Shown here in pieces: positions 1 to 64,000 of a DNA stretch of 64,000 nt (positions are counted from its first letter, which is position 1; every line of letters begins with the position of its first letter). The notes under the pieces were generated by a model. That model ran no database searches and had not been told where the DNA came from. It saw only the letters and a program-made list of their open reading frames with translations. Source of the stretch: Deltaproteobacteria bacterium (lineage in GTDB: Bacteria; Myxococcota_A; UBA796; SXON01); assembly GCA_947490345.1 (NCBI GenBank), contig CANLGL010000018.1, forward strand, positions 1-64,000, read 5' to 3'. Made by a program: the position numbers and the translations under genes.

Positions 1-166
1 AACGAGCACGAGGAATTCAGCAGGATATACATAGGTTTTGAGTCTCCCCCCTGGACCCCCCTCCTGGTGCCGAGGGTACCGTCCTCCAACCGAACCACCA
101 TCGTGATAGTGTTTTAAACGAAAGAATCATCAACAAACTGTCCACGAGATCGGATCACCTTCAGAC

Positions 167-652
167 ATGCTCCCGCTGGCGGAAGCCGCCAAGCTGTGGG
201 GGGGCTCTCTTAGGACAGCGGAACGCCGGCTCACGGGCAGGCGCACGCGCGATTCCAAGCGATTCGCTCGGTTGCGTGCGGAGGGCCGCATCGTACCAAC
301 AAACCCGAACTGGAAGAAGAATCAAAGGACAACTTGGTCGGTGAGGAGAGACAGCCTGGTGCAGGTGTTGGGCTCGCCGCCGCCTCCCCGCGCGGACCGG
401 ACGCTGGCGCAGCTTCCTCGCGCCGTTGACTCCGCCCTCGCTCGTAGTTGCGACGAGTTTCCCACTGCAGCGATCCCGCAACCGTCTCCGAGGGCCAGGG
501 GCGGCGGCCGCGAACGGGGCTTCGTGCCAGGGCCGGTGGCGCTCCGGGTGATTGGATGCCCCTCGCCGGCCGACTACGAGCTTAGCGTTCTCGCTGAGGA
601 ACTTCGGGCAGCCGGACTCGGGCAAGTCGGTCGGCGCGTCGACGATGAATGA
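167..652 (+). CDS. Hypothetical protein with possible N-terminal helix-turn-helix
   Basis: 161-residue ORF starting at ATG 167. Residues 1-65 look like a small DNA-binding domain: LAEAAKLWGGSLRTAERRL resembles the helix-turn-helix of excisionase/MerR-like proteins and is followed by a basic stretch. Residues 70-161 are Pro/Arg/Ala-rich and may be frame noise. There is no clear ribosome binding site and no partner gene. The region around it is degraded, so this may itself be a relic or not expressed. I do not assign a function. Confidence 0.3.
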   Translation: MLPLAEAAKLWGGSLRTAERRLTGRRTRDSKRFARLRAEGRIVPTNPNWKKNQRTTWSVRRDSLVQVLGSPPPPRADRTLAQLPRAVDSALARSCDEFPTAAIPQPSPRARGGGRERGFVPGPVALRVIGCPSPADYELSVLAEELRAAGLGQVGRRVDDE

Positions 653-934
653 GGCGCGCGGATCGCGTCGACCCCGCTCGACATCCAGACTGCCGTGCCG
701 TCCGCTGCATCCCGCCCGATGAGCACAGCGCGGCTCTGGACCTCAGGGCGCGCTCTCCGCCCGCTCCGATGCTGGGGCGCGTGCGGCCAAGCTCTCCGCT
801 GATCCGGGGCGCGCGGCTGCGGACGAAGTTCCCTTGCGCTCCGAGGTGCGGCCGCTGAACGGAAGTAGCGTCGGCTTCGACCGCTCCCGTGTTCCGGGCT
901 CGCAGGTCCGACGTAGAGTGATTGTAGCGCTGCT

Positions 935-1190
935 CCGACCCCGTCTTCCTCGTCGACCTCGCCCCACATCCACTCTGACGCGTTGCCCATCAGATCGAAA
1001 AACACGAGTCCCGTCCATCGGTAACTGGCGACGCGCGCAAGCACCCCGGCGCCGTCGTCGCACCCCGACCACCGCCCGAGCGGGTGCCGCGACCCCGGAC
1101 GTCAAACGTGTTCGCGTTCCGATAGTCGGTTCGAAATCGTTCGCGGGTGCCGTCGTCGCGTCCGGCCGTGCTGACCGCGTTCGCCATGCC
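935..1190 (-). pseudogene. Relic of a formylglycine-generating enzyme (FGE/SUMF1-type) domain
   Basis: Two blocks typical of the FGE-sulfatase fold sit on the minus strand in different frames. The block RFRTDYRNANTFDVRG lies at about 1099-1150. After a frame change comes the block FFDLMGNASEWMWGE at about 955-1000, matching the family's GN-x-x-EW signature. The order and spacing are right for one domain, so a frameshift, real or from assembly, has broken it. No clean N-terminal half or C-terminal RGGS-type block could be joined on. FGE-fold proteins modify sulfatase cysteines or act as surface or toxin-related domains. Confidence 0.5.
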
Positions 1191-1527
1191 GGGTGGCAAG
1201 GGGCGCCCGACCACGAGCAGCGGGGTCAGGACACCGCCCAGCGCCCGGGAGCGCGGTCGATTCGTCATCCGGGACGCGATGCGCGCCCTGTCTGAGGCCG
1301 TGGGGGTCCTCGGGGCCGACGCTGGGCACCTCGGTGATGAGCATGGCGCTGGGATCCACGCTCACAGCACCGGTAGGCTCACGCCGCAAACGCCTCTGGC
1401 GCCCACCCCCGCGGGATCCGTACCACGCCTGTACCACGACGGGGACCGGGAACCACCGGTCTTCACCGGCCTCGGCCGTGAGTCGCCCCGGCGATACCCC
1501 ACGAAACATGGGCCTTTCTTGATGTGG

Positions 1528-1599
1528 TGATCCCAAGGGGAATTGAACCCCTATTGGCGAGATGAAAACCCGCTGTCCTAACCTTTAGACGATGGGATC
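1528..1599 (-). tRNA. tRNA-Glu (TTC)
   Basis: The minus strand reads GATCCCATCGTCTAAAGG at its 5' end, and the seven-base acceptor pairs with TGGGATC before discriminator A. The anticodon stem GCGGG/CTCGC encloses loop TTTTCAT, giving anticodon TTC. The T-arm GGGGTTCAATTCCCC is intact. CCA is not encoded. It lies 20 bp downstream of tRNA-Lys and is probably co-transcribed with it. Confidence 0.95.
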
Positions 1600-1619
1600 A
1601 AAGTACACTATTTACAAGG

Positions 1620-1695
1620 TGGTGGGTCGCGCGGGAATCGGACCCGCGACCCACGGATTAAAAGTCCGGTGCTCTACCAACTGAGCTAGCGACCC
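1620..1695 (-). tRNA. tRNA-Lys (TTT)
   Basis: The minus strand begins GGGTCGCTAGCTCAGTTGG, the classic bacterial tRNA-Lys 5' half. The anticodon loop CTTTTAA gives anticodon TTT, the T-arm is intact, and a 3' CCA is encoded (76 nt in total). It is first of a two-tRNA Lys-Glu cluster. Confidence 0.97.
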
Positions 1696-1764
1696 GCTGC
1701 GGCGCCGTTCTAATCGCGATCGGCCACCGAGTCAACGCAGCTTCCCGTCGATGCCCCCCTCCGG

Positions 1765-2490
1765 TCAACGAACCCGCGCCCCCTGGCCCCCCGCCGCCGC
1801 CACCAACCCACGAAACAGGCGGTCGCCGCGCAGCTCCGGATGCCCCTGCACCCCGACGCAGAACGCGGCGCCGGGCCGATACATCGCCTCGACGATGCCG
1901 TCCGGCGCGCGCGCCAGCACCAAAAACGCCCCCAACGAATCGACGGCCTGATGGTGCGTCGAGTTGGCGTCGGGATCGATCATCCCAAAAAGCTCCGCTG
2001 GGGCGCCCGCCTCGATCACCACCGGATGCCACGCCGTCGCGGGGTCGGTGGGCTGCTCGTGGCCGGGTATGTCCTGGTGAAGGGTGCCCCCCGACGCAAC
2101 CGCCAGAATCTGCATGCCGCCGCAGATGCCCAGAGTCGGGAGCCCGCGTTCCATCGCCAGGCGTGCGAGCGCCAGTTCCAGGGTGGTCCGATCCTCGTTG
2201 GTGCCGTCGAGCCGCCCCTGGACGAGCTGCCCGTAGTGGTGCGGGTGGATGTCGAACGCGCCGCCGGTGATGACCAGTCCATCCACGCGTCGCAACAGCT
2301 CTGAGCCACCGTCGATGTCGCCGGGAGGCAACAAGACCACGATCGCGCCTGCATCGCGGAGCCGCCGAACCACCGCCTCGCCCACGTAGACCTCCGGCCG
2401 ACCCGGCCGAACCCGCACGCTCTGCCCAACGGGGCCGACCGCCCGGTGGTCGCAGGTCACAGCGATGATCGGGCGCCGCATCCGGCTCAT
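1765..2490 (-). CDS. Class-I glutamine amidotransferase-like hydrolase (peptidase C26, PuuD-like)
   Basis: 241 residues with the gamma-glutamyl hydrolase fold. The nucleophile elbow is GICGGMQ with Cys123; the second half of the triad is QGHPE with His217 and Glu219. ITGGAFDIHPHHYG (about 74-87) resembles the GG-D-P-Y block of PuuD/C26 enzymes. Family members hydrolyse gamma-glutamyl amides such as gamma-glutamyl-GABA in putrescine degradation, but no putrescine genes are nearby, so the substrate is open. No signal peptide is visible, so it should be cytoplasmic. Its ATG lies only 17 bp from the divergently transcribed FHA-sigma54 activator, so the promoters must overlap the coding ends. Confidence 0.85.
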   Translation of the reverse strand: MSRMRRPIIAVTCDHRAVGPVGQSVRVRPGRPEVYVGEAVVRRLRDAGAIVVLLPPGDIDGGSELLRRVDGLVITGGAFDIHPHHYGQLVQGRLDGTNEDRTTLELALARLAMERGLPTLGICGGMQILAVASGGTLHQDIPGHEQPTDPATAWHPVVIEAGAPAELFGMIDPDANSTHHQAVDSLGAFLVLARAPDGIVEAMYRPGAAFCVGVQGHPELRGDRLFRGLVAAAGGQGARVR

Positions 2491-2507
2491 GCTAACCTCC
2501 GGCCCAC

Positions 2508-3893
2508 ATGCCCGAAATCACCAGCGCCATCGCCGGCGGCGGCAGCCGGCAGATTCACATCCGGCGGGCGCGGCTCACCATCGTCGCCGGCGAAGGTGCA
2601 GGTCGCTCCTACCAGGTTGACCGGGATCTCATCCGAATCGGCGCGCGCTCCGACAACGACGTCGTGCTCACCGACAGTACGGTATCGCGACAGCACGCGG
2701 AGATCGCCCGCGGGGCCGGTGGCACCATCCTCCGCGACCTCAACAGCACCAACGGAACGTTTGTCGGGCCGGTGCGGGTCCGGGAGGTCTACCTGGCGCC
2801 CGACACCCGGTTTCGGGTCGGCCACACCGAGATCGTCTTCGCGCCCGAAGACGAGGTCATCGAGATCGCGCCCTCACTCTCCGAGAACTTCGAGGCGCTG
2901 GTCGGCCGGGGCATCGCCATGCGCGAGGTGTTTGGCATCCTCGAGCGGGTCGCTCCCACCGACCTGACGGTGCTGGTGGCGGGCGAGACTGGCACGGGGA
3001 AGGAGTTGGTCAGCCGCGCGGTGCACGCACGGTCGCCGCGCGCTCGCGGGCCTTTCATCGTCTTCGACTGCGGGGCGGCGCCGGAATCGCTCCTGGAAAG
3101 CGAGCTCTTCGGCCACGAGAAGGGCTCGTTCACCGGCGCGATCCAGGCGCGGGAGGGGCTCTTCGAAGCCGCGCACGGGGGCACGATCTTCATCGATGAA
3201 ATCGGCGAACTCCCACTGGAACTCCAGCCCAAGCTGCTGCGGGTGTTGGAGCAGCGTGAGGTGCGGCGGGTGGGCGCGACGCGGGCCAAGCCGATCGACG
3301 TTCGTGTGGTGGCCGCGTCGAACCGCGATCTTCGCGCGGAGGTCGCCGCGGGCCGCTTCCGGGAGGACCTCTACTACCGGCTGGCCGTGGTCGAGGTGCG
3401 GCTCCCGTCGTTGCGCGAGCGTCGGGAGGACATTTCCCTACTGGTCGACCACCTGCTGAAGCGCTCCGAGCACAATCGTGGCGTTCGCGGAATCGATGCC
3501 GAGGTGCGCGCGCTCTTCGAGACCTATCACTGGCCCGGCAACGTCAGGGAGCTCAACAACGTGGTGGAACGAGCGCTTCCGTTCACCGACGGCCCGACCA
3601 TCACCATCTCGGCGCTCCCTCCGGCCCTGAAGGCGTCGCTCCCCGATGCGGCCTCCTCCCGGGCCACACTGCTCGCAAACAAGGCCGGCGGGGTTCGAGT
3701 GGACGCCAACACCGACGTCCCGTTCAAAGACGCCAAGGAGCTGTTGATCGAGGCGTTCGAGCATCAATATCTGGTGGACCTCATCGAGAAACACGACGGC
3801 AACGTCAGTCGGGCGGCGCGGGCGGCGGACATGGATCGCAAGTCCATCACCCGGCTCCTCAAAAAGCACGCGATCAAATACCGAGACGTGTAA
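2508..3893 (+). CDS. FHA domain-containing sigma-54-dependent transcriptional activator
   Basis: 461 residues. An FHA phosphopeptide-binding domain occupies about 22-115 ([24 protein letters not shown]). A sigma54-activating AAA+ domain follows at about 130-370, with Walker A GETGTGKE (159-166), the sigma54-contact loop as GSFTGA (206-211, Ser in place of the usual Ala) and Walker [12 protein letters not shown] Fis-type helix-turn-helix closes the protein (about 430-458, [16 protein letters not shown]). It should drive sigma54 promoters in response to a Ser/Thr-phosphorylated partner read by the FHA domain; such FHA-activators are typical of myxobacteria. Starts at ATG 2508. No kinase gene is adjacent. 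Confidence 0.95.
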
Positions 3894-3993
3894 AGCAGCT
3901 TCTCCGGGAACTCACCCCGGGCGCCGCGGGCTCCCGCCCGCTCGGCGGAACCCGCCGTGGTCGTGCTATCGTAGGGCGTTCGGGGAACGCGCG

Positions 3994-5325
3994 ATGGTCT
4001 TGGTTCAACTCTTGGTCGCTTGTGGGCAGGACGTGTCCGTCACCCATTACAACGAGCCGCCCACCGCCACGATCCAGTCCCCGCCCAACGGAACGACGGT
4101 CAAAGAGGGCGAGATCGTCGACTTCATCGGTGCGGTCAACGACGATCAGACGCCGAGCGACGAGCTCTTCGTGCAGTGGTCCAGCGACATCTTCGGCGTG
4201 CTCACCAACGAGGACGCGTGCGCCGTAAGCGGGCAGTGCACCTACGCGACTGCGCAGCTCACCCCAGGAAACCACATCGTGGTCCTGGCGGCGTCCGACA
4301 AGCAGGGCGAGGTGGGCGAAAGCCAGATCACGCTCACGGTCGAGGCGGTTCCCGACGCGCCGACCATCATCATCGAGCACCCCGCCACCAACGAATCCGC
4401 GCTCGAAGGCGAAGACTTCACCTTCATGGCCGTGGTGTCCGACCAGCAGGAATCGCCCGATCAGCTCCACGTCAGCTTCTCCTACGACGGCGAAACCGGC
4501 CTCACCGAGTTTTGCGCACCTCGCGCCGACGCCACCGGAATCGCTGCCTGCGAAGCTGAGATTCCGGGTGGCACCCAGCACCTCTACTTCACCGTGATCG
4601 ACAACGATGGGCAGTCCGACACCGCCGAGGTCTACTTCGTCGTGACGCCGCGCACCGAGATCGACGACGACAAGGACGGCTTCACCGAGGTGATGGGCGA
4701 CTGTGACGACGCGGACATCTACAGCTACCCCGGCGGCACCGAGGTGGAAGACGGCGCCGACAACGACTGCGACGGCATCACCGACGAGGGCACCAACGCC
4801 TACGATGACGATGGTGACGGCACTTCGGAGAACGACGGCGACTGCGACGACACGACCATCGTGATCGGCCCCGGCGCCACCGAATCGTGCAACGGCATCG
4901 ACGACGACTGCAACGGCACGCCCGACACCGAGGACGCCACCGGCTGCAGCGCCTTCTACTATGACTACGACGGTGACGGGTACGGCTCCGGGTCGGTCGC
5001 CGCCAAGTGCCTGTGCCAGGAAGACGGGTACTACCGCTCCGGGTACGACAACGACTGCTACGACTACAACGCCTCCGCCAGCCCGGCCGCCGTCGCCTAC
5101 AGCACGTCCCAGCGCGGCGACGGAAGTTGGGATTGGAACTGCAACAGCACCGAGACCAAGTACTACACCACCGCCGGAACGTGCTCCGGCGCGGTCTGGT
5201 GCAGCTGGTCCGCCGGCTGGTCGGGCACGGTACCGGCGTGCGGGTCCAGCTCCAACTGGATCGATGGGTGCAGCGGCATCCTGTGCGAGGACAGCACGAC
5301 CACGGTCACGCAGCCCTGCATCTGA
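3994..5325 (+). CDS. MopE-like lipoprotein with Asp/Cys metal-binding repeats
   Basis: 443 residues. The start MVLVQLLVAC is a very short lipobox-type signal with Cys10 as the likely lipidation site. Two cadherin/PKD-like beta-sandwich segments follow (about 20-110 and 118-215, both opening with P-x-A-T/I-x-x-P-x-N). Residues about 225-330 hold repeated Asp-rich, Cys-paired metal-binding motifs (DGFTEVMGDCDDAD, GADNDCDGITDEG, CNGIDDDCNGT) of the MopE type that is abundant in myxobacterial surface proteins. The C-terminal quarter is Tyr/Ser/Cys-rich with nine or more cysteines, probably disulfide-stabilised. Likely a calcium- or copper-binding exposed lipoprotein; the ligand is unknown. Confidence 0.8.
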   Translation: MVLVQLLVACGQDVSVTHYNEPPTATIQSPPNGTTVKEGEIVDFIGAVNDDQTPSDELFVQWSSDIFGVLTNEDACAVSGQCTYATAQLTPGNHIVVLAASDKQGEVGESQITLTVEAVPDAPTIIIEHPATNESALEGEDFTFMAVVSDQQESPDQLHVSFSYDGETGLTEFCAPRADATGIAACEAEIPGGTQHLYFTVIDNDGQSDTAEVYFVVTPRTEIDDDKDGFTEVMGDCDDADIYSYPGGTEVEDGADNDCDGITDEGTNAYDDDGDGTSENDGDCDDTTIVIGPGATESCNGIDDDCNGTPDTEDATGCSAFYYDYDGDGYGSGSVAAKCLCQEDGYYRSGYDNDCYDYNASASPAAVAYSTSQRGDGSWDWNCNSTETKYYTTAGTCSGAVWCSWSAGWSGTVPACGSSSNWIDGCSGILCEDSTTTVTQPCI

Positions 5326-5331
5326 TCGCGG

Positions 5332-6315
5332 TCAGCTCGCGCGCGGCCTGCGCAAGAGCGGCTCGACGAAGAATAGCGCAACCGCACCCATGAAAACGCC
5401 GATCCACAGGGTGGCGCCGCGGATCAACATCGAGGTGGCGGCGATCTCCCCTTCGGGCAGTCCAGGCAGTCCCCGCGGGAGCGTGATCAGCAGTCCGTCG
5501 GCGACGCCGAGCCCGCCCGGCGACGCGCCCCCAGCCGCGGTGGCGAAGGCGTAGAGGAAGGCCGCGGCGTCCAGGCTCACCTCACGGTCGAAGCCCCCCC
5601 AGATGAGCTGATAGCCCCAACACTCGGCGCCCCAGGCCACCACGCTGGTGGCCAGCGTCACGAAAAGCGGCCATGGACCAAGGCAAAGACGGGCCGCGCG
5701 GTACGTCTCCTCCAGCCGGTCGGCCACCCGTCGCACCAGCGGCAGGCGGCCGAGGCCGTGGAGTATCCAGAGCGACAGCCGCTCGTTCATCAGCACCGCC
5801 ACGCCGAGAAAGCTCACGGCGATCGTGCCGTAGACGAATCCCGCCCGGTCTCCGGCAAACTCGCTGACGCTCACCGCAGCGATGATCAAGACCGCCAGCC
5901 CGTCGGTCAACCGCTCCGTCACCAACGCTGGAACCACCGTCAGGATGGGCACACCCGTGCGCTCCCGCACGAGGTAGGGCTTGAGCACCTCCCCAGCCTT
6001 GAACGGGCTCAGGACCATCGCGAGGCCGGCGCAGAAGATCACCGCGCTCTCACCGAGGGGCAGTCGCACGCCCAGACGAAGGAGCAGCCAATGCCACTTG
6101 GCCCAACGCAGGGTGTAGTTGACGAAGATGGTAAGGGCGAGAGCCGCGGCCAGTGCGCTCCACCGAAAGCGACCGATCGCCTCCGAAACCTCGTCCACAC
6201 CGACGTAGAAGGAGTACCCGAGGTACATCAGCGCCGCGATCGCGATCGACCACGCCAGCCAGCCGCGGAAGCGACGGGTGAGCGAGGAGGCGTCGGCGGG
6301 CGGGGGCGTGTCCAC
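5332..6315 (-). CDS. Flippase-like integral membrane protein (LPG synthase TM / YbhN-AglD family)
   Basis: 327 residues, GTG start. At least seven hydrophobic helices are visible, beginning with WLAWSIAIAALMYLGYSFYVG (about 19-39). The family hallmarks are an early FVNYTLRWAKWHWLL segment, the conserved SPFKAGEVLKPYLVRE stretch (about 107-122) and the GGASPGGLGVADG loop (about 252-264). PF03706-type proteins are lipid-linked sugar or aminoacyl-lipid flippases and synthase membrane domains. There is no soluble aminoacyl-transferase half, so a transport or flipping role is likelier. It lies 15 bp downstream of the GT39 gene on the same strand, so it probably helps deliver lipid-linked sugars in the same envelope pathway. 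Confidence 0.85.
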   Translation of the reverse strand: MDTPPPADASSLTRRFRGWLAWSIAIAALMYLGYSFYVGVDEVSEAIGRFRWSALAAALALTIFVNYTLRWAKWHWLLLRLGVRLPLGESAVIFCAGLAMVLSPFKAGEVLKPYLVRERTGVPILTVVPALVTERLTDGLAVLIIAAVSVSEFAGDRAGFVYGTIAVSFLGVAVLMNERLSLWILHGLGRLPLVRRVADRLEETYRAARLCLGPWPLFVTLATSVVAWGAECWGYQLIWGGFDREVSLDAAAFLYAFATAAGGASPGGLGVADGLLITLPRGLPGLPEGEIAATSMLIRGATLWIGVFMGAVALFFVEPLLRRPRAS

Positions 6316-6330
6316 GGCCCGGGGGTCCTA

Positions 6331-8007
6331 TCACCGCCGCCGGTACAGCCTCAGGTTGGGTCCCATCCGCGAAAAGGCCCCGAAGCCGTCGGTGGGCATG
6401 TAGAACGCGTCCTGCTGGTCGAAGGTGGCCTTCCCCGGGTCGTCCGCGGCGATCTCCTCGTGAACCAGCTCGTACCGCGTCGACGCGAGCGCCTGGATCT
6501 CAGGCGCCACCTCGCTGTAGAAGTCCAGACCCGAGGCCTCGATTTCAAGCCACGGCGGAGGGTTCGCCAACACCTCGGCCACGTCGAGCTGCGACGCGAA
6601 GTCGATGCCGAGCTTACGCAAGAAGAGCACGTCGTACATCGGGGTTTCGGCCCGATACCACTTCATCTCGTCGGGCTTGCGGAAGCCACCGGCGTCGGCA
6701 CGACCGGCCTTGGCCTCGAACTCGCGGGTCTGGTTGGGCACGTTGCGCTGGAGCATCGGCGCCCCGGTGTAGGCTCCGGCGTGGACGATCACCTCGTTGG
6801 TCGGGACGTTCTCCTCAATCCACTGGCCCATCGCCTGGCGTGTGTCGCCGGCGACGAACAGGCGGTCGGCCTCGACGCTCCGCCAGATCGAGGGCGAGGC
6901 GACAAGCAACGCCATGATGACCGCGCCAACGCGCCCGAAGCGGAGGTTCACCGCGTCGAAGAACGCGCCCGCCCCGATGCATACGAACGGAACAACGGGC
7001 AGCATGTACCGGTAGAAAGCCGTGTGTCCGCGCCCGATCGCGACGTAGTACACCAGTGGAAAGCTGAAGAGCACCAGGGCCAGGCGGAAGTTGGCGAAGA
7101 ACGACATCAAGATCGCGCCGGCGCCCAGCACATACACTGGCCAGCCGACCGCATCGGGTAAGGTTGCCGTCGCGTGGTGCATCCACCCCCTACCCACATC
7201 GACGTAGTGCCCCTCGGCCAGGTGACCCATCTCGTAGCGGAAGTCGGTCAGGAACTGTCCGCTGTCCAAGAGCGCGTAGGGCGTGCCGATCAGGAAGCCG
7301 CCGATCATCGCTGTCAGCGCGGCAGCAGCGAGCTTTCCGCGGGCTCTGCCGCTCCAGACCAGGCCGCCCCCCCCTTGCGCGCCCCAGGCCGCCGCCACCA
7401 GCGGGATCGCCAAGAGCGCGGCGTTGTACTTGGTGCTCGTGGCCAGGCCCGCGACCAGCCCGGCGCCGACCGCCATCCGCAACGCGCCTCGCCGCTGCAG
7501 CTCCACCGCCAACAACACCGCGCCGGTGGTCAACGTGACCATGGTGATGTCGGTGACCCCGAAGTGGCTGTCCCGCACGTGCAGGAAGGAAACGGCGAGG
7601 AAGAAGCTCCCCCACAGCCTGCCCGGCGCCCGCGCCAGAAGCGCCACGCCGACGGTGCCCATCACCGCCGACAACGCCCGCATCAGCAGCCGAAACTCGA
7701 TGTCGGCGGCAAAGAAGGACCTCAAAAAGTCCTCCTGACCGGTGAAGCGGCCGAGCACCCTTCCGATCGCGAAGTCGCCGCCGAACAGGGCGAAGGTCAG
7801 GTACTTGAACAGGCTCGGGTAGTTGAAGCTGTGGGGGTTGAGGTCCCCGCGACCGAACTTCATGGCCTGGAAGGCGATGGTCTGTTCGTCGGGACGCGCT
7901 TCCGCCAGGGGGAGCCCGAAGTCGAGCCCAGCCACGCGCAGGGCCAGCGCCAGGACCACGATCGACACCAGGGCCAGCGAGGGGCGGGGCACGGCGCCGG
8001 GTATCAC
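6331..8007 (-). CDS. GT39-like (ArnT/PMT-type) membrane glycosyltransferase
   Basis: 558 residues with ten or more transmembrane helices. The first periplasmic loop carries an Asp-Glu pair (ARPDEQ, Asp40/Glu41), the catalytic motif position of GT39/GT-C enzymes that use polyprenyl-phosphate sugars. The C-terminal about 150 residues (from roughly 410) form a soluble periplasmic domain. The substrate is not predictable. It sits between the flippase-like gene and a small anchored protein, consistent with glycan transfer on the outer face of the inner membrane. Confidence 0.85.
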   Translation of the reverse strand: MIPGAVPRPSLALVSIVVLALALRVAGLDFGLPLAEARPDEQTIAFQAMKFGRGDLNPHSFNYPSLFKYLTFALFGGDFAIGRVLGRFTGQEDFLRSFFAADIEFRLLMRALSAVMGTVGVALLARAPGRLWGSFFLAVSFLHVRDSHFGVTDITMVTLTTGAVLLAVELQRRGALRMAVGAGLVAGLATSTKYNAALLAIPLVAAAWGAQGGGGLVWSGRARGKLAAAALTAMIGGFLIGTPYALLDSGQFLTDFRYEMGHLAEGHYVDVGRGWMHHATATLPDAVGWPVYVLGAGAILMSFFANFRLALVLFSFPLVYYVAIGRGHTAFYRYMLPVVPFVCIGAGAFFDAVNLRFGRVGAVIMALLVASPSIWRSVEADRLFVAGDTRQAMGQWIEENVPTNEVIVHAGAYTGAPMLQRNVPNQTREFEAKAGRADAGGFRKPDEMKWYRAETPMYDVLFLRKLGIDFASQLDVAEVLANPPPWLEIEASGLDFYSEVAPEIQALASTRYELVHEEIAADDPGKATFDQQDAFYMPTDGFGAFSRMGPNLRLYRRR

Positions 8008-8013
8008 CGGCGC

Positions 8014-8469
8014 TCAATCCCAGTCGAAATCGCCACCGCCGGAGGACGTCCCGCGCGGCCCGCCGACGCTCGGCCCACCGAAGAGCGTCTCTTCCGTCAC
8101 CTCCAGGCTCGGTGGACCGGACGGCGAGCTCGTCTGGATCACCGCGAGAAGCCCCTTGCACAAGAAGGGTTCCAGGCGCTCCAGGAGCTTGTCGGAGGGC
8201 TGACAGAGCGCCTCGGTCTGCACCAGGGCCACCACCGTTCCGGTGAACGGATTCCAGCTCACCGGCATCACCTCGACGGTCGCGCCCTCCACCACCGCAC
8301 AGGTGGCTTCGGTCTCGCAGATGTGGTCGACGACAAAGGGCTTGGCCTTAAGCTCGGCCACGACCGCCGCCTCGTCGATCTCGGGGTAGAAACCGAAGGT
8401 GGGGATGCGCAGGCAGCAGCACCCGCAGCAGGCGATGGTCAGCACCGAGCTGGCGACGAGGGCCTTCAC
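8014..8469 (-). CDS. Small Cys-rich exported or membrane-anchored hypothetical protein
   Basis: 151 residues if started at GTG 8469. This start gives KALVASSVLTIACCGCCCLRIP, a signal or anchor with a dense Cys cluster at 15-20, and avoids overlap with the divergent SGNH gene at 8529. A longer reading to 8604 adds a basic, unconserved extension. The mature part has four further Cys and ends in a Gly/Ser-rich tail GGGDFDWD. No family was recognised. Its stop is 6 bp before the GT39 start, so it should be first in that operon; it could be palmitoylated or lipidated at the CCGCCC cluster. Confidence 0.6.
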   Translation of the reverse strand: MKALVASSVLTIACCGCCCLRIPTFGFYPEIDEAAVVAELKAKPFVVDHICETEATCAVVEGATVEVMPVSWNPFTGTVVALVQTEALCQPSDKLLERLEPFLCKGLLAVIQTSSPSGPPSLEVTEETLFGGPSVGGPRGTSSGGGDFDWD

Positions 8470-8528
8470 GCGGTGCGGTATCCCGGCTGCGGCAGCGGAC
8501 CCCCCTCCCGCCGCGCTACGCTGCCACC

Positions 8529-9197
8529 ATGCTGCTGGTCGCCGCCGTGATCGTCGCGTGCTCGCCGAGCGGAGATCTCGCCGTGAGGCCGACGGCGCCT
8601 GCATCGCAGCGGCCTGGTGTCGCGGCCCCGCCGGTGCGAATCGTGTTCTTGGGCGACAGCTTGACGGCCGGCGCGGGGCTCGGCCCGCAGGAGTCGTTCC
8701 CGTCGGTGCTGGCAGCGGCTTGGACGGCGGCGGGGCTGTCGGTCGAGGTGGTCAACGCCGGCATCAGCGGCGACACCACCGAGGGCGGGCTGCGTCGCCT
8801 GGACTGGGTGCTCGGTCAGGAGCCGGCGGTCGTCGTCGTCGAGCTGGGCGCGAACGACATGCTTCGGGGCCTCCCCGTCGAGCCGACGGAAAAGAACCTG
8901 CGCAGCATCGTGACGCGCTGCCAGGCGGCCGGCGCCAGCGTCGTGCTCCTCGGCATGCGGGCGGACCCTCGCCTCGGCCCCCGCTACGTCACCGCGTTCG
9001 ACGGGATGTTCCCCCGGCTGGCGACCGAGTTCGGGGTGCCCCTGGTGCCCTACCTGCTCGACGGAATGGCGGACGACGCCACCCTCACCCAGGTCGATGG
9101 CCTGCACCCGACCGCCGCCGGTCATCGTCGTATCGCGACCCTGGTTGGCGCCACGATCGAGCCAGTGGTGCGGGCCCGTTCTACGACGCCTGGATAA
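8529..9197 (+). CDS. SGNH/GDSL-family esterase lipoprotein
   Basis: 222 residues. The N-terminus MLLVAAVIVAC is a short lipobox signal with Cys11. The catalytic blocks are all present: GDS with Ser44 (block I), NAGISGDT with Gly81 (block II), GAND with Asn109 (block III), and D-x-x-H as Asp190/His193 in VDGLHPTAAGH (block V). This layout matches TesA/arylesterase-like enzymes that hydrolyse acyl esters or lysophospholipids in the periplasm. The gene overlaps the next only by spacing (10 bp gap), suggesting co-transcription with the GAF-domain gene. Confidence 0.9.
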   Translation: MLLVAAVIVACSPSGDLAVRPTAPASQRPGVAAPPVRIVFLGDSLTAGAGLGPQESFPSVLAAAWTAAGLSVEVVNAGISGDTTEGGLRRLDWVLGQEPAVVVVELGANDMLRGLPVEPTEKNLRSIVTRCQAAGASVVLLGMRADPRLGPRYVTAFDGMFPRLATEFGVPLVPYLLDGMADDATLTQVDGLHPTAAGHRRIATLVGATIEPVVRARSTTPG

Positions 9198-9206
9198 CCT
9201 CGCCCG

Positions 9207-10025
9207 ATGCCTAATTTCCGGGTCAGCACGGCCACCGGCCGCCATGTCGAGGTCGAGGCGCCCAATTGGCTGGTCGCGCTGGGCAACGGCCTCGGTTCGC
9301 TCGGGGAGACGGCGTCGCCAGACCGCCTCGCGTGCGAGCGGCTGATGAACGGCACGGTGCTCATCCGCGACATGCGCTCCGGCGACGGCTTCGTCGTTCA
9401 GCCCCTCGACGGGGACGCGCACAGTGTCCCGCTCGAAGAAGACGAGCCGATGGAGATGGGTCCGACGCTCGCGCCGGAAGACTTCGAGGAGGATCTCCAC
9501 GACCTCGACAGCGACGCGCTCATCCCCCTGGAGCTGGTGCGCGACACCCTCGCGTCGATCGAAAGGGCGATGGACCCCGACGCGGCGATGGCGCTCGCGG
9601 TCGGCGCCGCGGTCAAGCTCACTGGCGCGCGCGGCGGCTCGGCGATCGTGCTGGAATCGGCTGGTTTGCGCTTCCGCTACGTGATGGGCGAGCACGCGGC
9701 GCGCTTGCGCGGCATGCGCATCCCGGTGGGCGCCGGCGTCGCGGGCTTCAGCGTGAACACCCACACCTCGCTCATCGTGCTCAACCCCTACGCCGACCCG
9801 CGCTTCTACCGCAACGTCGATCGCCACACTGGCCACCGAACCCGGAGCCTGCTCTGCGTTCCGATGGCCGCCGGCGGCCGCACCTGGGGCTGCTTGGAGT
9901 GTGTGGACTCGGCCCCCGGCTTCACCGACGAGTCCCTGGCCGACGTGGAGCGTCTGGCCGAGGGCGCCGCCGAGCGGATGGCCGTGCTCGCGTCGATTCC
10001 GACTACGAAACCAGGTCGTAGCTGA
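9207..10025 (+). CDS. GAF domain-containing protein
   Basis: 272 residues. An N-terminal module (1-70) of unknown family contains PNFRVSTATGRHVEVEAPNW and ends near VVQPLDGD. An acidic linker follows, then a GAF domain at about 112-265 (IPVGAGVAGFSVNTHTSLIV, and RSLLCVPMAAGGRTWGCLECV). No output domain is attached, so it probably works as a small-molecule or redox sensor that regulates a partner. Its 3' end overlaps the convergent PDZ gene by 23 bp. Confidence 0.85.
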   Translation: MPNFRVSTATGRHVEVEAPNWLVALGNGLGSLGETASPDRLACERLMNGTVLIRDMRSGDGFVVQPLDGDAHSVPLEEDEPMEMGPTLAPEDFEEDLHDLDSDALIPLELVRDTLASIERAMDPDAAMALAVGAAVKLTGARGGSAIVLESAGLRFRYVMGEHAARLRGMRIPVGAGVAGFSVNTHTSLIVLNPYADPRFYRNVDRHTGHRTRSLLCVPMAAGGRTWGCLECVDSAPGFTDESLADVERLAEGAAERMAVLASIPTTKPGRS

Positions 10026-10920
10026 GGGTCATCTGGCGGCCCTTGCGGGTCAGCACCACTTCGATGTGCGTCTGTTTCCGGAGCTTGAAGTAGGCGGCGA
10101 GCGCCCCGAAGAGGTCGTGCACCTCGATGCCGTTGACACTCTTGACGATGTCGCCGCTGCGGAAGCCGGCCTCGCGGAGGATGCTGTCCTTCTTCACGCC
10201 GACGCGGAAGCCGCGGAGCTTGCCGTCGGTGTCCCGATGGGCGCGGACCGAGCCGAGCTTCATCAGCTCGCCGAGGTTTTTCGCGTAGAAGTCGACGACC
10301 TTGCGCTCCACGGCCCAACTGCTCCGCGAGGTGCGGAGCACGCCGTCGTCCGGGTCGAGGTCACGCAGCTCGAAGGCGCCGCGACCGGCGCGGAGGGGGC
10401 TGCGGCCCTGCTTGTGGCGGCGGGGCGGCTGGACGGCGGCGACGGCCTCGGCCTGCCCGTCGGGGACCACCTCGACGGGGGTGGGGGTGCCATCTTCAGC
10501 AACGACGGGCTCGTCCTCGGCGACGGCAGGGGCGTCCTCGACGGGGGCCTCCTCAACGACCGCGGGAACCTCCTCGACGACGACGGGGGCAGCTTCGACA
10601 ACCGGCGCTGCTTCGACAACCGACGCCACCTTCACCACGGGAGGCGCCTCCACAACCGGCGCCGCCTGGGCGACGACCGCCACTTCGTCGGTGATGATGC
10701 CGATGGCGACGAGCGTCGCGGCGGCCTCACCGAAGTCGATGTCGTCCGCCGCCCGCGCCAGGTAGGCGTCGAGCGACTCGCTGTCCCCCGCTTCGGCGAC
10801 CTCGGCGCCGCCCGCACTTCCGAAGGCGGGGAGCACCGATTGCGCGACGAGGAGCGCCACCACCGCGCCATGGGCGGCGAGGCTGGCGACAACGGGGGTG
10901 ACGCGGCGCAGGACAGACAT
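10003..10920 (-). CDS. Single-pass PDZ protein (GspC/TonB-like architecture)
   Basis: 305 residues. A cytoplasmic stub MSVLRRVTP precedes one transmembrane helix (about 8-32). A long Pro/Val/Glu/Ala-rich stretch of repeated VVEAPPV/VVEAAPV units (about 85-165) looks suited to spanning the periplasm. A C-terminal PDZ domain closes it (about 225-303: REAGFRSGDIVKSVNGIEV). The arrangement resembles GspC of type II secretion or TonB-like proteins. No other gsp or ton genes are in the window, so the system is not established. Confidence 0.75.
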   Translation of the reverse strand: MSVLRRVTPVVASLAAHGAVVALLVAQSVLPAFGSAGGAEVAEAGDSESLDAYLARAADDIDFGEAAATLVAIGIITDEVAVVAQAAPVVEAPPVVKVASVVEAAPVVEAAPVVVEEVPAVVEEAPVEDAPAVAEDEPVVAEDGTPTPVEVVPDGQAEAVAAVQPPRRHKQGRSPLRAGRGAFELRDLDPDDGVLRTSRSSWAVERKVVDFYAKNLGELMKLGSVRAHRDTDGKLRGFRVGVKKDSILREAGFRSGDIVKSVNGIEVHDLFGALAAYFKLRKQTHIEVVLTRKGRQMTLSYDLVS

Positions 10921-10981
10921 CGGGGGGCCTCAGGGAGACAACGCCCGACCGACCGCGCCCATTCGACGGAATCGCGTGCGG

Positions 10982-11800
10982 CTACGTCCCTCGCCAATCA
11001 AAAAACCCACGCCCGTCCACATCCGGCTGGCAGCGCGGGCAGAAGTAGGCGTCGTGACCGTGGATCCCCGCGACCCGGAGCGTGGTGGCGCAGCGATCGC
11101 AGGGCTGGCCCTTCCGGCCGCGCACGTGGAGGAAATCGCGAATCTTCTCGTGCAGCGGCGGCGCCCGCGCGGCGATGGTGTCCCGCGCGTGCGCCAACAC
11201 CGCCACGATGGCGTCGTGGAGCGCGTCCAGCTCAGCGGGCATCAACCGACTGACGAGGCGCTTGGGATGCTGCTGCGCCGCGTACAACACCTCGTCGGCG
11301 TAGGCGTTGCCCATCGAGTCGAGCGCCGTCTTGTCCATCAGGAAGACCTTGAGTTGCTCACGGCGACCCTTGGCCAGGGCGCGGAATCGCTCGCGGGTGA
11401 ACGCCGCCTCCAGCACGTCCACACCGCCCTCGGCCAGGCCCGCGACGGCCACGCCGGGCGCGGTCCACCACACCTTCCCCATCTGGACGTCGTCGCGATA
11501 GCGCAGCACCCGCCCATCCGAAAGCACCAAGCGGACCGCCACGTCCGCAGGGTCCTTCGCCGCCGCGTCCACAAGGTCGAAACGCCCTGCCAGCATCGGC
11601 ACCACGACCAGGTGCGCGGCGCCCAACCCGAAATCTACCGCCTGTGCGCGCCTCGAAACCGTCACAAAAGTACCGCGCACCTGTGCGATTCCGCAGCGCA
11701 AAACCACCGGCTTCTTCACCGACGCGTCCACGATCGTGAGGCCAACCAGCGCCTCGCGCAGCCGCGGAACGACGTACTCCAGATCGGGACGTTCCGGCAT
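10982..11800 (-). CDS. Fpg/Nei-family DNA glycosylase with altered catalytic residues
   Basis: 272 residues, the normal Fpg length. The N-terminus MPERPDLEYV keeps Pro2 and Glu3, used for Schiff-base chemistry and protonation. An H2TH region (AYADEVLYAAQQHPKR, about 175-190) and a C4 zinc finger (CDRC to CPRC, about 235-258) are intact. The beta-hairpin Lys of classical Fpg (RAKY) is Gln here (RRAQAV), and the zinc-finger Arg (QRATFYC in E. coli) is His (GHDAYFC). It probably belongs to a divergent subfamily excising other lesions. It stands alone upstream of nrdJ, divergent from it. Confidence 0.85.
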   Translation of the reverse strand: MPERPDLEYVVPRLREALVGLTIVDASVKKPVVLRCGIAQVRGTFVTVSRRAQAVDFGLGAAHLVVVPMLAGRFDLVDAAAKDPADVAVRLVLSDGRVLRYRDDVQMGKVWWTAPGVAVAGLAEGGVDVLEAAFTRERFRALAKGRREQLKVFLMDKTALDSMGNAYADEVLYAAQQHPKRLVSRLMPAELDALHDAIVAVLAHARDTIAARAPPLHEKIRDFLHVRGRKGQPCDRCATTLRVAGIHGHDAYFCPRCQPDVDGRGFFDWRGT

Positions 11801-12151
11801 AGGTAGCGACTAATCCGGCAACGACACGAGCGCACCCGAGGCCACCGCGATGCGCCGCGGTCCCGGCCTGACGAGACGCCCGGTCACGGCGCATCGCCCG
11901 CACCCGACCGCTCCCGAGCTTGGAGCTTTTGGACCTCTGCGGGCTTTGGGATTCTTGCGTATGGATAACTCCGCGCCCCCTTATGGAGAACTTATGGACA
12001 CATGATGTAGTGGGTACCCTCTACAAAAACCCCTACATGTTGTGGGTGGATCTCTTGACGTGGCGAGAGTGGTTCACTACGATTCAGGCACGGGTCGCCC
12101 CGTTGGGCACCGCCCACCCCCGACGCGCAGCTCTTGTGGAGTCAATAGCCC
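11801..12151. promoter_or_regulatory. Fpg-nrdJ divergent intergenic region with phased TATGGA boxes
   Basis: This 351-bp gap has no convincing gene. It holds three same-strand repeats of the 9-mer type TATGGAnAm at 11960-11968, 11982-11990 and 11993-12001, spaced 22 and 11 bp, i.e. two and one helical turns. Read in reverse they are TTATCCATA, TTCTCCATA and GTGTCCATA, matching the DnaA-box-like sites in the dnaA-dnaN gap. The promoter listed separately follows about 55 bp downstream. I did not see a cobalamin riboswitch. Confidence 0.5.
12055..12083 (+). promoter_or_regulatory. Candidate sigma70-type promoter of nrdJ
   Basis: TTGACG at 12055-12060 and TACGAT at 12078-12083 with a 17-bp spacer; it predicts initiation near 12090 and a leader of about 60 nt before the nrdJ ATG at 12152. 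The phased TATGGA boxes lie just upstream of the -35, where an activator or repressor could act. Confidence 0.6.
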
Positions 12152-15781
<3,630 letters not shown>

Positions 15782-15793
15782 GGGGGGGCCCCC

Positions 15794-16702
15794 CTACTCC
15801 ACCAAATGCAACGCCGTCCGATTCCGCCCCTGCGCTTTCGCCCGGTGGGTGGCCTTGCTGGCCGCGTCGACGAACGAATCCGCATGGGAAAACGTGCCGT
15901 CGATCGTCGCGACGCCCATGCTGACGGTCACCTTGATGGGGTCGGCGCCCAGCATCATCGGGAAGTCTGCCACCGCCTGACGAAGGCGCTCGCTGACGAC
16001 CAGGGCACCTTCGACGCTGGTTTCGGGCAGGATGATCGAGAACTCATCGCCGCCCAGCCGTGCGCTCATGTCGCAAAGACGGAGGTTGTCACGGAGGATG
16101 CGCCCGATCTGTCTCAGGACGAGATCGCCGATGCGTTCGCCGTGGGTCTCGTTGACCCTCGACAGGTGATCGACGTTCATGTGCACGATCGATAGCGGAC
16201 GCGTGTAACGACGGGAGCGCTCGAACTCGCGACGCAGCGCGCGTTCGAAGACCTCGGCGTTGTTCATCGCCGTCAGCGGGTCGGTCGTGGCCCGCTGGAC
16301 AAGGCGGCGCTGCGCGGCCACCTCCTCCTCGATGCGTAGCGAGTAGCCGAACAGGGTGCTCCCGATCAGCAGCTTGTCGCGCTCGTAGATGCGCACGGGC
16401 TCCTCGACACGTTGGCCGTTGACCCACGAGCCGTTGGTGCTGCCGAGGTCTTCCAACCACACTTCCGGCGCGTCCTCCGGCGTCGACGCGTTCATCCATT
16501 GCAGGCGCGCGTGGCGCCGCGAGGCCTTGGCGTCAGCCAGCGCCACATCACAGACCAGATCGCGGCCGAAGACCATGGGTTTTTCGCCCAGGATCCACGC
16601 CCGGTTGGTCTCCTCACCTTCGATCATCGTGACGACTGGCATCGGCAAAGACGGCTTACCCGGCACGAAGAGCCCAGGCGAGGTGGGAGCAGAGTTCAGC
16701 AT
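15794..16702 (-). CDS. FHA-GGDEF diguanylate cyclase
   Basis: 302 residues. The N-terminal FHA domain spans about 25-125 (VFGRDLVCDV, SRRHARL, GSTNGSWVNG). A GGDEF domain spans about 138-298, with intact active site GGDEF at 217-221 and the inhibitory I-site RLCD at 208-211, exactly five residues before it, so product feedback is expected. It should make cyclic di-GMP when recruited to a phosphothreonine partner. No membrane segment is present. It is convergent with nrdJ, 12 bp apart, and monocistronic. Confidence 0.95.
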   Translation of the reverse strand: MLNSAPTSPGLFVPGKPSLPMPVVTMIEGEETNRAWILGEKPMVFGRDLVCDVALADAKASRRHARLQWMNASTPEDAPEVWLEDLGSTNGSWVNGQRVEEPVRIYERDKLLIGSTLFGYSLRIEEEVAAQRRLVQRATTDPLTAMNNAEVFERALRREFERSRRYTRPLSIVHMNVDHLSRVNETHGERIGDLVLRQIGRILRDNLRLCDMSARLGGDEFSIILPETSVEGALVVSERLRQAVADFPMMLGADPIKVTVSMGVATIDGTFSHADSFVDAASKATHRAKAQGRNRTALHLVE

Positions 16703-16756
16703 AGGAGAGCGTACTCACCCCGCGTATCGGTCGGCCCGCCCACACCTTGATGCCGA

Positions 16757-17452
16757 TCAGCGCGGCTTGCTACCGTCGGCGCAAAGCACGCGTACATGCA
16801 GGTGATCGTGGTGCCCGGGCGCGTGGCGGATGACGCCAGACTTGGACCAGGCATCCTCGCCGACGAAGACCTGGTCGGCCTCTTCGTCGGTCAAAAGTCC
16901 GGCGCGCAGCGCGTACGCCCGCAACCGCGAGATGTGCGCGCGATCGAGGAGGATCATGTCGACCCGCCCGCTGTCGATCATCGTGGCGATGAACGCCCAG
17001 TTGGCCTCGACATCAAAGTCGGCGCCAGGATTGTCGAACTGATGCTGGGCCTGCTTGCCGCCAGTCTTGAACAGACCGACGTCGGCATCGACGCCGCCCC
17101 GGTGCGACTTGTGCCCGTACAGAGCGCCACCGTGGGGGGCCGAAATCTCGCCCACGGCGATCGGATCGGCCTCGGGCATGAGCCAGTGCATGTGCGCGGC
17201 GGAGTCGACGAGCAAATCGACCATCTCGCGGGTGCCCCACGCGTGAGGGGCCTGCATGCGCGCATAAAAAAGTGGCAGGTCCGGGAGCAGGACGCCATCA
17301 TGAAGGAGGTCATCCGTACAGCCGACGACCCCGGTGTCCGCCGGACCGCCCGATTCGAGCACTGCAACGTCGCCCTCCATGGTCGGGCCATATTCGGCCG
17401 CGAACGCAGAGAGAATGAAAAGCAGCGGCAAAATCAAGAGCGGGTCTCCCAA
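16757..17452 (-). CDS. MepA-like penicillin-insensitive murein endopeptidase (peptidase M74)
   Basis: 231 residues. Signal segment LLILPLLFILSAFA (about 5-18) precedes a periplasmic domain. Zinc-ligand motifs of the LAS/M74 group are present: GHKSHRGGVDADVG with His117 and Asp124, and HHDHLHVR with His217/His219. It should cleave D-Ala-mDAP cross-bridges in peptidoglycan. It is shorter than E. coli MepA and has a linker with Thr/Gly/Asp after the signal, as in other exported proteins here. Monocistronic by position. Confidence 0.85.
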   Translation of the reverse strand: MGDPLLILPLLFILSAFAAEYGPTMEGDVAVLESGGPADTGVVGCTDDLLHDGVLLPDLPLFYARMQAPHAWGTREMVDLLVDSAAHMHWLMPEADPIAVGEISAPHGGALYGHKSHRGGVDADVGLFKTGGKQAQHQFDNPGADFDVEANWAFIATMIDSGRVDMILLDRAHISRLRAYALRAGLLTDEEADQVFVGEDAWSKSGVIRHAPGHHDHLHVRVLCADGSKPR

Positions 17453-17555
17453 CCGAGGGCGGACTGTACCAATCTCGACGCGTCCCGTAAAGTGCCGGTG
17501 CGCACTATTTTACGCACCGCGTAGAAACTTGCGCACGATCCCCGCCGAAGGTGGA

Positions 17556-18701
17556 TCACTGTCGATCGCAACTTGACGTGTCCACGGTTTCGCAGTTGTT
17601 GAGCGCGCCGAGTCGCGCGAGCGCACGATCGACCTGCCTCTCGTCGGCTACGCCCCAGCGCCGCTCGATCCTCAGCACCTTCCCCGCACGGCGCCCCTCG
17701 ACCCGCGCGGTGAGCGTTCCACCGAGCAAGAGCGGACAGACGTAGTAGCCCCATCGGCGCTGGGCGGCGGGCTTGTAGACCTCCCAAAGGTAGTCGAAGT
17801 CGAACGCGTCGCGGAGCAGCCTGCGATCCCAGACCAGCGGATCGAGGGGGCCGAGCACCGCGGCCACGCCCTGCACCGCGCCGAGCACCGCCGTGACGTC
17901 GCGCGCGAGGTCCTCCGGCCGCACCAGGTACGGCCGCCCCCCCACGCGCACCTCCGCAAGTTGCCCCGCCGCCATCAAGCGCTCGACGGTGCCGTCCGTC
18001 CGCGCCGACGCGAGCATCGACCACTGCGGCCCCCCCGCCCGCGACAGCAGCCCCGCGGTGCGCACCCGCGCAAGCACCATCGTCTCGGCGAAGGGCTCCG
18101 CCGGCGGGGGGGCCATCGCTGCCGCTGACAGCACGCGCTCCGGCACATCGTAGAGCCGTCGCCCTCGGCCATCGCGACCAGAGACGACCACCGCGCACCG
18201 CGTCCAGAGCACTTCGAGCGCCAGCGCTTCGAGCCGCCCGGTGCCGGACCACCCCGACCAGTCCATCGGCTCGACGCGGCCGCGCCCGGACAACTCCTGA
18301 CTCGCGAGCGGGCCGCGTTCGGCCACCTCGGCAAGCACGTCGGCGAGGACCTCGTCGGGCACCTTCCGCATCCGCTCGCTGTTGCGCCACCAGGGTGTCT
18401 CCACCGCCTGGGCGCGGTAGTGCGCGAAGTGTCGGGCGTGGATGACGCATCGCTCCTTCGCGAAGTGTTCGAAGCTGCGGCCCCGGAGGTGGGTGTGGAC
18501 GTCGCCCCGGCGGACACCGTCCACCCGGGCGCCGACGACCAGATCGGCATTGCAGCCGACGCGGTCAATGGGGTCGAGCTGAATCCACTCCAACGCGTCG
18601 AGCACCGCCTGCACGCCAGCGGGACCGTCGGGCCAGCTCCGATCGAAGCCCGCGGCGTGCAGCAGCACCGCGCGGGCGTGGGTGGGCGTCAGGTCGACCA
18701 T
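17556..18701 (-). CDS. YcaQ-like winged-helix DNA glycosylase
   Basis: 381 residues from ATG 18701, chosen because MVDLTPTHARAVLLHAAGF aligns with the family start; a reading to 18755 adds an unconserved extension overlapping the divergent gene. The family block WIQLDPIDRVGCNADLV (about 42-58) carries the Gln-x-Asp catalytic motif of the AlkX/YcaQ (HTH_42) group. Later family blocks include PLDPLVWDRRLLRDAFDFDY and YYVCPLLLGGTLTARV. Family members unhook interstrand crosslinks and bulky N7-alkyl lesions. It ends about 100 bp before the MepA-like gene. Confidence 0.85.
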   Translation of the reverse strand: MVDLTPTHARAVLLHAAGFDRSWPDGPAGVQAVLDALEWIQLDPIDRVGCNADLVVGARVDGVRRGDVHTHLRGRSFEHFAKERCVIHARHFAHYRAQAVETPWWRNSERMRKVPDEVLADVLAEVAERGPLASQELSGRGRVEPMDWSGWSGTGRLEALALEVLWTRCAVVVSGRDGRGRRLYDVPERVLSAAAMAPPPAEPFAETMVLARVRTAGLLSRAGGPQWSMLASARTDGTVERLMAAGQLAEVRVGGRPYLVRPEDLARDVTAVLGAVQGVAAVLGPLDPLVWDRRLLRDAFDFDYLWEVYKPAAQRRWGYYVCPLLLGGTLTARVEGRRAGKVLRIERRWGVADERQVDRALARLGALNNCETVDTSSCDRQ

Positions 18702-18723
18702 GCCTCGCGGGTTATCCGACCCC

Positions 18724-19344
18724 ATGGAAACGCCGGCCGCGATCGTGCTCCTCATCGGCGTCGACGCCGCGTGGACGCCCTACCCGGAGCTGTCCTTCGT
18801 CCCCGAGACCGTCTGCACGACCACCAGTGCTACCGAGCTCGACCCGCTGGACGAAGACTTCGGCACCAACGAGACCACGACGTGCGTGACGGCGGAAGGG
18901 TGGGACGACGCGCCGGCCGACGTCGGAAGCGCCTTCCCAGCGTTGGCGCTTGGACTCTCGGTCGAGCGTGATCGGGTCCGCCTGACCGCGCTCTTCACCG
19001 TGGGCCCCACCCTGGCCAACACCTACGCCACCGACGTCCGCGAGCTGACGCCCGACCTGGCGCTGGGCGGGCAGCTGGTGCTCGAAGGCGTGATCGTGAA
19101 CAAGAAATTCAGCTTTGCCGCCGGCGGCATCGGCACCCTGCGCGGGTTCGGGGCGCATGGCACCCACGACGATTCCGGGGACACGCGCCTGTCCTCCGAC
19201 GCGCTCCTGGCGGGGGGCCCTGCGTTGTCGCTGGGCTGGAACGAGCCCAGGTTGCTGTTCCGTGGATACGGCGTGTACACCACCGCGGGGGAGTTTGGCG
19301 CGGGCGGCACATTGACGTGGTCGCCGGTGTTGTTCGCGAAGTGA
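18724..19344 (+). CDS. Exported beta-barrel-like hypothetical protein
   Basis: 206 residues from ATG 18724 (METPAAIVLLIGVDAAWTP), preferred over GTG/ATG codons further up that overlap the YcaQ-like gene. A short hydrophobic N-terminus is followed by a Thr-rich, two-Cys segment, then alternating hydrophobic/polar strands (LALGLSVERDRVRLTALFTV, PALSLGWNEPRLLFRGYGVY) that suggest an outer-membrane barrel. No family is recognised. The upstream gap to the divergent start at 18701 is only 22 bp. Confidence 0.55.
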   Translation: METPAAIVLLIGVDAAWTPYPELSFVPETVCTTTSATELDPLDEDFGTNETTTCVTAEGWDDAPADVGSAFPALALGLSVERDRVRLTALFTVGPTLANTYATDVRELTPDLALGGQLVLEGVIVNKKFSFAAGGIGTLRGFGAHGTHDDSGDTRLSSDALLAGGPALSLGWNEPRLLFRGYGVYTTAGEFGAGGTLTWSPVLFAK

Positions 19345-19356
19345 GCGGCGAAGCAC

Positions 19357-20607
19357 CTACAACAAGCGGCTGATCGGCACCGCCCAGACCGGTTGCTCGG
19401 GGTGAAGCCGCTCGATCCGATCCCCCTGCGTCACAACCAGCGCCCCGCGCCATCGCTCCCCGAGCGCCGCCCCCACGGCCATGCTGTTTCGCGCGTCGGC
19501 GACCGTGGCCTTCGCGCGAGCCTTGACCTCGATCGTGAGCACGCCGCTCGGCGTCTCGAGAAGCAGGTCCACCTCCATGCCCGAGCGCGTCCGGTAGAAG
19601 GAGAGGCCCACATCCTGGCCCGCGCTCTTCGCCCACTTGTGGATCTCGGTGACGACGAGCGTCTCGAACCACGCCCCGCCGCCGGGAGCCTGGCCGGTCA
19701 CCGCCCGTAGCATTCCCAAGTCGGCAGCGTAGAGCTTGGGCGTCTTGATCACGGCGCTGGTCAGGTTGGTGGTCCAGGGCGGCAAGGAGATCACCTGAAA
19801 GGAGAGGTCAAGGTATTCCAGGTACTTCCGAGTGGTCGCCACGGGGAGCGCCGCGTCGCGGGCGAGTTCACTGTAGGAGAGGATCTGCCCACTCCTGAGG
19901 AATACCAGCGCTTGGAGACGCCGGAACGGGAGGAGGTCGTTGACCCGACCGATGTCCGCGAGGTCGCGCTCCAGCCACGTCTGCTGGTACGAGCGCAGCC
20001 ACTCGCGACGATCGTTGTCGTCCAGCCGGAGCAGCTCCGGGTATCCTCCCCACGTTGCCACGTGATCGACCGCCATCCGCGAGAGCGCGTCCGCCTCGCC
20101 GAAGCGCACCTCCGGCTCCGCCTCGAGCAGCTCGTTGATGGGGCGACCGAGTAGCGCCTCCAGTAGTGGAGGACGAAGCGGCCGACCGAGGGCGCTTCCG
20201 ACCTCGCTGACGCACAGCGGCCACAACTCGTACACGAATGCGCGGCCCGCCAACGACTCTCGCACGCGGTCCAGAAGGAGAAACCGCGACGAGCCGAGCA
20301 GCACCGAGAACGAGATGTCTCCGGCGTCATAGGCATACTTCACCTTCTCGAAGACCTCGGGCTCCTTCTGCGCTTCGTCGAGCACCGCGTTCCCGACGAC
20401 CCGGGCCCAGTTCGCGGTGCGCGTACCGCGGAGCTCCCCCCGGATTTCGATGGCGTCCAGGTTCAGGTAGCGCAGCTCCGGCCACTTCTGCCGCGCGAGC
20501 GTCGTCTTCCCGGTCTGGCGGGGGCCGGTGATGACGACGAGGCGCCGCCGGTCCGAACCGGGAATTCGTCCGCCAAGAATGCGATCGGCCTGTTGAATCA
20601 TCTGCAT
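19357..20607 (-). CDS. AAA_14/DUF4143 ATPase
   Basis: 416 residues. The AAA domain carries Walker A GPRQTGKTT (about 28-36) and the Walker-B-like VLDEAQKEP; sensor-like SVLLGSSRFLLLDRV follows at about 100-114. The C-terminal DUF4143 domain (about 190-390) has the family's winged-helix (ELARDAALPVATTRKYLEYL) and a nuclease-like end (DLLLETPSGVLTIEVKA). Such ATPases are widespread, patchily distributed and often linked to toxin-antitoxin or defence loci, with unclear function. Here a VapBC relic lies immediately upstream and an adenine methyltransferase beyond it. Confidence 0.9.
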   Translation of the reverse strand: MQMIQQADRILGGRIPGSDRRRLVVITGPRQTGKTTLARQKWPELRYLNLDAIEIRGELRGTRTANWARVVGNAVLDEAQKEPEVFEKVKYAYDAGDISFSVLLGSSRFLLLDRVRESLAGRAFVYELWPLCVSEVGSALGRPLRPPLLEALLGRPINELLEAEPEVRFGEADALSRMAVDHVATWGGYPELLRLDDNDRREWLRSYQQTWLERDLADIGRVNDLLPFRRLQALVFLRSGQILSYSELARDAALPVATTRKYLEYLDLSFQVISLPPWTTNLTSAVIKTPKLYAADLGMLRAVTGQAPGGGAWFETLVVTEIHKWAKSAGQDVGLSFYRTRSGMEVDLLLETPSGVLTIEVKARAKATVADARNSMAVGAALGERWRGALVVTQGDRIERLHPEQPVWAVPISRLL

Positions 20608-20691
20608 GTTTGATGAATTTACAGGCTATCTGGTGCGGCGTCCACCCGACCCGCGACGTCGACGCGGCCGCGCGCCGCCGCCGACCCGCGT

Positions 20692-20823
20692 ATGCAACGT
20701 CTCGTCGACGCGGGTCACGTGTCTCCCCGAGCGGCCGAACCGCCCGCGCTGGTGCGCGTCGCGGGCGGAATTCCCCTTGACGCGCTGCTCGCGGACCTCG
20801 CCGCCGACCGCGAGGACCGGTGA
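20692..20823 (+). pseudogene. Antitoxin C-terminal remnant (VapB/Phd-like)
   Basis: 43 codons from ATG 20692: QRLVDAGHVSPRAAEPP then LVRVAGGIPLDALLADLAAD and REDR. This resembles the toxin-binding tail of VapB/Phd-type antitoxins (R-LV-x-x-G-x-x-x-P-A, later ADREDR). The DNA-binding N-terminal half is missing; sequence upstream carries the divergent ATPase start instead. Its TGA overlaps the GTG of the toxin remnant (GGTGACC), the usual coupling for TA pairs. Confidence 0.6.
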
Positions 20824-20978
20824 CCTACGTCGACACCTCGGTCCGGACCTTGGACGCGCTGCACCTCGCCGCCGCCGACTTCCTCCGCTGTCAGGGCTTC
20901 GTGCTCGAGTTCGCCTGCTACGACCGGCGCCTGGCCAGTGCCGCGGCCGCGATGGGACTTGCGCTCGCCACGATATGA
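20820..20978 (+). pseudogene. VapC-type PIN toxin with its core deleted
   Basis: 52 codons from GTG 20820. The first eight residues TYVDTSV are the canonical PIN start with the first catalytic Asp. They are joined directly to RTLDALHLAAADFL and FACYDRRLASAAAAMGLALA, the last third of VapC with its closing Asp. Roughly 70-80 central residues holding the remaining acidic active-site residues are absent in frame. The RNase should be inactive. The start/stop overlap with the antitoxin remnant is retained. Confidence 0.75.
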
Positions 20979-21060
20979 TTCCCTGACGGCAACGCGGAAG
21001 GGATGGAGCGTAGGGCCCCGGCCCGAAGCGAAAGCCCGGCGCCGCACCGCGGCGGCCGCC

Positions 21061-21960
21061 TCAGACCGCGATCTTCCGGGCCGAGGGGAGCTGCTGAAAG
21101 TTGTCGATCAACGCCTCGGAGACGGCGCCGCGACGGTCGGTCCGGCTGTTGAGGTTGCGCGAGGCGCTGAGCTCGTGGATGGTGAAGGCGCCGTAGCACT
21201 CCAAGACCAGCTCAGCCCAGGAGTTACTGAGCATTGCCCTGGTGTTCTTACGCGTCAGGTCGAGGTAGACCTGAGCGAGGCGGCGCTGGTCGGCCTCGTC
21301 GAAGCCGCCCTTCTGATAGGACGTGAATACGCTGGTCTTGCTGACCGGCACATAGGGAGGATCGAAGTAGACGAAGTCGTGGCGTCCCACCCCGGCCGCA
21401 GCCTCTTCGAAGCCCTGGCAGCGCAGCTCCACGTCGGCGAGCGCGACGGAGCAGGCACGAAGGTTGTCCTCGTCGAGAATGGGCGGGTCCGTGTAGCGGC
21501 CCACCGGCACGTTGAAGCGCCCGCGGCTGTTCTCGCGGTACAGGCCGTTGAAGCATGTCTTGTTGAGGTAGATCACCCGGGCGGCGCGACCGGTGGGCGT
21601 CTCCGGGATCTCGGCGCGTACTCGGTAATAGTAGGCCTCGTCGTGATACTCGCGATGCTCGGCCAGACGCTCGACGAGCCCGTCCACATCGGAGCGGACC
21701 GCCTGCCACACCTCGATGAGGTGGGGGTTGCGGTCGGAAAGAACGGCACCATCGCGGAGCGCGCCCTGACGGTGGAGCTCGAAGAACAGCGCCCCACCCC
21801 CGACGAAGGGCTCATGGTAGGTCCGGAAGTTGCCAGCCTCGGCCATCGTCGACAATAAGCGTCCGAGAAGCTGACCCTTTCCACCAACCCACTTCAGAAA
21901 CGGGCGCGGGAGCGTAAAACGTGAAGGCGCGAGCAGGACGAGCGGAGGAGCAGCAGCCAT
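21061..21960 (-). CDS. dam: D12-class DNA adenine methyltransferase (Dam-like)
   Basis: 299 residues. It has the class motifs: KWVGGKGQLL (24-32), the FxGxG-type SAM motif PFVGGGALFF (51-60), LSDRNPHLIEVW (75-86) and the catalytic DPPY at 200-203. It transfers methyl from S-adenosylmethionine to N6 of adenine, GATC being usual for the class. No restriction endonuclease is next to it, so it is either an orphan regulator/repair enzyme or an accessory gene. Start ATG 21960; the promoter upstream is listed. Specificity cannot be read from sequence alone. Confidence 0.85.
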   Translation of the reverse strand: MAAAPPLVLLAPSRFTLPRPFLKWVGGKGQLLGRLLSTMAEAGNFRTYHEPFVGGGALFFELHRQGALRDGAVLSDRNPHLIEVWQAVRSDVDGLVERLAEHREYHDEAYYYRVRAEIPETPTGRAARVIYLNKTCFNGLYRENSRGRFNVPVGRYTDPPILDEDNLRACSVALADVELRCQGFEEAAAGVGRHDFVYFDPPYVPVSKTSVFTSYQKGGFDEADQRRLAQVYLDLTRKNTRAMLSNSWAELVLECYGAFTIHELSASRNLNSRTDRRGAVSEALIDNFQQLPSARKIAV

Positions 21961-21981
21961 CGGACCAGCGGGAGCATAGCT

Positions 21982-22010
21982 ATTGTACTGTCAATAGATC
22001 GCTTAGGCAA
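21982..22010 (-). promoter_or_regulatory. Candidate promoter of the adenine methyltransferase gene
   Basis: On the minus strand TTGCCT (22005-22010) and TACAAT (21982-21987) are separated by 17 bp, 20 bp before the ATG. The spacer contains one GATC (21997-22000), so methylation could feed back on expression if the enzyme is GATC-specific. Confidence 0.55.
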
Positions 22011-22088
22011 TACCTGAGGGTTGTGCCCCCCCGCGGGCTCGTCGCCGGGGCTCGTCGCCGGCGCCCATCGCCGCGCTACGTTCCGCCG

Positions 22089-23054
22089 ATGCTGCACGCC
22101 CCTCCCACGCGCGATCCGGCGCTCTCCGCCGAGATCAATGCGTTCGTCCAGACCTTCGCCACGGTCAAATCCTCGGTCGCCACCGTGATCCTCGGCAAAG
22201 ACGACGTCATCTTCAAGTGCCTCGTGGTGCTGCTCGCGCGCGGCCACGTGCTGCTCAAGGATGTGCCGGGCACCGGCAAGACGATGCTGGCGCGGGCGAT
22301 CGCCGCCTCGATCGCGGTGGATTTTCGCCGCATCCAGTTCACGCCGGACCTGCTCCCCATGGACATCACCGGCACCAACGTCTTCGACCTGCGTCAGAAG
22401 CAGTTCGTGTTCCAGCCGGGGCCCGTGTTCTGCAACCTACTGCTGGCCGACGAGCTGAACCGCGCCACACCCAAGACCCAGAGCGCGCTTCTGGAGAGCA
22501 TGGCCGAGGGTCAGGTCACGGTCGAAGGCATCACCCACCGCCTGCCGCCGCCGTTTCTGGTCATGGCGACGATGAACCCGCTGGACCACGACGGCACCTA
22601 CGTGCTGCCCCAAGCCCAGCTCGATCGGTTCACCGCGCAGCTCACCATGGGCTTTCCCGCGGCCGACGCCGAGATGCAGATGCTCGACGTGCACCTTGGC
22701 GCCCGCCCGCCGGTCGAAGACGTGCGGCCCGTCGTCGATCGGGAGACCTTCTTGTCCTGGCAGAACCTGGCCACCCGGGTGTTCATCAGCCAGGAGGTCA
22801 AGCGCTACCTCGTGCGCCTCGCCAACCACATCCGCGGCGATTCGGTGGCGTTGGCGCCGCCCTCGCCCCGGGCGATCCTGATGCTGGCGCGCGTGGCGCA
22901 GGTGCATGCGATGACCCAGGGTCGCGACTACGTCACGCCCGAAGACGTCCGCGCCCTGGCGCCCGATGTGCTGGCGCACCGAATGATCATCTCCGGCGAC
23001 GAGGCCGGCCACAGCTACGTCTCCCGCATCCTGGAGAAGGTGCCGCAGGCATGA
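22089..23054 (+). CDS. MoxR-family AAA+ ATPase
   Basis: 321 residues from ATG 22089, chosen because upstream in-frame sequence is unconserved and overlaps the dam promoter. Walker A DVPGTGKTMLARAIA (about 58-72), the MoxR block RRIQFTPDLLPMDITGTNVF, Walker B LLADELNRATPKTQSALLE and the sensor MATMNPLDHDGTY are all present. MoxR ATPases act as chaperones maturing partners with VWA or DUF58 domains, and the next gene encodes DUF58. The stop overlaps that gene's start (ATGA), indicating translational coupling. Confidence 0.95.
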   Translation: MLHAPPTRDPALSAEINAFVQTFATVKSSVATVILGKDDVIFKCLVVLLARGHVLLKDVPGTGKTMLARAIAASIAVDFRRIQFTPDLLPMDITGTNVFDLRQKQFVFQPGPVFCNLLLADELNRATPKTQSALLESMAEGQVTVEGITHRLPPPFLVMATMNPLDHDGTYVLPQAQLDRFTAQLTMGFPAADAEMQMLDVHLGARPPVEDVRPVVDRETFLSWQNLATRVFISQEVKRYLVRLANHIRGDSVALAPPSPRAILMLARVAQVHAMTQGRDYVTPEDVRALAPDVLAHRMIISGDEAGHSYVSRILEKVPQA

Positions 23055-24778
23055 TCCGGCACGCGCTGGGGATCGTCTTCCACTTCGTGGGGCTCTTCGT
23101 CCTGCCGTTCGTGGTGGCGTTCGTGTGCGCGCTGTTCTTCGAGGTCAGCCAGGTCGCCGACACCGGGCCCTTCCTCCTGGTCATCGCCGCGGTGTTGATC
23201 ACGCCCAGTTTCCTGATGTTGATGTTCGGCGTGATCTGGAAGACCCGACGTGAGCTGAAGCTGCTCCGTGCCGCCGGCCGCAGGGACCTGAGGAGCACGC
23301 TGGCGACGGTGCACCGGCATGTGTCCGTCGTGACCTCCCGGGGCTGGGCGGTGTTCATCACCGGGCTGTTCTTCATCGTGTTTTCGCTGGGCGCCAAGTG
23401 GGCCGACCTCTCCATGGTGGCCGTGCTGGCGCTGATGCTGTTCTATGGGGTGCTCGGCCTGAGCACTTTCCTCAGCGGCTTCATCGTCTCGCAGTTCGAA
23501 GCCCAGGTGCGCAAGCGCGCCAGCGTCGAGCGGCAGATGTCACCCGCCGTGATCCTGGCGGGCGAGGTCGCGGAAGAACGTTTCACCTTGCGACGGGTGC
23601 CGGTGCCGCCGTTGTACTTCCTGCTCATCGAGGACCCGCTGCCGCCGCGCTTGGGCACGACGTCCCGCTACGCCGTCGGCGCGGGCGCACGAAAAGAGGA
23701 GCTGGTGGTCGCCGGACGCTTACGACGCACCCCACGGGGGATGTACCGCCTGGGCCCGGCGCACATCTACTTTCAGGACGCCCTCGGCTTCACGCGCGTC
23801 TCCGTCGCATCGATGGCGACGGCCGAATTGAAGATCCTGCCCCGGTTCCGCCACCTCCAGATCCTCGAGCCGCCGCGCAGCAAGCTCGCGCGCCCCGACA
23901 TCCTCACCCGCCCTCACCGCTTTCCCACCGAAGACCACTTCCGCTTTCGCGACTACCAGTCCGGCGACGACACCCGCCGCATCCACTGGAAGCTGTCGGT
24001 CAAGAGCGGACAGATCCAGCTTCGTATGCCCGAGACGCGCGAGATCAGCACCAAGAACGTGCTCTTGGTCTTGGACAGCTACCTGCCGGCGGGCCGCATG
24101 CTCGACGACGCGGTGGGCGTGGAGGAGGTGCTGGACAAGCTCGTCGAGACCTGGATTTCCCTGGCCAAGGAGCTGGTGGAGCGCGGGGATCGCGTCACCC
24201 TGGTCTGCGCGGCACGGGGCAACGACGGGGAGCTGAAGGTGGAGTCGCAGGCCTGCCAGAAGGGTGGCCACGTGCTGTGGCAGGACCTGGGCGCACGGGC
24301 CATCTGGCAAGGGCGCTGGGACATCCCAGGACTGCTCAAAGAGGGCGGCGACCAGACTCACGGCGTCGTGGTGTCCAGCCGCTTCCAGAGCCCGCCTCCG
24401 GGCGGCTTTGTGGGGGAGTCGCTCACGTGGATCTACCTCCCGCCGGAGCGTGGGCTCATGGGCAAGGAGCCCTCGCTGCTCGAAGCCTTGGCGGGTTCGC
24501 CCACACGCGCGTTCTTGTGGTTCTTCCGGTTACCCTACCCGGTGGGGAGCGACGAAAACGGCTTCTTCGCCCAGCTCAAGATCTTCCGCGAGCAGGCAGG
24601 GCGCCTCGCTGCTCGCAAGCGCTTGCGCGCGATCGCGACCAAAGACGGCGCCCGGGTGTACCGGCAGCTTCTGGCCCGCGGCGACACGGTCTACCGGCTG
24701 GAGACCGGCCAGGGCACCCACAAGCTCGTCGGCGTCGCGACCGGGCACACCAGCTACAAGGCCGGAAAGGCCGCATGA
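23051..24778 (+). CDS. DUF58 domain membrane protein
   Basis: 575 residues. Four N-terminal transmembrane helices (about 5-30, 37-65, 98-116, 118-148) precede a cytoplasmic part. The DUF58 signature lies at about 290-330: RPHRFPTEDHFRFRDYQSG, then DDTRRIHWKLS. The VWA-like segment NVLLVLDSYLPAG keeps the first Asp but not the full D-x-S-x-S metal site. MoxR-DUF58 pairs are envelope- or stress-associated modules. Overlaps its neighbours by ATGA at both ends. At 575 residues it is longer than common 300-450 residue DUF58 proteins. Confidence 0.9.
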   Translation: MIRHALGIVFHFVGLFVLPFVVAFVCALFFEVSQVADTGPFLLVIAAVLITPSFLMLMFGVIWKTRRELKLLRAAGRRDLRSTLATVHRHVSVVTSRGWAVFITGLFFIVFSLGAKWADLSMVAVLALMLFYGVLGLSTFLSGFIVSQFEAQVRKRASVERQMSPAVILAGEVAEERFTLRRVPVPPLYFLLIEDPLPPRLGTTSRYAVGAGARKEELVVAGRLRRTPRGMYRLGPAHIYFQDALGFTRVSVASMATAELKILPRFRHLQILEPPRSKLARPDILTRPHRFPTEDHFRFRDYQSGDDTRRIHWKLSVKSGQIQLRMPETREISTKNVLLVLDSYLPAGRMLDDAVGVEEVLDKLVETWISLAKELVERGDRVTLVCAARGNDGELKVESQACQKGGHVLWQDLGARAIWQGRWDIPGLLKEGGDQTHGVVVSSRFQSPPPGGFVGESLTWIYLPPERGLMGKEPSLLEALAGSPTRAFLWFFRLPYPVGSDENGFFAQLKIFREQAGRLAARKRLRAIATKDGARVYRQLLARGDTVYRLETGQGTHKLVGVATGHTSYKAGKAA

Positions 24779-26217
24779 GCGCTACGACCGGCACCGGCTG
24801 GCACGGCGCGTTGGAGGTCCGCTCGTCGTTGACGCTGTGGGGGCAGGCCAAAGAAGCCCTGGTGCCGATGGCCATCTACTGGGTGTGGGTGCTGTACGCG
24901 TACGGGATCTTCGTCCTGGCGATTGCGGTGACGGAGTCGATCGGAGGGGACGACATCGCCTTTCTGACCGCCTTCGGCCTCGCGACCGTGGGCGGCATGC
25001 TCCTCGGCCAGCTGTGCGCCTTCGTCGGGGTCCGGAGCTGGGTGCTGGTGACCCTTGGCGCGCTGATGTGGGCGCTGTTCTTCCTCGTGCTGGCCGGTGG
25101 CGGCTACGCGTTCATGAGCAACCAGATCGTCGCCGCCATTGTGATCGCGGTGGTGTTTCTCGGCCCGGTGGCGATGACGGGCGGGTTGTGGAGCCTCGAA
25201 ACCAACCGCGCCTTGTGGTCGACCTGGTTGCCGATGGTCTGGACCGTCGGCGCCTGCCTGATCTGGATCGAGAAAAAGGTGGGCATCGGCGCTTGGGAGC
25301 AGGGGGCCAAACACGAGGTGTGGGACGTGATCTCCCTGGTCATGTTCGTGCCCTCGGTCGGGCTTTTCTTGTTGTACCTCGTCACCCGCGAGACCCATCG
25401 GCTCGCCACCTGGAAGCGCGGTCCCACCGCACCGTTGACGCCGAAGATCGAGGAGCGCGGGGTGTCGCGTCCACGCCTGACCATCGGCGGGCTGGTGGCA
25501 CTCATGGCGCTGGCGGTGGCAGTGGCCGGCGCTACGGCGCTGGTGGCGCCGTATCTGTGGAGGACAGGCGCGCCGGACGAGCATGGCCCCGAGACGACGG
25601 CCTCCGGTGAGGGCGAGCGCGAGCCGACCCAGCAGGAGCGCAACCAGGGCGACCGGAAGGGGAAACAGGGCGACCCCAACGAGCGCAACGGCAAGCCCAA
25701 GGAGAGCGACGCGGGACCTGAGGTGCCCGGCGGCGTCAAAGAGATGATGAAAAAGATGGGCGAGGCCGCGAAGGAAGCGGCGGGGACGCTCTGTTCGCTC
25801 ATCACGGTCGCCATCCTGGCGCTGATCGGCGCGCTTCTGGCCTACCGCCCCCTGAAAAGGCTGTTTGTGATTCGACATCTCCGCGACCCGCTGTGGGACG
25901 TCGCCCCGAGCACCCGCATCGACCAGTGCTGGCGGCTGGTCGAAATCGCGCTCGGCGACGCGGGTGTGCACGTTCGACCTGGAGAAGATGCGGCGGGCCT
26001 GGCGCGGCGGGCGGCGCCGGTGCTCAAGGCCCTGTCGCCGGTCGAGGTGCACGGCTTCGCCGACGTGGCCGAGGTCGCGGACCGCGTGCGTTTCGGCCTG
26101 GGCGTGGGCGCCGACGACGTCGCGATCATCGAGCGCTTTTCGCGCTGGGTGCTCGACACCGTCTGGGAACGCCTGGACGACAAAGCCCAGATTGTGGCGA
26201 TGTATCGGGGGGTTTGA
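24775..26217 (+). CDS. Polytopic membrane protein, TgpA-like frame without transglutaminase domain
   Basis: 480 residues. Six to seven N-terminal helices (about 30-265) are followed by a highly charged, Gln/Lys/Glu/Gly-rich segment (about 268-325: GEGEREPTQQERNQGDRKGK). Then come one further transmembrane helix (LCSLITVAILALIGALLAY, about 341-359) and a C-terminal cytosolic domain (about 365-480) like the DUF4129 tail. In canonical MoxR-DUF58-TgpA operons the third protein has DUF3488 helices, a periplasmic transglutaminase domain, a helix and DUF4129. Here the catalytic domain's place is taken by the charged segment. I see no Cys-His-Asp triad. Coupled to the DUF58 gene by ATGA. Confidence 0.7.
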   Translation: MSATTGTGWHGALEVRSSLTLWGQAKEALVPMAIYWVWVLYAYGIFVLAIAVTESIGGDDIAFLTAFGLATVGGMLLGQLCAFVGVRSWVLVTLGALMWALFFLVLAGGGYAFMSNQIVAAIVIAVVFLGPVAMTGGLWSLETNRALWSTWLPMVWTVGACLIWIEKKVGIGAWEQGAKHEVWDVISLVMFVPSVGLFLLYLVTRETHRLATWKRGPTAPLTPKIEERGVSRPRLTIGGLVALMALAVAVAGATALVAPYLWRTGAPDEHGPETTASGEGEREPTQQERNQGDRKGKQGDPNERNGKPKESDAGPEVPGGVKEMMKKMGEAAKEAAGTLCSLITVAILALIGALLAYRPLKRLFVIRHLRDPLWDVAPSTRIDQCWRLVEIALGDAGVHVRPGEDAAGLARRAAPVLKALSPVEVHGFADVAEVADRVRFGLGVGADDVAIIERFSRWVLDTVWERLDDKAQIVAMYRGV

Positions 26218-26222
26218 GGCCC

Positions 26223-27413
26223 CTACCCAATCACCCCCAACTCCCTCCCCACCTCGGCAAAGGCCTGCACCGCCTCATCCACCTGCGCGGTGGTGTGGGC
26301 GGCGCTGATCTGCACGCGGATGCGCGCCTGCCCGCGTGGAACCACCGGAAAGCTGAAGCCGATGACGTAGATGCCCTTCTTCAACATCCTGTCCGCCATC
26401 TCGCTCGCCAACCGGGCGTCGCCGAGCATCAGCGGGCAGATGGAGTGGACCCCCGGACGGATCTGGAAGCCGGCCGCGGCCATCGACCGACGGAAGTGCA
26501 GTGTGTTCGCCTCCAGTCGATCGCGCCGCTCGGTGCTCGCTGACAGCATCTCGAACACCTTGATGGCAGCCCCGACGATCGGCGGCGCGACGGTGTTCGA
26601 GAAAAGGTAGGGGCGGCTCTTCTGGCGCAGCAGCTCGATGATCTCCCGCCGCCCGCTGGTGAAGCCGCCCTGGCTGCCGCCGAGGGCCTTGCCGAGGGTG
26701 CTGGTGATCACATCCACGCGGCCCATCACCCCGCAGTGCTCGATGCTGCCGCGGCCGGTCTTGCCCACAAAGCCGGTGGCGTGGCTGTCGTCGACCATCA
26801 CCAGCGCGCCGTGCTTCTCGGCGATGTCGCAGATCTGGTCCAGCGGCGCGATGTCCCCGTCCATGGAGAACACGCCGTCGGTGGCGACGAGCTTGATGCG
26901 GGCGCCGGCACACTCGGTGAGCTTCGCGTCGAGGTCGGCGAGGTCCAGGTGCTTGTACCGGAGGCGCTCGGACTTGGCGAGGCGGATGCCGTCGATGATG
27001 CTGGCGTGGTTGAGTTCGTCCGAGATGATGGCGTCGCCTTCCCCGCAGAGGGTCTCGAACAGTCCGCCATTCGCGTCGAAGCACGAGCTGTACAGGATGG
27101 TGTCGTCGGTGCCGAGGAAGCGCGAGACCGAAGCCTCCAGCTGCTTGTGGATGTCCTGCGTGCCGCAGATGAAGCGGACGCTGGCCAGGCCGAGGCCATG
27201 ACTGTCGAGCGCGCCCTTCGCCGCGGCGATGAGCTCGGGATGGTCGGCGAGGCCGAGGTAGTTGTTGGCGCAGAAGTTGAGTACCTCCTGACCGGACGCC
27301 ACGCGGATCGTGGCGTCCTGCGCCGAAAGGATCACCCGCTCCTTCTTCCACGTGCCCGCATCGCGGATCGCATCGAGGGTGGCCTGGACGGCGGGGCGGG
27401 CGGTGTCGAACAT
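26223..27413 (-). CDS. kbl: Glycine C-acetyltransferase (2-amino-3-ketobutyrate CoA ligase)
   Basis: 396 residues from ATG 27413, matching the usual 398; upstream in-frame sequence is unconserved. PLP-dependent alpha-oxoamine synthase fold with Schiff-base Lys242 in STLGKALGG, plus [18 protein letters not shown] and [17 protein letters not shown]. It cleaves 2-amino-3-ketobutyrate with CoA to glycine and acetyl-CoA, the second step of threonine catabolism. The first enzyme, tdh, lies 1.9 kb upstream on the same strand. Its 5' leader closely matches that of tdh. RBS GGAG precedes the ATG. Confidence 0.95.
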
Positions 27414-27440
27414 CGGGGCTCCAATTCGCGGCTGGGCTAA
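27411..27440 (-). promoter_or_regulatory. Leader motif of kbl shared with tdh
   Basis: Minus strand: TTAGCCCAGCCGCG, then AATTGGAGCCCCGATG including the start codon. The tdh leader at 30500-30528 reads ATAGCCGAGCCGCG, then CCTGGAGCCCCGATG. About 26 of 30 positions agree, covering the ribosome binding site and upstream sequence. Confidence 0.6.
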
Positions 27441-27725
27441 CCCCAATGCCGGAGATGAGAACGAGAGCGCATCGGGCGTCGGCCGTCCTGGCTGCCCCCT
27501 GGCCGCGCGCCCAAGCACCCGCAGAAGTCGGATAGTGTCGCCTCAATGCCTATGCACATCGCTCAGGCGGAAGAGCCGGCCGAAGCGGGACCGCTGGTTT
27601 GAGATTCGTGCGTCCGTCGCGCCAGCGCTCACTCTCATGTCGCGACATGCGCCACCATGGCGCCCTGCCCCCGCTACCGCGCCAGCCCCACCGCGTAGGC
27701 CGCCGCCACGGCTATCGGGCAACCG
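27414..27725. other. kbl upstream region without a recognisable gene
   Basis: 312 bp between the flavoprotein stop and the kbl start. Apart from the leader at 27414-27440 shared with tdh, no ORF with conserved content, tRNA or strong terminator was seen. The half nearest the flavoprotein (27660-27725) is GC-rich and Ala-codon-like in the flavoprotein direction, perhaps an old extension of that gene. Confidence 0.5.
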
Positions 27726-29330
27726 CTACCGCCCGCCCCGCTCCGGCACGTACGCCGCCGCCGCGGCACCCGCGACGCGCCCGCCGTAGTAGCAGGCGCC
27801 GACGCTGCCGGTGAAGCCGCGCCCAGAGCCGCCGCCGGGAAGCATCCCCGTCACCTCGCCGGCGGCAAACAAACCCGCCACCGGCGCGCCGGTGGCATCG
27901 AGCACACGGCCGTCGAGGTCTGTCGCGACGCCGCCGAAATTCTTCGCCAGCCCTGGGTGCAGGCGGACCACCAACCAACGAATGCCGTCGACGCTGCTCT
28001 GGGGGGTGAGGATGCCGCCGAAGGGCTCCGGCGCCCCGGTGGCGGCGAGGTTGTTGTAGTTCTCGAGCTCGTCCATGGCGTCGGCGGGCAGTCCCGCCCA
28101 CACGATTACCTCCGCGAGGTCGACCCCAAGAAAGACCTCATCCGAACCGGCCTGCATCACCTCGGCTGGGGTGAAGTGCTCGGGGGTGGTCGAGTCCGCC
28201 CAGTTGTACCCGGGCGGCTGGAAAACCGGCGTTTCTGGATCGTCGTAGGCGGTGATCAACCACGCGCCGCTGTCCGGAACCTCCGGGGCCACCAGGAAGC
28301 TCCCGAGGTCGCGCTCGAGCGTGAAGCGGCGACCATCGGCCCCGACCACGATGTAAGGAACGCTGGACCCGAAGATGAGGGCTTCGCCGGTCGGGCGCAG
28401 AGGATCCCGCACCGCGTGCAGGTAGGCGCCGATGTTCTCGGGTGTCTCCCACGCCGCACCGACCTCGACCAGGAAGGGAACACCGCCCCCGTTGCTGGTC
28501 GGGTTGGTCTCGAAGACGGGCTCCAGACTCGCGAGCGCCGGGGCGTGGGCCTCGACTTGGGCGAGGTCGCGAAGAAACCCACCGGTGGCCAGAACCACCG
28601 CATCGGCGCCGATCGAGCCCTCCTCCCCGGCCGCGTTCTTCCAGCGCACCCCCACCACCGCGCCCTGCCACATCACCGGCCCTGTGACCTCGACCTCCGT
28701 CTCCACCGTGATCGGCTGCCCGGCGGTCAGGAAGTCGAAGGGGACGGTGCTGGCGGACCAGGCGATCCGGTGGGTGCGGGGAAGCTCACCTTCGCCCGCG
28801 CTCACCGAAGGCGTACGGATGTCGACGCCGTGGGCATCGGCGAGCCAGGCGAGGGTGGGGCCGCTGCCTTCGATGAACGCGATGACACTGGGCCGCGTCC
28901 CCTCGATCCCGGTCGTCGTGAGCCAGTCCGCCTGGGCATCCTCGAGGGTATCGGCGAAACCAAGCTCCTCTTGCCAACGCGTCATCGCCGCATACACCAC
29001 ACCGCCCAGGCGGATGCCGGTTCCGGGGGTGGCCGACTTCTCCAGAAGCAACACCTCCCGGCCCGCTTCGACGGCGGTGAGGGCGGCGGCGACCCCGGCG
29101 GGTCCGCTGCCCACCACCAGAACCTCCGTCGTCCGCTCAAAGGTCGGGGGGAGCACCGCCTCGCCGGTGTCCCCGGTCTCCCCTGCGCTGTCGCCGGTGT
29201 CGCCCACCGAATCACCTACGGCCTCATCGGAGGCGGGATGAGCCGGCACCGCAACGGGGCCCGCCTCGCAGGCCAAGAACAAAACGAGGGCCACTCCGCG
29301 AGTGTAGCGAAGTTGCAACGCCCCCGGCAA
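27726..29330 (-). CDS. FAD-dependent oxidoreductase, exported lipoprotein (fumarate reductase flavoprotein-like)
   Basis: 534 residues as drawn; a GTG at 29294 gives the shorter start VALVLFLAC, like other lipoprotein signals here. Either way the lipobox is LFLAC. A linker rich in Asp/Thr/Gly (GDSVGDTGDSAGETGDTGE, about 39-57) leads to an FAD_binding_2 domain with the dinucleotide motif VVGSGPAGVAAAL (about 71-83) and the C-terminal FAD block GLFAAGEVTGMLPGGGSG. Relatives include fumarate/urocanate reductases and ketosteroid dehydrogenases, so a periplasmic or surface reductase or dehydrogenase is likely. It lies 5 bp downstream of tdh; a di-heme lipoprotein is upstream and could be its electron partner. 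Confidence 0.85.
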   Translation of the reverse strand: MPGALQLRYTRGVALVLFLACEAGPVAVPAHPASDEAVGDSVGDTGDSAGETGDTGEAVLPPTFERTTEVLVVGSGPAGVAAALTAVEAGREVLLLEKSATPGTGIRLGGVVYAAMTRWQEELGFADTLEDAQADWLTTTGIEGTRPSVIAFIEGSGPTLAWLADAHGVDIRTPSVSAGEGELPRTHRIAWSASTVPFDFLTAGQPITVETEVEVTGPVMWQGAVVGVRWKNAAGEEGSIGADAVVLATGGFLRDLAQVEAHAPALASLEPVFETNPTSNGGGVPFLVEVGAAWETPENIGAYLHAVRDPLRPTGEALIFGSSVPYIVVGADGRRFTLERDLGSFLVAPEVPDSGAWLITAYDDPETPVFQPPGYNWADSTTPEHFTPAEVMQAGSDEVFLGVDLAEVIVWAGLPADAMDELENYNNLAATGAPEPFGGILTPQSSVDGIRWLVVRLHPGLAKNFGGVATDLDGRVLDATGAPVAGLFAAGEVTGMLPGGGSGRGFTGSVGACYYGGRVAGAAAAAYVPERGGR

Positions 29331-29335
29331 GGGCT

Positions 29336-30502
29336 TCAGCCCGCGATGCGGATGACAGCCTTGGGGTGGCGAGAAATAACCCCCTCGAAGGATTCTTTTT
29401 CCCAGCTCGCCAGGTCAACGATCGTGTCTTCACCACGCTCGAGGATGGTGGTCCAGATCGCGTCCTGGATGCCGTTGGCGCGGTCCTCAAGGAGCCGCTG
29501 CGTGATCTCCCAGGTGCCGAAGATGCGGCGCCCGACGATCCCGTGGAGCTGGATGCCGTCCATGACCACGCGATGCACGTCCTCGATGACCGCGTCGCCG
29601 TTCTTGACACCGAAGAGCACCACGTGTCCGCCGCGGCGGACCGCCTTGATGGCGTTGTTCATCGAGCTGTTGAAGCCGGCCATCTCCATCGCCACGTCGA
29701 CGCCGACGCCCCCGGTCAGCTCGCGAATGGCGTTGCGAAGCTCCGGGTCCGCAGCGTGCGGCCGAGCCGGATTCCCCATGCTCGGCGTCAACACCACGTC
29801 GCAACCGAGATCGCGCGCCATCTGGGCGTGCTTGGGGTCCACCTCCACCCCGATGATCTTGGTGGCGCCCATGCCGCGGGCGATCAGGACCGCGAAGAGG
29901 CCGATGGTTCCACACCCCATGATCGCCACCGTCTTGCCCCGCAGATCGGTGGCCTGACACGCGTGCACGGCGTTGCCGAAGGGCTCCTGCACAGCCGCTA
30001 CTTCTGGCCGGATCTTCGACAGGTCGGTTGGCCACAGCGCCTTGGCCGGGAGCTTGAGAAACTCCGCGAAGCAGCCGTCCATCGAGATGCCGATGATCTT
30101 GTCCTTCTGGCAAACGTGGCTGTCGCCGACGCGGCATTGGTAGCAGGTGCCGCAGATGATGTGCGACTCGGTGCTCACGATGTCACCAGGCTTGTAGCCG
30201 TACTTGGCGGTCACCTTCACGCCCACCGCGACGATCTCACCGAGCAACTCGTGCCCCACCACGCGCGTGGTGCGAGCCTCGTCGGTCAGGCTGCCCTGGA
30301 TCATGTCGCCGAAGGCCTTGCGCCACCAGATGCCCCGGTCGCTGCCGCAGAAGCCGGCGTACTTCACCTTGATGAGCACCGACGCGTGATCCGCTTCCGC
30401 GTCGAAGTCCGGGACCGGGACTCGGTCCTTGACCAATCCGGTCGAGGTGTCCCAGCCGTCCCGCCTGGTGTCGAAGGTCAGGGCCGTCATCATCGTGGTC
30501 AT
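29336..30502 (-). CDS. tdh: Zinc-dependent L-threonine 3-dehydrogenase
   Basis: 388 residues from ATG 30502; longer readings run into the neighbouring gene. Medium-chain dehydrogenase with catalytic zinc ligands in FCGSD and VVGHELLGE, a structural zinc site CGTCYQCRVGDSHVC, and the Rossmann segment VAIMGCGTIGLFAVLIA. PFGNAVHA is the Tdh-type signature. It oxidises L-threonine to 2-amino-3-ketobutyrate with NAD, the substrate of Kbl. It is about 45 residues longer than E. coli Tdh (341), so another alcohol dehydrogenase is possible, but kbl nearby supports Tdh. RBS GGAG. Confidence 0.75.
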   Translation of the reverse strand: MTTMMTALTFDTRRDGWDTSTGLVKDRVPVPDFDAEADHASVLIKVKYAGFCGSDRGIWWRKAFGDMIQGSLTDEARTTRVVGHELLGEIVAVGVKVTAKYGYKPGDIVSTESHIICGTCYQCRVGDSHVCQKDKIIGISMDGCFAEFLKLPAKALWPTDLSKIRPEVAAVQEPFGNAVHACQATDLRGKTVAIMGCGTIGLFAVLIARGMGATKIIGVEVDPKHAQMARDLGCDVVLTPSMGNPARPHAADPELRNAIRELTGGVGVDVAMEMAGFNSSMNNAIKAVRRGGHVVLFGVKNGDAVIEDVHRVVMDGIQLHGIVGRRIFGTWEITQRLLEDRANGIQDAIWTTILERGEDTIVDLASWEKESFEGVISRHPKAVIRIAG

Positions 30503-30528
30503 CGGGGCTCCAGGCGCGGCTCGGCTAT
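30500..30528 (-). promoter_or_regulatory. Leader motif of tdh shared with kbl
   Basis: Minus strand ATAGCCGAGCCGCG then CCTGGAGCCCCGATG; it begins within the stop codon of the upstream cytochrome gene and ends at the tdh start codon. See the matching kbl leader. Confidence 0.6.
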
Positions 30529-31271
30529 CGCGGCGCCCCGGAGTCGATCCATGCGCCGACCGCCTCGATCGTCGCTGCGTCCAGGTATTCGTACACAATC
30601 GGCATCTGGACGCCGAGCGCGCTGACGCCCTTGAGCTTGGCAAACAAGAGCGAACCGTCCGAATCGCCGGCGACGACGATGCGCCCGCCAACGCCCTCCT
30701 GTGTCGTCAGAAAAGTGTGGACCGCGGTCTTGTCCACTCCGCCCCAGGTGTCGTGGCAGTTCTTGCAGTTGCGACGCATCCAAACGTCGGTGTAGAAGCG
30801 GTCGAACTCGCTGTCAGCCGGCGCGCCGTCGTCGATCCACGCGGCCACCCCTGCGAGCTCGTCCTCATTGAGCATGAAAAGCTCAGGAGGCATGCGGGCC
30901 TTTCCGTCCTCTGGCCGATCGTGGGCGATCTTGTCGTAGAAGTAGCTGGCTTCGCGGTCGCCGGGAACGATCATGGCGGGCACCGGCGGACCCGTGACCA
31001 GCGCGTCGTACAGAGCGTCGGGATCGCCCGGCCCCCACTGGTGATGGCAGTCGTTGCAGAAGGCCTCGTACACCGTGAACACATCCCGCTCGAAGACTGA
31101 GTCGGTGTCGGTGTCGGTGTCGGTATCAGTGTCAGTGTCAGTGTCAGTGTCAGTGTCAGTGTCACTGTCACTGTCAGTGTCGGCATCCGCGACGGGTGCG
31201 GTGTCGATCGGGTCGCCCGAAGCCGTGCAGGCGAGCGCCAAAAGGAGCAGTGGGGTCATACCCGCGACCAT
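30525..31271 (-). CDS. Di-heme c-type cytochrome lipoprotein with (Asp-Thr/Ser)n linker
   Basis: 248 residues from ATG 31271, or 244 from ATG 31259 (MTPLLLLALAC, the better signal start). After lipobox Cys comes a linker of repeated Asp-Thr/Asp-Ser dipeptides encoded by a GACACT-type hexamer array (31101-31183). Two heme c sites follow: CNDCH (EAFCNDCHHQW) and CKNCH (RRNCKNCHDTW), each followed by a MP-type Met ligand region (ARMPPELFML, VQMPIVYEYL). It resembles planctomycete/myxobacterial PSCyt1-type domains. Likely electron transfer at the cell surface. It is 22 bp upstream of tdh and in one cluster with the flavoprotein. Confidence 0.85.
   Translation of the reverse strand: MVAGMTPLLLLALACTASGDPIDTAPVADADTDSDSDTDTDTDTDTDTDTDTDTDTDSVFERDVFTVYEAFCNDCHHQWGPGDPDALYDALVTGPPVPAMIVPGDREASYFYDKIAHDRPEDGKARMPPELFMLNEDELAGVAAWIDDGAPADSEFDRFYTDVWMRRNCKNCHDTWGGVDKTAVHTFLTTQEGVGGRIVVAGDSDGSLLFAKLKGVSALGVQMPIVYEYLDAATIEAVGAWIDSGAPR
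31101..31183 (-). repeat. Hexanucleotide array in the cytochrome lipoprotein gene
   Basis: About 14 tandem copies of a GTGTCA/GTGTCG unit on the plus strand, coding Asp-Thr or Asp-Ser pairs on the minus strand. Because the unit is two codons, length changes keep the reading frame and alter only linker length. Confidence 0.9.
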
Positions 31272-31315
31272 AGCGGGAGTACGGGGCGGCTGTCCACGGC
31301 GAGATAGGCACTACC

Positions 31316-33214
31316 ATGCTTCTCCTCGGCGGAATCGCGGCGGCCATGGCGGGGGCCTGGGCGCCCCTCGGCCCGATCCCCGACCGCCACCGGCTGCTCT
31401 CGGAGGCAGTGGGTCCGGACCTTGTGCGGTTCGAGTGGGAGAGCCCCGAGCTCGGCCACTACTGGATCGACCTGACGCCGGATCGCGGCGGCTCCGCCCT
31501 CTGCACCGGCGGCGGGCTGGCCCTGCAATTGCGAAAGCGACTCGACGACTCCCCCGAGAGCTTCGAGCTTCCGAGCCTTCCGGCGCCCGTCGCCGCGGCA
31601 TGCGAGGCCCTGCCCGTTGCGGCGCCGCTGCTCCGAGGCGCGATGCTCGCGGCGACGCCCGCGGCCGAGCCACCGCCCGACCAGGAGGTCACCGCCTCTG
31701 CGCCCGTTCCGGTGGCAGCGCCCCGGCGGTGGCACGCCGTTGTGCTGGCCTGGCTGGCTGCGCTGGTTGTGGCGCTCGGAACGGGACGGCGGGCGCGTCC
31801 GCTGGGCTGGAGCCTCGCCATCGGCGCACTTGCGATGGGCGTGCGGCTGGCGCTGGCGCCGGTCACGGTGATCCTCGGCGGCGACGCGGCCTACGAGCGG
31901 CTGCTCAGCGGGCTCGGCCGGGGAGGCACCGACCGCTACTACGGCGAAACGTGGATGTCCCTGCTGGGGCTGGTGCACGAGGTCCTGGCCGCGTTGGGGG
32001 TTACCGGCGACCGACCTGCGGAGCTGGTCCACGACGTCAACCTCGTGGCCTCGACCGCGTCGCCGCCCCTGCTCTACCTGCTGGCGCGCCGGGTCGGGCT
32101 GGGGGAGCGGCCGGCGCTGCTCGTCGGGGCGGCGTTGGCGCTCTGGCCGCACGCGGTCAGCCTCGCGCGCATCGAGGACCACGCGGTCCTCGTCGGCTTC
32201 CTGCAACTGCTGACTGCGGTCACCGCGCTGGCGGCAACCCGCTCCGAGCGCGTCCTGGCCGTGCTTTCGGCGGCGCTGCTTGCCCACCTGCGGCCAGATC
32301 AGCTGCCCGTGGCGACCCTGCTGCTGCTGCCGCTCGCCGCCCGGCGGCACTGGTTGTGGTTTTTGGGAGGCGCGGCCTTGATCGGCGCTCGCCTGGCGTA
32401 CCTCCCCGAGGGCGGAGGCAGCCCCATCGACTTTGCCAGGCTGCTCCGTCTGGGCGACTGGCCATTCATGCTGCGGGCCTGGCTGGCGGCGGGGGGGGCG
32501 CTCGCGCCGCCGGTCGCGGCGCTCGCAACGGTCGGTGCGTCCTTCGCGTTTTTCCGAACGACGGGCCTACCGCCGCGGCCGCGGCTGGCTTGGGTCGCGT
32601 TGGTGCTGGCGGCCACCACCGTGCCCTACCTGCCAAAGGACCTGCCGGCGGCGGACCCGCTCCGCTTCTCTCTGCCCGCGGACGCGTGGTTCTTGTTGCT
32701 GGCGGCCATCGGGATCCTTGCGGCAGGGCACGCCTGGCGGCGAGGCGGGCGGGGTCGCGCGGGTGTCATCGCGGCGACGGTGATCGCAACGTTCGTGCTG
32801 CGGCCGACCGCGCCCACTGACGCCCGTCCGTGGGCCTGGGAACGCGAGTACCAGTTTCTCCGCACGTCCCTGCCGGTTCCGGTGGGCGACCCGCTCGGCC
32901 CCCCCCACGGCCCCGGACGCGGCTGGTACGATGACGGTCAGGACCCCAACGGGGCCTTCCGCGCCTGGCTCAGCGTGTCCAGCGGCATGGCCTGGCACGC
33001 CTGGGGGACGGGCACGCCGACGCCCGGGGACCTGGTTTTCCGAGGCACCGCGGACCGGCTGGCTGCACGTTGGCAGGGCGAGCGCTGCGGGCTGGATGTC
33101 CTCCACGAGACCGAGGTGGCCCCGACGAGCGACGGCTGGGTGGACTTTGGCGCGGCCCCGGTGAGGTTGTCGCTGTACACGGTGCGGGACTGCGGCGGGT
33201 TGTCGGGGCCGTGA
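31316..33214 (+). CDS. Large polytopic membrane protein, possibly GT-C glycosyltransferase-like
   Basis: 632 residues from ATG 31316. A short uncharged signal-like start (MLLLGGIAAAMAGAWA) precedes about 120 residues of soluble extracytoplasmic sequence. About ten transmembrane helices (145-500) follow, then a soluble C-terminal domain. The helix pattern, a loop with GGDAAYERLL near the second helix and the lineage's other GT39-like proteins suggest a GT-C transferase. I cannot identify a clear catalytic Asp-Glu motif, so the call is weak. Divergent from the cytochrome gene with a 44-bp gap. Confidence 0.6.
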   Translation: MLLLGGIAAAMAGAWAPLGPIPDRHRLLSEAVGPDLVRFEWESPELGHYWIDLTPDRGGSALCTGGGLALQLRKRLDDSPESFELPSLPAPVAAACEALPVAAPLLRGAMLAATPAAEPPPDQEVTASAPVPVAAPRRWHAVVLAWLAALVVALGTGRRARPLGWSLAIGALAMGVRLALAPVTVILGGDAAYERLLSGLGRGGTDRYYGETWMSLLGLVHEVLAALGVTGDRPAELVHDVNLVASTASPPLLYLLARRVGLGERPALLVGAALALWPHAVSLARIEDHAVLVGFLQLLTAVTALAATRSERVLAVLSAALLAHLRPDQLPVATLLLLPLAARRHWLWFLGGAALIGARLAYLPEGGGSPIDFARLLRLGDWPFMLRAWLAAGGALAPPVAALATVGASFAFFRTTGLPPRPRLAWVALVLAATTVPYLPKDLPAADPLRFSLPADAWFLLLAAIGILAAGHAWRRGGRGRAGVIAATVIATFVLRPTAPTDARPWAWEREYQFLRTSLPVPVGDPLGPPHGPGRGWYDDGQDPNGAFRAWLSVSSGMAWHAWGTGTPTPGDLVFRGTADRLAARWQGERCGLDVLHETEVAPTSDGWVDFGAAPVRLSLYTVRDCGGLSGP

Positions 33215-33330
33215 CAGTCGGAGACGGACACCCGGCTTGACGGTCGGTGCACTGGTGTTTCTATTACCAACATCACCCGGTCGCCCCGACACACACCGTG
33301 CCGGGAGCCCACACACCCAATGGAGTGCAG

Positions 33331-33726
33331 ATGTTCTTGTCATCCTGGCCGAGCCATGCTCACCGCCCACACGCCTTCACCTTCTCGGCGGCAAACCTGC
33401 CCGCATGCGCGACACCCGCCGTGCATGGCTTCCGTAACGAAGCGGGCTGGGAGTTCACCGCCGACATCCCCGGCTGCTCCGCCGCGGACGTGACTGTGGA
33501 TGCGACCGCCGATACGCTCACGCTGACCGCCCAACGCAAGGGACCCGCCGAGGAAGGCACCTCCGAGACGCCGCCGCGGTGGTCGCTCAACGAGAGCTAC
33601 CGCTTCGCCCGTCCCATCGACGTGGATCGCGTGGAAGCAATCGTGAAGGACGGGGTTCTCACCATCAAGGTGCCGCGAGCGGCGCCCACGATGGCCCCGC
33701 GGACCATCCCGGTGACCACCGCCTGA
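33331..33726 (+). CDS. Small heat-shock protein (Hsp20/alpha-crystallin)
   Basis: 131 residues from ATG 33331, preceded by GGAG at 33322-33325. The alpha-crystallin domain spans about 33-125: GWEFTADIPGCSAADVTVDA, ESYRFARPIDVDRVEAIVKDG and the A-x-x-x-G-V-L-T-I-x-V-P hallmark (VKDGVLTIKVP). Holdase chaperone of the cytoplasm. The N-terminal arm is short and Cys-bearing. A weak promoter (TTGACG at 33237, TCTATT at 33260, 17-bp spacer) lies upstream; no CIRCE element was found. A terminator follows. Confidence 0.9.
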   Translation: MFLSSWPSHAHRPHAFTFSAANLPACATPAVHGFRNEAGWEFTADIPGCSAADVTVDATADTLTLTAQRKGPAEEGTSETPPRWSLNESYRFARPIDVDRVEAIVKDGVLTIKVPRAAPTMAPRTIPVTTA

Positions 33727-33851
33727 GTCTTTGAAACACTACACACGACGCGCGTACCGATTGTCCGCTCCCGACAGTCTGACGGTCGAGCAATCGACGA
33801 TCGGGTATGCCCGCTGCGCTGAGGTCCTTCTGGGGAGGCGGACCGACGCGC

Positions 33852-33896
33852 CGGTCGGGGGCGGGGTTCATTCCTCGTCCCCGACCGTTCATTTTT
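33852..33896 (+). terminator. Intrinsic terminator after the Hsp20 gene
   Basis: Perfect 9-bp stem CGGTCGGGG (33852-33860) with CCCCGACCG (33879-33887), 18-nt loop, followed by TTCATTTTT. It sits just before the convergent barrel gene's stop at 33902. Confidence 0.75.
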
Positions 33897-33901
33897 CGGC
33901 C

Positions 33902-35263
33902 TCAGAAAGCCTCGCCCCATGCGAGCACCACTCCCCATCCGTCCGGACTGAAACCCACATCCACGCGGGTGACATTTTCCCGCTCAGGGGGCAGCACCAG
34001 CCGGATCCCTCCCCCAACCGAGACGTGGAGGCCGTCGGCCCATGCGTTGTCGACGAACAGCGCTCCGTGGAGCGGGCCTACAATCGGGTAACGGGCCTCG
34101 ACCTGCACCGCGGCGACCCACTCGGCGCGAAACCGCCCGTAGGGGACCCCCCGTAATAACGTGCTTCCTCCCAAGGCAGGCTCCAGATACCACGCGGTCT
34201 CGCCCGGGGCGCCTTGGCCGTACAGGCGCGACGCCAGCTCCAGTCGGCCGATAGAAAATATCTTCCGCACATCGGCATCGACCAACACATGGTGCCCGGC
34301 GGTGTCGGCGTCGATGATGTCGCGACCAGAAACGGTTGACGAAAATCGCGAGGTGCGCTCCGTGAATCGAACACTCGCGTGGGGCCCGACGCCGACCACA
34401 CGCTCCGGGTTCCTGTTGCGCGGATCGAACCACAGCCCCACTGCGCCCCCACTGATCGTGGCCGGGCCGATCACTGTCGCGACGGAGAGGCGGCCGTCAG
34501 CGCGTTCCGCGAGCGACGCAACTGCTCCATCGTCCGGCCAGGACCACAGAGGCCCACGGCTGTACCCGACGCCCACGGACGGGCTCATGGGGGAGCGAAC
34601 CGCCAGCGACGACGACGACGCCACGGTACCGGTGGAATCCGCGGCGACGACCAACGCGAGTCGATGCCCGCGCCCACCCACATCCGGCTCGACCAGGCGC
34701 ACCAGCCCGCCGAAGCCGGCGTACGGCGCCGCGGTCACCCCAAGCGACAGGGTCCACGTGCCGGGGTCCGGCGCCTCGGCCTGCGTGCTGGCCTTCATCG
34801 CGCGAGAGAGGCCGTCGTCCCCCTGCGAGGGCCATTCCACCGCGATCCCCGGGGCACCACGGGCCACAGCGAGACGCTGCCGGGCGGCCGCAGCCCCGGC
34901 CCAAGGGGCACCGTCGACCAGCAGCGCGGCGACGAGGCCCGGCACCGAAGCGACGTCGCCACCGGCGAACGGAGGCACGGTCAACCGGCGGTCGGCCTCG
35001 GCCAGGACACAGAGCGGCTCATCGACGGGACAGTCCGCGAGCGCACGGGACCATGCACCCTCATGCCAGATGGGGGCAAGGTTGCCTTCGCGCCGAACCA
35101 AGCGCAGATGGGCCATGGCCTCGACCGCGCGGCAGGCGACCTCCGCGCACGGGGCGGCGACCTTGACCGCTGCACGCCACTCCGCCACGGCGGCCGGCCG
35201 ATCTCCGGCCCAGAAGTGGGCGTCACCGCGGGCCAGAGCGTCGATGGCCTCGGCCGCGGTCAC
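33902..35263 (-). CDS. Outer-membrane barrel protein with N-terminal TPR-like region (BamA/surface antigen-like)
   Basis: 453 residues if started at GTG 35263 (VTAAEAIDALARGDAHFW); the longer reading to 35452 overlaps the sulfatase-like gene. Residues 1-120 are helical and Ala-rich, TPR-like, with four Cys. The C-terminal half alternates as beta strands and contains blocks typical of the surface-antigen barrel: LEPALGGSTLLRGVPYGRFR and the late strands VEARYPIVGPLHGALFVDNA and VTRVDVGFSPDGWGVVLAW ending in Phe. No obvious signal peptide is present at this start, so it may lie further up. It is 16 bp downstream of the hydrolase gene. Confidence 0.65.
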   Translation of the reverse strand: MTAAEAIDALARGDAHFWAGDRPAAVAEWRAAVKVAAPCAEVACRAVEAMAHLRLVRREGNLAPIWHEGAWSRALADCPVDEPLCVLAEADRRLTVPPFAGGDVASVPGLVAALLVDGAPWAGAAAARQRLAVARGAPGIAVEWPSQGDDGLSRAMKASTQAEAPDPGTWTLSLGVTAAPYAGFGGLVRLVEPDVGGRGHRLALVVAADSTGTVASSSSLAVRSPMSPSVGVGYSRGPLWSWPDDGAVASLAERADGRLSVATVIGPATISGGAVGLWFDPRNRNPERVVGVGPHASVRFTERTSRFSSTVSGRDIIDADTAGHHVLVDADVRKIFSIGRLELASRLYGQGAPGETAWYLEPALGGSTLLRGVPYGRFRAEWVAAVQVEARYPIVGPLHGALFVDNAWADGLHVSVGGGIRLVLPPERENVTRVDVGFSPDGWGVVLAWGEAF

Positions 35264-35279
35264 CCGACGACCAGCCGCT

Positions 35280-36704
35280 TCACTGCTGGTACCCGAGCGC
35301 TTCGAGCTGCTCCCGCGTCGTCTCCGACAGCTCGGCCGACGGCGGCAAAGGCGTGACTCGGGTGGCAGGTCCGTCGACCTTGGCGTCGGGTGGGTAGAGG
35401 GAAAACGGCCCCGGCCCGGCGTATCCGTGACCCTGGAGCGCGCCGCCCGCATGAATCCATGCCGGAGTCACGACCGGCCCTGTCGCGTTCCACCGCTCCC
35501 CCACCGTCGCCCACAGCCGGGCTAGATTCTCGGGCGAAATCGCCGGAACGCCAATCCGTTCGCCCGGGTCACCGATCTCGTAGGTGATGGCGCGCCCACC
35601 GGCGAGATCCAGTTCGAGCCGAACGTCGCCGGTGAGCAGCCCCAGGCGCGCACTGTCGAAGCGGCTGGTCTCGAAGACCACGTCCCGGGCCGGCTCCACC
35701 GGACCACGAACGTCCACGCCGCTGCAGGGAAACGGCACGCCCGCCAGCGCCGCAACCGTCGCCGCGACATCGATGCCGCCGACGCGTTCATCACGCACCG
35801 CGGCCGCGGACACCCCATCGCCCGACACGATCAGCGGCACGCGCATGACCTCCGGGTGGAGGGTGTGGCCGTGGCCCCAGCTCCCGTGCTCGCCCAGCTC
35901 TTCGCCGTGATCCGCCGTCACCACCCAGGTCACTTTGCGGCCGGCACGCGCCCAGGATGCGCCCAGTCTCGACAGTTGGGCGTCGGCATAGGCGATGCTC
36001 TCGTCGTATTGCGCGTTGAGGTGCGTCCAGCGAGAGGACTTGACCGGATTCCCTAGGTAGTACTCATAGTTTCGGTAGCGGGTGGACTTGCGGGTGCCGA
36101 CCTTGTCGATCTGGAAGTTCCACGGCTCGGGCGGGAGGTAGGGATAGTGCACGTCGTACAGGTGGACGAACAGAAAAATCGGCTTGTCGTCTATTGTTTT
36201 TGCCCAGGACAAGGCCTCGTCGACCACCTGCTCGGCCCGAACACCGTGACGGAGGTTCGTGCGCTTGGTGATGTCGAAGTCTTCGAAACGATCGAACCCC
36301 CGGGCAAAACCGTAGGTGTCCGAAACGTAGATGGTCGAGACAAAACCGCCCGTCGCGTAGCCGGCCCGCGCGAGCTCCACTTGGATCAAGGGGAGGTCTT
36401 CCGGAATGCGCCGGGTGTCCTCGATGACCTCATGCTCCAGCGGCCCCCGCCCGGACAACATCGTGACATGCGACGGAAGGGTCCAGGGAGAGTGGCTCCG
36501 CGCCTCCGTGAATCGTTGGCCGGCCCCGGCGAGCCGGTCGAGGAAGGGACTCGTGGCCTCGGAGTGCCCGTAGGCGCCGAGATGATCGGGGCGCAGACTG
36601 TCGACGGAGACCAGGATCACGTCAGGTCGGCTGGGGTCGCCCGGCGAAAGCGCGACGGTCCCCGAGGACCCGCAGGAGCACGCCAAGAACAGGACCATCA
36701 CCAT
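35280..36704 (-). CDS. Alkaline phosphatase/sulfatase-superfamily hydrolase lipoprotein
   Basis: 474 residues from ATG 36704. Signal MVMVLFLAC gives a lipobox Cys9. The superfamily metal site starts with VILVSVDSLRPDHLGAYG; the nucleophile position is Thr in WTLPSHVTMLSG where sulfatases have Cys/Ser-x-Pro-Ser-Arg. VTADHGEELGEHG and GHGHTLHPEVMRVPLIV supply the remaining ligands. Thr suggests a phosphodiesterase or phosphatase-like chemistry independent of formylglycine. Its start overlaps the end of the GT39-like gene by 7 bp, and the barrel gene follows, so the three form an envelope operon. Confidence 0.85.
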   Translation of the reverse strand: MVMVLFLACSCGSSGTVALSPGDPSRPDVILVSVDSLRPDHLGAYGHSEATSPFLDRLAGAGQRFTEARSHSPWTLPSHVTMLSGRGPLEHEVIEDTRRIPEDLPLIQVELARAGYATGGFVSTIYVSDTYGFARGFDRFEDFDITKRTNLRHGVRAEQVVDEALSWAKTIDDKPIFLFVHLYDVHYPYLPPEPWNFQIDKVGTRKSTRYRNYEYYLGNPVKSSRWTHLNAQYDESIAYADAQLSRLGASWARAGRKVTWVVTADHGEELGEHGSWGHGHTLHPEVMRVPLIVSGDGVSAAAVRDERVGGIDVAATVAALAGVPFPCSGVDVRGPVEPARDVVFETSRFDSARLGLLTGDVRLELDLAGGRAITYEIGDPGERIGVPAISPENLARLWATVGERWNATGPVVTPAWIHAGGALQGHGYAGPGPFSLYPPDAKVDGPATRVTPLPPSAELSETTREQLEALGYQQ

Positions 36705-38092
36705 GTGCGCCACCCCCGCCAGCCGGCCGGCAAGAACCGTAGCATCAACGCGAGCAGGATGGCGGTGACCACGAATACCCCGACGAGGCGCCACCGACTG
36801 AGTCGCAGACCCGTCCACGCGCTGCGCGGGTCCGCCAAAAGGCCACCGGCGAAGACCATCCACAGCGGCTCCAACGGCACTCGATACCGAGACAGTCCGG
36901 CCAGGCAGGCGATGGCGGCCACGTGGTACCCGACCACCACCACCGCGGCGACCGCGTACCAGCCGCGTCCTCGGGCAAACAAGCCCACCGTCCCGCCCAC
37001 CATGACGGTGAACGAAAAGACCGCCACCGCCCCGATCAACAGCTCATCGAACCATTCCGGCAGGCCATGCCACCGTCCCGTCCGCAGGTTGCGGGTGAGC
37101 AAGCTGTGCGGGGTGAGCATCTGCGACACCCGGAGCGGCACCCGTTTCAGGAACTCAGCAGGATGCCGTTCGATCCAGGCCATCCCCGCCGCGAGTTCGC
37201 AGGCGTCCTGCTGCACGGGGTCGTCCTCGTAGCGGCAGTGCCCTCGACCGGTCGCCTGGATCTTGTCGAAGAGCTTGTCGCTGAGCACGCCGTTTCCGAA
37301 GTCGAAGGTGACCGGCTGATAGTCATTGTTGCCCAACCACATCATCTGCCCGAGCGTTCGATCACTGACGACGAATCCGTCGAACTTCTGCGACGCATAG
37401 GCGCTGTACGGAGCCACCACCACCGCCGCCGCGAGGACGACGGCCAAGCCGGCTTTCCAGGCGGTCACCACCCGCCACCGGCCCCACAAAATCGCGAGCA
37501 GAGCGCACGGCAACAGGTAGGTCGCGACGCCGCGGAAGAGCACGCACCCGCCCAGAAGCAAGCCGACGACGATTCCCCGCTGCCACCGCCCCGCATGCGG
37601 GTCCGGCGCCGCTCCCGGAGCTTCCCCGCGTGCCCAGCCGATGGCATTGACGGTTGCGAAAAGCAGCGCAGTGTAGAAACACTCGCTCCAGAGGCTGGAC
37701 GCGTAGAAGATGTGCGTCGGGTTGAGCGCCAGCAGCAGCGCCGCGATCGTGGCGGCGCGGGCGCCAAAGTGGGCGCGGGTGAACCGCCACAGGAGCCAAA
37801 TGGTCAGCGTCGCGACCGCCACCTGCGTATACTTCACGCTGTTGATCCAGCCCGTCAGCTCCGCATGCGCCGCGATCACGCTCGGATAGCCCGGCGCCCA
37901 CAACCAGCCGCGCGTGCCGACCATGCCGTCCCCACGGGCAATGCTGGCGGCGAGCTCGCGGTAGGTGCATTCGTCACGAATGCATGGGCGTCGCGACCAT
38001 TCCCAAAGGGGAAGCAGGCGCAAGACGGCGCCGAGCACCAGAGCGATCACGAGCCCGTTGTCGATCCGGCGCACGGCATGGGTAACTATCAT
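36698..38092 (-). CDS. GT39-like (ArnT/PMT-type) membrane glycosyltransferase
   Basis: 464 residues with about eleven transmembrane helices. The first loop carries the acidic pair in CIRDECTY (Asp40/Glu41), the same spacing as in the GT39 protein at 6331-8007. A Cys pair flanks it. Expected to move a sugar from polyprenyl phosphate to an extracytoplasmic acceptor; the linked barrel and hydrolase suggest a surface glycan or lipid. Start ATG 38092, only 44 bp from the divergent metallopeptidase start. Confidence 0.85.
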   Translation of the reverse strand: MIVTHAVRRIDNGLVIALVLGAVLRLLPLWEWSRRPCIRDECTYRELAASIARGDGMVGTRGWLWAPGYPSVIAAHAELTGWINSVKYTQVAVATLTIWLLWRFTRAHFGARAATIAALLLALNPTHIFYASSLWSECFYTALLFATVNAIGWARGEAPGAAPDPHAGRWQRGIVVGLLLGGCVLFRGVATYLLPCALLAILWGRWRVVTAWKAGLAVVLAAAVVVAPYSAYASQKFDGFVVSDRTLGQMMWLGNNDYQPVTFDFGNGVLSDKLFDKIQATGRGHCRYEDDPVQQDACELAAGMAWIERHPAEFLKRVPLRVSQMLTPHSLLTRNLRTGRWHGLPEWFDELLIGAVAVFSFTVMVGGTVGLFARGRGWYAVAAVVVVGYHVAAIACLAGLSRYRVPLEPLWMVFAGGLLADPRSAWTGLRLSRWRLVGVFVVTAILLALMLRFLPAGWRGWRTW

Positions 38093-38136
38093 GCGGCATG
38101 CGTGACTATGCGAGACCCGCGCTTAGGATCGACAGC

Positions 38137-39174
38137 ATGTGGATCCGCGCCATCGCCGTGGTGCTCGTGTGCCTGTTCGCAGTGCCCAGCCTCGCCACCG
38201 CGGCACCGAACGCGGGTCCGCGGTGGGAGGCGGCACCGGACGTGGAGCGCCCCACGATCGCCGAGCCGCCTGGCGGCTGGACGACAGAGGTCGGACTTCA
38301 TGCCGATGTCCACGGAACCTGGTCCGATCGCGCCACGCTGGTCCGCCTCGCGAACCACGCCGCCACCAGCATCCCGGTGCTCTCCAAACGATTAGGCGTG
38401 CTTCCGGGGCCCACCACCGAGGTCTACGTCGTTCCTTCTGAGGAGGCGTTCCATACGCTCCAGCCGGGCGCCACGCCGGATTGGGCGGACGGCACCGCCT
38501 GGCCGCGCTGGTCGCTGATCTTCCTGAAAACCCCGTCCATCCGTGATGGAACGGCGACGTCACTCACGACCGTGCTGGACCACGAGTTGGTCCACGTCCT
38601 GTTGGGCCAAGCCTTCGGCCGGCGGCCGGTGCCGCGTTGGCTGCAGGAGGGAATGGCGCAGTTCTACGCGGGAGAAGCGACGTGGGAGCGCCGGATTGCG
38701 CTGGCCAGCAACGAACACGGCCTTGAGCCGTTGCCCCTGGCAACGATCACCACTGGGTTTCCGCGCGACGCCGCGTGGGCGCACCTTGCTTACGCGCAGA
38801 GCGCCGACTTCATCGCCTGGGCGGCAGGGCGCGCCGGAGAGGACGGACTCCGCACGCTGGTGCAAGAGCTGGTCGCCGGGCGCTCCACCGATGATGCGCT
38901 CCGGGCGGCCGTCGGGCTGTCGGTCGATGAGGCCGATGCGCTGTGGCGGGGACGGCTGCCAATCAGCCAGGACTGGTATCGCTGGGTGACCAACGGGAGC
39001 CTCTGGTGGGGAACGGCGGCCGGCTTTTTGGCGCTGGCGGCGTGGCAACGCAAGCGCAGGGCGGCGGTCAAGCTGGCGCGGTGGGAGGCGGAAGAGGTGG
39101 CGAGGGTCGAGGCGCTCTTGCGGCGCCAGGAAACGGAGGACGCCCAGCGCCAGTGGATCGCGATCGGCGGATGA
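38137..39174 (+). CDS. Peptidase MA-like gluzincin metallopeptidase, membrane-anchored
   Basis: 345 residues from ATG 38137 (MWIRAIAVVLVCLFAVPSLATA), a proper signal peptide; an ORF start at 38098 adds 13 residues that spoil it. Zinc site HELVH at 149-153 and the downstream Glu171 in WLQEGMAQFY define a gluzincin of the peptidase MA type. One C-terminal transmembrane helix (about 290-305) and a basic, coiled-coil-like tail (ARWEAEEVARVEALLRRQE) place the catalytic domain in the periplasm. It is followed by an aminotransferase gene 39 bp downstream. Confidence 0.85.
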   Translation: MWIRAIAVVLVCLFAVPSLATAAPNAGPRWEAAPDVERPTIAEPPGGWTTEVGLHADVHGTWSDRATLVRLANHAATSIPVLSKRLGVLPGPTTEVYVVPSEEAFHTLQPGATPDWADGTAWPRWSLIFLKTPSIRDGTATSLTTVLDHELVHVLLGQAFGRRPVPRWLQEGMAQFYAGEATWERRIALASNEHGLEPLPLATITTGFPRDAAWAHLAYAQSADFIAWAAGRAGEDGLRTLVQELVAGRSTDDALRAAVGLSVDEADALWRGRLPISQDWYRWVTNGSLWWGTAAGFLALAAWQRKRRAAVKLARWEAEEVARVEALLRRQETEDAQRQWIAIGG

Positions 39175-39213
39175 GCGGAGGATGATAGGCGTCCGGCCAC
39201 CCAGGAGGCCCGC

Positions 39214-40404
39214 GTGCGGCTGAGTCTTCGTGCCCAAGCCATCCAAGAGTCGGCCATCCGAAAGCTGGACGGCTTCGTGGCCGCCGCGCCCGATGTCCAC
39301 TTCCACAAGCTCAACATCGGCCAACCGGACGTCCCGACGCCGGCCCCGATGATGGCGGCGCTTGCCCACGCGGATTCCCAGGTGCTGGCCTACGGCCCGG
39401 CTTCCGGGCTTCCCGCGTGCCGACAGGCCGCGGCCGCCTTCCACTCCCGGACGTCGCCCGGCCTCGGCGCTGAGCACTGCGTCGTGACCCAGGGCGGGTC
39501 GGAGGCCCTGCTGTTCGCGTTCTGCGCGCTGTGTGATCCTGGCGACGAGATCCTGGTGCCCGAGCCGTACTACACCAACTACAATGGTTTTGCGACGGTT
39601 GCGGCCGCCACCGTCGTGCCCATCCGGACGAGCCTGGACGACGGGTTCCGCATCCCGCCCAACGACGTGCTCGATCGACACGTCACGCCACGCACCCGCC
39701 TTTTCCTTTTCGCCAATCCTGGAAACCCCACCGGTGCCGTGTACGGGGAATCCGAGCTGCGCCGGGTGGCCGCCTGGGCCAAGTCCCGCGGGCTGTGGCT
39801 CGTGGCCGACGAGGTGTACCGCCACATCTGGTTCTCCGGCCCGCCGATGTCCGCGCTCGAGCTCGAAGGACACGAGGACCACGTCGTCGTCGTCGACAGC
39901 ACGTCCAAGACTTTCTCCGCTTGCGGCCTTCGTATCGGCTTCCTGTTGTCGCGGAATCTCGCGTTCATGGACCGCATCGAACGGCTGGGGCAGGCGCGCC
40001 TCGGCCCGCAGCCGCGGGCGCAGAATGCGGCGATCGCGGCGCTTACTTTGCCGGACGTCTTCTACGATGAGCTGCGGAGCACCTACCGGGCTCGGGTGGA
40101 GGCGATGATGGACGCGCTGGCGCAGATCCCGGACGTGCAGTTCCACCGCCCGGAAGGCGCTTTCTACACGATGGCGCGGCTTCCGGTAAAAGACACCGAG
40201 GACTTCGCGCGCTTCCTGGTCACCGAGTTCCGCGACCACAGCACCGGACGCCCGGAAAGCCTCGTGGTGGCGCCGGGGCCTGGCTTCTACGCCGACCCGG
40301 CGCGGGGACGGAACGAGATTCGCCTCGCTGCGGTCAAAGAGCCGGCCGTCGTGCGTCGTGGCGTAGAAGTGCTCGGCGCCGCTCTCGCCGCCTACCGCCG
40401 CTAA
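39214..40404 (+). CDS. Class I/II aminotransferase (aspartate aminotransferase family)
   Basis: 396 residues from GTG 39214 with a strong AGGAGG 7 bp upstream. PLP Lys232 lies in STSKTFSACGLRIG; other family blocks are NIGQPDVPTP, VTQGGSEALLFAF, NPGNPTGAVY and the substrate-carboxylate Arg near ARGRNEIRLA. Cytoplasmic transaminase; sequence does not fix the amino acid. Convergent with the class V aminotransferase. Confidence 0.9.
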   Translation: MRLSLRAQAIQESAIRKLDGFVAAAPDVHFHKLNIGQPDVPTPAPMMAALAHADSQVLAYGPASGLPACRQAAAAFHSRTSPGLGAEHCVVTQGGSEALLFAFCALCDPGDEILVPEPYYTNYNGFATVAAATVVPIRTSLDDGFRIPPNDVLDRHVTPRTRLFLFANPGNPTGAVYGESELRRVAAWAKSRGLWLVADEVYRHIWFSGPPMSALELEGHEDHVVVVDSTSKTFSACGLRIGFLLSRNLAFMDRIERLGQARLGPQPRAQNAAIAALTLPDVFYDELRSTYRARVEAMMDALAQIPDVQFHRPEGAFYTMARLPVKDTEDFARFLVTEFRDHSTGRPESLVVAPGPGFYADPARGRNEIRLAAVKEPAVVRRGVEVLGAALAAYRR

Positions 40405-40503
40405 CATGCAACGGGGGAGGACGCTCGGCGCGCCCTCCCCCTACCGCGCCACCAACTCGGGTCCGACCTTCGGCCTCCAAGCTCCGCTTTCCGGCCTGCG
40501 GCG

Positions 40504-40528
40504 CGCGGCGCATAAATAATGCGCCGCG
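40504..40528. terminator. Bidirectional terminator-like hairpin
   Basis: Perfect 10-bp stem CGCGGCGCAT / ATGCGCCGCG with loop AAATA, between two convergent aminotransferase genes. No long T-run follows on either strand, so strength is uncertain. Confidence 0.6.
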
Positions 40529-40549
40529 ACGTGGCGCTCTCCCCCACCC

Positions 40550-40620
40550 GGCGTTCCCCATGCCGCTCGGGCGTTTCATGGGCTTGGGAGCCGCGGCACG
40601 CGGCATGGGGAACTAACGCC
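40550..40620. repeat. Long imperfect inverted repeat at the class V aminotransferase 3' end
   Basis: GGCGTTCCCCATGCCGC (40550-40566) is repeated inverted as GCGGCATGGGGAAC (40600-40614) and CGCC (40617-40620), interrupted by two bases; the interruption falls in the stop codon of the aminotransferase gene (40613). Confidence 0.7.
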
Positions 40621-41767
40621 AGCTTTTCAGGAGTTCGGCGAGGCGCTCGTACTGGGCCGGCCGATTGTAGGCCTGCCCGCTGATACGCACGAAACACCGG
40701 TGGTCGTAGGCGGTGAACGGCACCTCGATCCGGTACTCTTGGAAGAGCCGCGCGGTGAGCCCAGGCGCGTCGGCGCCCGTCGCCCATGGGACGGCAACGG
40801 CGGCCATCGGCCCGTACCAGCGCGCCTCATCGGGGTGCGGAAGGCTGACACCGAGGGCGTGTGCCAGGCGCGCTCGGCCCTCCTGCACCAGGGCGTGGTT
40901 TTTCTCTCGCAGCGTGCTCACACCGAGCTCATCGAGGTGGTCGAGCGCCGCCGGCACCGACAGCCACGCCGTGGGATCGAAGGTCCCCGCCCACTCGAAC
41001 TCTGCTCGCAGGCCGAGCTCATAGCCGTGGCTCACGACGCGTGCGTGGATTCGGTCGCGCCAGGCGGGTCCGACCCAGAAGAGCGCCGCTCCCTTGGGCG
41101 CACAGACCCACTTGTGCAGATTTCCAGTGTAGAAGTCCGCCCCGATCGCGCCGATGTCCAGGGGCAACAGTCCCGGAGCGTGAGCGCCATCCACGAGCAC
41201 GGTGACCCCCCGCGCGCGGCAGAGCGCCACCAACTCGGTCACCGGAAAAATGAGCGCCGTCGCCGAGGTCACATGGTCGATCACCACCAACCGGGTACGC
41301 GGGCCGATGGCGAGGTCGAAGGCGTCGACGACCTGCTGCGGGTCCTGGATGGGGAAGGGCACCTCGGCCGCAACCATCGTGACCGAATGCCGATGCCCCA
41401 GGCGCAAGATCGCCTTCTTCACAGCGTTATATCCATGATCGGCGTGCACGACCTCGTCGCCGGACGACCAGTCGATGGCGCCGAGCGCCGCGTCGACCCC
41501 GTGGGTGGCGTTCGGCACAAAGACCAGGCCGGCGGCGTCAGCGCCCACGAAGTCTGCCACCCGCGCGCGCACCAGATCGAGCCGTTCGGGTAGGCGGCGG
41601 GCCAAAAACTCCACCGGCTCCGCCTCCATCTGCGCGCGCAGCTCGGCTTGCCGAGCCAGCACAACCCGGGGGGTGGCACCGAAGCTGCCGTGGTTGAGGT
41701 AGTCGACGGCAGGATCGAGCGCCCAGCGGGCGGTGAGCTCCGGAGAGCCGGGAGTCCAATCGGGCAT
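40613..41767 (-). CDS. Class V aminotransferase (isopenicillin-N epimerase-like)
   Basis: 384 residues from ATG 41767; the much longer reading to 42571 is antisense noise across the DUF481 gene. Fold-type I PLP enzyme with Lys219 in GNLHKWVCAPKGAA. Motifs LNHGSFGATPR at the start and VDGAHAPGLLPLDI before the lysine match isopenicillin-N epimerase/ergothioneine-type class V enzymes, which act as epimerases, lyases or desulfurases. There is no cysteine-desulfurase active-site loop. Divergent from the barrel gene at 41813. Confidence 0.85.
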   Translation of the reverse strand: MPDWTPGSPELTARWALDPAVDYLNHGSFGATPRVVLARQAELRAQMEAEPVEFLARRLPERLDLVRARVADFVGADAAGLVFVPNATHGVDAALGAIDWSSGDEVVHADHGYNAVKKAILRLGHRHSVTMVAAEVPFPIQDPQQVVDAFDLAIGPRTRLVVIDHVTSATALIFPVTELVALCRARGVTVLVDGAHAPGLLPLDIGAIGADFYTGNLHKWVCAPKGAALFWVGPAWRDRIHARVVSHGYELGLRAEFEWAGTFDPTAWLSVPAALDHLDELGVSTLREKNHALVQEGRARLAHALGVSLPHPDEARWYGPMAAVAVPWATGADAPGLTARLFQEYRIEVPFTAYDHRCFVRISGQAYNRPAQYERLAELLKSWR

Positions 41768-41812
41768 CCGCCCTCCTACAACGATACTCTTTGCCGACCC
41801 ACCGGAATCACC

Positions 41813-42607
41813 ATGCTGCTCCTGTGCCTGACACTGGCCCACGCCGAAGAGTCCAAGTTCGAGGGTGCGAAAGGCGCCACGGCGGCGAAGATGGTCACCG
41901 AAGCCCACGCCGGCGTCGAGTTGGGCGGCGCCCTCACCTCCGGAAACACCGAGACCATGGCCCTGACCGGGCTGGGAAACCTGTCGTATCGATGGCAGGC
42001 CAACGCCATCTCCGGCAGCTTCGGGGTCAACTGGGGGCAGGCCAGGATCGACGCCGATGGCGACGGCAAGCTGTCGACCGCAGAGCGTGAAGCCGACTTT
42101 GTCAAGACGGCCGACCGCGTGCTCGCGGCGCTTCGCTACGATCGGTTTTTCGGCAAACGCAACAGCATCTACGTCCTCGGCGGCGGCTTCAGCGACCCCT
42201 TCGCCGGCTACGACTCCCGGTTCAACGGCCAGCTCGGCTGGTCGCACAGCTTTGTCCAGCTCGAGACCGCTTCGCTGCGGGCAGAGCTGGGCGCGGACGT
42301 CGCACAAGAAGACTTCGTCGCGGGTATCGACCCCAACACGGCCACGGTGGTCTCGGCTCGTCTGTTGATCGGCAGCTCGTATTCGTTCAACCAGCACGTC
42401 AGCGCCCAGGACACCGTCGAGGTCTACGAGAGCGTGCTGGACATTACCGACCTGCGGCTGAACAACACCGCCTCGCTGACGGCGTCTCTGGGCTCGAAGC
42501 TCAGCTTGAAGTTGAGCCATCAACTGGCATTCGACAACGCCCCCGTGGAGGGGTTTCAATCGCTCGACCACACCACGATGGCCACGTTCGTCGTGACGCT
42601 ACTATGA
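41813..42607 (+). CDS. DUF481 outer-membrane barrel with an EF-hand loop
   Basis: 264 residues from ATG 41813 (MLLLCLTLAHA, a short uncharged signal). The rest is YdiY/DUF481-like: GVELGGALTSGNTETM opening, paired strands throughout and the closing FVVTLL. Between two early strands lies a complete EF-hand loop, Asp80-x-Asp82-x-Asp84-x-Lys86-x-Ser88-x-x-Glu91 (DADGDGKLSTAE), so the barrel may bind calcium in a surface or periplasmic loop. It is convergent with the large protease gene, 11 bp apart. Confidence 0.8.
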   Translation: MLLLCLTLAHAEESKFEGAKGATAAKMVTEAHAGVELGGALTSGNTETMALTGLGNLSYRWQANAISGSFGVNWGQARIDADGDGKLSTAEREADFVKTADRVLAALRYDRFFGKRNSIYVLGGGFSDPFAGYDSRFNGQLGWSHSFVQLETASLRAELGADVAQEDFVAGIDPNTATVVSARLLIGSSYSFNQHVSAQDTVEVYESVLDITDLRLNNTASLTASLGSKLSLKLSHQLAFDNAPVEGFQSLDHTTMATFVVTLL

Positions 42608-42618
42608 ACTGAACCGCG

Positions 42619-45435
42619 CTAATCGAGCGCGCGCCGGACCCACCCGACTTCCGTCTGCTCGATGACCGCGCTCGGCCAATACGCGAGGTCCAGCCGCAGG
42701 GCCAGGAGGCGCGGCCGACCGTCCAGGTCAACAACCGACAAGCGAACCGTGCTGCGATCCGCGCGCCCGGCAACCGCCTTCTCGAAGTCGCTGAGCGTCG
42801 CAATCGCGTGGCCGTCGACCGAGGTGATGCGACAGGTGGGAGCGAGGTCGTAGCGATCCGCCGGCGTGCCGAACCAACGCCAGGACACGTACACGCCACC
42901 GCCCTCGATGCCCTGCTGCAACGCCAACTCAGGGGGCAGATCCTGCACGATGGCGCCCGCCCAGTACAACGCGCGCGTGGCGAGGGCGCCACGACCCGCT
43001 GAGGTCCGGACGTCCACCGTCAGGAGCTCGCCAGCCCGAAAAAGCGTCAGGTTCACCACCGCCGCCTCGGCCGCAGCGAGCTCGAGGACGCGCCAACTTG
43101 CGGTCGGCTTCCCGCTGACCGCGACCAAGAGGTCACCCTCCTTGACGACCCCGTGTGCGGCGCTCGACCGGGACACGTGGGTCGCCATCAGCACGCGCGC
43201 AGCTCCCGCCTTCACCAGGGCCGCCGCCTCGCTTGCGAGCAGGCCCCGATCCACCGCGAGCGCGAGCGGAAGCGGGGACCACGCCACACCCAGGCTCCGG
43301 TCTGGGGGCGTGTGTCCCGCCCGCAGCGCGCTCGCGACGTCGGCCAGGATGTCCCCAGGCAGGCCGTAGAACGCGGCGCTTGCGCCCTTTCCGGAGCCGG
43401 TGAGGAAGGAGCCCAAGAAGGCGACCACCTCCCCCGCACGGTTGACCACCACCCCCCCACGCTCCAGCGGCGGAGCCGCCGTGGCGAGGACGTCCACGTT
43501 CAGGTCGCGGTACTGCGGCGTGGCCGGCGGCGCAAGAACGAAGGGGCGGTAGCCCTGAACGACTGTTTCGCCCCAGGAATATTCCAAGCGGCCATTGAGC
43601 CCCACCTGCCACACCGACGTCCCGGTCGCCGGGCGCTTGGCAGAAAGCCGCGCCGAGGTCAGCGACGAGCCCGTCAATTGTCTGGGATCGAACTGAATGA
43701 CGACGAGGTTGTGCTCCGGATGGACGTAGATCGGCACCGCCGGGACGCGCACGGCGCCCACGATCACGCTGATCTCTGCCAAGAGTTGGGGGACGGTGTC
43801 CCGATCGACGGCCACCAGTCCACGGTCCGCGTCCAAGACCAGCCCGACCCCCGAGTACTGGTCCCCTTCGTTGCCGGACAGTACAAACGGCAACCGCGCC
43901 TCAACCCAGACGAGCGCGTGCGCCACCTTGCCGGCGACCCCGGGCGGTGCCGGCGGCAGCGACACCGCCTGCGGCTTCACCGGCGGGGCCGGCGGCGGGG
44001 CCGGAAGGCCCACGCAAGGCCAGTCGCCGGTCACGTCGTCTCGCGTGCACACCTGCGCGGGGAAAAAGGTCCGCTCCATCCGCCAGCTCACGACTTGGGT
44101 ACGGTTCGGCTCGGTCAAGGTGACGAAGTGCAGGGGAACCCGCGCGTCGTCAGCAATTCCCACAATCGCATCGCGGAAGTGCGCGAGGTCAGGCGTGGGC
44201 CGACCATCGACCTCATCGATGCGCGCGCCGTCGGGCACCCCGGCCTGCCGAAGCGAATACCCGGCCGAGGCGACGTACACCCCCCGCACTGCGACGTTCG
44301 CGTTGCGGGCCTGTTGGAAGCTGAGCGTGTGCACCAGATCGCCACCGATCTCCAGGTAGGACGACGGCGTGATCGTGTGGAGGTCGGTGACGGGCACCTG
44401 CACATCCAGACGGTCAGGGCCACGTTGCACCCCCAGGAGCACGCTCCCGCCTGCCCGATCGTCGAGCGCCTCTTCCAACGGAACGAAGGCGTCCAGCGGG
44501 CTACCGTCGAGGGTCAGCACCACGTCTCCGACCCGCAGCCGGCCATCGGCGGGGCCGAGCGGGACCACCTCCTTGACCCCGAGCAAGCCCGCGAGCGTCG
44601 GATTGCGCTTGCGCGCGGCCGCCTCTTCGTCAGAGGGCAGCCCAAGTCGCGCCAGTTCGTCCCAGGGAACGGAGCCGAATACGGCCTGCAATGTGCCTCG
44701 AGTGACCGGCTTTTTGGCCTGCACCAGCTCCAGCGCGCGTTTGACCCGGTCGAGCGGCAGGTAGTACGACGCCGAGCTGTCCTTGCGGGCTCCTGCATTG
44801 AGCGCGACGACCTTCCCACGAAGGTCCAAAACCGGCGATCCCGAGGAGCCGCCGGTCGTCCCGGCCGCGGCCTGAATATAGAAAGTGTTGAAATCATTGA
44901 AAGACTGGCGGCCATACCGCGGAGCGTCACGATCCAGTCGGGCAATCGTTCCGGTGTGAATCGACAGCTTCTCGCCGGCGTTGTTGCCCACCACCCGAAT
45001 TTCCTGCCCGATCCGCACGCCCGCCGGGTCCAGCTCCAACGCCGGCAAGCGGCTGTACTTCACCGCCGCCGGATCGTACTGGTAGAAGCCGAAGTCGTGT
45101 ACCGGGTCGCGGTAGATCGCCCGTAGCGGAATCACCTCGTTCTCCTGGGTGATCGCCTCGCTGCGCACCGGACCGGCGGTCACGACGTGGCGGTTGGTCA
45201 GCACGATGCCGCGGGCAGCGTCAACGACAAATCCGGTGGCGTAGCTGTGGCGGGCGTTCTCCGTGTCGAACGCGCGGGTTTCGACGAAGTCGATGGAGAG
45301 CACCGCCGGGGTGGCGGCAGCGAGCATCGTGGCCCACGGGTCCGTGGTCTGCAGTTGCTCCGCGGTTGGAGGTAGCCGCAGACGCGGCGGGGCCGCCGGC
45401 GTGGGCGCGACGAACAGGAGCAGGGTGACCAACAT
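42619..45435 (-). CDS. Nma111/Deg7-type double-domain HtrA serine protease
   Basis: 938 residues from ATG 45435, with a short signal-like start (MLVTLLLFVAPTPAA). The active trypsin domain (about 30-240) has His83 in LTNRHVV, Asp114 in RDPVHDFGF and Ser198 in GGSSGSPV. The strings RVVGNNAGEKLSI, RLDRDAPRYG and FNDFNTFYIQAAA are those of fungal Nma111 rather than DegP. Two PDZ domains (about 265-350, 360-455) follow. A second protease-fold domain (about 505-720) has lost the triad (AVDRDTV, LERGGVVV), and two more PDZ domains end the protein. Nma111 and plant Deg7 share this duplicated layout. Likely envelope protein quality control. Confidence 0.9.
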   Translation of the reverse strand: MLVTLLLFVAPTPAAPPRLRLPPTAEQLQTTDPWATMLAAATPAVLSIDFVETRAFDTENARHSYATGFVVDAARGIVLTNRHVVTAGPVRSEAITQENEVIPLRAIYRDPVHDFGFYQYDPAAVKYSRLPALELDPAGVRIGQEIRVVGNNAGEKLSIHTGTIARLDRDAPRYGRQSFNDFNTFYIQAAAGTTGGSSGSPVLDLRGKVVALNAGARKDSSASYYLPLDRVKRALELVQAKKPVTRGTLQAVFGSVPWDELARLGLPSDEEAAARKRNPTLAGLLGVKEVVPLGPADGRLRVGDVVLTLDGSPLDAFVPLEEALDDRAGGSVLLGVQRGPDRLDVQVPVTDLHTITPSSYLEIGGDLVHTLSFQQARNANVAVRGVYVASAGYSLRQAGVPDGARIDEVDGRPTPDLAHFRDAIVGIADDARVPLHFVTLTEPNRTQVVSWRMERTFFPAQVCTRDDVTGDWPCVGLPAPPPAPPVKPQAVSLPPAPPGVAGKVAHALVWVEARLPFVLSGNEGDQYSGVGLVLDADRGLVAVDRDTVPQLLAEISVIVGAVRVPAVPIYVHPEHNLVVIQFDPRQLTGSSLTSARLSAKRPATGTSVWQVGLNGRLEYSWGETVVQGYRPFVLAPPATPQYRDLNVDVLATAAPPLERGGVVVNRAGEVVAFLGSFLTGSGKGASAAFYGLPGDILADVASALRAGHTPPDRSLGVAWSPLPLALAVDRGLLASEAAALVKAGAARVLMATHVSRSSAAHGVVKEGDLLVAVSGKPTASWRVLELAAAEAAVVNLTLFRAGELLTVDVRTSAGRGALATRALYWAGAIVQDLPPELALQQGIEGGGVYVSWRWFGTPADRYDLAPTCRITSVDGHAIATLSDFEKAVAGRADRSTVRLSVVDLDGRPRLLALRLDLAYWPSAVIEQTEVGWVRRALD

Positions 45436-45474
45436 CGGCCGACAATAGCGCAGTCGCCGGGGCCCGCGCTCCGC

Positions 45475-45855
45475 TCAGCCGCCTTTGGGCGCCTTCTTCG
45501 CCTTGGGCGCCGCGGCCTTCTTCACTTTGGGCGGCATGGCGGCGGTGTAAGTCAACGCCTCGGTCGCGTAGGCGCGAAGCGCCTCGGCGGGGTGGGCGGC
45601 GATTTCCAACTGCACGTAGTCCTTCCACGGACGGCCACTCATCGGCTCGAACCGGACCGCGGTACCCGCCACGTGGAGCGCGCTCGTGCGCTCCACCCCC
45701 AGGCGCGCAACCAATGTCTGGGCGAACGTGCCGAAGAACATGTTCCCGTTGACGAAGGCGCAGGGATGACCAAACATGGCCCCTTTGACGGCGCCCGGAT
45801 CGTCGGGGACGGCAGCGTTGTACGCCGCCACGGTCGCGGAGTTCGGACGTTCCAT
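45475..45855 (-). CDS. TfoX N-terminal domain protein with basic tail
   Basis: 126 residues. TfoX_N-type fold at about 1-100: GAVKGAMFGHPCAFVNGNMF and LHVAGTAVRFEPMSGRPW. The C-terminal 20 residues are a Lys/Ala/Pro tail (KVKKAAAPKAKKAPKGG) like histone H1-type nucleic-acid-binding tails. TfoX/Sxy proteins regulate competence in some bacteria, but stand-alone N-domains mostly have unknown roles. It follows gyrA on the same strand after a 94-bp gap. Confidence 0.8.
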   Translation of the reverse strand: MERPNSATVAAYNAAVPDDPGAVKGAMFGHPCAFVNGNMFFGTFAQTLVARLGVERTSALHVAGTAVRFEPMSGRPWKDYVQLEIAAHPAEALRAYATEALTYTAAMPPKVKKAAAPKAKKAPKGG

Positions 45856-45949
45856 GTCGTAGCCTCGGCGCCGCTCACGGTAACGCGCGCGGGCCCGGGG
45901 AGGCGGGAGCCGACGGCCTGGCCGCCCGGGTCACGCCACCCGCTTTCCC

Positions 45950-48478
45950 CTATTCTTCCGCGGGGCCCTCGCCTTCAAGCTCGGCCTCAGGCAAAAGCGC
46001 CTCCCCCTCCTCGTCCGCAACGTCCTCGACCCGCGCGATGGCGACGATGCGCTCGCCCTCTTCGAGCCGCATGATGCGCACACCCTTGGTGTTGCGACCG
46101 ACCTCGCGCACGTCGCTGACGCGGGTGCGGATGGCGCGCCCGGTGTTGGTGATCAGGAAGATCTGATCCTCGGCGACGACGATGAGATTGCCAGCAACAT
46201 CGCCGTTGCGCGCTTCCGTTTGGATGTCGATGACTCCCTTGCCACCGCGCGATTGGAGGGGGTAGAGCCCCTCGTCGCGACCGCCCAGGCCCAGCAGCGT
46301 GCGCTTGCCGTAGCCGCGCTGGGTGACGGTGAGCAGGTACCGACCCTCCATCTCCGGCGGCACGACCGCGAAATCAACCACGCTGTCGCCAGCATCCAGC
46401 TCGATGGCCTTGACCCCGCGCGAGACGCGCCCCATCCGGCGAACACCCTTGTCAGGATCGTCCATCTGAAACCGGATGCACTTCCCCTTCTGCGAGGCGA
46501 ACAAGAGCTGCGCGTCCGACGTCGCGTGAGCCACGCTGAGGAGCTCATCGCCATCGACGATATCGACCGCGTTGATGCCCACCGAGCGAACATTGCTGTA
46601 GGCCGCCAACTCGGTCCGCTTGACCAGCCCGCCACGACTCGCGAAGACCAGGTCCCCGCCGTCGTCAAACCCGCGGATGGGAACCACGCTCTGAACCCGT
46701 TCGCCCTCGCCAAAGGTAATGAGGTTCTGGATGGGCTTTCCACGAGCGGCCGGCGCAGCCTCAGGCACATCCACCACCGGCAGCAGGAACATCCGGCCGG
46801 TGTTGGTGAACAACAACATCTGCCCGTGGGTGTTGGCGACGAACACGTTGCGGACGAAGTCGCCATCGCGCGCGCTCATCCCGGTCTTGCCCATGCCACC
46901 GCGCTTCTGGGTGCGGTACTCGGTCAATGACGTCCGCTTGATGTACTGAAGATTCGACATCGTCACGATCTGGTCTTCTTCCGCGATCAGGTCGAGCCGG
47001 TTGATGTCCGAGGCGCTGTCTTCGATCAGCGTGCGGCGGGGGTCTGCGTGCGCCGCCCGAAGCTCAACCAACTCACTGCGGATGACGCCCCACAGGGTGC
47101 CCTCATCGCCCAGCACCCCGGCGAGCCAATCGATCAGCCGCTGAACCTCAAGATATTCAGCCTCGATCTTATCGCGTTCCAACCCGGTGAGTCGACTCAG
47201 GCGCATCTCGAGGATCGCCTGCGACTGCACTTCGGAGAGCCCGAAGGTCGACATCAACCCTTCCCGGGCGATGTCGGTGGTGCGCGAGGCCCGGATCAGG
47301 GCAATTACCGCGTCGATGTGGTCGAGGGCGATGCGGAGCCCTTCGAGGATGTGCGCCCGCTCGCGCGCTTTTCGCAGGTCGTAGCGCGTACGCCGGACCG
47401 TGACTTCGCGCCGGTGGGAGAGGTAGTGAGACAACATCTCCCGCAGGTTGAGCACGCGAGGCCGCTGGTGCACGATCGCGAGGAGGATCACGCCAAAGCT
47501 GCTCTGGAGCGCGGTGTGCTTGTAGAGCATGTTGAGCACGATCTCGCGGATGGCATCGCGCTTGAGCTCGATCACCACGCGCATGCCGGTGCGGTCGGAC
47601 TCGTCGCGCACGCCGTGCACACCGTCGATGCGCTTGTCCTTCACCAGCTCAGCGATGTGCTCCTGGAATCGGGCCTTGTTCACCTGGAAAGGGAGCTCGT
47701 CGATGATGATCGCCTCGCGACCCTCGACGTCGTCGAAGTGCACCTTTCCGCGAATCGTGAGCGAACCGCGGCCGGTTTCGTAGGCGTCGCGAATGCCCTG
47801 GCGGCCACAGAGGATGCCCGAGGTCGGGAAGTCAGGGCCCGGGATGTACTTCATCAATTCTGGAATATCGATGGCCGGATTGTCGATCATCGCCAGGCAG
47901 GCGTCGATGACCTCGCCGAGGTTGTGGGGGGGAATCTTGGTGGCCATGCCCACCGCGATGCCCTCGGCCCCATTGACGAGCAGGTTCGGGTAGGCCGCCG
48001 GCAACACTTCCGGCTCGCTGTGGGCGCCGTCGTAGTTGGGCACGAACCCAACCGTCTCTTTGTCGATGTCGGCCAGGAGCTCCTCGGCGAGCTTGGTCAT
48101 TCGACATTCGGTGTACCGGTAGGCCGCAGCATTGTCACCGTCGACACTGCCGAAGTTGCCCTGGCCGTCCACCAGGAGGTAGCGCATGTTCCACGGCTGC
48201 GCCATGCGCACCAGCGCGTCGTACACCGCCTGATCGCCATGCGGGTGGTACTTCTTGAGCACCTCGCCAACCACGCCTGCGCACTTGGTGTACCGACGAT
48301 TGCTCAACAAGCCTTCGCGGAACATCGCGTACAGGATGCGACGGTGGACGGGCTTGAGCCCGTCCCGCACGTCCGGCAGCGCCCGGCCGATGATGACCGA
48401 CATCGAATAATCAAGGTACGAGGAGCGCATCTCCTCTTCAATCTGCACCTTGACCAAGTTCCGGGCGATCTGGTCCAT
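45950..48478 (-). CDS. gyrA: DNA gyrase subunit A
   Basis: 842 residues. Catalytic Tyr122 lies in AYRYTE; the quinolone-determining region [18 protein letters not shown] has Gln83 (Ser in E. coli) and Asp87. The GyrA-box equivalent [11 protein letters not shown] and C-terminal six-bladed propeller blades follow, ending in an acidic tail ([12 protein letters not shown]). With GyrB it introduces negative supercoils. Start ATG 48478. It is separated from gyrB by about 5 kb but read on the same strand. Gln at 83 could lower intrinsic fluoroquinolone binding. Confidence 0.97.
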
Positions 48479-48594
48479 ATCTGTGTCCTACGCGTGCGCG
48501 TAACTAACCCGAGAAGGCGGTCGGCGCCCCCCGAAAAACGACGTACAACCGTGATCGCCCGGGATTCGGCCGTCGCCGGCCGGAGCGCGAATCC

Positions 48595-48612
48595 CCCGGG
48601 GGAAACCCCGGG
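48595..48612 (-). terminator. GC hairpin after the RRM protein gene
   Basis: CCCGGGG and CCCCGGG separated by GAAA, starting 12 bp after the RRM gene stop in its direction. No T-run follows, so it may work with Rho or protect the 3' end. Confidence 0.45.
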
Positions 48613-48623
48613 AGTCTACCAGA

Positions 48624-49604
48624 TCACTCGCCCCAGTCTTCGCCGCTGGTGTCGGGGACACCGCTGGTGCCACCGCTGCCATCATCGTCCTCGTCGTGAC
48701 GACGCTTGCCCTTGCGGCGCTCCCACTCCTGGGCCTTTCGGCTGCGCTCTTCTTCGAACTTGGCCTCTTCTTGCCGCCGGCGCTGGGCCGCGAAGCCGCC
48801 GCCGCCGCCAAAGCCGCCGCCTGGGCGGCCGCCGCCGCCACCACCGCCGCCGCCACCACCACCACCGTAGCCGCCGCCGCTCGGCCGACCGCCGCCGCCG
48901 CCGTAGCCGCCCCCTGAGGGGCCGCCACCGCCGCCGCCGTAGCCGCCGCCCGAGGGGCCGCCGCCACCGCCGCCGTAGCCGCCGCCCGAGGGGCCGCCAC
49001 CACCGCCGCCGTAGCCGCCGCCCGAGGGGCCGCCACCACCGCCGCCGTAGCCGCCGCCGCCGGAGGGAGCCCCGCCGCCGTACCCGCCGCCGCTGGGCCG
49101 GCCGCTGCCATAGCCGCCCCCGGGAGGGGCGCCGCCGCCACCGCCATAGCCGCCGCCAGGACGGCCTGCGCCACCATAGCCGCCACCCGTTGGGCCGCCG
49201 GTGGGATCGCCATCGCCCCCACCCGGATCGCCCTCGCCCCCGCGCGGGCCGCCGGTCCGATACACGGCTTGCGGTGCGAAGCCTTCACGGGGACGCCGCG
49301 GGCCGCGGTCGGCACCCGGGGGACCACCGAATCCACCACCACCGCCGCCGCCTTCGCGCGGACGGGCGATGTTGACCTTGAGCGGACGCCCGGCCACGTT
49401 GAAGTTGTCCAGGGCCTGAACCGCCGCCTCGGCCTGGGCCTCGGAAGCGAACTCGACGAAGCCGAAGCCTCGCGGCTTACCGGTTTCCCGGTCGATGATC
49501 AGGTTGATGCTCACGACCTCGCGGCCATCTTGGCCGAAGATCTCTCGTACATCGTCGTCAGAGATTCGGTAGGGGAGGTTCCCCACATACACGTTTCGAG
49601 ACAT
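48624..49604 (-). CDS. RRM RNA-binding protein with long Gly/Tyr-rich repeat domain
   Basis: 326 residues. One RRM (1-82) carries RNP2 VYVGNLPY and RNP1 KPRGFGFVEF. From about 120 to 275 comes a low-complexity region of repeated SGGGYGGGGGGP units with Tyr every 9-11 residues, then a basic/charged tail (RRQEEAKFEEERSRKAQ) and an acidic end. The RRM is like small cyanobacterial Rbp proteins, but the added region resembles eukaryotic GRP/hnRNP condensate-forming tails. Likely an RNA chaperone or cold response protein. The sequence of the repeat DNA is itself a direct repeat array. Confidence 0.9.
   Translation of the reverse strand: MSRNVYVGNLPYRISDDDVREIFGQDGREVVSINLIIDRETGKPRGFGFVEFASEAQAEAAVQALDNFNVAGRPLKVNIARPREGGGGGGGFGGPPGADRGPRRPREGFAPQAVYRTGGPRGGEGDPGGGDGDPTGGPTGGGYGGAGRPGGGYGGGGGAPPGGGYGSGRPSGGGYGGGAPSGGGGYGGGGGGPSGGGYGGGGGGPSGGGYGGGGGGPSGGGYGGGGGGPSGGGYGGGGGRPSGGGYGGGGGGGGGGGGGRPGGGFGGGGGFAAQRRRQEEAKFEEERSRKAQEWERRKGKRRHDEDDDGSGGTSGVPDTSGEDWGE
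48880..49085 (-). repeat. Direct repeat array coding Gly/Tyr-rich units
   Basis: Near-identical units of about 39 bp (GCCGCCGCCGTAGCCGCC core on the plus strand, with GAGGGGCCGCC between) repeat five to six times. They encode YGGGGGGPSGGG-type peptides in the RRM protein and are prone to copy-number change. Confidence 0.8.
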
Positions 49605-49698
49605 TCGCGGAATCAGTCCAGGGTTGTTGTAGAAGCGGAGACAGACGGCGACGGAAAAAGACCGCCGACGTGCAGAGATTGATCGATCAACGACGACT

Positions 49699-49704
49699 TG
49701 TCAA
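49699..49704 (-). promoter_or_regulatory. Candidate -35 of the RRM gene
   Basis: TTGACA on the minus strand about 95 bp before the ATG (49604). A matching -10 is weak (CAATCT after 17 bp). The untranslated leader would be about 70 nt, as is common for cold-regulated RNA-binding genes. Confidence 0.35.
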
Positions 49705-49717
49705 GGGAACGGGGCGA

Positions 49718-50293
49718 TCAAAACTGAACGATCCCCTCCAAGCTGAGCTGGGGCTGGACCAAAAGGGCAGGGGTTGACGCTTGCGGATGCTGGGCCTCGT
49801 AGACCCACGCCCGCCCCGCGATCCGCACCCCCCAGATTCCCACGCGCACGAAGGCGTCGGCACCGCCGAGGCCGCCCATCGCCGCCGTGACCGGGTACTC
49901 GTCGCCGTCCAATGAGTACGCGCCAGGCTTGGTGTCCGCGTACCAGACCGCCCCCGCCCCGGCCCGAATGAAGATCTCCCACGCCCACCGCCGCGGTTGG
50001 GGGTGCGGAATCCTGATTCCCGGCGCGAAGTAGAGTCCGTGCCGAAGCGCGAAGTAGTCGGCGTTGTCGGACCGTGCGATCCGATCCTCTTCCGGAATTA
50101 CACCCGGGGTGACGAAGCCGCCGAGATCGATTCCGACCACGCGGGTGAGGCGAGCGTCCATGCCCGCTGACACCCCAAACGGCGCCGGGCCGCCGACATA
50201 GTTCGCGCCGAGGTGAAGCCGCACCTGGGGCTCCATCGTCGCCGCGGATGCGGAGCCAACCAACGAAATCGCAACGAGCAGGGAAGAGAGCAC
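49718..50293 (-). CDS. Exported beta-barrel-like hypothetical protein
   Basis: 191 residues. Signal MLSSLLVAISLVGSASA has no positive n-region and a good AxA cleavage site. The mature part alternates hydrophobic residues in strands (PQVRLHLGANYVGG, FGVSAGMDARLTRVVGIDLG) and ends in QLSLEGIVQF with terminal Phe, the outer-membrane barrel signature. No family is recognised. It is 42 bp downstream of the second ArsA-like gene. Confidence 0.65.
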   Translation of the reverse strand: MLSSLLVAISLVGSASAATMEPQVRLHLGANYVGGPAPFGVSAGMDARLTRVVGIDLGGFVTPGVIPEEDRIARSDNADYFALRHGLYFAPGIRIPHPQPRRWAWEIFIRAGAGAVWYADTKPGAYSLDGDEYPVTAAMGGLGGADAFVRVGIWGVRIAGRAWVYEAQHPQASTPALLVQPQLSLEGIVQF

Positions 50294-50335
50294 GGCGCCT
50301 CCGCAGTGGTGGGGCAGCTAACGCTAAACTGTCGT

Positions 50336-51448
50336 TCAGGTCACCAGGAACGGGTGGAGCGCCGCCAACGAGCGCAGGTCGTGCACCTCTTCACGCATCC
50401 TGGGAACCACATGCACGGCGACCCCGCGCCCCGCCTGCCCCCGGAGCTGCGCGACCCGCCGCGCCTCCAACCCTGCCAGGGCCACGAGCCTGCTGTGGGC
50501 GGCGCCCAGACGGGCCAGAAGCGGGCCCGACACCCCTGCATCGAGCTCGCGCGCCCGTGCGCCCATCAGCGCCTCCACATCCGGGGTGGCGAACGACGCG
50601 TGATGCACCTGGTTCACCACCAGCGCCGCGAACGGCAGGGAGCGGGAGCGCAATTCGGCGAAAAAGAAGTTGGCCACCTCGATCGAAGGCTCGGTCGGAG
50701 CAGCCACCACGATGAACCCGGTGCTGCTGTCGGCGAAGAGGCGTTCGACCGCTTCGTGGCGCGCGCGGAACCCATCGTAGAGGTCCTTGAACAACGAGAA
50801 GAAGGCGGCGATGTCGCCGAGGAAGGCCTCCCCGAAGATGTGCCCCAGCAGTCGGTACACCACCGCGGTCGTCCCAGCGACGATGCCGCCCAGGAATCCA
50901 GCTTCTTCCTCATGGGGAGTCAAAAGCCGCTTCATGACCTGCTTGTCCAAAAACCGCGCCAACCGCCCGGGCGCGTCCAGGAAATCGAGGGCGTTCTTCA
51001 CCGGCGGTGTGTCGAGCACCACGAGATCGTAGCGGCCGCTTTGCACGACATCGAACAGGCGCTCCGTCGCCATGTACTCATGACTGCCCGAGAAACTCGC
51101 CGCGATGGAGCGGTAGATCCGATTGGCGTAGATGGCGTCGCGGGTCGCCTCATTCGGCGCCACCCGACGAATCACGTCATCGAAGGTGGACGGCGCGTCG
51201 AGCATCATCGCCCAGAGCTCGCCTGGGCAATCATCGGGGAGGGATATCCGGTGCTCGTGATTTCCGATCTCAGACAGGCCGAGCGAGTTCGCGAGGCGTC
51301 GCGCGGGGTCGATCGTCAGCACGAGCGCCCGGCGACCGGCATGCGCACCGGACAATGCCAACGAGGCGGCGGTCGTCGTCTTGCCAACGCCGCCTGACCC
51401 GACGCATACGAGGAGCTTCCGGGTGCGCAGCAGCTCGCTGATGCGCAT
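50336..51448 (-). CDS. ArsA/Get3-like ATPase, second of a pair
   Basis: 370 residues from ATG 51448. P-loop GSGGVGKTT at 17-25: the signature Lys of the deviant Walker A motif (KGGVGKT) is Ser18. Switch-like LTIDPARRLANSLGL and LVVLDTPPVKNALDFLD follow. The pair matches the actinobacterial arrangement Rv3679/Rv3680 (BagA/BagB), where the second member also has a relaxed P-loop. No arsenic genes or transmembrane-tail receptor are nearby. Its ATG overlaps the stop of the first gene by one base (TGATG). Confidence 0.85.
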   Translation of the reverse strand: MRISELLRTRKLLVCVGSGGVGKTTTAASLALSGAHAGRRALVLTIDPARRLANSLGLSEIGNHEHRISLPDDCPGELWAMMLDAPSTFDDVIRRVAPNEATRDAIYANRIYRSIAASFSGSHEYMATERLFDVVQSGRYDLVVLDTPPVKNALDFLDAPGRLARFLDKQVMKRLLTPHEEEAGFLGGIVAGTTAVVYRLLGHIFGEAFLGDIAAFFSLFKDLYDGFRARHEAVERLFADSSTGFIVVAAPTEPSIEVANFFFAELRSRSLPFAALVVNQVHHASFATPDVEALMGARARELDAGVSGPLLARLGAAHSRLVALAGLEARRVAQLRGQAGRGVAVHVVPRMREEVHDLRSLAALHPFLVT

Positions 51449-52392
51449 CACGCGCCGCCGCGGAGCAAGACGCGCAGCCCAGCGCCGCGCGCCAACGCCG
51501 ACGCCATCTGGGCTGCGACGCGCCGGGCCCCGTCGTTTCGCGGAAGCGAAGGCAACGCGATCACCGGCCGTTTGGCCTCCTGCAAGCGAGCGAGCGCCTC
51601 GCCGGTAGCGGCCTCCAGCCCCTCTTCCCACGCGCCGGCTTCCAACACCTCGACCGCGACGCCTTCGGTGAACTCGCGTTCGAGCGCGCGGAGCAGGGAC
51701 CGCTCGCGCTCCGACAGCGTGGGCATCGACGCCCGGTTCAACAAGATGATCGGCACCCGCAGGGTCGGCATTCCTGCCTGTAGGCGCTCGAGCGTTTCGA
51801 GGGTCTCGTTGACCACCATCTCCTCCGGCAAGGCCACCAGGACGAGGGCCGTGTCCGGCCGTGCCACCATCGCGAGCAGCGCCTCGGCACAAGCTCGGAT
51901 GGGGCCGCTCGGGAAAAGCCGCTCGGCGGTCAGCGGAACGCTCAACATGGCGACAGCGTTTCCCGATGCTGGCATGTCCACCACCACCAGGTCGAAGGAC
52001 TTCGCCAACTCGCTGACCCGCCAGAGCATGACCAGGTCCCGCGCCCCGGGGGTCACCTGTAAGAACAGAGAGACCACCCGGTTCTTCATGATCAGCCGGA
52101 CCAGCCGTCGCATCGAAACGATGCTCTCCACCCAGTCTTCCAGAGCCGGCTGCCATTCCGTGTTGGCGATCCAAAGGTTGGGTTCGACCTCGACCGGCTG
52201 GTGAGCGGCGGGCTTCCCAAAGATGGCAGGCAAGCTCGGATGTTGGTTGTCAACCTCCATCACCAATGTGCGGCGCCCCGTGGCTGCGGCGACTCGGCCA
52301 ACTGCCGCGGCGGTGGTGGTCTTGCCCACCCCGCCTTTGCCCGTGACGAAGAGCACGCGGGAGCGGAAAAGCGCGCTCGCGTCGCCGGTCAT
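51448..52392 (-). CDS. ArsA/Get3-like ATPase, first of a pair
   Basis: 314 residues from ATG 52392; a reading to 52461 extends into fabH. Canonical deviant P-loop GKGGVGKTT at 18-26 (Lys19 and Lys24) and switch segments VMEVDNQHPSLP and LVVVDMPASGNAVAML. Cytosolic P-loop ATPase, presumed to form a heterodimer with the next product, for handling membrane proteins or metabolites. fabH ends one base before it starts, so fabH and the pair form one transcript, continuing from gyrB. Confidence 0.85.
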   Translation of the reverse strand: MTGDASALFRSRVLFVTGKGGVGKTTTAAAVGRVAAATGRRTLVMEVDNQHPSLPAIFGKPAAHQPVEVEPNLWIANTEWQPALEDWVESIVSMRRLVRLIMKNRVVSLFLQVTPGARDLVMLWRVSELAKSFDLVVVDMPASGNAVAMLSVPLTAERLFPSGPIRACAEALLAMVARPDTALVLVALPEEMVVNETLETLERLQAGMPTLRVPIILLNRASMPTLSERERSLLRALEREFTEGVAVEVLEAGAWEEGLEAATGEALARLQEAKRPVIALPSLPRNDGARRVAAQMASALARGAGLRVLLRGGA

Positions 52393-52393
52393 G

Positions 52394-53386
52394 CTACCAG
52401 CGCACGAGGCTGGCGCCCCAGGTGAGCCCAGCGCCCAGACCGGCGAGCAGGACGAGGTCACCCTTGCGGATGCGCCCCTCGAGCACCGCTTCGTGGAGCG
52501 CGATCGGGATGCTGGCGGCCGTCGTATTGCCGTACTTCTGAATGTTGTGGACGACCCGTTCTGGCGGAAAACCTAGGTTTCTCGCCACGAGTTCGTTGAT
52601 CCGCATATTCGCCTGGTGAGGGACCAGGACGGCCACGTCATCGAGCGTATATCCGTTGCGACCAAGGATGGAATGCACCAGGGCCGGCAACTTTTCGACC
52701 GCGTGCTTGAACACCGCCTTGCCGTCCATCTTAGGGTAGTGTCGACCTTCGTCCATCATCTCTTTGGTAAGCCGGGGCTGGAGGCGGCTGGCCGGGACCT
52801 CAACCATGAGAATCTCGGCGTAGCGACCGTCGGCGTGCAACTCGTGGTCCAAGAGCATCGACGTGTCGTCGCTGGCCACCACCACCGCAGCGCCCGCGCC
52901 ATCGCCGAACAGGACACTGACATCGCGACCCCTGGTGCTGATGTCGAGGCCGGAGGAGTGCACCTCGGAGCCGATCACGAGCACGCACTTGGCCATGCCC
53001 GACCGCACCATCGCATCCGCTGTGGCGAGGCTGTAGAGGAATCCGGTGCACTGGGTGCGGATGTCCATCGCCGCGATTCCGGGGATTCCGAGGCGCGCCC
53101 CGAGCAGGCAGCCGCTCCCGGGAAAGTTCAGATCGGGCGACAAGGTCGCAAACAGGATCAGGTCGACGTCGGCCGGGGTGCGTTCCGCCTCGGCCAACGC
53201 CGATCGCGCCGCCGGCTCTGCGAGCTCGCTGGCACCTACGTTTCCGTCAACCCACCGGCGTTCACGAATCCCGGAGCGCTGGTGGATCCACTCGTCAGAG
53301 GTCTCCATGTGCTGACTGAGCTCGCCGTTGGTGACGACGCGGTCGGGCACGAAGTGACCCATGCCTGCGATACGACTGCGCGTCAT
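52394..53386 (-). CDS. fabH: 3-oxoacyl-ACP synthase III (beta-ketoacyl-ACP synthase III)
   Basis: 330 residues, full length. Catalytic triad Cys113 (IRTQCTGFLYS), His257 (VPHQANMRI) and Asn287 (YGNTTAAS). It condenses acyl-CoA with malonyl-ACP to start fatty-acid synthesis or makes related ketones in some lineages. It lies 11 bp downstream of gyrB and one base before the ArsA-like genes, an unusual operon position for a fatty-acid gene. Confidence 0.92.
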   Translation of the reverse strand: MTRSRIAGMGHFVPDRVVTNGELSQHMETSDEWIHQRSGIRERRWVDGNVGASELAEPAARSALAEAERTPADVDLILFATLSPDLNFPGSGCLLGARLGIPGIAAMDIRTQCTGFLYSLATADAMVRSGMAKCVLVIGSEVHSSGLDISTRGRDVSVLFGDGAGAAVVVASDDTSMLLDHELHADGRYAEILMVEVPASRLQPRLTKEMMDEGRHYPKMDGKAVFKHAVEKLPALVHSILGRNGYTLDDVAVLVPHQANMRINELVARNLGFPPERVVHNIQKYGNTTAASIPIALHEAVLEGRIRKGDLVLLAGLGAGLTWGASLVRW

Positions 53387-53397
53387 GCCCGGCCTCC

Positions 53398-55923
<2,526 letters not shown>

Positions 55924-55933
55924 TCATCCGTGT

Positions 55934-57004
55934 TCACGGGCTCGCGACCCCGGCCTCGACCCGGAACACCCGCAACTCCGCGACGGTCGCAGGGAGGAAA
56001 CGCGCATCGGTTGTCGTGACGAACACCTGCGCGCCCAACTCGCTCACCACGCGAACCAATCTGCTGGTCCGGTCCGGATCCAACTCGCTGCCGAGATCGT
56101 CGACGAGGAAGAGCGGCGTCTCGTCTGCGGTTCGGGCGCAGGCCAACTCTGCCAGTTTCCACGCCATCACGAGCGATCGGGCCTGCCCCTGAGATGCAAA
56201 CGCCCTCGCCGGCTTGCCGCGCAGACCGAACTCCAGATCATCGCGATGCGGGCCAACCAGAACACGCCGCTGTTCGCGCTCTTGCGGGCGAGCAGCCAAC
56301 ATCGTCTGCATACGATGATCTTCGTCGCCGACCACCTGTGGACGGTAGCGGACCGTGACCGCATCCTCTTCGCCACAGAACTCTTTGTAGAAGGAGCGAA
56401 AGTGAGGCGCCATCTGCGCCACCGCGTCCATGCGGCGCGATACCGTCCGCACCGAGAGTGCCGCAAGTTGGCCGTCGATCGCGTCAAGCGTCGGTCCGTC
56501 AACGCTCCCGCTTTTGAGCAGCGCTCCCTTGTGGTCCAGGGCGCGGCGCAGTTGCTGGGCCACCGCGAGGTAGCTGGGTTCGAGCGTGAGCGCGGCTCGA
56601 TCGAGCATCGCGCGGCGCAACGCGGGTTCGCCCCGAATCGGGGCCACATCTCCGGGCACGAACCAGGCCGCCCGGAAGCTCCGGAGCCAACTCACCGCGT
56701 CGACGATCCGATCCTCGCGACGCAAGGTCCGGCCGGCTTCGGTCCAGGCGACGCGGTACCGCCGGGTCATCCCCTCGGACTGCACTACCCCCTCCACAAG
56801 CGCGTCGACGGCCCCGAAGCGGAGAAGCTCAGCCGTCTTCGTCGTACGGAAGCTACGGAGCGTGCCCAAGGCAGCAATCGCCTCGAGCCAGTTGGTCTTC
56901 CCCTGCCCGTTGGCACCGCAAAAGGCCACAAAGGGGGCGTCCACATCGAGCACCTCGGCGCCGAGGTTGCGGAAGGCGTGCGCCTGAATTCGCAGGAGGC
57001 GCAC
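55934..57004 (-). CDS. recF: DNA replication and repair protein RecF
   Basis: 356 residues from GTG 57004. SMC-like ATPase: Walker A GANGQGKTN (30-38), the signature-type region and Walker B LFLVDDLGSELDPD. Loads RecA at gaps during replication repair. Ten bp downstream of dnaN. Confidence 0.95.
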   Translation of the reverse strand: MRLLRIQAHAFRNLGAEVLDVDAPFVAFCGANGQGKTNWLEAIAALGTLRSFRTTKTAELLRFGAVDALVEGVVQSEGMTRRYRVAWTEAGRTLRREDRIVDAVSWLRSFRAAWFVPGDVAPIRGEPALRRAMLDRAALTLEPSYLAVAQQLRRALDHKGALLKSGSVDGPTLDAIDGQLAALSVRTVSRRMDAVAQMAPHFRSFYKEFCGEEDAVTVRYRPQVVGDEDHRMQTMLAARPQEREQRRVLVGPHRDDLEFGLRGKPARAFASQGQARSLVMAWKLAELACARTADETPLFLVDDLGSELDPDRTSRLVRVVSELGAQVFVTTTDARFLPATVAELRVFRVEAGVASP

Positions 57005-57014
57005 GGAGACCGCC

Positions 57015-58130
57015 TCAGTCCAAGCGGACGGGCATCACGACGAACAACGCGTTGTCATCGTCCATGTCCTTGAGAATGCAGGGGGAGAGGGCGTCGCCCA
57101 ACTCGAGCGAAACCCTGCTCCCCTCCATCGCGCCGAGCACCTCGATCACGAAACGGGCGTTGAAGCCCATGCTGATCGGCTCTCCTGTCAACTCGACCGG
57201 GACGTCCTCACGGGAATCACCCGCGTCCAACTTTCGGGCCGAGAGCACCAGTCCTTCGCTGGAGAGTTGGAATCGCACCGAATTGGTCGCGTCGGTTGCC
57301 AGGATGGACACGCGCCGAAGCGCCTCGCGCAGGGCGTCGCGATCCACGAGGGCACGCCGCTTGAACCCGGTTGGAAGCACCTGCCGGTAGTCAGGAAAGT
57401 CAGCCTCCAACAATCGGACGTGAACCATCACCCCCGGATATTGAACGAGCGCCGCACGATCGCCGAAGGCGATGCTGACCTCGCCGTCATATCCCTCAAT
57501 CAGCTTCCGAATCTCACCGAGACCCTTGCGCGGAAGCAACATCCGACGGCCAATGCCCAGTTCGCCGGTGTAGGCGGCCTGCGCCCAGCACAAGCGGTTG
57601 CCATCGGTGCCGACAAAGCGCACCACGGGCCCGGAAGCAGCAGCCGTGTCCTCGACGTGCGCCCCGTTGAGCCCGTACCGGTTGTCGTCGGGCGCCACGG
57701 CGAAGTGGACTCGATCGATCACCCGGCGCAGGCCACCGGCGTCCATCGTGAGCGCTCGCGCCTGATCAAGCGCGGGGGTTACCGGGAAGTCCGCTGCATT
57801 GAACGTGGAGAGCTTGAATACGGAGGCCCCCGCTTTCACTTCGAGCCGCCCGTTCTCGGTCAGCGTGAGGGTGACGATGTCGCCGGAAAGCACCTTCGCG
57901 ACCTGAAACAGATTTCCGGCGTCGACCGCGACCTGGCCGGGCGTGCGCACCGTGGCCGTGTAGTCGGCGATGACCGTCATGGTCTTGTCCGTTGCCGTGG
58001 CCCGAAGGCCCTCGGCGCTAGCTTGCAGCAGGACAGCGCTCAGAATGGCGTGTGTTGGCCGTTTTTCGACGATGCCCTGCGCACGAGCGAGCGCACGCAC
58101 CAGTTCGTCGCGGTGGATCAGCAGGTCCAT
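57015..58130 (-). CDS. dnaN: DNA polymerase III beta sliding clamp
   Basis: 371 residues with three clamp domains; LVQYPGVMVHVRLLEADFPDYRQV and the closing VVMPVRLD are typical. Forms the processivity ring of the replicase. Start ATG 58130. Upstream lies TATACA (58156-58161) with a GATC-bearing palindrome. Confidence 0.97.
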   Translation of the reverse strand: MDLLIHRDELVRALARAQGIVEKRPTHAILSAVLLQASAEGLRATATDKTMTVIADYTATVRTPGQVAVDAGNLFQVAKVLSGDIVTLTLTENGRLEVKAGASVFKLSTFNAADFPVTPALDQARALTMDAGGLRRVIDRVHFAVAPDDNRYGLNGAHVEDTAAASGPVVRFVGTDGNRLCWAQAAYTGELGIGRRMLLPRKGLGEIRKLIEGYDGEVSIAFGDRAALVQYPGVMVHVRLLEADFPDYRQVLPTGFKRRALVDRDALREALRRVSILATDATNSVRFQLSSEGLVLSARKLDAGDSREDVPVELTGEPISMGFNARFVIEVLGAMEGSRVSLELGDALSPCILKDMDDDNALFVVMPVRLD

Positions 58131-58405
58131 GGGAGTCCGGGAGTCAAGGGGTACTTGTATACTGATCTGTGATCAGTTGATGCTACTAACAAAGGGCTGG
58201 GGAGAGTATGGATAACGAAAATTCACAAGGTTAAATGAGCTAATGATGCCGGCACAACCCCAGGGATATCCAGCGAGACTCCCCCCGAGTTGTCCATAGG
58301 GATGAGGAGCGCCGGTCCGGTCGCCACGACGATGCCGAGTCATCCCCAGGCCATCCTCCTGTTGTCCATACCGTACGGGCACCCTTATCCACAGCGGCGT
58401 GGCCC
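58131..58405. other. Putative chromosomal origin (oriC) in the dnaA-dnaN gap
   Basis: 275 bp. DnaA-box-like 9-mers: TTATCCATA (58207-58215, minus strand), TTGTCCATA (58290-58298 and 58362-58370, plus) and TTATCCACA (58385-58393, plus). An AT-richer segment (about 58150-58245, including GGATAACGAAAATTCACAAG) is a candidate unwinding element. A palindrome ACTGATC-TGT-GATCAGT at 58161-58177 holds two GATC sites. Position beside dnaA and dnaN and the change in gene direction between dnaA and rpmH support origin identity. Confidence 0.75.
58161..58177. repeat. GATC-bearing palindrome upstream of dnaN
   Basis: ACTGATC, TGT, GATCAGT: a perfect 7-bp inverted repeat with 3-bp centre, adjacent to the -10-like TATACA of dnaN. 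It could be an operator or methylation-controlled site. Confidence 0.6.
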
Positions 58406-59719
58406 TCATTCGCCACCTCGAACGATCTTCTCGAGCAGGTCCACCTCGGCTCGAAGGTTGGGATCCCGCTTGATGTCGGCGTCGACCTTCTTGCAGGCGT
58501 ATTGGACCGTGGAGTTGTCGCGCTCGAAGGATCGGGCGATCTCGGGGAACGAAAGGCGGGCGACGGTGCGGCACAAATACATGGCCAACTGGCGCGGGTG
58601 CGCGATGTTGGCGGGGCGTCGTTCACTGCGCATGTCGACAACGCGGATGTGGTAGTGCTCGGAGACCCGCTCGATGATGAGGTCGGCGGACGGCGGGGGG
58701 GCTTCGCGAGGCAGGACGTCAGCCATGCGCTCCAGCACGAAGGACATGGTGATCGGGCGCCCGTAGAAGGCGTGGAGGGCGGCGAGTCGATTGAGCACGC
58801 CTTCCGCATCGCGCACGCTGTTGCGCACCCGTTGGGCGATGGTGTACTGGACGTCGGATGGCAAGACTAGGTGCATGGCCTCCGCCTTCTTCGCCAGGAT
58901 CGCGGTCATCGTTTCTACGTCCGGGGGCTGCACATCGGCGAGCAGCCCCTGGGAGAAGCGGGTGCGCAGCCGGGGTTCGAGCTTGCCGATCTCCTGGGGT
59001 GGCTGATCGGCGGCAAGCACAATCTGCTTGCGAGCGCTGAGCATCGTCTCGAAGACGTAGAAGACCTCTTCAGCGGTCCGGTCGCGTCCGGCGATGAACT
59101 GGACGTCGTCGAGGAGCAGCACGTCAACCTCGGTCCGGAAGCGTTCCCTGAACTCCGGGATCGTCCGGTTCTGGAAAGCCGACACCATCTGGTCGAAAAA
59201 CTGCTGTCCGGTCATGTACAGCACCCCCCCACCCAGGCGCCGTTCGACCCGGTTGCCGATGCTGTGCATCAGGTGGGTCTTGCCGAGGCCGGTGCTGCCG
59301 TAGATGAAGAGCGGGTTGTAGGCGACGCCCGGAGCGTCGGCCACGCCGCACGCGACGCTGTGCGCGAACTCGTTGCACTTGCCAACGACGAAATTCTCGA
59401 AGGTCATGGTGCGTTCGAGGTGGCTGGCCCCGCGGAGGCTGCGGGATGGCTGGGGTGTGTCCACCTCTGGCGGGGCCCCATCCCAGGTGATGTCCACCGA
59501 CACCACCCGCGCCTGGGTTTCCTCCCAGGCGGCGCGAATCTCGGCGAGGAAATTGTCCCGGATCCACTCGTATGTGACGCGATTCTCCGCCCGCAGCCGG
59601 ACCCGGCCGGGCTCCTCATGTTCCAGCCGGATGGCGCCGGAGCGCACCCAGATTTCCATGTTCTGGTCGCCGATCCTGCGTTCCAGCGCGGCGCTGAAGC
59701 TCGGCCACGAGTTGTCCAT
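58406..59719 (-). CDS. dnaA: Chromosomal replication initiator protein DnaA
   Basis: 437 residues. Domain I 1-75, short domain II, AAA+ domain with Walker A GSTGLGKT (141-148) and Walker B LLLDDVQF (201-208), and domain IV at about 345-437. The signature in domain IV is ERDNSTVQYACKKV (399-412); in most DnaA proteins this is GRDHTTV, so the base-contacting His is Asn402 and the first Thr is Ser403. Domain II is unusually short. Start ATG 59719. Confidence 0.97.
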   Translation of the reverse strand: MDNSWPSFSAALERRIGDQNMEIWVRSGAIRLEHEEPGRVRLRAENRVTYEWIRDNFLAEIRAAWEETQARVVSVDITWDGAPPEVDTPQPSRSLRGASHLERTMTFENFVVGKCNEFAHSVACGVADAPGVAYNPLFIYGSTGLGKTHLMHSIGNRVERRLGGGVLYMTGQQFFDQMVSAFQNRTIPEFRERFRTEVDVLLLDDVQFIAGRDRTAEEVFYVFETMLSARKQIVLAADQPPQEIGKLEPRLRTRFSQGLLADVQPPDVETMTAILAKKAEAMHLVLPSDVQYTIAQRVRNSVRDAEGVLNRLAALHAFYGRPITMSFVLERMADVLPREAPPPSADLIIERVSEHYHIRVVDMRSERRPANIAHPRQLAMYLCRTVARLSFPEIARSFERDNSTVQYACKKVDADIKRDPNLRAEVDLLEKIVRGGE

Positions 59720-59999
59720 TCCGTCGCCTCGCTCGGTGGAGGTGCGGTCCGGCGCGCCACGATTCCGTGGTGTCCGCTGCTCACCGCCTGCCCCGTCAGT
59801 CCTACCCCGCGGAGTGGATCGGTATCAAGCCGCCGACCCGCCGGCGGCCGGTCTGGCGTCGATCTTGATCGCTTTGGTCTTGCACTTTGGAAAAATGCAG
59901 GATCATGATCGACTTCTCGGGTTTTGCAGGAACACCGGTTGGCGCTTGGCCTGGGCGCTCTGACGGGTTAGCCGCGCGGGCCGCAACCAGGAGTCCGAT
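59720..59999. promoter_or_regulatory. Divergent dnaA-rpmH intergenic region
   Basis: 280 bp with no gene. A plus-strand promoter candidate TTGCAC (59880-59885) / CATGAT (59904-59909), 18-bp spacer, would serve the rpmH operon, about 85 bp ahead of it. No clear DnaA box lies here; TTGTCCATT covers the dnaA start codon (59712-59720). Confidence 0.5.
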
Positions 60000-60155
60000 A
60001 TGAAGCGTACCTTCCAACCGCACAACAAGCGCCGCAAGCGCACGCACGGGTTTCGGGCCCGCATGGCCACGCCCTCGGGCCGCGTCATTCTTTCTCGCCG
60101 TCGGGCCAAGGGGCGTAAGCGCCTCGCCGCGACCATTGCGTCCAAGCGCAGTTGA
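60000..60155 (+). CDS. rpmH: 50S ribosomal protein L34
   Basis: 51 residues, ATG 60000 with AGGAG 9 bp upstream. [20 protein letters not shown] then [20 protein letters not shown] is the universal L34 sequence. First gene of the rpmH-rnpA-yidD-yidC-jag operon. Confidence 0.97.
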
Positions 60156-60480
60156 AGCGCCCGATCGCCTACGGCGGTCGATCGACTTCCAACGCGTGCA
60201 GGGCTCGGGTCGCCGCCAACGGTCACGCCTGCTTTCCCTGGTGCTCGCGCCGGGTACGGGCGGCCGTTGCCGTGTCGGTTTCGCGGTCAGTCGCAAGGTG
60301 GGCGGGGCTGTCGTGCGCAACCGGGTCAAGCGCTGGTTGCGCGAGGCCACGCGCGCGCTCGCGAACGAATTTCCGGCGACTTCTGACGTGGTGATTATCG
60401 CTCAACCTGCGGCGGCGGACTCAGACCTCCGTGCCCTTCAACACGAGCTCGGCTCTCTTTTGTCTCGGTATTCGCGATGA
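60136..60480 (+). CDS. rnpA: Ribonuclease P protein component
   Basis: 114 residues. The only plausible start is TTG 60136, giving a 20-bp overlap with rpmH, as known for this pair in other bacteria. [11 protein letters not shown] and the RNR motif [11 protein letters not shown] identify it. Protein cofactor for tRNA 5' maturation. ATGA-coupled to yidD. Confidence 0.92.
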
Positions 60481-60707
60481 CCTGGTTCCTGCTCACGCTG
60501 ATCCGCGGGTGGCAGCGCCTTGTCTCGCGCTTTCTCCCGCCGATGTGCCGATTTTATCCGTCCTGCAGCCGCTACACGGCCGAGGCGATCGGCGTCTGGG
60601 GGCCCGTTCGTGGCGGCTGGTTGGGCGCGCGTCGCATCACCCGATGTCACCCCTACCATCCAGGGGGCTTTGATCCCGTGCCTCTGCCACCTGTGGGGCC
60701 AGCGTGA
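60477..60707 (+). CDS. yidD: Membrane protein insertion efficiency factor YidD
   Basis: 76 residues. The conserved core [15 protein letters not shown] and [20 protein letters not shown] is complete, preceded by a short amphipathic segment. Assists YidC. Starts in the rnpA stop (ATGA) and its TGA overlaps the GTG of yidC. Confidence 0.95.
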
Positions 60708-62353
60708 AGGACGAAAAAGAGCGGCGGATGTTCACGTTCGTGGCGGTGAGCCTCGCGATCGTGTGGGTTTGGCAGTTCTTTTTCGCGCCGCCGCTGCCGA
60801 TCGAGCCTCCAGCGGAGGCGGCGGTCGTGGCCGCGCCGGCTTCCGATGGGGCGCCGGCGGTTTCGGCGGCCAGCGCCGATACCCTGCCGCCATCGGCAGA
60901 AGCCGCGTGTACCGGCAAGGCCGCCAGCACCACCGGGGGCACCGCCCAGCTGGAGGTCAGCGACTGTGGCGCCGTCCGCTCCGTCCGCTTTCCCGGGGTG
61001 AAGGCGCCCCAGACGGTGACCGGGTGGTGGACGTGGGCTTGGCGATCGGTGGCCGGGGAAAACCCTGGACGCTGGCAACCGTACGCGGGCGGCGAGGGTG
61101 AGCTGGACCTTCTGTCCAGCGGCGAGCTGCTCGTCGCGGGTCGCGGGTCGATAGCGCTGGGCGGGACGTGGGCCGTCACCGGCACCAATCCGCTGGTTCA
61201 AGAGCGGACCACCGCGGATGGGTTTCGCGTTCGCCGGACGGTGACACGCGGGGCGAGCCCGGACCTGTGGGACGTGACCATCCGGATGGAGTCGGACCGG
61301 CCACTTTTGGGGCCCTTCTGGGTGGGCGTGGCCGACGGGGTCACCCCGGTTGGCGCCTACAGTTCAGCGCCGTCCCTCGTCGCCCTGGTGGACGGGGATC
61401 TGGAGCAGTTGACGGACCCGGGGAGCGTGCTGCGCACCACCGAGCTCGCGGGTCCGGTAGGCTGGTTCGGCATTGGCGATCGTTTTTTCCTCGCGGCCAT
61501 CGCCCCCACGGAGCCCACGGCCGCCCGGATGCAGTGGGCGCGGGTGGACAGCCAGCGAGTGGGTGCCTTCTATACGCTGCCAGCCGCGTCGATTGCGCCC
61601 GGAAGTCCGATCGAGACGACGTACACGTTGTATGCGGGCCCGCGTGAGCTGGGCCGCCTGGAGACTGCGGGCCACGGCTTCTCCGAGGCGGTTTCGCTTG
61701 GTATTTTCGCACTTTTCGCGAAGTTCTTGCTCGTCACCCTCCACCTGATCTACGACGCAGTCGGGAGCTGGGGGCCGGCAATCCTTGCGTTGACGCTGCT
61801 GGTGCGCCTTGTGACCTACCCGCTCACCCGCGCGGCCGTCGTCTCCGGTCGGCGCATGCAGGCGCTGCAACCGTTGATGAAGGGGCTCCAGGCCAAGTAC
61901 GCGGACGACAAAGAGACGCTGAACCGCGAGATGATGGCGCTGTACTCCAAGCACGGCGTCAACCCGGTCGGGGGCTGCTTCCCGATGCTCCTCCAGATGC
62001 CGGTGTTCTTTGCGCTGTTCACGGCATTGCAGTACGAGCCCAGCTTGTTCAACGCGCAGTTCCTGTACCTCCGCGACCTGAGCTCTCAGGACCCGTACGG
62101 CCTCCTGAGCCTCTTCGTGATGGCCGGGATGTACGTCCAGCAGATGATGATGCCGACGGTGGGCATGGACCCCACCCAGGCTCAGATGATGAAGTTCATG
62201 CCGCTGATTTTCGGGTTCGTCATGTGGAGCTCGCCGGCTGGCCTCGCCCTTTACTACTCACTCAACACCGTGCTTGCGATTCTGCAACAGTGGTACAACA
62301 CGCGTTCGATCCCCCTGGTCGTCCTCGATGGAGACGAAAATGTCCCTGCCTGA
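60704..62353 (+). CDS. yidC: Membrane protein insertase YidC
   Basis: 549 residues from GTG 60704. N-terminal helix (about 9-25), large periplasmic domain (about 80-315), and the conserved 60-kDa insertase core with five C-terminal helices (about 325-540: [53 protein letters not shown]). Inserts Sec-dependent and independent membrane proteins. Overlaps jag by 14 bp. Confidence 0.97.
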
Positions 62354-63215
62354 AGATCACGTCGTCGCCGAAGGGCGCACCCTTTCTGCCGCCCGCGAGC
62401 TGGCCGCTGCCCAGCTTGGCGTCCCCCTCGCAGCCGTCGAGCACAAGCTCGATCTCGCCCACTTCAAGGCTTCCGGCAGCGCCGGGGCCGCAACCGTGAA
62501 AATCTTCGCGTGGGCCAAGAACATGGACAGCCTCGCGCCGGCGATCGCCGCCGAAGCGTGGATTCGCGGGCTGCTCGCCGCGATGAGCCGTGAGGCCACG
62601 ATCCGCGCCGAGATGAAGGGCGACACGGCGGTGGTCTTTGTGGACGCCAAGGAGGGTGCGCGCCACCTCGTCGGTCGGCAGGGCACGACCCTCCGCGCCA
62701 TTCAGCACCTGCTCGAACGCAACATGGGCCAGTTTCCGGATGCCCGGTTCCGGCTCGACATCGCCCGACCCGACGATGGTGGCGAGCGCCGGGATGACCG
62801 CCCCCGTGGCGATCAGCCTGACCGTCATCGCGATGACCGTCCTCGCGATGACCGTCCTCGCGGCGATCAGCCCGACCGCCCCAGCTACGGTGGCGGTGGT
62901 GGTGGCCGCGACGATCGCCCCCGCTTCGGCGACCGGGATCGCGGTCCCCGTCCCGACCGTGGTGGGGACCGTGGCGATCGGCCCCGTCGCAATGATGGTG
63001 AGGCGCTCAAGGGCCTGGCGCGGAAGCTGGCGGAGCAGGTTTTGGCGAGCGGCGAGCCCGAGGTCATTCGTCGTGAGCTGAACAGCTTTGATCGTCGTCT
63101 GGTACACCTCGAGATCGCGGAGATCACCGGGGTGGCTTCCCGCTCCGTGGGCGAAGGCTTCGAGCGCCGGGTCGAGATCTACGTCCCGCGCGAGGGCGAC
63201 GCGCCCGCCGAGTAG
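62340..63215 (+). CDS. jag: Jag/KhpB RNA-binding protein with disordered DRPR-rich linker
   Basis: 291 residues from ATG 62340 (ATG 62328 also possible). Jag-N domain 1-45, KH domain about 75-142 with GRQG at 112-115, then a 78-residue linker (143-220) made of [12 protein letters not shown]-type repeats with a Gly run, then an R3H domain (about 222-285) with Arg252-x-x-x-His256. Usual Jag proteins join KH and R3H directly. The linker is encoded by repeated DNA. RNA-binding partner of the YidC operon. Confidence 0.9.
62795..62880 (+). repeat. Imperfect direct repeats in the jag linker
   Basis: A unit of about 32 bp containing GATGACCG and GGCGATCAGCC occurs near 62795 and near 62848; between them the 15-mer CGCGATGACCGTCCT is present twice. 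They encode [12 protein letters not shown]. Confidence 0.7.
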
Positions 63216-63220
63216 GCAGC

Positions 63221-64000
63221 GTGGCCTCTGACCGCGACACGATCGCTGCGTGCGCCACGGCATGGGGCCCGGCGGCCGTCGCCGTGGTGCGCGTCAGCGG
63301 GTCGGATGCGCGCGTCCTCGCGGAGCGCGTGGCCGGACCAATCCCGCCGCCGCGCCACGCTGGGCACCGGCGGTTCTCCGACGCCGGCGGGACCTTCGAC
63401 GATGGCCTGGTGGTCTACTTTCCGGGGCCCCGCAGCTACACGGGCGAGGATGTCGTCGAGCTGTCCGGGCACGGGAACGTGCTGCTGGTGGAGCGCCTCC
63501 TGCGAGCGCTCGGCGCCCGGCCTGCCCGGCCTGGCGAGTTCACGCGCCGGGCCTTTCTGCATGGGCGAATGGATCTGGTGCGGGCCGAGGCCGTGTTGGC
63601 TGCGATCGCCGCCACGTCGTGGCGTGGCTTGGACCTGGCCCGTGGCGCGGCCGACGGCGCGGTCAACGCTGAGGTCGATGCCCTGCGCGATGCGCTGACT
63701 GACGTCGCCGCGGAGCTGGAGGCGGCGCTCGATTACCCGGGCGAGGACCTGCTGGTCCCGGCCGACGTGGCGTTGGCCGCCCGATTGTCGGCCCTGGCCA
63801 CGCGCGCTTCGGTGGTGGCTGCCACCTGGGCCGGGGGGAAGATCGCGATGGAGGGGGCGCGGGTGGTGCTCGCCGGACCGGTCAACGCCGGGAAGTCGAG
63901 CCTGTTCAATGCGCTGCTCGGCACGGACCGGGCAATCGTCGCCCCGACGCCGGGAACGACGCGGGACGTGGTGGAAGCGACGTTGCAGCTCGATGCGGTG
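63221..64000 (+). CDS. mnmE: tRNA modification GTPase MnmE (5' part; runs off the window)
   Basis: 260 codons from GTG 63221, 5 bp after jag; the gene continues past the window. N-terminal tetrahydrofolate-binding domain ([52 protein letters not shown]). The G domain begins near 215: P-loop GPVNAGKSS and G2 region TPGTTRD. With MnmG it modifies U34 of certain tRNAs. Confidence 0.95.

Follow-up and report, generated by a model that had tools for sequence, protein, structure and literature searches.

Gene and domain organization

The window, by which we mean the whole 64,000-nucleotide stretch of DNA that was analyzed, carries a reverse-strand gene for a large protein of the HtrA protease type (Table 1). 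Its domains are arranged as a signal-like N-terminus, an active trypsin-like protease domain, two PDZ domains, a degenerate trypsin-like domain and two further PDZ domains. All four active-site motifs quoted in an initial annotation of the locus (RDPVHDFGF, RVVGNNAGEKLSI, FNDFNTFYIQAAA and GGSSGSPV) are present verbatim in the 938-aa protein. Pfam searches with this protein matched Trypsin_2 in two stretches (1.6e-29) and PDZ_1 in two stretches (1.5e-26), along with other PDZ models. Because full-length homologues with 34–87% identity occur in Myxococcota and some Gammaproteobacteria, and because dN/dS against an 87% identical homologue is 0.10 overall, a chance open reading frame is ruled out.

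Table 1. Features of the double-unit protease gene, with positions in the window
Feature	Position	Strand	Basis or remark
Nma111/Deg7-type double-unit HtrA protease gene	42619..45435	-	938 aa, ATG start, no internal stops
Hydrophobic N-terminus, export-signal-like (MLVTLLLFVAPTPAA...)	45376..45435	-	sequence; low model confidence
Active trypsin-like protease domain 1, residues 31-240	44716..45345	-	Trypsin_2, 90 bits; model; Trypsin_2 match at 44800-45240, E 7e-25, in Pfam search of the window's genome
Catalytic His83	45187..45189	-	invariant in 47/47 homologues
Catalytic Asp114	45094..45096	-	invariant in 47/47 homologues
Catalytic Ser198 in GGSSGSPV	44842..44844	-	invariant in 47/47 homologues
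PDZ 1, residues 245-350	44386..44703	-	PDZ_6/PDZ_Tricorn at 287-340; model
PDZ 2, Pfam PDZ_1 type, residues 351-450	44086..44385	-	PF12812 at 44149-44373, E 1.1e-18
Degenerate trypsin-like domain 2, residues 501-712	43300..43935	-	Trypsin_2 at 43420-43758, E 3.1e-5; model; Foldseek
Domain 2 His position, Asp546	43798..43800	-	His in 0/47 homologues
Domain 2 Asp position, Asn576	43708..43710	-	Asn in 42/47 homologues
Domain 2 Ser position, Gly660	43456..43458	-	Ser in 2/47 homologues; loop alignment approximate
PDZ 3, residues 713-815	42991..43299	-	PDZ match at 752-789; model
PDZ 4, Pfam PDZ_1 type, residues 816-938	42622..42990	-	PF12812 at 42769-42978, E 3.6e-7

Distribution and genomic setting

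Every genome sampled from the window's genus carried a homologue, in some cases interrupted by a contig end, as did most of the order to which the genus belongs. A profile of the N-terminal unit detected the family in about a third of the Myxococcota genomes sampled, roughly 100 of 331 (102 were counted, the weakest of which, in genome G284, is a DegP). The family was present in 18 of 274 genomes of a gammaproteobacterial sample and, with a stricter full-protein query, in 5 of 398 genomes sampled across the phylum Pseudomonadota. Named matches came mostly from Myxococcota ("Deltaproteobacteria") and Gammaproteobacteria, among them Colwellia psychrerythraea GAB14E and Catenovulum maritimum Q1. 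Wherever the contig was uncut, an open frame of about 900 aa or longer encoded the double protein. Searches of viral contigs and plasmids revealed no relatives. Nor did the 331 Myxococcota genomes contain a single-unit relative with the family motifs; the frames inspected as possible single-unit intermediates (L127–L130) were plain DegP-type proteins with GNSGG and were rejected as ancestors.

Two gammaproteobacterial genomes (G643 and G635) harbor strongly diverged double-unit members (L105 and L106), to which the window query aligns only as far as residue ~588 though the ORF is ~900 aa long. A locus labelled Oligoflexia in GenBank has a protease ORF equal in score and length to that of genome G040 (L061 and L035); since G040 belongs to the window's own order, the label is probably a misassignment.

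Within the genus the protease gene lies near gyrA in several genomes, and in most it is adjoined by a convergent gene for a DUF481 protein (41648–42607, forward strand, E 6e-35, in the window). This conserved setting identifies an inherited chromosomal gene, neither contamination nor a recent import. Where the initial annotation had offered transfer or an ancient origin, the genus-wide synteny and the occurrence in roughly a third of Myxococcota genomes favor ancient origin and argue against recent transfer. Gene neighbors were also considered as functional evidence and set aside, being housekeeping genes that differ by lineage.

Two other neighbors were observed. A small TfoX_N-like ORF (45475–45855, reverse strand; E 8e-4, below the cut-off) lies ~40 bp upstream of the protease gene on the same strand, and a relative is located near the protease gene in L046. 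Just upstream of gyrA, an ORF at 48624–49604 (reverse strand) combines an RNA-binding-type start (MSRNVYVGNLPYRISDDDVREIF) with a long Gly-rich tail of GGGYGGGGGGPS repeats; it resembles glycine-rich RNA-binding proteins and also sits beside gyrA in L038 and L039.

Tandem duplication and separation from DegP

AlphaFold2 modelled the whole protein with a pLDDT of 91.5 and a pTM of 0.88, residues 9–20 falling below a pLDDT of 50, and residues 496–938 alone with values of 93.1 and 0.90. In Foldseek searches the second half matched the entire protease-PDZ-PDZ unit of DegP (E 4.3e-22), as well as DegQ, Deg2 and Deg9. A profile built exclusively from the C-terminal halves of 47 homologues matched E. 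coli DegP across the protease, PDZ1 and PDZ2 (E 1.5e-20). The second trypsin fold anticipated by the initial annotation at residues 505–720 was recovered at ~505–712 by profile match, AlphaFold2 and Foldseek. In addition, an hhalign comparison of the two halves showed them to be homologous (probability 100, E 3e-47, 400 columns). The DegP match of the second half and the half-to-half homology establish that tandem duplication of a DegP-like protease-PDZ-PDZ unit gave rise to the 938-aa double protein. A profile search of the PDB returned no Nma111/Deg7-like chain, its best matches being DegP at about 1e-22 to 1e-20.

In a tree of both halves with DegP, N-halves formed one clade (99/98) and C-halves another (100/99), and the two were jointly apart from DegP (100/100), with long branches meeting between the C-halves and DegP. 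Since the halves form separate clades, a single duplication preceded the split of the sampled members, including provisional yeast and plant sequences (see below). A second tree, with DegP-type proteins of related genomes and of E. coli as outgroup, also separated the family with 100/100 support. PDZ_1 (PF12812) was present in all 47 homologues, in two stretches in the window protein; it was absent from E. coli DegP, DegQ and DegS and above cut-off in none of 14 control genomes.

The protein might alternatively be an ordinary DegP/DegQ-like protease that gained its second half independently and converged on the Nma111 layout. Its best NCBIfam model is indeed that of the Do family (TIGR02037), yet the score of 130.8 bits is far below the cut-off of 416.2. 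Such convergence is further opposed by PDZ_1, which DegP, DegQ and DegS lack, by the 100/100 separation from DegP, by the plain DegP character of the single-unit matches inspected among Myxococcota, and by the grouping of both halves of the provisional eukaryotic sequences with the corresponding bacterial halves. We regard it as highly improbable.

The protein approaches 1000 aa in length and comprises an active protease, two PDZ domains, an inactive protease and two PDZ domains, with the first triad intact and the second mutated, as defines Nma111 and Deg7; DegP and DegQ are defined by one protease domain within the E. coli DegP/DegQ clade. Plant Deg7, of about 1000 aa, has the published order PD-PDZ-PDZ-PDia-PDZ-PDZ (PMC3473262). 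Consistent with the initial annotation, which placed the protein outside ordinary DegP and likened its architecture to Nma111/Deg7, domain order, universal PDZ_1 and separation from DegP in the trees agree. The window protein is thus a genuine bacterial member of the Nma111/Deg7 ("clade III" Deg/HtrA) kind.

Catalytic state and selection

Alignment of 47 diverse homologues showed the domain 1 triad (H83/D114/S198) to be invariant. In domain 2, no homologue had H at the His position (D, E, N, S or T instead); the Asp position was occupied by N in 42 homologues, and the Ser position mostly by G, with Ser in two; no conserved substitute nucleophile was detected among the 47. A second protease domain devoid of its triad had been noted in the initial annotation, and this holds for the window protein (D546, N576, G660) and the family alike. 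Relative to the 87% identical homologue, dN/dS was 0.085 for the degenerate domain, 0.038 for the active domain and 0.23 for PDZ1. The motifs DRDTVP and HPxHN of domain 2 are strongly conserved across the alignment. Both units are under purifying selection.

Purifying selection on domain 2 and conservation of DRDTVP and HPxHN could be taken to indicate that the second half itself acts catalytically or allosterically, for example through a changed triad or by gating unit 1, instead of serving oligomer assembly. We consider this unlikely: His is lost in 47 of 47 homologues and Asp and Ser in nearly all, with nothing conserved to replace the nucleophile, and the dead protease domain of AtDeg7 is reported to drive trimerization (PMC3473262).

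Comparison with eukaryotic and bacterial relatives

Fungal HtrA/OMI has been described as carrying PDZ_1 as its additional domain (PMC5982838). That Nma111 has relatives in bacteria was already known in principle, since Klim et al. (2018) place some bacterial proteins nearer to OMI/HTRA from yeast than to the human HTRA (PMC5982838). In the literature searched, which included few subscription papers, the double-unit family was not described from Myxococcota, no experiments with bacterial members were reported, and the eukaryotic active-site motifs gave no match.

The yeast Nma111 and Arabidopsis Deg7 sequences used here are provisional and not authentic records, so that comparison with them serves as a lead only. 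The provisional AtDeg7 has 1097 aa, exactly the published length; the provisional Nma111 has 990 aa and is presumably a few residues short at the C-terminus, with its catalytic Ser at 236, in agreement with the literature position. The provisional Nma111 was 33% identical to the window protein over 929 aa; for the provisional Deg7, identity was 45% across unit 1 and 27% across unit 2. Scored against the bacterial N-unit profile, the provisional sequences reached 630–660 bits in all, compared with a maximum of about 107 for DegP-type proteins; their best stretches gave 542–602 bits, with no DegP-type protein above 102. HPxHN replaces the catalytic Asp of domain 2 in the bacterial proteins and provisional eukaryotic sequences alike, and the same degeneration therefore seems to have been inherited.

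Like S. cerevisiae Nma111/Ynm3 in its provisional sequence, the window protein has the six-domain order, PDZ_1, RDPVHDFGF / GNDAGEKLSI / GGSSGSPV and, in the dead domain, HPxHN. Nma111, however, is nuclear and tied to yeast apoptosis, whereas an export-like signal marks the bacterial protein, for which no counterpart of Bir1, the yeast target, is known. With Arabidopsis Deg7, a clade III plant Deg/HtrA, it shares domain order, a length of ~1000 aa and a first unit that is 45% identical in the provisional sequence; Deg7 differs as a stromal chloroplast protein of photosystem II repair and, in the provisional sequence, by a longer linker between units. Each half resembles one protease-PDZ-PDZ unit of E. 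coli DegP and DegQ, periplasmic HtrA proteins that are nonetheless single-unit, 22–25% identical, free of PDZ_1 and marked by a GNSGG rather than a GGSSGS active site. The magnetosome proteases MamE and MamO (the latter a pseudoprotease) are also HtrA relatives but are separate proteins with a different function and match only weakly.

Probable origin of the family and direction of exchange

Both halves of the provisional eukaryotic proteins grouped with the matching bacterial halves, apart from DegP. The full-length tree split the two provisional sequences, while the N-unit tree and the C-halves joined them, on long branches. Because eukaryotes are where the family is best known, bacteria could have acquired the gene from a fungus or alga, with later spread among Myxococcota and Gammaproteobacteria, and an AU test with the provisional sequences did not reject a tree that unites all bacterial members and leaves the eukaryotic pair outside (p = 0.29). 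Against such an entry stand the breadth of the family, which occurs in about 100 of the 331 Myxococcota genomes as well as in gammaproteobacterial lines that are deeply separate, the putative export signals on bacterial members, and the abundance of single-unit DegP-type relatives in the same bacteria. Moreover, when C-halves were rooted on their N-half paralogues, the provisional eukaryotic C-halves fell among the bacterial ones, gammaproteobacterial lines lying further out. We judge a eukaryotic source to be quite unlikely.

The gene belongs to a widespread, ancient bacterial family and is very probably no stray borrowed from a eukaryote. The family would have arisen and diversified in bacteria, spreading there mainly by vertical descent. 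Eukaryotic Nma111 and Deg7 appear to carry the same duplication, which would imply one exchange between bacteria and eukaryotes, more probably from the former to the latter. Tentatively, and at somewhat less than even odds, the source of eukaryotic Nma111/Deg7 may have been an envelope protease of myxobacteria or Gammaproteobacteria, acquired with the duplication and the inactive half already in place, and not the DegP of the mitochondrial ancestor; loss of the export signal would then have made the protein nuclear or stromal.

PDZ_1 double-unit proteases are common in Myxococcota and also occur in some Gammaproteobacteria; the family is poorly described in bacteria and will surprise those who know it only in its yeast and plant versions. 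This provides plant Deg7 and Nma111, the apoptosis protease of fungi, with a concrete bacterial sister group, and the direction of transfer between bacteria and eukaryotes becomes testable by tree. Proteins of Colwellia and Catenovulum are tractable candidates for a first structure of the double-unit type.

Predicted export and function

Hydropathy revealed a hydrophobic N-terminal stretch in 70 of 76 family members and a lipobox-like motif in eight; the N-terminus of the window protein has no basic n-region. Judged by sequence, bacterial members are probably exported, unlike their nuclear or stromal eukaryotic kin, whose intracellular setting does not itself define the group, and with such different locations the substrates must differ. 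The explanation that best covers the whole, to which we assign a probability of about three in four, is an exported, ATP-independent quality-control protease/chaperone of the Nma111/Deg7 group, in a free-living bacterium, whose dead half serves assembly. The protein would be delivered to the periplasm, and in some relatives may be lipid-anchored there. Without needing ATP, unit 1 would cut envelope proteins that are damaged or misfolded, with substrate presented by its PDZ domains. By analogy with AtDeg7 trimerization, the dead unit 2 is predicted to hold the oligomer together. Ynm3/Nma111 has chaperone activity (PMC4877387), and by analogy unit 2 may also bind substrate as a chaperone.

PDZ1 is the fastest-evolving part of the protein, with 73% identity between the two closest relatives versus 95% in the protease domain, perhaps reflecting a changed substrate.
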